Shown here: positions 1-21,584 of the stretch, piece by piece
How the letters are laid out: each line of letters begins with the position of its first letter
How positions within the stretch are numbered: position 1 is the stretch's first letter
Virus record (IMG/VR): IMGVR_UViG_3300046722_000164
Span: 1-21,584 of that record
Length of the DNA: 21,584 bases
DNA from: a virus
Strand: one strand, 5' to 3'
Notes under the pieces: generated by a model
Told to the model about the DNA's origin: nothing
The model's input: the letters and a program-made list of their open reading frames with translations, nothing else
Database searches by the model: none
Translations under genes and position numbers: made by a program

Positions 1-1586
1 GGCTGAGTGTCATACACAGCCGGGTCGATCGGCGGCATCTTGATCACCTGCAACACATCGTCGATCTTCTGGCCGGGCGCCAGTGCGTTCAACTCCAAGA
101 GCGCGTTCGCCGGGTGGGTGCGTAGCTTGGCGAGGTCGGCCTCCTCCAGAATACCCGCGGCGACCGCAGTTTTCGGGCGGTTGGCGCGCCGGTGCTCGCG
201 CAAGCCCTGGCGCGCCCGGTTGAGCTCCAGCTGCATGTCACGCACCAGGTCGATATCCGACTGCGGATACAGGCGCTTTTCGTCGTAGCCCTCATTCAGG
301 ACGAAGGCGAACCAAGGGTAGAACCGCAACATATCGGCTTCCGGCGGCCCGGGCTCGCGGATGAAATCGGGATAACCGTCACACACGACGTAAATCGTTG
401 CGTCCTTGCGGTGGTAGATCTCCCACACGCACGCGCGCTGCGGCTGCGCCTGGTCCTCGCCGCCGCCCGCCGTGTAGTGGTCGAGCGAGTGTGACGGCTG
501 ATAGCCGGCAGACACCCCGTTGTGGTCGTAACAGGTATAACTTTTGCCCACGTCGACCATGTAGATTTCTTCGATCTCGTCGGGCGTCAGCAAATACTCC
601 TGGGCCACCCAGTCAGCGCCGACAAAACCTTTGAGCGAACGGCAACGCGGATCGGGAATGATCGACGTGCTGTCGGGATAGTCGAACGTCAGCCCTTCGC
701 GCACCACCAGCTGCGGTTCCTGCATCAGGGTCTGCAACGCCGTCTTGAGCAATTCGGCATCAGCGCTGTCCATCTCGATCTCGCCATCGGACAGGTCCGC
801 CGAGAGGCGTTCGATGTTGGCCAGCTGCTCGCTCATGTCGGCGATGCGCTGCTCGATCTCGGGCGACATCTGCATCGCCCGCTGAAAGCCCAGTTTGACG
901 TAGCCCACCGACGTGACGATGGCGCGGCGCACGGTCATTTTCATGCACGACTTAAAATCGAACGGTTGTTCGCGCACGTTGTAGTCGTAAAGAATTTCCA
1001 GGGTCTTTGCGATGCGATCGAGCAGGCGATCGGCCTGCGCCATCATCTGCGCGTCCATCAGCACCTGTTGCGAGTGTGGATCGGGCGGCATTCCAGCCTG
1101 CATCGCCATCAGCATCGCCTGCTGCGCCTGCTGCAGCATTGCCGCCGAGCCGTCCCACACCGTGCTGGTCAGCTTGGGCGCGCGTTTCGCCACCATCTTG
1201 GGGTTGTTGGGATAAAGCTCAGCCGTGCGCTGCAGAATATGGCGGATGCAGATATTGGCGATGTAGCGCTCGTCGCGCGTGCGCACGTCGTTCGGCATGT
1301 CAGGCCATTGGCGACCCTCGGCGAATTCCATGTTCTCGCGCATCCGTTTGAACACCGGTTCCCAGTGCTTGCGCGCCCGGGTGACCCGGTCGGTCCAGCG
1401 TTTGACCAGCTTGCGCCGCGGCTCGTCGGGCGTCGGCGGGTCGCGCGGGATCATGGTTTTCTGGTCCTGATCCCCCGCCATACCTTCTGCAGGGTTCGGC
1501 GAGGGAGCCAGCTGCATCATAGACGAAGCAGGCCCTTCACCCATGCCTGGACCCATCATACCAGGCGTCATAAAAGATCCGCTCAT
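1..1586 (-). CDS. Phage portal protein (3' end beyond window)
   Basis: An uninterrupted leftward reading frame runs from an ATG at 1586 off the left edge, giving about 528 residues without a stop. The product fits a podovirus/P22-type portal: a Met/Pro/Gly-rich head of about 45 residues, a basic segment with WTDRVTRARKHWEPVFKRM, then WPDMPN and a conserved-looking ERYIANICIRHIL stretch, a long helical region rich in Gln and Met, and a later IIPDPRC(R) segment followed by VGADWVAQEY. A portal forms the dodecameric ring at the phage head vertex through which DNA is packaged. The start is supported by GGTGA five bases upstream and by its position 4 bases after the stop of the preceding small gene. 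It sits downstream of the large terminase, as in many phages. The family assignment is by pattern recognition; the C-terminus is not seen. Confidence 0.85.
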   Translation of the reverse strand, partial: MSGSFMTPGMMGPGMGEGPASSMMQLAPSPNPAEGMAGDQDQKTMIPRDPPTPDEPRRKLVKRWTDRVTRARKHWEPVFKRMRENMEFAEGRQWPDMPNDVRTRDERYIANICIRHILQRTAELYPNNPKMVAKRAPKLTSTVWDGSAAMLQQAQQAMLMAMQAGMPPDPHSQQVLMDAQMMAQADRLLDRIAKTLEILYDYNVREQPFDFKSCMKMTVRRAIVTSVGYVKLGFQRAMQMSPEIEQRIADMSEQLANIERLSADLSDGEIEMDSADAELLKTALQTLMQEPQLVVREGLTFDYPDSTSIIPDPRCRSLKGFVGADWVAQEYLLTPDEIEEIYMVDVGKSYTCYDHNGVSAGYQPSHSLDHYTAGGGEDQAQPQRACVWEIYHRKDATIYVVCDGYPDFIREPGPPEADMLRFYPWFAFVLNEGYDEKRLYPQSDIDLVRDMQLELNRARQGLREHRRANRPKTAVAAGILEEADLAKLRTHPANALLELNALAPGQKIDDVLQVIKMPPIDPAVYDTQ

Positions 1587-1590
1587 TGTT

Positions 1591-1758
1591 TCACCGAAAA
1601 CGTCCGCCGCCAAACAGCAGTGCCAGCACGATGATCACCACCACCACGCCGATCAGTCCCACGCCCTGCGGCCCGTAGTAGCCGCCGCGATAGCCATAGT
1701 ATCCGCCGAAACCACCGAACAAGATGATGATAATGAGTAGAAGCAGGATCAGGTTCAT
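1591..1758 (-). CDS. Tiny hydrophobic membrane protein, DUF3309-like (55 aa)
   Basis: A 55-residue frame with ATG at 1758 and TGA at 1593-1591. It consists of an N-terminal Leu/Ile run (residues 3-14), a central Gly/Tyr-rich segment (GGFGGYYGYRGGYYGPQG) and a second hydrophobic helix (residues 33-49) ending in GGGRFR. This two-helix hairpin with a Gly/Tyr-rich middle resembles the small DUF3309 family, which has no known function. It lies 8 bases after the stop of another small membrane gene and 4 bases before the portal start, so it is embedded in the operon. Its stop codon lies inside the likely ribosome-binding site of the portal gene, which suggests translational coupling. A holin-like role is possible but not supported by anything specific. 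Confidence 0.7.
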   Translation of the reverse strand: MNLILLLLIIIILFGGFGGYYGYRGGYYGPQGVGLIGVVVVIIVLALLFGGGRFR

Positions 1759-1766
1759 CAGTCAGT

Positions 1767-1940
1767 TCATCCTCGAATGATGAAACCGAAAATTCTCCAG
1801 CCCAACAAGAAGAAAAGCACGAACCCCACCAGCCAGCCGCCCCGGTTCCAGTAGGGCTGCCCTTGCGGCGTGAAGTTCCCGAATGCCCAGAATAGTAACC
1901 AAAGCAACATTATTAACCAAAATATGAACCCGATATCCAT
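1767..1940 (-). CDS. Small two-helix membrane protein (57 aa)
   Basis: A 57-residue frame whose ATG at 1940 overlaps the terminase stop by one base (TAATG). Residues 3-19 form a very hydrophobic Trp/Leu/Phe helix, then a short polar loop GNFTPQGQPYWNRGG, then a second helix of about residues 36-52 ending in IIRG. The overlap with the terminase gene and continuous coupling to the next small gene argue strongly that it is translated. No family is recognised. The topology (two helices, short loop) is compatible with a small inner-membrane protein, such as a holin-like or superinfection-exclusion factor, but that is only a possibility. A longer frame in a different phase over the same bases gives an implausible protein. 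Confidence 0.7.
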   Translation of the reverse strand: MDIGFIFWLIMLLWLLFWAFGNFTPQGQPYWNRGGWLVGFVLFFLLGWRIFGFIIRG

Positions 1941-3505
1941 TACCAGCCCCCCGACGCAAAATGCTGCTTAGTGGCGCGTTCAGCCTGGTCGCGCTGCAGT
2001 TTCATCCAGCCAAAGGTGCCTTCAACCTGTTCCGGTTCGCGCACCTTCATGCCGGCACCGACCTGCAAGGTCAGTCCAAGGCCGATATAGGCCAGCGCGT
2101 CGACGAAATCGTCGTGCTGATCGAACGGGAATTTGAGGATCTGATCGCGCGCCGCCGGCCACCAGGGGGCACGCTCGGGAAACCGCAACTTGCCCATGCT
2201 CATGCGACCTTGGATGGATTGCGCGCGGGTCTGCTTGTCGGCGATCGGCTGCATCTCGATCAGCGTGCAAAAAGTCTGCGTCTCTAGCATCCGCTTGCGT
2301 AGGAACGGCCCGATCGACTTGCTGATATGCGAGCGCTCGGCCCACCAAAACAGCGGTCGGTGCGCCTTCATCAGACGCAACATGCTTTCCACCGTCTGTT
2401 CGGTGTTCATGCTGCGCCAGACACAGTCCGACAGCACCCAGATGGTTTCGTCCTTGTCGAGCCCGACCAACAGGCAGCACGTTTTGTCCGCGTATTGCTG
2501 CAGCGAGACCGCATGATCCGACGCGGCATAGACGCGCAGATCGGTGGGCAAGTCGTTAGGGCGATAGGTGATCAGCGACTTGGCGGAAAAGAACGTGCCA
2601 CCGGCAGGGGACGGCTTGCCCTGGTAGAGCGCGGAGAACCCCCGCGCGTCCCGCCGCTGCAGTCCCAGCAGGAATTGCCGGCCAAAGCGGCCATCCCATA
2701 GGGCTTCCCCTTCCCGCCGGCCTAGCGGGTCGGTGCCGTCCTCCAGGGCGAGCGCCGGGAGTTCGATAATCTTCCACTCGGCGGCTTCCTCGGGATCGTA
2801 ATACGAGTTGTGCGGGTCGGTGAGGCGGCCCACCAGATCATCCTGGTGCCAGCGGGTCTGGATCAGCATGATCCGCCCGGTCTCATCCATCAGGCGGGAC
2901 GCGATAACTTGCGTGAACCAGGTCCACAGCGTGTCCCGGATGGTCGGGCTGTCCGCCTCGTGACGATCTTTGAGCGGGTCGTCGATAATCAACACGTCCC
3001 CGCCGCGCCCGGTGGTGGTCCCCCCGCGGCCCACAAACGCCATGATGCCGCCCTGGACGGTCTCCAGGCGATCGCTGGCCTGGCTTTCGGCCTTGAGGAC
3101 GGTCTCCGGGAACACCTGGGCGAAGCCGGGGGACAGCATGATGTCGCGCACCGCGCGCCCGATGTCCTGGCTGAATTTCTCGTTGTAGGTGCCGAAAATC
3201 AGGCTCAGGTGCGGGTTGCGCCCGGCGAACCAGGCCGAGAACATCTTGGATGCGATCTGCGTCTTGCCGTGCCGCGGCGGCACCGAGATGATCAGCCGCC
3301 GGATGCGGCCCGCTTCCAGCTCCTCCAGCGCGGCAGCGATCACCGCATGAAAGCGCTGGACCTCGTAACGGCTGAAATCCGGGTCGTCGGGCTCGCCCGG
3401 CGTCGGCATCATCAGCCGCGTAAAGGCCAGCATGTCATCGCGCGCCTTGATCACCGCGATCAGGCGTTTCAGAATGCTTTCGTAGCGGGCCTGATCGGGG
3501 GTCAT
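1940..3505 (-). CDS. terL: Terminase large subunit (packaging ATPase/nuclease)
   Basis: A 521-residue protein, the usual length for TerL. It packages concatemeric phage DNA into proheads through the portal. The N-terminal ATPase carries a Walker A-like loop SVPPRHGKTQ (residues 75-83, K81), an aromatic/coupling region SLIFGTYNEKFSQDIGR, a GRGG turn and Walker B VLIIDDPLKD (D175, D176). The C-terminal RNase H-like nuclease starts near VYAASDHA and ends with the diagnostic DQHDDFVDALAYIGLGL. The start at 3505 overlaps the previous stop as TGATG, so translation is probably coupled. No convincing small terminase lies directly upstream, which is unusual; the 120-aa gene ending at 11065 is a weak candidate. 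Confidence 0.96.
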   Translation of the reverse strand: MTPDQARYESILKRLIAVIKARDDMLAFTRLMMPTPGEPDDPDFSRYEVQRFHAVIAAALEELEAGRIRRLIISVPPRHGKTQIASKMFSAWFAGRNPHLSLIFGTYNEKFSQDIGRAVRDIMLSPGFAQVFPETVLKAESQASDRLETVQGGIMAFVGRGGTTTGRGGDVLIIDDPLKDRHEADSPTIRDTLWTWFTQVIASRLMDETGRIMLIQTRWHQDDLVGRLTDPHNSYYDPEEAAEWKIIELPALALEDGTDPLGRREGEALWDGRFGRQFLLGLQRRDARGFSALYQGKPSPAGGTFFSAKSLITYRPNDLPTDLRVYAASDHAVSLQQYADKTCCLLVGLDKDETIWVLSDCVWRSMNTEQTVESMLRLMKAHRPLFWWAERSHISKSIGPFLRKRMLETQTFCTLIEMQPIADKQTRAQSIQGRMSMGKLRFPERAPWWPAARDQILKFPFDQHDDFVDALAYIGLGLTLQVGAGMKVREPEQVEGTFGWMKLQRDQAERATKQHFASGGW

Positions 3506-3996
3506 CAGGCCGCCGCGGGTGCCGCGATCACCACGCTGTTCGATGGCGGCGCTGCCGTGCTGCCGAGCGCGTTGGTTGCCGTCACCACGCAGCTGGCCGT
3601 GCCCCCGGCATCCCCGGCGATCACGACATAGGTGCTGGCGGCACCGGTGTCGGCCTCCACGCCCGCGATGGTCCAGAGATAGGCGTAACTGTCTGGCGTG
3701 CCGACCCAGTTACCCATCGTGCAGCTGAGCGTGTCCCCCGACTGGGAGACATGGGGCACGTCGATGTTCTCCGGGGGCGCGCTCGGCGCCTCGCCCAGGA
3801 CCACACCTGGCACCGAACCGGGGACCGGCACGGTCGCCGGGTCCACGGGCGGGTCCACCGGAGGGTTGGTCCCCACCGGGTTGGCACCGGGCGGCCACTC
3901 GGGGACCGGGAACACTTCGTCCGGATTGGCCTGGCCCTGGTGACCATCTTTGCCGGGGGGCTCGTCAACGGGCGAATTGTAATCGCTGCCGCTCAT
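3505..3996 (-). CDS. Pro-rich protein with C-terminal Ig-like domain
   Basis: 163 residues in two parts. Residues 1-80 are acidic and Pro/Val-rich (for example VDPPVDPATVPVPGSVPG), probably an extended linker. Residues about 80-158 form an Ig-like beta sandwich with two cysteines, in SCTMGNW and ASCVVTATNALG, and a central WTIAG; the spacing of W, C and the YxCxVTATN-like strand is typical of phage-carried Ig-like domains. Such domains usually decorate capsid or tail surfaces and bind weakly to cell-surface sugars. No signal peptide is visible, consistent with a virion protein. AAGGAAA lies upstream of the ATG at 3996, 13 bases after the preceding stop. The exact virion location is unknown. 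Confidence 0.75.
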   Translation of the reverse strand: MSGSDYNSPVDEPPGKDGHQGQANPDEVFPVPEWPPGANPVGTNPPVDPPVDPATVPVPGSVPGVVLGEAPSAPPENIDVPHVSQSGDTLSCTMGNWVGTPDSYAYLWTIAGVEADTGAASTYVVIAGDAGGTASCVVTATNALGSTAAPPSNSVVIAAPAAA

Positions 3997-4009
3997 GGCG
4001 GGTTTCCTT

Positions 4010-4402
4010 TCAGGTTACGGTGAAGGTGTTGGACGTGACGGTGTCGAGGGCACCCGGAGACGTGCCGCTGACGACCACCGAGGCGGTCCCCGCGACGATC
4101 AGGTTGCCGGCGAACGAACCGCTATAAGTTCCCGTGTTCGGCCCGGTGCGAACCACAGGCGCGCCCACTGTGCCCTCAACGCTGGCGCTCTGCATCAGCT
4201 GCGCGGTGAGTGCCACCGGCACGTTGTTGTTGAACGCGAGCGTGCCGGAGAACGCCACTGCGGCGGTGTGCGCCGTGGTGGGGATGGTGGCGATGTCGAG
4301 GTTCATCGCATTGCCACCTTTGAGATAGTTCCGCCAGGCGGTTTTCAGCACGCGGAACACCGCCACCGGGTGCGGCGGCTTAGGGGGTGCGGCGACAGCC
4401 AT
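4010..4402 (-). CDS. Small beta-rich phage structural protein, unknown
   Basis: 130 residues; a basic/Pro-rich head (about residues 1-32) is followed by a Thr/Ala/Val/Gly-rich segment with alternating hydrophobic residues, ending in TSNTFTVT, which looks like a beta sandwich. A strong Shine-Dalgarno (AGAAGGAGA at about 4410-4418) lies just upstream of the ATG at 4402, so this start is preferred over the internal Met at residue 33. I do not recognise the family. Position between the SPRY-like and Ig-like genes in an otherwise contiguous virion operon suggests a minor virion or decoration protein, but this is inference from context. Confidence 0.6.
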   Translation of the reverse strand: MAVAAPPKPPHPVAVFRVLKTAWRNYLKGGNAMNLDIATIPTTAHTAAVAFSGTLAFNNNVPVALTAQLMQSASVEGTVGAPVVRTGPNTGTYSGSFAGNLIVAGTASVVVSGTSPGALDTVTSNTFTVT

Positions 4403-4442
4403 TGTGCGATCTCCTTCTGCTTCACCTCGTTAGCTGGCTGGC

Positions 4443-5282
4443 TCATGCCAGCACCATCGCGCGGGCTTGCGGGGTGATGGCCGAAACCGAAGAAACGCTC
4501 GCCCAGTGTTCCAACGCAACCTGGGTAACCGCAGCTTGCACGCCGGCGCTGGACACGGTTGCCCAGTGTTCCAGCGCAACCTGCGTGGTCTGCATGTTGG
4601 GATTGGTGGTCAGCCAGTGCTCGATGGCGATCTGTGTTGCGAGCGCATTGGTGTTGATCGTGGCGCCTGCGGTGAAGCCGGATGTGAAACCGCTTGGAAC
4701 GGTGCCGGTGAACGCGCTGTCGCCGAAGTTAGCGGTGATCTGGTCGAGATTATTGCTCAGCAGCACCGCCGGATAAACAGGAATGGCGCCGCCGAGGGTG
4801 TTGATAGCAATACCCCCAGCACCGGTAGCAGGATCGCGGCCCGACACGTTGTTCCAGTTACCGGCAGCGCCGAGGCGAAACCACATGAGCTTCGCCGTTA
4901 TATCGACCGCAAGACAGACAACAGTGCCGTTGGTTATTGTGCCAAAGGCGATTGACCCACTAGCGCCGCCAACGGTAATGGAACTGCTTCCATCAACGTA
5001 TACGACGCCACCCCGGACGAGACCACACGCTCCGATAAATCCAGGTGAGGCTTGCCACGCAGAACTGGCGTTTAGGGGGGCGCCAGCAGAAAGAACGCCA
5101 GCACCTTCCGACGTCGTGGAGACGGTATTATGTGTGCATTCCCAATAGAACTTCCCCGTAATCTGTCGGTCAACGGCACGAACGCCGCCAAAAACAGAAC
5201 TGTTGCACGTTGCAATTAAATTGCTACCCGTCAGCGTGATGTTGGCGGTTTTATCGCTCGGATTGAAAGCGGTGTTCGCCAT
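4443..5282 (-). CDS. SPRY/concanavalin-like minor tail protein with C-terminal repeats
   Basis: 279 residues when started at the ATG at 5282, two bases after the upstream TAG, with GGTGG upstream. An alternative ATG at 5339 would overlap the preceding gene by 55 bases and is less likely. Residues 1-190 look like a SPRY-type beta sandwich: GKFYWECTHN, the SPGFIGACGLVRGG segment, VCLAVDITAKLMWFRLG (the family's usual 'change in thickness' strand), and PAVLLSNN. The C-terminus carries three short repeats with the core TQ[IV]A[IL]EHW, resembling the repeat tails common in phage minor tail proteins. SPRY folds bind proteins or glycans, so a receptor-facing or adaptor role is plausible but unproven. 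Confidence 0.7.
   Translation of the reverse strand: MANTAFNPSDKTANITLTGSNLIATCNSSVFGGVRAVDRQITGKFYWECTHNTVSTTSEGAGVLSAGAPLNASSAWQASPGFIGACGLVRGGVVYVDGSSSITVGGASGSIAFGTITNGTVVCLAVDITAKLMWFRLGAAGNWNNVSGRDPATGAGGIAINTLGGAIPVYPAVLLSNNLDQITANFGDSAFTGTVPSGFTSGFTAGATINTNALATQIAIEHWLTTNPNMQTTQVALEHWATVSSAGVQAAVTQVALEHWASVSSVSAITPQARAMVLA
4501..4640 (-). repeat. Triple TQVALEHW-coding repeat
   Basis: Three copies of a short coding repeat begin near 4501, 4561 and 4613. The first two are 60 bases apart and nearly identical over about 25 bases (gcccagtgttcca.cgcaacc). The third is diverged at the DNA level but keeps TQIAIEHW. Each encodes TQ[IV]A[IL]EHW followed by a Thr/Ser-rich spacer. Confidence 0.75.
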
Positions 5283-5284
5283 GA

Positions 5285-6775
5285 CTACGCAACCACCGTT
5301 GGACCGATCTGTGCGTTGTTCACGCCGGTTGGCGTCCATGCACTACCCGTTGCCGGGTCGGTGATGTCACTGCGCCATGTCCATCCCCAACTGGTTGATA
5401 GCGTGAGCGTAGGCGAGGCTACCGTAGTGCCACCTGATTTGATCTGCACCGCAGCCGTGCGCGTGCCCGCGTCGCTCTTTTGCATATACGCGCGGGTTGT
5501 TACAGCGATGGTGGATACGGGTGTGCTAGCGATAGATGCGATATTGTAAAAGTCGGCATCACCGGGGTTGCTGTCGTAGACGTAGCTCGTGGTGCCGTCC
5601 TGCTGGGTTTCGTTGACCAGCGCCGCGTTGGTCGGCGAGACATTCATCCCGTTGGAGCCTAAACCGTTAGCCGAAGTATTCGAGAAACCGGCCATCGTTG
5701 ATGGGAACGATGTTGTGTAGGTCAATGACAACGAGTCAATGCTTTGACTCGCCCCGCCAGTTCCAGACATGCCCGCGTCGGACCACACCGCCACCCAGTA
5801 GATCGTCCCTTTTGTTACGGTCGGCCCACCAGTTACTGAAAAGGCAGTAACGCCAGCGGCCGGATTAGTGAGTTCGACAGATGATGCGAGAAGAGCACCG
5901 GGGCCGCCACTCGCCCCAGTGTTGTCGTAAAGCGCCATCTTCACATGCCCGGTATATGCCGCTCCAACATTGAACGACAGGCTAACCAGGGTTCCAGTCG
6001 TGGGAGCGGTAACTGATGTGGCGCGGATGGTATTTGCCGCACTGACGGCTGTGCTGGCGACATTCCCTGTTGTCTGCGCGAAATAATTTGTCGGCGACCG
6101 CGAGAACTGCACGCTCGCATCGCTCGCCGGCATCCGCGTGTAGCAGCGGATATCGCCCGCCCATGCCACGCTCGATGCGTCGCTGCGCCACAGAAGGTCG
6201 TCGATCTGTTGGCTATTGACACCTCCTGCCGCTCCAATCGTGAGTTTGTTCGCGTAGCTATTCGCTCCAGGGCGCGTGTTCAGCGTGGCGCCGCTGTCAA
6301 AGTCATTCGATGTGCTGCCGTTCTTGCGCGCACGAAACACCCCGCTCGTGTTGTTGATCACGACCTCGAACTCGAGCGCGAACCATGTGCTTTGTGCCGT
6401 CACTGCGCCGGTATATGTCGCCAGCACCGTGCCGCCCGGTGTGGCAGAAGTCAGCAGGATCGCGCCGTCTGAGCGGAACACGATGCAGCATTGGTTTGTG
6501 ACGCCGTCTGTCAGTTGAAAATACAGACCCAGCGTGGAGCCTGTCAGTGCCGCGCTTTGCCAGAATGCGCAGACGATATGGTGCACCGCATCATTAACGC
6601 CTGAGGACTTCGTCAGCCATGTGGTGGCGCTTGCGTTACGAATGCTTTGGCTGCCTGCAAATCTGCCGGTTGTTTGCAGAGTGAACGAAGCGGTCGTCCC
6701 GCTATCCCAATAGCCCGCGATTGTATCGGCCGTCGTCGCATACAGATCGAACCCATCGCCAAAGCTCCACGCCAT
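5285..6775 (-). CDS. Lectin-like (LamG/concanavalin-type) tail-associated protein
   Basis: 496 residues from the ATG at 6775, which overlaps the preceding stop as TGATG; a GTG three bases further upstream is possible but unnecessary. The opening MAWSFGDGFDLYATTADTI..YWD is typical of phage proteins with a LamG-like jelly-roll. Residues about 1-215 form that first domain, with the ALEFEVVINNTSGVFRARKNG strand pair and a QIDDLLWRSD segment. The second half holds a separate beta-rich region (about 250-360: LVSLSFNVGAAYTGHVKMALYDN, then GTIYWVAVWSD) and a further C-terminal beta domain. Function is probably virion surface or receptor/polysaccharide binding. No enzymatic motif is seen. Confidence 0.65.
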   Translation of the reverse strand: MAWSFGDGFDLYATTADTIAGYWDSGTTASFTLQTTGRFAGSQSIRNASATTWLTKSSGVNDAVHHIVCAFWQSAALTGSTLGLYFQLTDGVTNQCCIVFRSDGAILLTSATPGGTVLATYTGAVTAQSTWFALEFEVVINNTSGVFRARKNGSTSNDFDSGATLNTRPGANSYANKLTIGAAGGVNSQQIDDLLWRSDASSVAWAGDIRCYTRMPASDASVQFSRSPTNYFAQTTGNVASTAVSAANTIRATSVTAPTTGTLVSLSFNVGAAYTGHVKMALYDNTGASGGPGALLASSVELTNPAAGVTAFSVTGGPTVTKGTIYWVAVWSDAGMSGTGGASQSIDSLSLTYTTSFPSTMAGFSNTSANGLGSNGMNVSPTNAALVNETQQDGTTSYVYDSNPGDADFYNIASIASTPVSTIAVTTRAYMQKSDAGTRTAAVQIKSGGTTVASPTLTLSTSWGWTWRSDITDPATGSAWTPTGVNNAQIGPTVVA

Positions 6776-7947
6776 CACACCCTCGCCGCGAGTATGGTGA
6801 CGCCGACATCCGCAAGCGCCGTATCCTGCGGTATCGGCGCAACCAGTTGCAGCACATCGCCCACCGCCAGCGATCCACCGGTGCCGCTGAATGCAACGGA
6901 TGAACCCGTTAATGATATCTGGCCGATGCCCGTTGTCGTTCCGCTGTGTATCCGGTTGAGGATGAACACCGCATTGGACGCCGGGGTGGTGCCGGCCACG
7001 GCCTGCGATCCGGTGAGGTTGGCCGCGATGGTCAAAGCCATCACCATGGGGACGTTGACGAGGGCGCCGGATGCCGGTTTGCCGCTGAAGGGGAACGCAA
7101 TCGGCACTTGCTGCACTTCGGGAGGCAACTGTGCGTAGGTCAAAACGCTGTCCGATGGAATGAACTGGTCGCCGCCGATACCGATCACCGCGACAACGAC
7201 GTTGAGGCCACCGCCGAGCGGAAAATTGCTTGGCGTGCCATATTGCGTGACGGGAATACTGACCCAGGTGCCATGATTGGTAGCACTGCCGGCGATCAGC
7301 CAGCGGGCGACCTTGGTGTGATCGCTCTGCAATTCGATGACGATTTTCTGGCCGGCGCCCAGCCCCATCCAGAACAACGACCAGTCGGTGACCGGCACCG
7401 CCGATTTGTTGCTGAGGTAGAGTTGCGTCGCATCGTATTGGTTGGCGGTGTTCCAGGCGACGTAACCGTTACCGGGGTCCGTCGCCGTGGTGCCTGTCTT
7501 GGAGTTGTAGTTGATCGCCGTGACGCCTGCCGAGGCAACCGTGGAGACTTTGAAATCGACGTAGTTCATGGTCGCCGCCTGCAGCGCCGTTGTCGGATCG
7601 GCGGCCAGTGTGAGAGGGCCGGCCATAGTATCGCCGGCCACGTTGACGTAGGCCGCATCACCGGCAGCCACGGTCTGATAGTTCGCCGGGTTGGTGCTGT
7701 TATAGGGCGTGAACGTGAGCGCCGTCGTCACATCGGCAGAGGTCAGCGTGACGACACCGGTGCGCGTGTTGAAGGATGATACGCCGGAGACCGTGCCGCC
7801 GGCGGCACCGAACTTGGTCTTGACCGTGGTTCCGGTGATCGTGCCGGCGGTGAGAACATCGCCGGGGGCGGGGAGAGAGGCGAGGTCCGGCAGGATGGTG
7901 GTCCAGTCCGCCGCCGCCTGGCTGAAATCGAAGGGGCGCGAAGTCAT
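6775..7947 (-). CDS. Tail fibre-like protein sharing motifs with the S74 fibre
   Basis: 390 residues, starting at 7947 in a four-base ATGA overlap with the upstream fibre gene. Residues about 55-75 carry SSFNTRTGVVTLTSADV, nearly the same as STFNTRSGDVHLTSADV in the upstream fibre. A fibre-type NPANYQTVAAGDAAYVNVAGDTMAGPLTL segment follows, of the 'GDTM.GPL' kind seen in trimeric fibres. The C-terminal 200 residues are beta-rich and end in VLQLVAPIPQDTALADVGVTI. It is probably an accessory fibre or tip subunit made together with the long fibre. No known catalytic domain is seen. Confidence 0.7.
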   Translation of the reverse strand: MTSRPFDFSQAAADWTTILPDLASLPAPGDVLTAGTITGTTVKTKFGAAGGTVSGVSSFNTRTGVVTLTSADVTTALTFTPYNSTNPANYQTVAAGDAAYVNVAGDTMAGPLTLAADPTTALQAATMNYVDFKVSTVASAGVTAINYNSKTGTTATDPGNGYVAWNTANQYDATQLYLSNKSAVPVTDWSLFWMGLGAGQKIVIELQSDHTKVARWLIAGSATNHGTWVSIPVTQYGTPSNFPLGGGLNVVVAVIGIGGDQFIPSDSVLTYAQLPPEVQQVPIAFPFSGKPASGALVNVPMVMALTIAANLTGSQAVAGTTPASNAVFILNRIHSGTTTGIGQISLTGSSVAFSGTGGSLAVGDVLQLVAPIPQDTALADVGVTILAARV

Positions 7948-10715
7948 GCGCTGCGAGCCTCCAGGGTCTGGATGCGTTGGGTCAGCTCCTTGATGGCGTT
8001 CACCAGGGCCGCGATGATCGGCGTGGTCTTGATGCCGAGTGATGGCGCGTCGCTGCCGATCCCGCCGGAGCCGTCGGGCAGTTCAAGGCCGATCGCTTCC
8101 ACCGCTTCGGGGATCACGTCGAGCACATCCTGCGCGATGAAACCGAGTTCAGGAGTCGGGGGGCGTTCGTCCGCCGCGCGGCGGTATCGCTCGAACATGA
8201 CCGGCAGCAGACGCAGGATTTCGGCCAGCCCGGTCTGCGCCGGGGCAAACGTGCGCTTGCTGCGCACATCCGAGAGATCGATGTATGCACCGTAACCGGC
8301 AACCGAACTGATGTTGTTGTAAAACAACCAGTCGCTGGGGCGCCAGACCGTGTGCAGGGTCGTGTTGGAATAATAACGCAACCAGCCCGATCCGTCCTCA
8401 GAGCAGGCAAGGGTGTAGTTCGGCAGGAAGTTCATGGCGCCGCCACTGCCGTAGGCGCCGATGTAGGTGTCGTTAGCGCCGGCGAACACGTGACCACGCG
8501 CGGCGACATCGCCGCCCACTGTCACGGTGAAGTTCGTCGTGGTGTTTTCGACAAAACGCCAGGCACCGTCAGCAGGGTTGCGTGCAAGGTAATAATTGTA
8601 ATCGCCGGCGACGTAGAACGTCCCGCTGTTGTTCATCACGGCATTGCAAGTCACCTGGCCGTTGCATGTGATCGCGCCATAACAGGCGACCTGACCGGGA
8701 ACCTCCAGGTTCTGGATGACGGTCCAGCCGGTGGACCGGATGATGGCGAGTGGCTGGTCAATGACGGTGCCGCCGTCATCGAACCGACCGATGGCGAAAT
8801 TGGAGCCGGCATTGCCGCCGGTTTCGGGGTTGGCATCACCGAGCAGGACCTGCCAGCGCGGGGAGTTGCCGGTGAAACCGTCTATTGTCGCGGCATGACC
8901 GGACGCACGCGAGAGGACGAGAGCCGCATCCTGGCCCGATGCGGCGGCCACGCCCAGTCCATTGGTCACGTTCAACGGACCGGAGAGATTGCCGCCCGAT
9001 AGCGGCAGATAAGCACCCAGCGAGGCCGTCACTTGGGCGGCGGTCTGGTATCCCGCAGGGTTGGACGCGGCATAGCGCGAGGTGTCACTCGGATGGACGT
9101 GATCGCCGTGCGCCCAGGCAATGGAGGTTCCCGGGGTTGCCACGCCATCCATGATCGGGGTGGTGGATGACGCCAGCGGAAGGGCGGCGGTCACCTGGGC
9201 GGCGGTCTGATATCCCGCCGGATTGGACGCCGCGTAACGAGACGTATCGATCGGATGGACGTGATCGCCGCGCGACCAGCGCGTGCTGGTGCCGGGGGCG
9301 CTGCTGCCGTTGATGAGCGGCAGGGTGGTGGACGCCAGAGGCACCGCGGCCGTAACAAACGCCGTGGTCGCAATGTTGGTGCTGCTGTCGCCGGCCCCGG
9401 GCGTGGTCGCCGTGGCCGCATGTAAGAGCGCCGTGCCGTTGACCACCAGGGTGCCGCCGATGATCTGCGATCCGGTGACCGTGAGGTCGCCGGTGATCGT
9501 GCCGCCGGTGGTCAGGAGACCGGAGGCGGCCGCCACGTCGGCGCTGGTGAGATGCACATCGCCTGAACGCGTGTTGAACGTAGATACACCGGCCACTGTC
9601 GTCGAGGGGGTCAGGATATCCACCTGCACCAGGCTGCCGGCGAGCAGCGGCGAGAGGAAGGTGACGGTGGACGTGGCGGCATTCAGGGTCCAGTCGCCGC
9701 TGCCAGGGTTGGGCGTGTCCGAAGGCAAGCGCACACCGTTGACGTAGATATCCACCAGTTCGGGGTTGGTAGATGAAATCGTATATACATGCCCGCCCAG
9801 GTCGGGCGTCGCGAGCGGGAAGACGGTCTGGTTGGCGGCTGCCCGGTAGAGAAGGCTCAGGAAGGTGGATTTTACCGGGGTCCAGAACGGCACCCACGCA
9901 GTTCCGTTCCAGAGATAAACCGTTTCGTTTGTGCTGTTGTAGTAGATCGCGCCGATAGGGATCGGATCACCGGTCGATGTCGAGGTTGGCGGCTCCGCCC
10001 AGACACCGAGATACAATTCCGACAACGCACCGAACGCACCGGCCGCCTTGTTTGCCCACCAGCGCGAGGACCAGTGGTCCCCGGTGACACCCATCACCGC
10101 GAGAATGTTCGGCGGAATGGTGTTCGGCATGTGCTCGGCCCATGCCTGCGTCACATCGGCATATGCCTGAGCCTCTGCCGCCGCCCCCGTGGCGTGGTTA
10201 TCGGCGTTGTCCGCGTCAGTTGCCGAAGTTGCCGCGGCGGTAGCCGACAGCCCTGCAGCGCGGGCGTTGTCTCCCGCGATGTTGGAGTTGTTCAGGGAGG
10301 TCCCCGCCGCATTCTGGGCCTGGGCGCTGTAAGTAGAGGCGTTGGCCGCAGAAGTATTCGCAAGTAAAGCGGACTGGCTGGCCGAAACCGCCGATGCTGC
10401 CGCCTGATCCACCAAAGGCTGCACTTCGGCCACCGCATCGGCACCGATTTCGTCGAACAAACCAGGCTGCAGATTGTTCTCGCCGATCACGCCGTCGCGG
10501 ATCGAGCCATCGGTATTAAGAGAGACCGACGCCCAATCGATGGTGTCGTCGATCGCATTATTCGCGCGATCGAATTCCGCATCTAGACGGTCTCCCGGCG
10601 GCGGGGACGTGGGGTTGTTGACTTGCCAATCAGTGAACGAAAACTGCCGCACGGGCGGCGCCGGCATGGGGGCCGAAAGCGAGCCCGTGGTTCGCGGCTT
10701 GACCGAGACCGACAT
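7944..10715 (-). CDS. Long tail fibre with C-terminal S74 intramolecular chaperone
   Basis: 923 residues; the first gene of the structural run, with AAAGGGAAG upstream of the ATG at 10715. The N-terminal part attaches to the tail (FTDWQVNNPTSPPPGDRLDAEFDRANNAIDD), followed by an Ala-rich coiled region (about 105-205) and repeated fibre motifs: STFNTRSGDVHLTSADV, and W..GDHVHP.DTSRYAASNPAGYQT in tandem. The HVH tripeptides resemble the HxH metal-binding repeats of long tail fibres. The C-terminal 109 residues are a peptidase S74 domain: DLSDVRSKRTF contains the predicted Ser815/Lys820 dyad at the same S+5 spacing as endosialidase chaperones, then LGFIAQDVLDVIPEAV and a terminal coiled coil (ALVNAIKELTQRIQTLEA). 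It should trimerise and cleave itself just before Ser815. The receptor is unknown. Confidence 0.92.
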   Translation of the reverse strand: MSVSVKPRTTGSLSAPMPAPPVRQFSFTDWQVNNPTSPPPGDRLDAEFDRANNAIDDTIDWASVSLNTDGSIRDGVIGENNLQPGLFDEIGADAVAEVQPLVDQAAASAVSASQSALLANTSAANASTYSAQAQNAAGTSLNNSNIAGDNARAAGLSATAAATSATDADNADNHATGAAAEAQAYADVTQAWAEHMPNTIPPNILAVMGVTGDHWSSRWWANKAAGAFGALSELYLGVWAEPPTSTSTGDPIPIGAIYYNSTNETVYLWNGTAWVPFWTPVKSTFLSLLYRAAANQTVFPLATPDLGGHVYTISSTNPELVDIYVNGVRLPSDTPNPGSGDWTLNAATSTVTFLSPLLAGSLVQVDILTPSTTVAGVSTFNTRSGDVHLTSADVAAASGLLTTGGTITGDLTVTGSQIIGGTLVVNGTALLHAATATTPGAGDSSTNIATTAFVTAAVPLASTTLPLINGSSAPGTSTRWSRGDHVHPIDTSRYAASNPAGYQTAAQVTAALPLASSTTPIMDGVATPGTSIAWAHGDHVHPSDTSRYAASNPAGYQTAAQVTASLGAYLPLSGGNLSGPLNVTNGLGVAAASGQDAALVLSRASGHAATIDGFTGNSPRWQVLLGDANPETGGNAGSNFAIGRFDDGGTVIDQPLAIIRSTGWTVIQNLEVPGQVACYGAITCNGQVTCNAVMNNSGTFYVAGDYNYYLARNPADGAWRFVENTTTNFTVTVGGDVAARGHVFAGANDTYIGAYGSGGAMNFLPNYTLACSEDGSGWLRYYSNTTLHTVWRPSDWLFYNNISSVAGYGAYIDLSDVRSKRTFAPAQTGLAEILRLLPVMFERYRRAADERPPTPELGFIAQDVLDVIPEAVEAIGLELPDGSGGIGSDAPSLGIKTTPIIAALVNAIKELTQRIQTLEARSA
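9022..9299 (-). repeat. 162-bp (54-aa) tandem repeat in the fibre gene
   Basis: The segments at about 9030-9137 and 9192-9299 are closely similar, 162 bases apart. Each encodes PGTS..W[SA][RH]GDHVHP[SI]DTSRYAASNPAGYQTAAQVTA. The HVH codons lie at 9093-9101 and 9255-9263. Confidence 0.85.
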
Positions 10716-10738
10716 GGGCTTTCTTCCCTTTGTGTCTT

Positions 10739-10775
10739 TTGTGACACTAGCAGGACACAGGACTGTGACACCAGC
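10739..10775 (-). promoter_or_regulatory. Repeated TGTGACAC operator-like motif
   Basis: Two direct copies of TGTGACAC[TC]AGC on the plus strand at 10740-10751 and 10764-10775, 24 bases apart and 24-60 bases before the fibre start. The 21 bases at 10739-10759 match 18 of 21 bases of a site upstream of the primase gene (18720-18740). The location upstream of two separate leftward genes suggests a shared regulator or phage promoter element. This is inferred from repetition only. Confidence 0.4.
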
Positions 10776-10842
10776 GCCACTTTGGCTCCCTCAGACCGTT
10801 TTTCTCTCGCAACGTGTGATCGGTAGCCTGTTACCGCTTAAA

Positions 10843-10861
10843 TCCTACTGGTTTAGTAGGA
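10843..10861. repeat. Perfect 7-bp inverted repeat
   Basis: TCCTACT at 10843-10849 and AGTAGGA at 10855-10861, with a 5-base GGTTT loop, in the leader of the structural run. It could be an operator or an RNA hairpin. No T-tract follows on either strand, so an intrinsic terminator is unlikely. Confidence 0.45.
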
Positions 10862-11064
10862 AACGATTGCTTTCGATAAGAGAACGAAAGGTGGGGAAAT
10901 GCGGAGATGGTATGAAAGGCCATGACAGGGCAACGCGCGCCGCGCGGGCAGGGGGGAGGGGGCGGATGCCCATGCCGGGGGACGGCGGGAGACCGCGCGG
11001 AGACCGGTCACCCTCCTATGCTCTCCCATGCTTAGGAGAGGGACACCCAAGCGATATCAACGGC

Positions 11065-11427
11065 TTAGGGCTTGTCCCCTGCGGGAGACACTGCGCAAAC
11101 CGTGCGCAAGCGGGCCAGCTCGCGTTCCAGCTCTGCCCTGGTGAGGAGGGAGACACGCCCTTCTGCGGCACGATCAACGGGCGCTTGCTGATGTCGCCCG
11201 ATGGTCCCAGCAATCTCCGCCAAGGTGCGCGCCGCGGACGCTTTGGCCGCTCCGGTAGCCCCTCGCGAGCGTAGTATTCGCTTCAATGCCGAAATGGCAT
11301 ATCCTGGATCCGACGCCCCCTCAACGTTCGGGGACCCAACGTCCCCCGATGGTCCCCCGATCGGCCTGGTGGACCTGGTGGGCCTGATCGACCTGGTGCG
11401 CCTGGTGGGCCTGGTGAGCTTGCTCAT
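11065..11427 (-). CDS. Small protein with Arg/Thr repeat head and helical tail
   Basis: 120 residues from the ATG at 11427, which overlaps the preceding stop as ATGA; a longer upstream start in the same frame would overlap that gene by over 100 bases and is not favoured. The head (about residues 2-23) is a short Arg/Thr/Pro repeat (TRPTRRTRSIRPTRSTRP) from a 9-bp DNA repeat. The rest is helical: GYAISALKRILRSRGATGAAKASAARTLAEIAGTIGRH, then LLTRAELERELARLR. The last part resembles small phage proteins sometimes placed with small terminase subunits, where an N-terminal DNA-binding part is followed by such helices. That is a tentative comparison, and the position far from terL does not help it. 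Confidence 0.6.
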   Translation of the reverse strand: MSKLTRPTRRTRSIRPTRSTRPIGGPSGDVGSPNVEGASDPGYAISALKRILRSRGATGAAKASAARTLAEIAGTIGRHQQAPVDRAAEGRVSLLTRAELERELARLRTVCAVSPAGDKP

Positions 11428-11864
11428 CGGTTGTCGCACCATGCTGCCAGGTTCCGCTTGACCCCGGTTTTGCCTATCACGATCGCCTGACGCCACGCTT
11501 GGGCGAACGCCAGGGGTTCGCGTTCGCGTGTCCCCCACATGAGCACGAGCCGGAGACGCATCGGGGACCGCACCGAGGTCGGGAGACCGGTCAGGTTGCG
11601 CCAGACATCGGTGGCCAGCAGATCCTCGGGGAGGAGCCCGAGCCGTTCCATGCCTTCCAATAGCTGACGCTCGGGGCGACCCGCGCGCGGTGGCATGGGA
11701 TAGCCCGGCCCGGCATGGCGCGTGCAGAACGGGGACGCTCGCCGTGCCGTCCTGTTACAGCGGATACACTTGCGCTGGTCTGCCCAGGGCACGCGTTTTT
11801 CTAGGTTCGCCAGCGATGCGGGCGACTGTGGCCGCCGCGACACTTGCCCAGTATTTTCGCTCAT
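11424..11864 (-). CDS. Small protein with zinc-knuckle-like Cys/His cluster
   Basis: 146 residues, first gene of a two-gene leftward pair. Cys33, Cys36, Cys47 and His50 form a C-x2-C-x10-C-x2-H pattern (KCIRCNRTARRASPFCTRH) that could bind zinc. A helical middle (ERQLLEGMERLGLLPEDLL) and basic C-terminus follow. The opening PQSPASLANLE is reminiscent of phage DNA-binding or packaging accessory proteins. The Shine-Dalgarno is weak (ACGGTTAAG). Its promoter should lie in the 100-base divergent gap shared with the rightward AAA+ gene. No family can be named. Confidence 0.6.
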   Translation of the reverse strand: MSENTGQVSRRPQSPASLANLEKRVPWADQRKCIRCNRTARRASPFCTRHAGPGYPMPPRAGRPERQLLEGMERLGLLPEDLLATDVWRNLTGLPTSVRSPMRLRLVLMWGTREREPLAFAQAWRQAIVIGKTGVKRNLAAWCDNR

Positions 11865-11964
11865 CTTAACCGTTGCACCCTTGACAAGTTTAGTTGTGTC
11901 CCTCTTGTTGGCTTCGCCAACTCGGCAACACCCACTCTACACCACACGACAAGGACAACACCAC
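11865..11964 (+). promoter_or_regulatory. Divergent promoter region of the AAA+/VWA unit
   Basis: A 100-base gap between divergent genes. On the plus strand TTGACA at 11881-11886 is a perfect -35, but the -10 at 17-base spacing (CTTGTT, 11904-11909) is poor, so an activator may be needed. A perfect 6-bp inverted repeat, GTTGGC-TTC-GCCAAC (11907-11921), overlaps the predicted -10/start region and could be an operator or a 5' leader hairpin. A good Shine-Dalgarno (AAGGA, 11951-11955) precedes the ATG at 11965. Confidence 0.45.
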
Positions 11965-13434
11965 ATGACACCCAGAGCGTTCGGACGCGCGGCCTTGCGC
12001 CACGCTATCCGCAATCATCCTGACATGCTTTCCGCCTTTCCGCAGGGTTCGCGGGCGGTCGGAAGCCTTACCATCAAAGAACTATTGGCGCTGGCCAGCA
12101 AACTAGGGCTTGACGGCGCCACCATCCTAAACACCGCGCGCAAGGCCCATGCTGAAACGCTAGGCGTTGCCAGTGCGGCGGACGAGCCCGAGGGGGACGA
12201 GCCCGCAGACGAGCCCGAGGGCGAGGGAACCGAGATTGACCCCATAGACGCCGAAGTTGCCGCTATTCGCGATGACATAACCCGGAACGGTTTCGGCGCT
12301 TTGGACGAGCGTTTGCGTGAACTGGTGCGCGAGGCTCGCAAGCCGGCTGTTGAGGTTCCGGTTGTAGCGGCTGTCACCCATGGGATTGTGCAGTCTCGCC
12401 CCACCGGTAAGACCGTGACCTGGGGCGCTGCCTTTGGCGTGACCGGTGCGAACGCGAACAAGACCGCCCAGCTGTGGGACGGTGCGCACCCTGACACGCC
12501 CAAGGTCGACCCGCTTTACGTGTTTCCCGAGCGCGAGACCGTCATTGCCCTGACGCAAATTGCACGGGGTCGCAACGTCTACACGTTCGGTCCGGCGGGA
12601 ACTGGCAAAACGGACTTCGTCGAACAACTCGCAGCAAGGCTGGGGCGCCCGTATGCGTTGATCTCATGCGACGCATCAACGGACGGTCCAACACTTGTGG
12701 GGATGACCGTGCCCGAGGGGGACAAAGTCGGTTGGCAAGATGGCCAGTTGACGCGTGCCATTCAGACCGCAGGCTGCATCCTATGCATTGACGAACCATC
12801 CTTGGCGCGGCCAGGGGCGCTATTCGTTTTGCAGAATGTTCTCGCAAAGCGCGTTCTGTGGTTAGGCGAACGCGAGGGACGCCGCATCAACGTCGCCCCT
12901 GGTGTCGTATTCCTGACAACCGATAACACCAATGGACTGGGAGGGGGTGCACGCCGCGGATACACCGACACAAACCGGTTAAATATGGCTTACCTTGACC
13001 GCTTTGGCGCGCGAATTGACTTCCACTTTCTGCCGGAAATGCAGGAAATATCCGTTGTCTGCTCCCGCGTATCAGGGTGCACGCCAGCCCTCGCCGAGTT
13101 GCTGGTGAAGGCTGCCACGCTGACGCGTGCCGCAGCTGACGCCGAACAAATCACCGCGGGGATAGGACTGCGGCGCTTGTTCGCCTGGGCAGAATTGTTG
13201 ACGGACGGGATCAACCCGGACGACGCATTCCTTGTGTCCATCCTCAACGCCACACCCGATCAGGACAAGGAAACAATCCGCCAGCAATGCTCGCTCGCAA
13301 TCGACGCGTCGACCGTTGCGCGTGCACTCGCCATGCATGGGCAGACCAACACGCGCCAGGGCGTTGACCCGAGCGTATCCAATCCCACTGAAGCCGGGCG
13401 CCGTGCGGCGGCTGACTTTCGCCTCGCCAACTAA
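11965..13434 (+). CDS. MoxR/CobS-like AAA+ ATPase
   Basis: 489 residues from the ATG at 11965, chosen because AAGGA lies 9 bases upstream and earlier in-frame starts fall in the divergent promoter or gene. Residues 1-140 are a non-ATPase extension with an acidic EPEGDEPADEPEGEG stretch, possibly a partner-docking or flexible arm. The AAA+ core follows: Walker A GPAGTGKT (209-216), substrate-pore region STDGPTLVGMTVPE, Walker B CILCIDEPS (D276, E277), sensor 1 LTTDNTNG and LDRFG, the usual arginine-finger context. This is the class of MoxR and of the cobaltochelatase ATPase CobS, which work with a VWA partner to remodel a protein. Here the partner is the next gene, 14 bases downstream. No magnesium- or cobalt-chelatase large subunit is present, so a cobalamin role is unlikely. 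Confidence 0.9.
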   Translation: MTPRAFGRAALRHAIRNHPDMLSAFPQGSRAVGSLTIKELLALASKLGLDGATILNTARKAHAETLGVASAADEPEGDEPADEPEGEGTEIDPIDAEVAAIRDDITRNGFGALDERLRELVREARKPAVEVPVVAAVTHGIVQSRPTGKTVTWGAAFGVTGANANKTAQLWDGAHPDTPKVDPLYVFPERETVIALTQIARGRNVYTFGPAGTGKTDFVEQLAARLGRPYALISCDASTDGPTLVGMTVPEGDKVGWQDGQLTRAIQTAGCILCIDEPSLARPGALFVLQNVLAKRVLWLGEREGRRINVAPGVVFLTTDNTNGLGGGARRGYTDTNRLNMAYLDRFGARIDFHFLPEMQEISVVCSRVSGCTPALAELLVKAATLTRAAADAEQITAGIGLRRLFAWAELLTDGINPDDAFLVSILNATPDQDKETIRQQCSLAIDASTVARALAMHGQTNTRQGVDPSVSNPTEAGRRAAADFRLAN

Positions 13435-13448
13435 GGGAAACACCACAA

Positions 13449-15437
13449 ATGCCGATGTATCGTGAAATCGTGGCCGCGGCGGGAGACACCGCAACCGCCA
13501 TTCTAAGACAACGCACCCGACAGATGCACCAAGTCATCGTCACCACCAACGGCGGGAGCACGGCTAGCGTGAATTGGGGGCATAACGTAGCAGTCACCTT
13601 GAACCTCCCCACCCTGCCCGCCGATACCATGCTGACGCGTGCCGAAGCTGACCGCATCGTCGGTTATATCGCCCATGAATGTTGTCATGTCATGCACACA
13701 GACTGGAACGCATGGATGCGCGCCGTTCACGCGAGTGCCGAGGTCAAACATCTGACGAATTGTCTTGAGGATGTAAGGATCGAGCGCGCGGAAATCGAAG
13801 CCGGGCACTACCCAGCTTTGCGCGGGTTGCTGGGTTCACTAGTGACCCAGAAACACGCCGAAGCCCTAGCCAAGGCGAAGGCCCAGAGTGTGACCATTGG
13901 GACCGAGCGTGCCCACTTCCCGTATGTGTGCGCCGTGCTGGGACGGCTCGGGAATGGCTACAGCATCCCCACAGCCCATGCCTTGGAGCGCGACCTATCC
14001 CCCGCGGTGCGGCGGCTGGTGACCTATGCCTTGCGCAAACTGCCAGGGTGCCAGAACACCGAAGCCGTGCGGCGGCTGGCCATACGGTTGTGCGAGATGG
14101 CGCACAAGGAACGCCAGGAAGCCCAGCAGAAGCCCCAGGAGCCCCAGCAGGGCCAGGGCGAACGCCAGAAGGCCCAGGAGGGCCAGGGCGAACCCCAGGA
14201 GGCCCAGGAGGGCGAGGGCGAGCCCCATGAGGCCCAGAAGGCCCAGGAGGGCGAGGGCGAGCCCCAGGACGCCCAGGAGGGCGAGGGCGGGCCCCAGGAC
14301 GCCCAGGAGGGCGAGGGCGAGGGCGAGGGCGAGCCCCAGGAGGCCCAGGAGGGCCAGGAGGGCCAAGGCACGCCCCAGGAGGCCCAGGAGGGCCAGGAGG
14401 GCCAAGGCACGCCCCAGGAGGCCCAGGAGGGCCAGAGCGAGGCCATAGGTGACCAGCCGGGCGCTGGTAGCGACCAAAGCACGGGCGGGGCACCCGAGCC
14501 CGAGCCCGAGCCCGAGGGCGAGCCTATCGACCCTGACACCATGCAGGACATGGTCCGCGCGCTGGCCGAACGAAACGGGATTGAGGACCCGGACGGCCCG
14601 CGCGAGCATTATTCCCACCTGTTGCCGCTATGCCGTGTCGTGCAGGTGCGAGTTCAACGCTTTCCCGCCGACATGAATACCCATGCCGTGCAGACGCTCA
14701 ATAGCGCCATGCCCCGATGCGGCCTGTTGCATGGGCAGGTCGCGCGGATGCTGGTGGCGGATGAGCAATCCCGCCGCACCAATCACGAGACCAGCGGACG
14801 GCTAGACCGTCGCGCGCTGGTGCGGATGCGGACGGGTGCGCCCGACGTTTACGCCCATCGCGAGAACACCCCTGCCGTGCTGACCGCGCTGGTGTTGCTG
14901 GTAGACCAGTCATCCAGCATGGACATGGGCGAGCGTATGCCAATGACCCGGCTGGCCACATGGGCGCTGGTGAAGGCCGCAGAAGATGCGGGCGCCAAGG
15001 TGGCGGTTGTCGGTTTCACTTCGCCGAGTGGCGCTGGCTATGACGAGTGCGACCTACGCACCATGAAGGACTGGGACACCCCGGCACGCGATGCCGCCGC
15101 GCGCATCGCCACCATGGGAACCTTCATGGGCACGCCCCTCGCTCCTGCCATCATCACGGGGGCGGAGATGACCCGGGAGGTTGCGCACTGCACCCGCCGC
15201 ATCGTCATGGCGCTGACCGATGGCCAGTGCAATTTCAGGGCGGAAGCCGTGACCAGCGCCTGCCGCATCGCCGCCAGTATGGGGGTTGAAGCCGTCGGCA
15301 TCGGCATGAACTGCGAGAAGGTTATCAAGGCCTTCCCCGATGGCTACAGCGTGAATATCGAAGATATGAACCAGCTTGCCGCAACCGGCCTGGGGACCCT
15401 GGTGCGGATGCTGGAGGACGCCGACCGCGGGCGCTAG
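13449..15437 (+). CDS. CobT-like VWA protein with HExxH motif and repeat linker
   Basis: 662 residues; AAGGGAAA precedes the ATG at 13449. Three parts are visible. Residues 1-220 are a zincin-like domain with HECCH (76-80) and NCLEDVRIE (104-112), the HExxH...E arrangement of metallopeptidase-like N-termini found in some VWA proteins. Residues about 221-360 are a low-complexity linker of QEAQEGEGEP-type repeats, strongly acidic. Residues about 375-662 hold a VWA domain whose MIDAS is complete: DQSSS (D486, S488, S490), T562 in MGTPLAP and TD at 590-591. VWA domains of this class dock onto a hexameric MoxR/CobS-type ATPase, here the preceding gene. Whether the HExxH site is catalytic or structural cannot be told from sequence. 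Confidence 0.9.
   Translation: MPMYREIVAAAGDTATAILRQRTRQMHQVIVTTNGGSTASVNWGHNVAVTLNLPTLPADTMLTRAEADRIVGYIAHECCHVMHTDWNAWMRAVHASAEVKHLTNCLEDVRIERAEIEAGHYPALRGLLGSLVTQKHAEALAKAKAQSVTIGTERAHFPYVCAVLGRLGNGYSIPTAHALERDLSPAVRRLVTYALRKLPGCQNTEAVRRLAIRLCEMAHKERQEAQQKPQEPQQGQGERQKAQEGQGEPQEAQEGEGEPHEAQKAQEGEGEPQDAQEGEGGPQDAQEGEGEGEGEPQEAQEGQEGQGTPQEAQEGQEGQGTPQEAQEGQSEAIGDQPGAGSDQSTGGAPEPEPEPEGEPIDPDTMQDMVRALAERNGIEDPDGPREHYSHLLPLCRVVQVRVQRFPADMNTHAVQTLNSAMPRCGLLHGQVARMLVADEQSRRTNHETSGRLDRRALVRMRTGAPDVYAHRENTPAVLTALVLLVDQSSSMDMGERMPMTRLATWALVKAAEDAGAKVAVVGFTSPSGAGYDECDLRTMKDWDTPARDAAARIATMGTFMGTPLAPAIITGAEMTREVAHCTRRIVMALTDGQCNFRAEAVTSACRIAASMGVEAVGIGMNCEKVIKAFPDGYSVNIEDMNQLAATGLGTLVRMLEDADRGR
14341..14440 (+). 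repeat. 39-bp tandem repeat in the VWA linker
   Basis: Identical 39-base units occupy 14341-14379 and 14380-14418, followed by a partial third. Each encodes the 13-residue unit EAQEGQEGQGTPQ in rotated phase. Less regular 6-18-base repeats of the same type extend from about 14105 to 14525. The antisense strand translates to Leu/Ala- or Pro-rich low-complexity strings that are not genes. Confidence 0.85.
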
Positions 15438-15476
15438 AGCCCGCGGACTAATCCCGGGGGCGATGGCGTCCCCGGG
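15425..15476 (+). other. Two tandem hairpins after the VWA stop
   Basis: The first is a perfect 8-bp stem, CCGCGGGC (15425-15432) with GCCCGCGG (15439-15446), and its 6-base loop contains the VWA stop codon. The second is a perfect 7-bp stem, CCCGGGG (15453-15459) with CCCCGGG (15470-15476). No T-tract follows, so these are more likely mRNA-stabilising, attenuating or pause structures between the VWA gene and the small genes than intrinsic terminators. Confidence 0.5.
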
Positions 15477-15504
15477 CACTCACCACCCACGGAGCACCAC
15501 CACC

Positions 15505-15702
15505 ATGACCCCGATCAATCAGTCACGCCACCTGCAATTCCCCTGGAACCGCAAGGGTGCCGCGCGGGAGCACGTCCAAGACTTCCTCGCCCTGGCGGAA
15601 TACCAGACCACCAACATGCCGCAAGACCAGCGTGCCGGCGCACGCGTGACCCTGGCATGGCTTCGCCGGCTGGTGGACATGCAGAAGGACCATCTGCCGT
15701 GA
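15505..15702 (+). CDS. Small unknown protein (65 aa)
   Basis: 65 residues from the ATG at 15505. The sequence is helical and mildly basic (QFPWNRKGAAREHVQDFLALAEYQ, then QRAGARVTLAWLRRLVDMQ), without cysteines or membrane segments. It follows the VWA gene after two hairpins and overlaps the next gene by four bases (GTGA), so it appears to belong to the same rightward unit. GGAG lies 10 bases upstream. No family is recognised. It could be a small accessory or adaptor of the AAA+/VWA pair, but nothing in its sequence shows this. Confidence 0.6.
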   Translation: MTPINQSRHLQFPWNRKGAAREHVQDFLALAEYQTTNMPQDQRAGARVTLAWLRRLVDMQKDHLP

Positions 15703-15875
15703 CCGGCGCCCAGTGCCTCTACTACCTCGCCGTGGTGCTGATCGGGACAGCGTTGGCGCGGACCTGGGACGTGGGCCTGCTCTATGGCGGCCACCCCGGC
15801 TGGACCTTTCCCGCCGTGGTGGTGACCGGCATTGTCTGGCGCTTCATCTACCGCGATTTCTGGAACAGCCTCTAA
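15699..15875 (+). CDS. Small membrane protein (58 aa)
   Basis: 58 residues from a GTG at 15699 that overlaps the previous stop as GTGA; an ATG further upstream in the same frame would overlap the previous gene by 45 bases and is less likely. Two hydrophobic helices (about residues 5-20 and 36-50) flank a short polar loop RTWDVGLLYGGHPG, and the tail is WRFIYRDFWNSL. It is the last gene of the rightward unit; a strong hairpin begins 3 bases after its stop. No family is recognised. A two-helix protein at this place could anchor the unit to the membrane or be a small lysis or exclusion factor, but that is a guess. Confidence 0.55.
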   Translation: MTGAQCLYYLAVVLIGTALARTWDVGLLYGGHPGWTFPAVVVTGIVWRFIYRDFWNSL

Positions 15876-15877
15876 CC

Positions 15878-15911
15878 ACCGGGGGGACGGCCCAGCGCCG
15901 TCCCCACCGGT
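15878..15911 (+). terminator. Strong hairpin ending the rightward unit
   Basis: A 9-bp stem GGGGACGGC (15883-15891) with GCCGTCCCC (15897-15905) and a CCAGC loop, extended by ACCGG/CCGGT with one bulged A. It starts 3 bases after the last stop codon of the unit. There is no T-tract, so it is either a GC-rich, possibly Rho-assisted terminator or an mRNA 3' stabiliser. Confidence 0.55.
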
Positions 15912-15955
15912 CCCCCGCGCGACCGCCGGGGGCGTGCCCGCACCTCGGTCCCAGC

Positions 15956-16010
15956 GGCACATCAGCCACCCACTGTGGCACATCAGCCACTCACCGCGGC
16001 ACATCAGCCA
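15956..16010 (+). repeat. Three iterons with exact 21-bp period
   Basis: GGCACATCAGCCA begins at 15956, 15977 and 15998, each followed by C, C and A. The 21-bp spacing equals two helical turns, so a binding protein would sit on one face of the DNA. They lie immediately before an AT-rich tract, the usual layout of an iteron-type replication origin. The same core appears singly at 16670, 17471 and 18796. Confidence 0.85.
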
Positions 16011-16226
16011 AAAACACAACAAAGACAGATATACGGCTTACAGATCACCCCATTAGAGAGAGGGAGTGCGATTTGTGTAGTTTTTTAACAAGACCGTTAT
16101 TTTCCATAACAAGATAACTAAATCATTTTATATAGAATTCCTGAATGACTGATCTGTAAATCTGTAAAACTCTAGCTTTCTCTAAGGTTCAGATTGTTTT
16201 ACATTTCGGTTACAGATTACTGTTTC
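16011..16226. other. AT-rich island, putative replication origin
   Basis: This 216-base non-coding gap between convergent genes is much richer in A+T than anything else here: 47 of 60 bases in 16081-16140 and 40 of 60 in 16141-16200. TTACAGAT occurs four times (16038-16045 and 16210-16217 on plus; 16150-16159 and 16160-16167 on minus); the copy pair at 16038-16047 and 16150-16159 is inverted and ten bases long (TTACAGATCA). An inverted repeat GTTAT/ATAAC lies at 16096-16110. Next to iterons and a primase-helicase, it is best read as the unwinding element of an origin. No clear DnaA box was seen. Confidence 0.6.
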
Positions 16227-18674
16227 CTAGTGCTTTGTGTTGTGTCCGATGGACGGACCCAAAAGGTTTGCGACTTTGGCTATTTCGTCGCGACCCAACA
16301 GTTTGTATTCTTTAACAAATCGTAACGCCCACACGCGGGTCTGCCGACCTTGCACGAGCACGGGCGACCCATCAAACAGTTGTGTTCCACCCACCCGAGC
16401 CAACCGTCTGCCAATGCTGACGGGGTGCAACTGCGTCGGGCTCACGCTGAACCGTCCCTCGCGCTGCGCCTGCAACATGCGGTCCCTGACAAAGTCCACC
16501 GTGACCACATCGGGCATCGCCTCGACCGCCGGATAAACCGCCGCGATGGTCTCGGTCAGCCACACATCCACCGGGTCCTGGCTTTCCTCGATCATCACCT
16601 GCTTGGCCTCGGTCATCGGCGCAATCCCGCTCAGCACGGCCTTGCGCGCGTCGGGCATGGTCTCCCAGCGGCACATCAGCCACTCGGCCACCAGCGCCAG
16701 CCCCTCCTGCTGCTCGAACCACCGCACCAGCCGCGCATAGTCCCCTGATGGCCAGCGCGTGACGTGCGCGCGATCCAGCACCAGGAACCGGCGGTCCCCT
16801 TCCTCCAGCCGTAGCGGCACCGCCTCGTTCGACGTGATCCATGCCATCACCGTGTTGCGGGCTTGGTAGGGCACGCCGTATTTCGGATTGATCGGCAACC
16901 ACTCCTTGCCCAGGTCGAACGCGTGTTTCAGCCGCGCCATCTGGTCGTGCGGCGTGAACGACCCCCGCGTGGTCTGCCGGGTCTCGTTCATCTGCACCAA
17001 GCGCAGCGCCATCCACTCCGAGAACCCTGACGCCATCGCGTCCCCGCGCAGCACTTGGGCCTGCTGCTCGCCCAGTGCCTTCATCACCGGCAACAGGATC
17101 AGGTCCTTGCCAATCCCCTGCTGCCCGGTCACCACCACCTGCCAGCCGCCTTTGATCCCGCTCCCCAGCACCATCGCCAGCCAGTCCAGCACAATCCGGC
17201 CAAGCTGCCATTCCTCCAGGGTCGCGCCACCGATCACATGCCAGAACAGGTCCAGCCAGGGTCTGACCGCGTCGTCGTCCACTGGCGAGCCAGCCAGTGG
17301 ACGGGGGACCGGGCGCCACAGGTTGCACAGCCGCTGGCGATTGTGCAGCACGATCTGTGCCTCGCCCGGCCACCAGATCACCCCGTCCACATGCCGCCCT
17401 CGCCGGTCATGCAGATACCAAGTGCCCGGTGGCACCAGCCGCCGCTGCCGTCCCGTTCCGGTCATCGGCAGCACATCAGCCAGCCGGCGTAACCACTCGG
17501 TGTTGATCGCCCGGTCCTTGAGCATGACCTGCTTGTCCACGTCCCAGAACGCGTCCCGCGGACGCAGGTAGACGAACCGCGCGAAGAACGCCCGCTCGTC
17601 GTCGGTCTCCACATGCGCCGGCGGCAACGGCACATCCGCCGGATCCACCGGATCGAACGCCACGTCGATCAGCCCCGAGAGCCCGCCACTCTCCTCGCGA
17701 AGCATTTCCTCCAGCCTCTGTTCGACATGCTCGGCGGTGCGGTCCCGGCAGTGCCCGTGGTGGCACTCGAAGCGCTGCAACACGGGGACATACGCCGTGC
17801 CCGTGGTGGCGCGGTCGGTGTGCTCGTCCACCCACGGGCATAAGATGTCATACCCGCGGCCCATCGCCGTGGCGCGTGGTCCCCCGAGCACCAGGTCGAG
17901 CTTGCGCATCGCCTTGAACAGGATGTCCTGCTCGGCGAGCTCGTCGATCGCTGCATCACCCGCGAGCGACCTGGCTGGAGCCGGGTGGGCAAAACCCTCG
18001 ACAGGTTTTGCCCCATCGACTTCGCAGGGGACACCATCGGGGGACACGGGGGACACGCCCAGCCTGGCGCAGATCTCGGGTGTGAGATCCAGCACCAGGT
18101 TCGGCGCCCAGTGAGTGAGCCCCACCACGAACCCACCTATCGCTGCGAATGCCGGCTTGTGGTTGCGCCCCACCGGCAGCCGGAGATAGCGCGTGGCATC
18201 CCGCATCCCCGGATCCTTGCCGTCCTGGCCCACCAGGAAGCCCACCAGCGCCTTGGTGAAGGCTTTGACCCATCCAGCGTCCCGCACCAGCGTGGCCAGC
18301 CTGTAGCCCCACTGCTCGTTCCCTGGCGAGGTCTCCATCCGGTAGGTCGGCACCCCCAGCAGGTCCACCACCTTAGCCGGGTCGATCTTAGGCCCAACGT
18401 CGTCCACGCCGAGCACCACCCAGCGCTCCAGCACGGGTCCCTGGCGGACCTTGCCGCCGATGAACAAGCTGACCGTAAAATAGTTGTTGTCCCCCGGGCG
18501 CAGCCGGCGCGTGGCCGCGGGACCGCCGCCCCAGGCGCCACCACGCTTCGGGTCCCCGCGGAACCCGGTAACGTGCATCCGCCCCCAGTCGGCGTCACCG
18601 GCGATCGCACGGAGGAATTGCTCGTTGGTGTCGGGCCAGGGCAAAGCGGGGGCGTTGCCATCCGTGCGTGTCAT
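16227..18674 (-). CDS. Phage primase-helicase (AEP-like primase plus SF3/DUF5906 helicase)
   Basis: 815 residues; GGGAG lies upstream of the ATG at 18674. Residues about 60-200 resemble a RepB/AEP-type primase: a GVDDVG acidic pair (D91, D92), PTYRMETSPGNEQWGY (109-124) and RYLRLPVGRNHK (162-173). A putative zinc-binding cluster follows (Cys279, Cys304, Cys309 with nearby His, in DILCPW and FECHHGHC). The C-terminal half is a D5/DUF5906-type SF3 helicase: Walker A GQQGIGKD (517-524), Walker B-like LVQMNE (559-564), then WITSNEAVPLRLEEGDRRFLVLD. It would unwind and prime DNA at the element's own origin. The gene contains two copies of the iteron core, and a third lies 122 bases upstream of its start. 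The exact sub-family is uncertain. Confidence 0.9.
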   Translation of the reverse strand: MTRTDGNAPALPWPDTNEQFLRAIAGDADWGRMHVTGFRGDPKRGGAWGGGPAATRRLRPGDNNYFTVSLFIGGKVRQGPVLERWVVLGVDDVGPKIDPAKVVDLLGVPTYRMETSPGNEQWGYRLATLVRDAGWVKAFTKALVGFLVGQDGKDPGMRDATRYLRLPVGRNHKPAFAAIGGFVVGLTHWAPNLVLDLTPEICARLGVSPVSPDGVPCEVDGAKPVEGFAHPAPARSLAGDAAIDELAEQDILFKAMRKLDLVLGGPRATAMGRGYDILCPWVDEHTDRATTGTAYVPVLQRFECHHGHCRDRTAEHVEQRLEEMLREESGGLSGLIDVAFDPVDPADVPLPPAHVETDDERAFFARFVYLRPRDAFWDVDKQVMLKDRAINTEWLRRLADVLPMTGTGRQRRLVPPGTWYLHDRRGRHVDGVIWWPGEAQIVLHNRQRLCNLWRPVPRPLAGSPVDDDAVRPWLDLFWHVIGGATLEEWQLGRIVLDWLAMVLGSGIKGGWQVVVTGQQGIGKDLILLPVMKALGEQQAQVLRGDAMASGFSEWMALRLVQMNETRQTTRGSFTPHDQMARLKHAFDLGKEWLPINPKYGVPYQARNTVMAWITSNEAVPLRLEEGDRRFLVLDRAHVTRWPSGDYARLVRWFEQQEGLALVAEWLMCRWETMPDARKAVLSGIAPMTEAKQVMIEESQDPVDVWLTETIAAVYPAVEAMPDVVTVDFVRDRMLQAQREGRFSVSPTQLHPVSIGRRLARVGGTQLFDGSPVLVQGRQTRVWALRFVKEYKLLGRDEIAKVANLLGPSIGHNTKH
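16670..16683 (+). repeat. Iteron copy inside the primase-helicase gene
   Basis: GGCACATCAGCCAC, identical over 14 bases to the first two array units and in the same orientation. On the coding strand it encodes W-L-M-C within EWLMCRW. Confidence 0.7.
17471..17482 (+). repeat. Second iteron core inside the primase-helicase gene
   Basis: GCACATCAGCCA, 12 bases of the iteron core in the same orientation. Here it is read in a different frame, encoding the L-A-D-V-L part of RRLADVLP, so protein similarity does not explain it. Confidence 0.6.
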
Positions 18675-18719
18675 CGCACTGGCTCCCTATCGGTGGGGGT
18701 GGGTCACGCGTGCCGTGGG

Positions 18720-18740
18720 TTGTGACACACGCAAGACACA
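18720..18740 (-). promoter_or_regulatory. 21-bp motif shared with the fibre leader
   Basis: TTGTGACAC..GCA.GACACA, matching 18 of 21 bases of 10739-10759 in the same orientation. It lies 46 bases upstream of the primase-helicase start, which suggests an operator or phage-type promoter element used by both leftward genes. Confidence 0.4.
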
Positions 18741-18795
18741 AACCCTGCCCCTGTGAGCCGCACGCGGTCAAGTCGCCGTGAACTTGCGCCCATAG

Positions 18796-18808
18796 GGCAC
18801 ATCAGCCA
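18796..18808 (+). repeat. Iteron copy upstream of the primase-helicase gene
   Basis: GGCACATCAGCCA, a full 13-base match to the array and in the same orientation, 122 bases upstream of the primase-helicase start. A copy here could let an origin-binding protein control this gene, or form a second contact for DNA looping with the array about 2.8 kb away. Confidence 0.7.
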
Positions 18809-18887
18809 TATCTAGCGATGGCAGCGCGGGGATGTGGTGTCCTTGCGTCCTGTCGGTGGATTTAGCAGTGGGTGCTAAAGACGAAGG

Positions 18888-18924
18888 GGGACCGAGGCGC
18901 TATGCGCTTCGGTCCCTTTTCGTT
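18888..18924. terminator. Intrinsic terminator hairpin, T-tract on plus strand
   Basis: A 13-bp stem GGGACCGAGGCGC (18888-18900) with GCGCTTCGGTCCC (18904-18916), one G-U pair and a TAT loop, followed on the plus strand by TTTTCGTTTC. It starts 16 bases after the stop of the leftward gene at 18932, so it probably ends that transcript, but the T-tract is on the opposite strand, so it should work best for rightward transcription or in both directions. Confidence 0.75.
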
Positions 18925-18931
18925 TCAGTCG

Positions 18932-19438
18932 TCAGCTACGCTCTTGGTCCTGCACCAGCCCGAAGTCCAACAGGAATTTCATCAGCGCCATTCCCTGTAT
19001 GAACGGCAGGACCGCGTCCAGCTTGACCTGCATCGTGCTGTCTGAGCGCACCCGGCACGAGAACACGTCCGAGATGACCGGCGCGGGAGGACTGAGCGCC
19101 AGCGCCTGTCCCCCGTTGGCTCGCACCTGCTCGGCGAGCGCCACCGCACGCTGCGCCGGTCCCGGCTTGGATTTTTTGGCAGGTCTGTCTCTGCCGCTGC
19201 CGTGCGGCACTATGGTGATTCCGTCAAACACCTCGGCGGGCACGCCCAGCTTGTCGATCAGGTCATTCCGCGCGCTCGCATTCGGACCGTTGACCCCGCG
19301 GATCCAGTTATACACCCGCACCATCTGCCGCTGTTCATAGCCGAGTAACGTGGTCAACTCACTGGCGCTGGGGATTTTGAGCGCCTTCATGCGCGCGTGG
19401 ATTGCGGCGCTGACCTTTGCGGTGTCTTGCTTGTTCAT
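18932..19438 (-). CDS. Putative DNA-binding protein, HTH-like N-terminus
   Basis: 168 residues from the ATG at 19438, which overlaps the previous stop as ATGA and has AAGGAAAG upstream. Residues 1-70 look like a helix-turn-helix of XRE type (SAAIHARMKALKIPSASELTTLLG, then VYNWIRGVNGPNASARNDLIDKLGVPAEVF). A Lys/Pro/Ser linker follows (about 80-95) and then a less clear C-terminal domain ending in FLLDFGLVQDQERS. It is the last gene of the integrase-side cluster and lies just before the primase-helicase gene. It might regulate that gene or act as an accessory replication or partition factor; the iterons would be a natural target to test. The family is not recognised with certainty. Confidence 0.6.
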   Translation of the reverse strand: MNKQDTAKVSAAIHARMKALKIPSASELTTLLGYEQRQMVRVYNWIRGVNGPNASARNDLIDKLGVPAEVFDGITIVPHGSGRDRPAKKSKPGPAQRAVALAEQVRANGGQALALSPPAPVISDVFSCRVRSDSTMQVKLDAVLPFIQGMALMKFLLDFGLVQDQERS

Positions 19439-19740
19439 GTGGCTTTCCTTTTGCGGGTGCTAGGCCGGCGGTCGCTCTGGCGCTCCAACCTGAGCATGTC
19501 AGCGTGCAGCACGGGCGGGGCGACGCGGCGCACCACGTTGAACCACGCGTCCCGGTAACACGCGCTCTGTGACTTGAACGGTCCCCCTTCGCGCGTGCCG
19601 TTGGCCCAATACCAGCCGGAGAACACCAAAGGCTCGCCCTTCTCGCGCTCGGCAGCCCACAAGCGGGTCACCGCATAGCCGACGTAAAACACTTTGACCG
19701 CGTTGCTGGTCTCCTTAACGATCACGTTCGGTAACCACAT
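19435..19740 (-). CDS. Small conserved-looking phage protein (101 aa)
   Basis: 101 residues from the ATG at 19740, chosen because a strong GGAGAGGAG lies just upstream; the frame continues upstream to another Met, but that would overlap the preceding gene heavily. The sequence is soluble, Trp/Tyr-rich (YVGYAVTRLWAAEREKGEP, FSGWYWANG, GPFKSQSACYRDAWFNVVRR) and ends in a very basic tail (RRPSTRKRKAT). The GPFKSQSA.YRDAW pattern looks like short accessory proteins of temperate phages, with no known function. It overlaps its neighbours on both sides (26 and 4 bases). Confidence 0.6.
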   Translation of the reverse strand: MWLPNVIVKETSNAVKVFYVGYAVTRLWAAEREKGEPLVFSGWYWANGTREGGPFKSQSACYRDAWFNVVRRVAPPVLHADMLRLERQSDRRPSTRKRKAT

Positions 19741-19933
19741 TCGTTGTGCTCCTCTCCCAGTGGGTGCAGCGTGGCAGGCCCCACAGATAATTTCCCTGCG
19801 GACAGTTCCACGGGCTCGGCCACATCCACGCGTAAGGCGTGGCTGTCGCCTGTGAAATGACGAAAGCGGTGCTCTCTTGCAGCGCCCACACCACGGCATA
19901 GACCAGGGCGATGCGGGCGAGGATGACGAGCAC
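19715..19933 (-). CDS. Small membrane-anchored protein (72 aa)
   Basis: A frame of about 72 residues just after the integrase stop. The start is uncertain: GTG at 19933 or TTG at 19939, which overlaps the integrase stop as TTGA; a GGGGG run lies upstream of both. The N-terminus is a hydrophobic helix (VILARIALVYAVVWAL), followed by a polar C-terminal part with WMWPSPWNCPQGNYLWGLPRC, in which two cysteines could form a disulfide outside the cytoplasm. That suggests a single-helix or signal-anchored protein. No family is recognised. Longer versions of this frame that run into the integrase gene are less likely. Confidence 0.5.
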   Translation of the reverse strand: MLVILARIALVYAVVWALQESTAFVISQATATPYAWMWPSPWNCPQGNYLWGLPRCTHWERSTTNVVTERDR

Positions 19934-19935
19934 GA

Positions 19936-21030
19936 TCAAGCCGCCAGCCCCCGAGGACGATTGACGATGTCGTGCAGGTGCGCCGGCTGGAGATGCGCGT
20001 AAGTCTCCTCCACCGTCTTGACGCTGTCCCCCAGCATCTTGGCGATGTGCAGCAAGGGCACGCCATCCTGCGCCGCGTGCGAGGCCCAGGTGTGCCGCAT
20101 CACATGCGCAGTCGCCCACGGCATCCCGATGCGCTCGATGAACTTGTCATATATGCGCCGGTATTGTTGCGAGAACAGCTTGCCACTCGGGCGCGCGTGC
20201 GGTCGCAGTATCGGCAACAGGCGATCGGAAATCGGCACCACCGCGCGGCGTTTGCGGGAGACCTTCATGGCGGGATCGCGCAGGTCGATCAGCCGTGCGT
20301 TGAAGTCAATGCGGTCCCAGGTCAGCCCGAGGATTGCGCCTTTGCGGGCCGCGGTTTCCAAGCCGAGGGCGACAAACAACGCGAGTTCGCCGCCCTCGCT
20401 TTGTGCGGCCTGCCAAAAGAACTGCTCTTGTTTCCGATCCATAAACAACACGCGGGGATGACTTTGCTTCGGCAGTTCGATCATCGGCACCACGCTACGG
20501 TCGATCAGCTTTTTCTTAGCCGCGTAGTTAAGCGCGGCCACCAGGGCGCCGAGTTCTCGCCTGAGCGAACCATCTTTCAAGGCGCTACCTGTGCGGCGGT
20601 TGGTGCGGGCGGTCTTGTAGTTGCGTATGACCTGATCGGTCAGGTCTGCGGGCGTCAAGCCACCGAGCATGGGCTTCACCTGGGCGAGGATATAATACAA
20701 CGACATCGGTGGCTGGACGTTGCGCCCCATCAGATAGGTGTCGATCACGTCAGTGATCGTGACCCGCGTGCGAGGACCGGTCGCCTGCTCGCTTTCGGTG
20801 GCCTGCGTCAGCCACTCGTTGAGTTCGCTCTCAGCCTGCGCGTGATCCTTAGTCTTTGTGGAAAAGGTTTTAGAGCGCCAGCCACCGGTTTTTTCGTCGC
20901 GGATGTTGTAGACAATTTGCCAGTAACCTTGCTCGTTGGCTTTGAGCCGTGAGGTCCGGAGGACCGAATTTTCGCTAAGTGCACGAGACGCGACCGTGCT
21001 GCCGTTTGGGCCGATGTGGTGTTGAGCCAT
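19936..21030 (-). CDS. int: Tyrosine-type site-specific integrase
   Basis: 364 residues, a normal length for phage integrases. It catalyses integration and excision at att sites. An N-terminal arm-binding-like segment (EQGYWQIVYNIRDEKTGGWRSKTFSTKTKDHAQ) is followed by a SAM-like core-binding domain (about 90-185) and a catalytic domain. Visible catalytic landmarks are the first Arg in ETAARKGAILGL, Lys in MKVSRKRR, H309-x-x-R312 in HVMRHTW, and the nucleophile Tyr344 in VEETYAHL. The start at 21030 lies within the 3' part of the upstream HTH frame. An attachment site cannot be identified in the window; it may lie outside. Confidence 0.95.
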   Translation of the reverse strand: MAQHHIGPNGSTVASRALSENSVLRTSRLKANEQGYWQIVYNIRDEKTGGWRSKTFSTKTKDHAQAESELNEWLTQATESEQATGPRTRVTITDVIDTYLMGRNVQPPMSLYYILAQVKPMLGGLTPADLTDQVIRNYKTARTNRRTGSALKDGSLRRELGALVAALNYAAKKKLIDRSVVPMIELPKQSHPRVLFMDRKQEQFFWQAAQSEGGELALFVALGLETAARKGAILGLTWDRIDFNARLIDLRDPAMKVSRKRRAVVPISDRLLPILRPHARPSGKLFSQQYRRIYDKFIERIGMPWATAHVMRHTWASHAAQDGVPLLHIAKMLGDSVKTVEETYAHLQPAHLHDIVNRPRGLAA

Positions 21031-21167
21031 GAGTTTAGATCTTCTTCGCGGATGAGGGGTGGTCGTCCAGGGATGAAAGGCAGCGCCCCGGTGGCCCGGA
21101 GACGCGCGACCTTTTTGGTGCTGCAGCGTAGGCGCTTAGCGACCTCGTCTTGGGTGAGGAGGTTCAT
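20808..21167 (-). CDS. Excisionase-like HTH protein overlapping integrase
   Basis: A 119-residue frame with GAGGA upstream of the ATG at 21167. Residues 1-49 are a clear MerR/HTH_17-type excisionase-like domain: LLTQDEVAKRLRCSTKKVARLRATGALPFIPG, then LIREEDLNSWL. The rest (about residues 47-119) is read out of frame across the start of the integrase gene and has no recognisable features, so it may be a non-conserved tail. The 223-base overlap is unusual. Together with the neighbouring integrase and regulator this fits an excision-control protein. It overlaps the upstream regulator by 32 bases. Confidence 0.65.
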   Translation of the reverse strand: MNLLTQDEVAKRLRCSTKKVARLRATGALPFIPGRPPLIREEDLNSWLNTTSAQTAARSRLVHLAKIRSSGPHGSKPTSKVTGKLSTTSATKKPVAGALKPFPQRLRITRRLRANSTSG

Positions 21168-21584
21168 CCGGGTCCTCTGTGGTGGTTTTGAAAGTTGCGG
21201 TGAGCAGGTCCACGATCTTGAGGCCGAGCTCGATCGGCAACACCCGGGCTACGCGCAGCGAGCACATGCCCGGATGATCGGCCAGGATGGTGAAGGTGAT
21301 ATCGGCAGCACCCGAGAAATCTCGCACCGGGGTGTTGCGCCGGGGCGCCGGCAGGTCGTCGACCGAGATCCCTAAAGCCGCCGCCAGCTTGGGCAGGGTC
21401 TCGGGAGAGGGCAGGCCGGTCCCGGCCAGATAGGTGCCGATTCGGTCTCGGTTGCGCGCCACCTGATATCCCCGCGGGTCCAGGGTGGTGCCCCAGATCG
21501 CCTTGGCAAGATCTGAGGCGTTCATGCCTTTCGCGTGCATGAATTCCTTGAGCCGCTTGGCAAAGGCCAGATTCTCGGGCTGCA
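21136..21584 (-). CDS. XRE-family regulator (5' end beyond window)
   Basis: The frame is open to the right edge and the visible part has about 148 residues. It opens with AFAKRLKEFMHAKGMNASDLAKAIWG, the first helices of an XRE-type HTH, so the true start lies outside; the in-frame Met at 21540 would cut the HTH. The HTH continues with VARNRDRIGTYLAGTGLPSPETLPKLAAALGISVDDL. The C-terminal part (AADITFTILADHPGMCSLRVARVLPIELGLKIVDLL) is a small mixed domain. It probably regulates lysogeny or integration genes; there is no sign of the C-terminal S24 peptidase of LexA/CI-type repressors. It ends inside the excisionase-like gene's start region. Confidence 0.75.
   Translation of the reverse strand, partial: QPENLAFAKRLKEFMHAKGMNASDLAKAIWGTTLDPRGYQVARNRDRIGTYLAGTGLPSPETLPKLAAALGISVDDLPAPRRNTPVRDFSGAADITFTILADHPGMCSLRVARVLPIELGLKIVDLLTATFKTTTEDPDEPPHPRRGR

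Follow-up and report, generated by a model that had tools for sequence, protein, structure and literature searches.

A predicted ATP-driven remodelling pair with a zincin-like domain as the usual resident of an accessory locus in temperate phages

The DNA analysed here (the window) is the 21,584-base virus record IMGVR_UViG_3300046722_000164, from a soil phage; nothing close to it at the DNA level turned up in the phage collection searched. Two of its genes encode a CobS/MoxR-type AAA+ ATPase and a VWA protein with an N-terminal zincin-like domain. The best explanation for this pair, to which we assign a probability of about one half, is an ATP-driven remodeller made of two proteins and equipped with a tethered zincin-like domain. 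An HExxH motif is intact in the phage lineage and absent at the aligned place from 25 cellular CobT proteins, which provides a sequence rule separating the two and speaks for proteolysis or metal binding more than for chelation. Both AAA+/VWA pairs that carry a metallopeptidase domain (PMC7824862) and viral cobST genes (PMC8651126) are already known; what is added here is the HExxH contrast with CobT, a locus that is fixed in place yet swappable in content, and the absence of the pair from the nearest packaging relative.

The ATPase gene (positions 11965 to 13434, 489 aa) and the VWA gene (13449 to 15437, 662 aa) both lie on the plus strand. The original prediction, that they are 14 bases apart and have intact Walker and MIDAS residues, is confirmed by the coordinates and by the invariant residues described below, and its residue numbers (E277, D486 and E77) are correct. 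It had also stated that all other genes run leftward, and in the window every neighbour with an assignment (portal, terminase, tail-fibre-like, primase, integrase, excisionase-like and repressor-like) is indeed on the minus strand; as a property of the system the statement does not hold, the pair running the same way as the flanking genes in five relatives (L007, L009, L010, L011 and L012). From the right end of the window, and reading leftward, come repressor-like, excisionase-like and integrase genes, two genes of unlabelled function and a primase-like gene (DUF5906, 16227 to 18674, minus strand), which is one boundary of the locus. Beyond the pair lie ORF11424 (11424 to 11864, minus strand, divergent from the ATPase gene), ORF11065, tail-fibre-like and other genes, the large terminase and the portal; the names repressor, excisionase, integrase, terminase, tail fibre and portal come from reading the sequences and from the annotation of relatives. 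ORF11424, in which C33, C36, C47 and H50 are near-invariant, is a conserved flank, kept also where the pair is absent. No sigma-70 promoter of the pair's own was found between 11000 and 19000, where 1.2 would be expected.

The ATPase matches AAA_5 (3.3e-15), CbbQ_C (7.3e-8) and PHROG 249 (phrog_249, 'porphyrin biosynthesis', 1.5e-42), and its profile retrieves Midasin (2.7e-48), CobS (6e-41), CbbQ (1.9e-30) and NorQ (1.9e-29) among PDB sequences. Its Walker A is GPAGTGKT (residues 209-216) and its Walker B is D276/E277; G209, P210, A211, G212, G214, K215, T216, D276 and E277 are invariant in 11/11 aligned relatives, and T213, within Walker A, is not. The window pair has the AAA+ core with both Walker motifs, and the adjoining VWA protein with a complete MIDAS (DxSxS, T, D), that characterize MoxR/CobS AAA+ proteins with a VWA partner. 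A related ATPase is found in 239 phage records of one collection, and among the ATPase-bearing records listed the labels are mostly CobS, porphyrin or cobalamin synthesis.

In the VWA protein, the N-terminal domain (residues 1-225, 13449 to 14123) contains HECCH at residues 76-80, followed by E107-D108 and E112. These segments (HECCH and NCLEDVRIE) had been proposed as signs of a metallopeptidase or metal-binding N-terminus, a reading that was staked on conservation of HExxH in homologues. The motif is intact: H76, E77, H80, E107, D108 and E112 are invariant in 9/9 aligned relatives as well as in all 34 N-domain rows, the relatives sharing about 23-55% identity. HExxH is kept in 40/40 loci that cover it (38 by pattern and 2 by reading; L155, L184, L185 and L187 are repeat views of contigs already counted), and is also present in Mae-Yong1326-1, Roseobacter phage CRP-810 and Rhizobium phage RHph_Y2_11. 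The E after HExxH, a putative third ligand, is found in 39 of the 40 loci, and is a C in L094, one metagenome contig. HExxH and a downstream acidic residue, with its presumed third-ligand role, make the motif zincin-type. Its predicted structure is confident (pLDDT 95.7, pTM 0.91), with helices and three short strands. Foldseek gave no match in the PDB at E <= 0.001, and the fold matches obtained with VIA-align were all weak: DUF885 (Z 6.1), selecase (5.5), 3c37 (5.2), jannalysin (5.1) and SPRTN (4.8), several zincins being among the best ranked. By the guidance of the tool itself the best Z of 6.1 may reflect a common arrangement, and the lower ranks of the list hold TetR-type and other helical proteins. 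Against a viral structure library, significant matches include phage 'CobT' proteins, and VWFA proteins of haloarchaeal tailed viruses match at about 1e-3.

A low-complexity linker rich in E, Q, G and P (approximate limits 14100 to 14560) connects this domain to the VWA domain (modelled as residues 405-662, 14661 to 15434, including the preceding GRLDRR at 450-455). The linker is repetitive at the DNA level between 14100 and 14440, and three contigs (G003, G004 and G014) both start and end within the homologous VWA gene, near the linker, so assembly may have distorted the linker length seen in metagenome contigs. The whole protein matches PHROG 1576 (phrog_1576, no function given, 2.5e-27) and, weakly, the chelatase model TIGR02442 (35.7 bits for a cut-off of 779.45). 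The MIDAS residues D486, S488, S490, T562 and D591 are invariant in 9/9 aligned relatives; in a larger set of 30 rows the MIDAS residues and the G, R, L, D and second R of GRLDRR are invariant throughout. The VWA domain was modelled with a pLDDT of 85.2, falling to 58-64 around GRLDRR, and its best fold match is the MIDAS domain of Rea1 (Z 21.6, rmsd 2.6, 203 aligned residues), followed by the VWA domain of NorD (Z 20.4, rmsd 4.8, 230 aligned). At the sequence level, the domain matches CobT (1.4e-16) and NorD (1e-13).

Cellular CobS and CobT are sequence relatives of the two phage proteins, and the comparison with them separates the two groups. Of 58 alphaproteobacterial genomes, 41 gave a CobT match, and the 25 of these with loci were read for HExxH: none has it at the aligned place, as against 40/40 in phages. 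At this place most CobT proteins have HHDxxxH and then an EQARVE-type segment, where the phage proteins have HExxH and EDVRIE; one CobT (L236) has HEPAH elsewhere in a long ORF, away from the aligned place. TIGR01651 (CobT) and the CobT N-domain model PF06213 did not match the window protein, PF06213 finding a single one of the 34 N-domains, at E 0.2. Likewise, the window ATPase scores 77.9 bits on the CobS model TIGR01650, far below the cut-off of 558.55. By comparison, the Devosia genome that carries the relative L012 has a CobS (640.5 bits) and a CobT (889.7) of its own, both above the cut-offs. Profile comparison of the phage N-domain with Devosia CobT gave a probability of 9% and an E of 0.0037, the alignment running through LPxLP and LEQARVE with a gap over HExxH. 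This is suggestive and falls short of proving common descent; the N-domain of CobT may have arisen by decay of a domain like that of the phage protein.

How constant the pair is was assessed with relatives found by ATPase, VWA, terminase and ORF11424 profiles. A scan of viral contigs with the window ATPase alone gave no relatives, and a two-row profile gave 6 loci. Among the 57 loci examined, 39 show both genes, and in 39/39 the ATPase gene comes first, on the same strand, adjoining the VWA gene; in the other 18 one gene is visible and the stretch ends beside it. The co-occurrence of the two genes, which the original prediction put up for checking, is therefore strict where both can be seen. 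The lineage consists of temperate phages with the pair at one locus, between the primase gene and ORF11424/ORF11065, and the pair-bearing records that carry an integrase are roughly 44-53 kb long. The window and Mae-Yong1326-1 share with most relatives a pair that is oriented opposite to the late genes and the primase gene. ORF11424 is divergent beside the ATPase gene in L007, L009 and L011, where the arrangement looks as if the block had turned as a whole, and not in L060. We considered a phase-variable switch and rejected it: the inverted repeats between 11000 and 16700 are 15 imperfect pairs (70-93% complementary, 14-30 nt), of which one (I4, 23 nt, 74%) loosely brackets the pair block and resembles chance. 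No clear flanking repeats that would account for the orientation of the block were found in the window.

The identities of the ATPase are correlated with those of the VWA protein (r 0.82 over 12 loci). Between near relatives, the mean identity is 56% for the ATPase and VWA proteins, and 37, 35 and 36% for integrase, repressor and primase, the gene sets differing from one compared pair to the next. Such co-varying and better-kept identities agree better with a client that is stable than with an arms race. Two candidates, L003 and ct52p938 (L005), were dropped, as the neighbour of their ATPase is a different, shorter protein lacking VWA motifs in the alignment; at L003:7917-9804 (AB571791) and L005:2396-4851, a related ATPase is followed by this different partner of about 300 aa. 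Among alphaproteobacterial genomes, a prophage search found matches in 3/385 at 1e-15, the only strong one being the Devosia genome that had served as a seed.

Two small genes, one membrane-spanning, had been counted with the pair as a four-gene unit. Both ORFs exist, on the plus strand: sm1 (15505 to 15702, 65 aa from ATG 15505), and sm2 (15699 to 15875, 58 aa from GTG 15699, or 72 aa from 15657), which has one hydrophobic stretch by a simple hydropathy count and whose GTG start would overlap the sm1 stop. They do not belong to a unit, since the downstream small genes differ between phages: among the 25 VWA-primase gaps read, window included, this variable companion sm1 has homologues in two others, L166 and L167 (30% identity in the latter), and sm2 has none in the other 24. 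One small family is present in 9 of the 25 gaps and another in 7. The former has an HLARDxxGLTxCG-like segment and C-terminal cysteines (for example L093:6620-6850, L153:3043-3252 and L162:9858-10163), and a look-alike, recognized by eye, is found at L215:4336-4524, where the pair is gone.

The locus itself is not always occupied by the pair. Using ORF11424 as an anchor we found 27 loci, of which 5 end at the anchor; in 19 of the remaining 22 the ATPase gene adjoins it, a proportion that may be biased upward as 11 of the 12 rows of the anchor profile come from pair-bearing loci. The 3 neighbourhoods without either gene are L215 and L216, which are 99.5% identical to each other, and G001. A set of 18 records was also examined, 5 of them carriers already known; of the 13 whole records that came from the terminase search alone, 5 carry the pair or, at the end of a contig, one of its genes (G003, G004, G006, G008 and G010), 3 have the locus without the pair (G001, G007 and G009), and 5 are incomplete or unclear (G002, G005, G011, G012 and G013). 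Rhizobium phage RHph_N65 (TerL 46%) had no match to the pair. G001 is particularly informative: its contig both begins and ends within the tail-fibre gene, as expected of a circular map, and it is 84% identical to the window in TerL, 79% in the portal, 68% in a tail-fibre fragment, 67% in ORF11065 and 58% in ORF11424. In place of the pair it has a DUF7227 gene (L135:1602-2378, Pfam 4.9e-83) and small ORFs, in the same reversed direction. The pair being absent and its place taken by other genes in G001, and L215 keeping the small-gene look-alike, we conclude that the locus is an accessory operon whose small genes change and whose usual resident is the pair. Since the relative with the nearest terminase lacks both genes, the pair is not essential for this virion type, and such close relatives are ready comparison phages for finding the client. 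At L215:3659-4186, a second repressor-like helix-turn-helix gene, 37% identical to the window repressor, lies between primase and accessory locus.

The question arises as to what such a pair may do. Intact Walker, MIDAS and HExxH...ED motifs, strict pairing, a predicted VWA fold and a confident N-domain model are directly supported, and a mechanism can be proposed from them. The AAA+ protein would form an ATP-hydrolysing ring, with the VWA protein as its adaptor; by its position just before the VWA domain, GRLDRR would be the finger that enters the ring pore, as in NorD and Midasin. The MIDAS site would dock a client protein, and the anatomy suggests that the linker-tethered N-domain could cut or hold this client when the motor twists the VWA domain. 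The client would most likely be either a protein of the host or an early complex of phage proteins, given that the locus is bounded by the primase gene and that the pair is missing from a phage with closely similar packaging genes.

Two known systems are instructive here. Rea1/Midasin also combines AAA+ with a MIDAS domain, the closest in fold to the phage VWA domain, but it is one giant polypeptide in ribosome assembly and is not known to have a zincin part. NorQ-NorD likewise consists of a MoxR hexamer and a VWA partner (PMC13036017, PMC9976466); NorD and the phage protein have the same order of N-domain, linker and VWA domain, a likeness of layout. In the account of PMC13036017, the ring pore holds the VWA finger, and the proposal is that turnover of ATP twists the VWA domain relative to the N-domain, stretching the linker. 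NorD activates a nitric oxide reductase. NorQD and other MoxR/VWA pairs of known function do their work without proteolysis, so the role of HExxH could be to bind metal structurally.

Other scenarios are considered in turn. A bolder version of the remodeller would be an ATP-gated metalloprotease that works in a way not described before, in which the MoxR ring twists a MIDAS-docked client that the tethered zincin then cuts, and of which CobT would be a tamed descendant, its zincin site decayed to HHDxxxH; we regard this as possible but less likely than not.

The pair might instead be a chaperone-protease with a part in assembling or processing the proteins of tail or head. Jumbo phages carry AAA+/vWA pairs with an N-terminal metallopeptidase domain for which a virion role is proposed (PMC7824862). 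A metallopeptidase-type motif domain N-terminal to vWA, beside MoxR, is present here too. This likeness is one of architecture, and the phages differ: the published pairs belong to jumbo phages, the pair described here to integrase-bearing records of the size given above, at an accessory locus. For p618/p892 of Acidianus two-tailed virus, a virion-assembly role is reported according to papers that cite the work. In a minority subgroup (L007, L009, L010 and L012) the pair is in line with the late genes, as such a role would have it. Yet in the subgroup of the window it opposes their direction, and G001, so similar in terminase, portal and tail fibre, does without both genes, as do L215 and L216 in the stretch covered. 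This weakens a required part in virion assembly, assembly being one of the possible functions named in the original prediction; the pair may nevertheless have a merely helpful role, or one redundant with a host chaperone. Overall we find this scenario unlikely.

Equally improbable in our view is a conflict module (superinfection exclusion, anti-phage defence of the lysogen, or counter-defence), in which MoxR-vWA would be an ATP-set switch and the zincin-like domain its effector. Conflict systems built on MoxR-vWA, in which vWA is fused to peptidase domains, have been described (PMC7159879 and PMC12839542), and an accessory locus whose direction is its own in most relatives, and whose content has been exchanged in G001 and L215, would suit one. 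However, no PADLOC model rose above noise (best E 0.003, on the P-loop part only), domain searches revealed no VMAP, iSTAND or other recognizable third component beside the pair, and an occupancy of 19/22 together with slow divergence is unlike fast-changing defence cargo.

Finally, it is very unlikely that the pair acts as cobaltochelatase subunits with host CobN, boosting cobalamin for the phage: this is a published hypothesis (PMC8651126), the nearest named cellular families include CobS and CobT, and the Devosia genome with L012 has CobN, but that genome already owns CobS and CobT, a cobalamin riboswitch is missing, as is any Rfam match, from the 8 sources searched, and CobN (PF02514) was found in 0/21 phage records. 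The last count bears out the predicted lack of a chelatase large subunit and, with the HExxH contrast with CobT, which itself works with CobN, leads us to consider that the pair is probably no cobalt chelatase. PMC8651126 describes cobST clusters in tailed viruses of eight orders, of bacteria and archaea, both genes being present as here, and cyanophage cobT as usually annotated as a peptidase. PMC8651126 and PMC9503304 name the pair cobalt chelatase, against which the evidence speaks for this lineage.

In the accessible literature on the pair in phages, the Mae-Yong1326-1 paper (PMC9503304) is the only one we found that touches this lineage. Its CobS and CobT are 43% and 37% identical to the window pair, with the same locus layout. 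The terminase and pair of this Microcystis phage (L001/L134, OP028995) group with the lineage. Microcystis has a G+C content of about 43%. That of Mae-Yong1326-1 is 71.8%, with best hits in Devosia, Magnetospirillum, Roseicella and Phenylobacterium (PMC9503304), and it may really infect another bacterium that accompanied Microcystis in the culture.

Follow-up and report, generated by a model that had tools for sequence, protein, structure and literature searches.

Two classes of repeats behind the gene of a primase-helicase form a probable replication origin in a soil phage

In pRN1 of Sulfolobus, a stem-loop located just behind the gene of an AEP-SF3-wHTH protein is required and iterons are not present, while the Bordetella phage BIP-1 has a similar stem-loop, its putative origin, behind the corresponding gene (PMC4234260, PMC3869888). 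The initiator helicases of SaPI and SCCmec elements bind short repeats just behind their own genes, and they do so by the helicase C-terminal domain (PMC7581432). The iteron origins of theta plasmids and the origins of lambda-type phages consist of direct repeats by an AT-rich unwinding region, with the initiator gene adjacent (PMC4980987, PMC7466680). The alpha protein of satellite phage P4 has primase and helicase in one protein and binds origin repeats (PMC4234260). Here we describe a phage locus that is probably a replication origin as well, with two sets of repeats that follow the gene of its presumed initiator.

The DNA analysed, referred to as the window, is IMGVR_UViG_3300046722_000164, a 21.6-kb IMG/VR fragment of a soil phage, positions 1-21,584. 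It carries a tailed-phage gene set with terminase, tail fibre, an AAA and VWA pair, integrase and repressor, and the features of interest are collected in Table 1. The primase gene runs leftward and the VWA operon rightward, and since they end on opposite sides of an AT-rich island, the region that holds the repeats and the island is a convergent gap. The order of primase and VWA is kept in relatives. The pair of AAA (CbbQ/NorQ-like) and VWA (CobT-like) genes (11722-15437) is conserved in the phage clade, and the interior of the VWA gene (14133-14435) contains long imperfect CCAGGAGG/GAGGGC repeats. In addition, the tail-fibre gene has a 162-bp tandem duplication (9024-9353), and a GC-rich hairpin without a T run, GGGGACGGC...GCCGTCCCC (15884-15905), directly follows a small rightward ORF.

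Table 1. Positions of the repeats, the AT-rich island and the neighbouring genes in the window
Feature	Position	Strand	Remark
VWA (CobT-like) gene	13449..15437	+	convergent neighbour of primase gene
Iteron copy	15956..15968	+	exact match; TGGCTGATGTGCC on primase strand
Iteron copy	15977..15989	+	exact match
Iteron copy adjoining AT island	15998..16010	+	exact match
AT-rich island, presumed DNA unwinding element	16011..16226	.	directly after primase stop
Arm repeat ATCTGTAA, arm C (about 16022-16047)	16038..16045	-	
AT-rich core between arms B and C	16048..16150	.	
Arm repeats ATCTGTAA, two in tandem, arm B (about 16151-16170)	16152..16167	+	
Arm repeat ATCTGTAA, arm A (about 16196-16219)	16210..16217	-	
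Primase-helicase (replication protein) gene	16227..18674	-	stop codon at island edge
Exact iteron copy within primase gene	16670..16682	+	encodes W-L-M-C of EWLMCRW
Distal exact iteron copy	18796..18808	+	122-134 bp upstream of primase start codon
Small HTH-like protein (by eye)	18932-19438		ends 123 bp from distal iteron copy 18796
Tyrosine integrase gene	19936..21030	-	neighbour outside origin
Repressor	at 21136		

The first-pass annotation of this DNA had noted three copies of the 13-mer GGCACATCAGCCA with a 21-bp period, and we found all three to be exact. Two additional exact copies absent from that annotation, one within the primase gene and one upstream of it, lie on the same strand as the array. 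This gives five exact copies in the window, all on the plus strand, against 0.01 expected; no shuffle reached five, and in a set of 200 shuffles three copies were the most seen for any 13-mer. Together with its flank, the copy in the primase gene shares 21 identical nt, GTGGCTGATGTGCCGCTGGGA on the primase strand, with the array at 15956-15976. It encodes M-C where relatives have mostly I-R, their usual reading at this place being EWLIRRW. Given the shared 21 nt and the M-C replacement, it looks as if the array was seeded from the primase gene, or the reverse. No sigma-70 promoter was detected by consensus at the distal copy, which is the counterpart of the upstream copies that relatives have at -139 to -220.

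The 216-bp AT-rich island pointed out in the annotation adjoins the array and is 66.7% AT. Its best 150 bp have an AT fraction of 0.713, whereas the runner-up elsewhere in the window reaches 0.533, and a duplex stability check revealed the island to be the least stable part of the window (-1.164 kcal per step over 150 bp, compared with -1.371 for the segment ranked second). The island also has repeats of its own, as had been claimed: ATCTGTAA occurs four times, always inside the island, where 0.09 copies were expected in the whole window. Two of them lie in arm B, whose orientation is opposite to that of arms A and C. The island had further been placed next to a primase-helicase gene, and the two are indeed adjacent, but it is the stop of the gene rather than its front that faces the island. 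A check of GC skew gave a weak signal with extremes that were not consistently at the repeats or the island. DnaA boxes were not in excess, as their total count was at chance and the sites in the island all had one mismatch, and an Rfam search returned no match.

An AT-rich region with repeats might also be read as the attachment site of the integrase. The attP sites of tyrosine integrases are typically AT-rich with repeated arm sites, and the integrase gene is located 3.7 kb away. However, the primase gene stands between the island and int, no tRNA gene was found in the window, and the island is kept in G010 and G025, the two of 17 related records that lack a PF00589 integrase match. We therefore regard an attP at this position as extremely unlikely.

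In the replication protein we distinguished an AEP primase domain (residues about 1-206), a Cys/His cluster (C279-H285-C304-H306-C309) and an SF3 helicase (about 430-690); from the order of helices and strands in the predicted secondary structure, residues about 700-785 look like a winged helix. The model of the N-terminal part had a pLDDT of 86 and the full-length model a moderate 67. The predicted fold of the AEP domain resembled cyanophage S-2L PrimPol (Foldseek E 7e-6, VIA Z 13.2) and RSF1010 RepB' (Foldseek E 3e-5, VIA Z 11.8). For the predicted fold of residues 350-785, the best structure match was the C-terminal region of NrS-1 polymerase (Z 17.8), followed by poxvirus/ASFV D5-type proteins and the SaPI5 primase-helicase (Z 11.7). 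The NrS-1 primase-polymerase (PDB 6k9c, 6lrb) is the closest solved structure to this part, with an identity of only about 15%. In these models an AEP primase and an SF3 helicase are united in one protein, which would be the initiator of the adjacent origin.

With the primase protein as query no relative was found in IMG/VR, and relatives, which are metagenomic contigs, were retrieved via the terminase (80 loci, 56-86% identity). The primase was present in 19 of the 50 terminase-retrieved records searched, many of them with the gene in convergent arrangement with a VWA gene. In several relatives the contig break falls inside their own VWA gene and the ends have short overlaps; these contigs, though classed as linear, are therefore probably near-complete circularly permuted genomes.

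If the 13-mer mattered, it was to be sought in relatives with the same primase. There the literal 13-mer was absent, but homologous diverged repeats occupied the same places. A scan of viral contigs for the tandem 13-mer pattern found none, and a scan with a 14-mer found at least 120 stretches, with a single copy in each among the matches listed. In the ~50-kb relatives, the gap behind the primase gene holds an AT core between inverted arms and then a direct-repeat array, whose repeats are 13-18 bp long and spaced by 14-30 bp or irregularly, and a lone iteron copy often precedes the primase gene by about 140 bp. The iterons of relatives, for which consensus sequences were picked by hand once the pattern had been seen, include TTTTCGCATTGTCGCTTT (14-bp spacing, one group), TCGCCGGTATGTCGA, AAACCGCCGTAGGACGA and TGGCTGGTATGACGA. 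The window's TGGCTGATGTGCCGC agrees with TGGCTGGTATGACGA of G001 at 11 of 15 positions, and the iterons of the window and its relatives look like one diverging family. The 21-bp period, from which the annotation had deduced that all iterons face the same side of the helix, is specific to the window, since the relatives have periods of 14, 18 or 22-30 bp or irregular ones. The upstream copy is missing in many relatives and clear arms or iterons in some, and G010, a close relative, has a single iteron pair in inverted orientation. In L228 and L277 the stretch from the iterons to the VWA gene contains further GGGACAGATGGGACAG-type repeats.

Of 84 iteron matches across 25 loci, 83 were on the primase strand. 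Iteron density per kb was 3.1 downstream of the gene, which holds by construction as the motifs had been taken from the arrays themselves, and 1.47 within 300 bp upstream, to which this does not apply; it was 0.17 in the gene and 0.03 elsewhere. Eleven matches in these loci preceded the primase gene by 134-220 bp, with most of them at -139 to -141. Such a near-constant distance from the primase start would fit operators: the array and the upstream copy might be bound by a transcription regulator, for example the 18932-19438 protein or the repressor at 21136, leaving only the AT island and the arms as the origin. The small ORF that ends close to the upstream copy, HTH-like by eye, is consistent with this. 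On the other hand, the array sits between converging 3' ends with nothing obvious to control, many relatives retain the array without an upstream copy, and conservation of the iterons among relatives does not extend to the gene directly upstream of the primase, which makes the operator reading unlikely, if less so than the attachment site. Six ~50-kb relatives scanned whole had clear iteron copies only around the primase, and dispersed repressor sites (stoperators) were rejected on this ground. Promoters of a phage single-subunit RNA polymerase were disfavoured by the clustering around one gene; PF00940, which represents this polymerase, had no match, but neither did its control, and the negative result therefore does not argue that the polymerase is lacking.

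In about 14 distinct relatives the inverted arms behind the primase stop scored well above their shuffled versions; the loops that they enclose are typically AT-rich and 47-117 nt long. Folding behind the primase gave z scores of -11.8 in L237, -9.7 in L233 and -3.5 in L232, while no significant fold was found there in L231, a close relative of the window, or in the window island itself (z -0.59 and -0.44), which thus fails to show a stable stem-loop of the pRN1 type. The arms of relatives are internally tandem with a 6-10-bp period (summed score 104 compared with a maximum of 68 in 2000 shuffles). Because of these tandem arms and the missing fold in the window and L231, the common denominator, as far as the sequences indicate, is a pair of inverted arrays of short direct repeats and not a stable hairpin. 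The convergent gap and the long hairpins found there in several relatives could alternatively reflect a bidirectional terminator or an RNA hairpin between converging genes, with repeats that have no role in replication. We consider this very improbable: the loops, mostly 47-117 nt, are not terminator-like, no intrinsic terminator was found at the gap, the island of the window does not fold, and both the direct repeats and the distal copies would be left unexplained. Distant homologues in bacterial genomes, and likewise the more distant viral ones, are mostly without arms behind the gene, indicating that the layout is a feature of the clade and not general to such primases. In L380 (Methylocystis rosea SV97), which has a distant homologue (33%), tandem and inverted GTTGCA repeats come just after the primase stop at 12154, but an AT-rich core is lacking.

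Judged from alignment of homologues in L231-L246, the same AEP N-terminal half occurs with several helicase modules that look unrelated to each other: the SF3 type of the window, a D5-like type and some with yet other sequences. The iteron AAACCGCCGTAGGACGA is common to L300 and L298 with 44% N-terminal identity and background C-terminal identity, and the window and L281 (G001) have a similar iteron with 50% N-terminal identity and, again, background C-terminal identity. In partial Mantel-type tests, iteron similarity was correlated with N-terminal identity given C-terminal identity (rank r 0.36-0.40, p 0.0005-0.001) and more weakly with C-terminal identity given N-terminal identity (r 0.15-0.18, p 0.01-0.02), with hand-curated motifs and shared ancestry only partly controlled, so that the better tracking of the N-terminal primase half than of the exchangeable helicase half by the iterons is a lead and no demonstration. 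The arm repeats showed no significant covariation with either protein half.

An origin was what the first-pass annotation had proposed, and several features of an iteron origin are present: direct repeats in one orientation beyond chance, an AT region of low stability and an adjacent primase-helicase gene. It is the best-supported reading given the AT-rich element, the two repeat classes, the neighbouring primase-helicase and a layout conserved while the sequence diverges, even though relatives have neither the literal 13-mer nor the 21-bp period. From the anatomy of the locus and the precedents named above, we propose how binding, unwinding, priming and replication might proceed. The replication protein would assemble on the inverted arms and melt the AT core, where the AEP domain would prime. 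The iterons would position or load the initiator, and covariation points to the N-terminal half as the part that recognises them. The upstream copy might serve autoregulation of the primase gene, or pair with the array (handcuffing) and so limit firing. A more specific version, which we put forward tentatively as it is rather less likely than not to be correct in full, is an origin with two keys. The AEP half with its zinc-like Cys/His cluster would read the 13-18-bp iterons and the exchangeable helicase half the fast-evolving inverted-arm repeats, so that a helicase could be swapped without loss of origin recognition, and the single distal iteron would tune firing via looping or autoregulation.

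The annotation had also suggested that the element may replicate as an episome besides integrating. We found no support for this, since temperate phages commonly carry an origin next to an integrase; a PF00589 integrase was detected in 15 of the 17 related records, and a search of 15 records for ParA was negative. The repeats as a partition site of a plasmid-prophage were likewise rejected, with that lack of ParA and a single isolated ParB_N-like match (G018).

Compared with the known systems, the putative origin is like those of pRN1 and BIP-1 in being an element directly 3' of a gene for AEP and SF3 parts, followed in the protein of the window by a C-terminal part that looks like a winged helix, and in keeping its form while the sequence diverges. 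It differs from them by an island without a significant hairpin, by two repeat classes with further copies inside the gene and ahead of it, and, in the phage relatives, by inverted arms made of 6-10-bp tandem repeats. As in SaPI and SCCmec with their self-loading helicases, short repeats lie directly downstream of a helicase gene, and the helicase part is predicted to fold like the SaPI5 primase-helicase; the likeness is one of fold and layout, and the window adds a longer second set of iterons that tracks the N-terminal half. Direct repeats, an AT-rich region and an adjacent initiator gene are shared with theta-plasmid and lambda-type origins. Unlike these, the initiator here would be a primase-helicase, DnaA boxes are not in excess, the arms are inverted around an AT core, and the spacing varies among phage relatives. 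P4 has a second repeat site, crr, away from its origin. A single primase-helicase protein and repeat copies at a second place are common to P4 and the window, but the primase of P4 alpha is of the TOPRIM type, whereas that of the window has an AEP fold. In sum, the candidate origin unites pRN1-type and SaPI-type ideas, and a second set of iterons, one copy of it distal, comes in addition.

What is known of origins in AEP-helicase replicons comes mainly from pRN1, and the authors of that work wrote that the sequence motifs to which the protein binds had yet to be identified (PMC4234260). The phage clade provides a natural panel of about 25 loci with one layout and one primase half combined with several helicase modules. 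As iteron divergence can be traced across the clade, the question of which domain recognises the origin becomes testable. Our results suggest that the 'stem-loops' of AEP-helicase origins may consist of short binding sites arranged in inverted arrays. If the origin does have two keys, phages could exchange unrelated helicases while keeping origin recognition.
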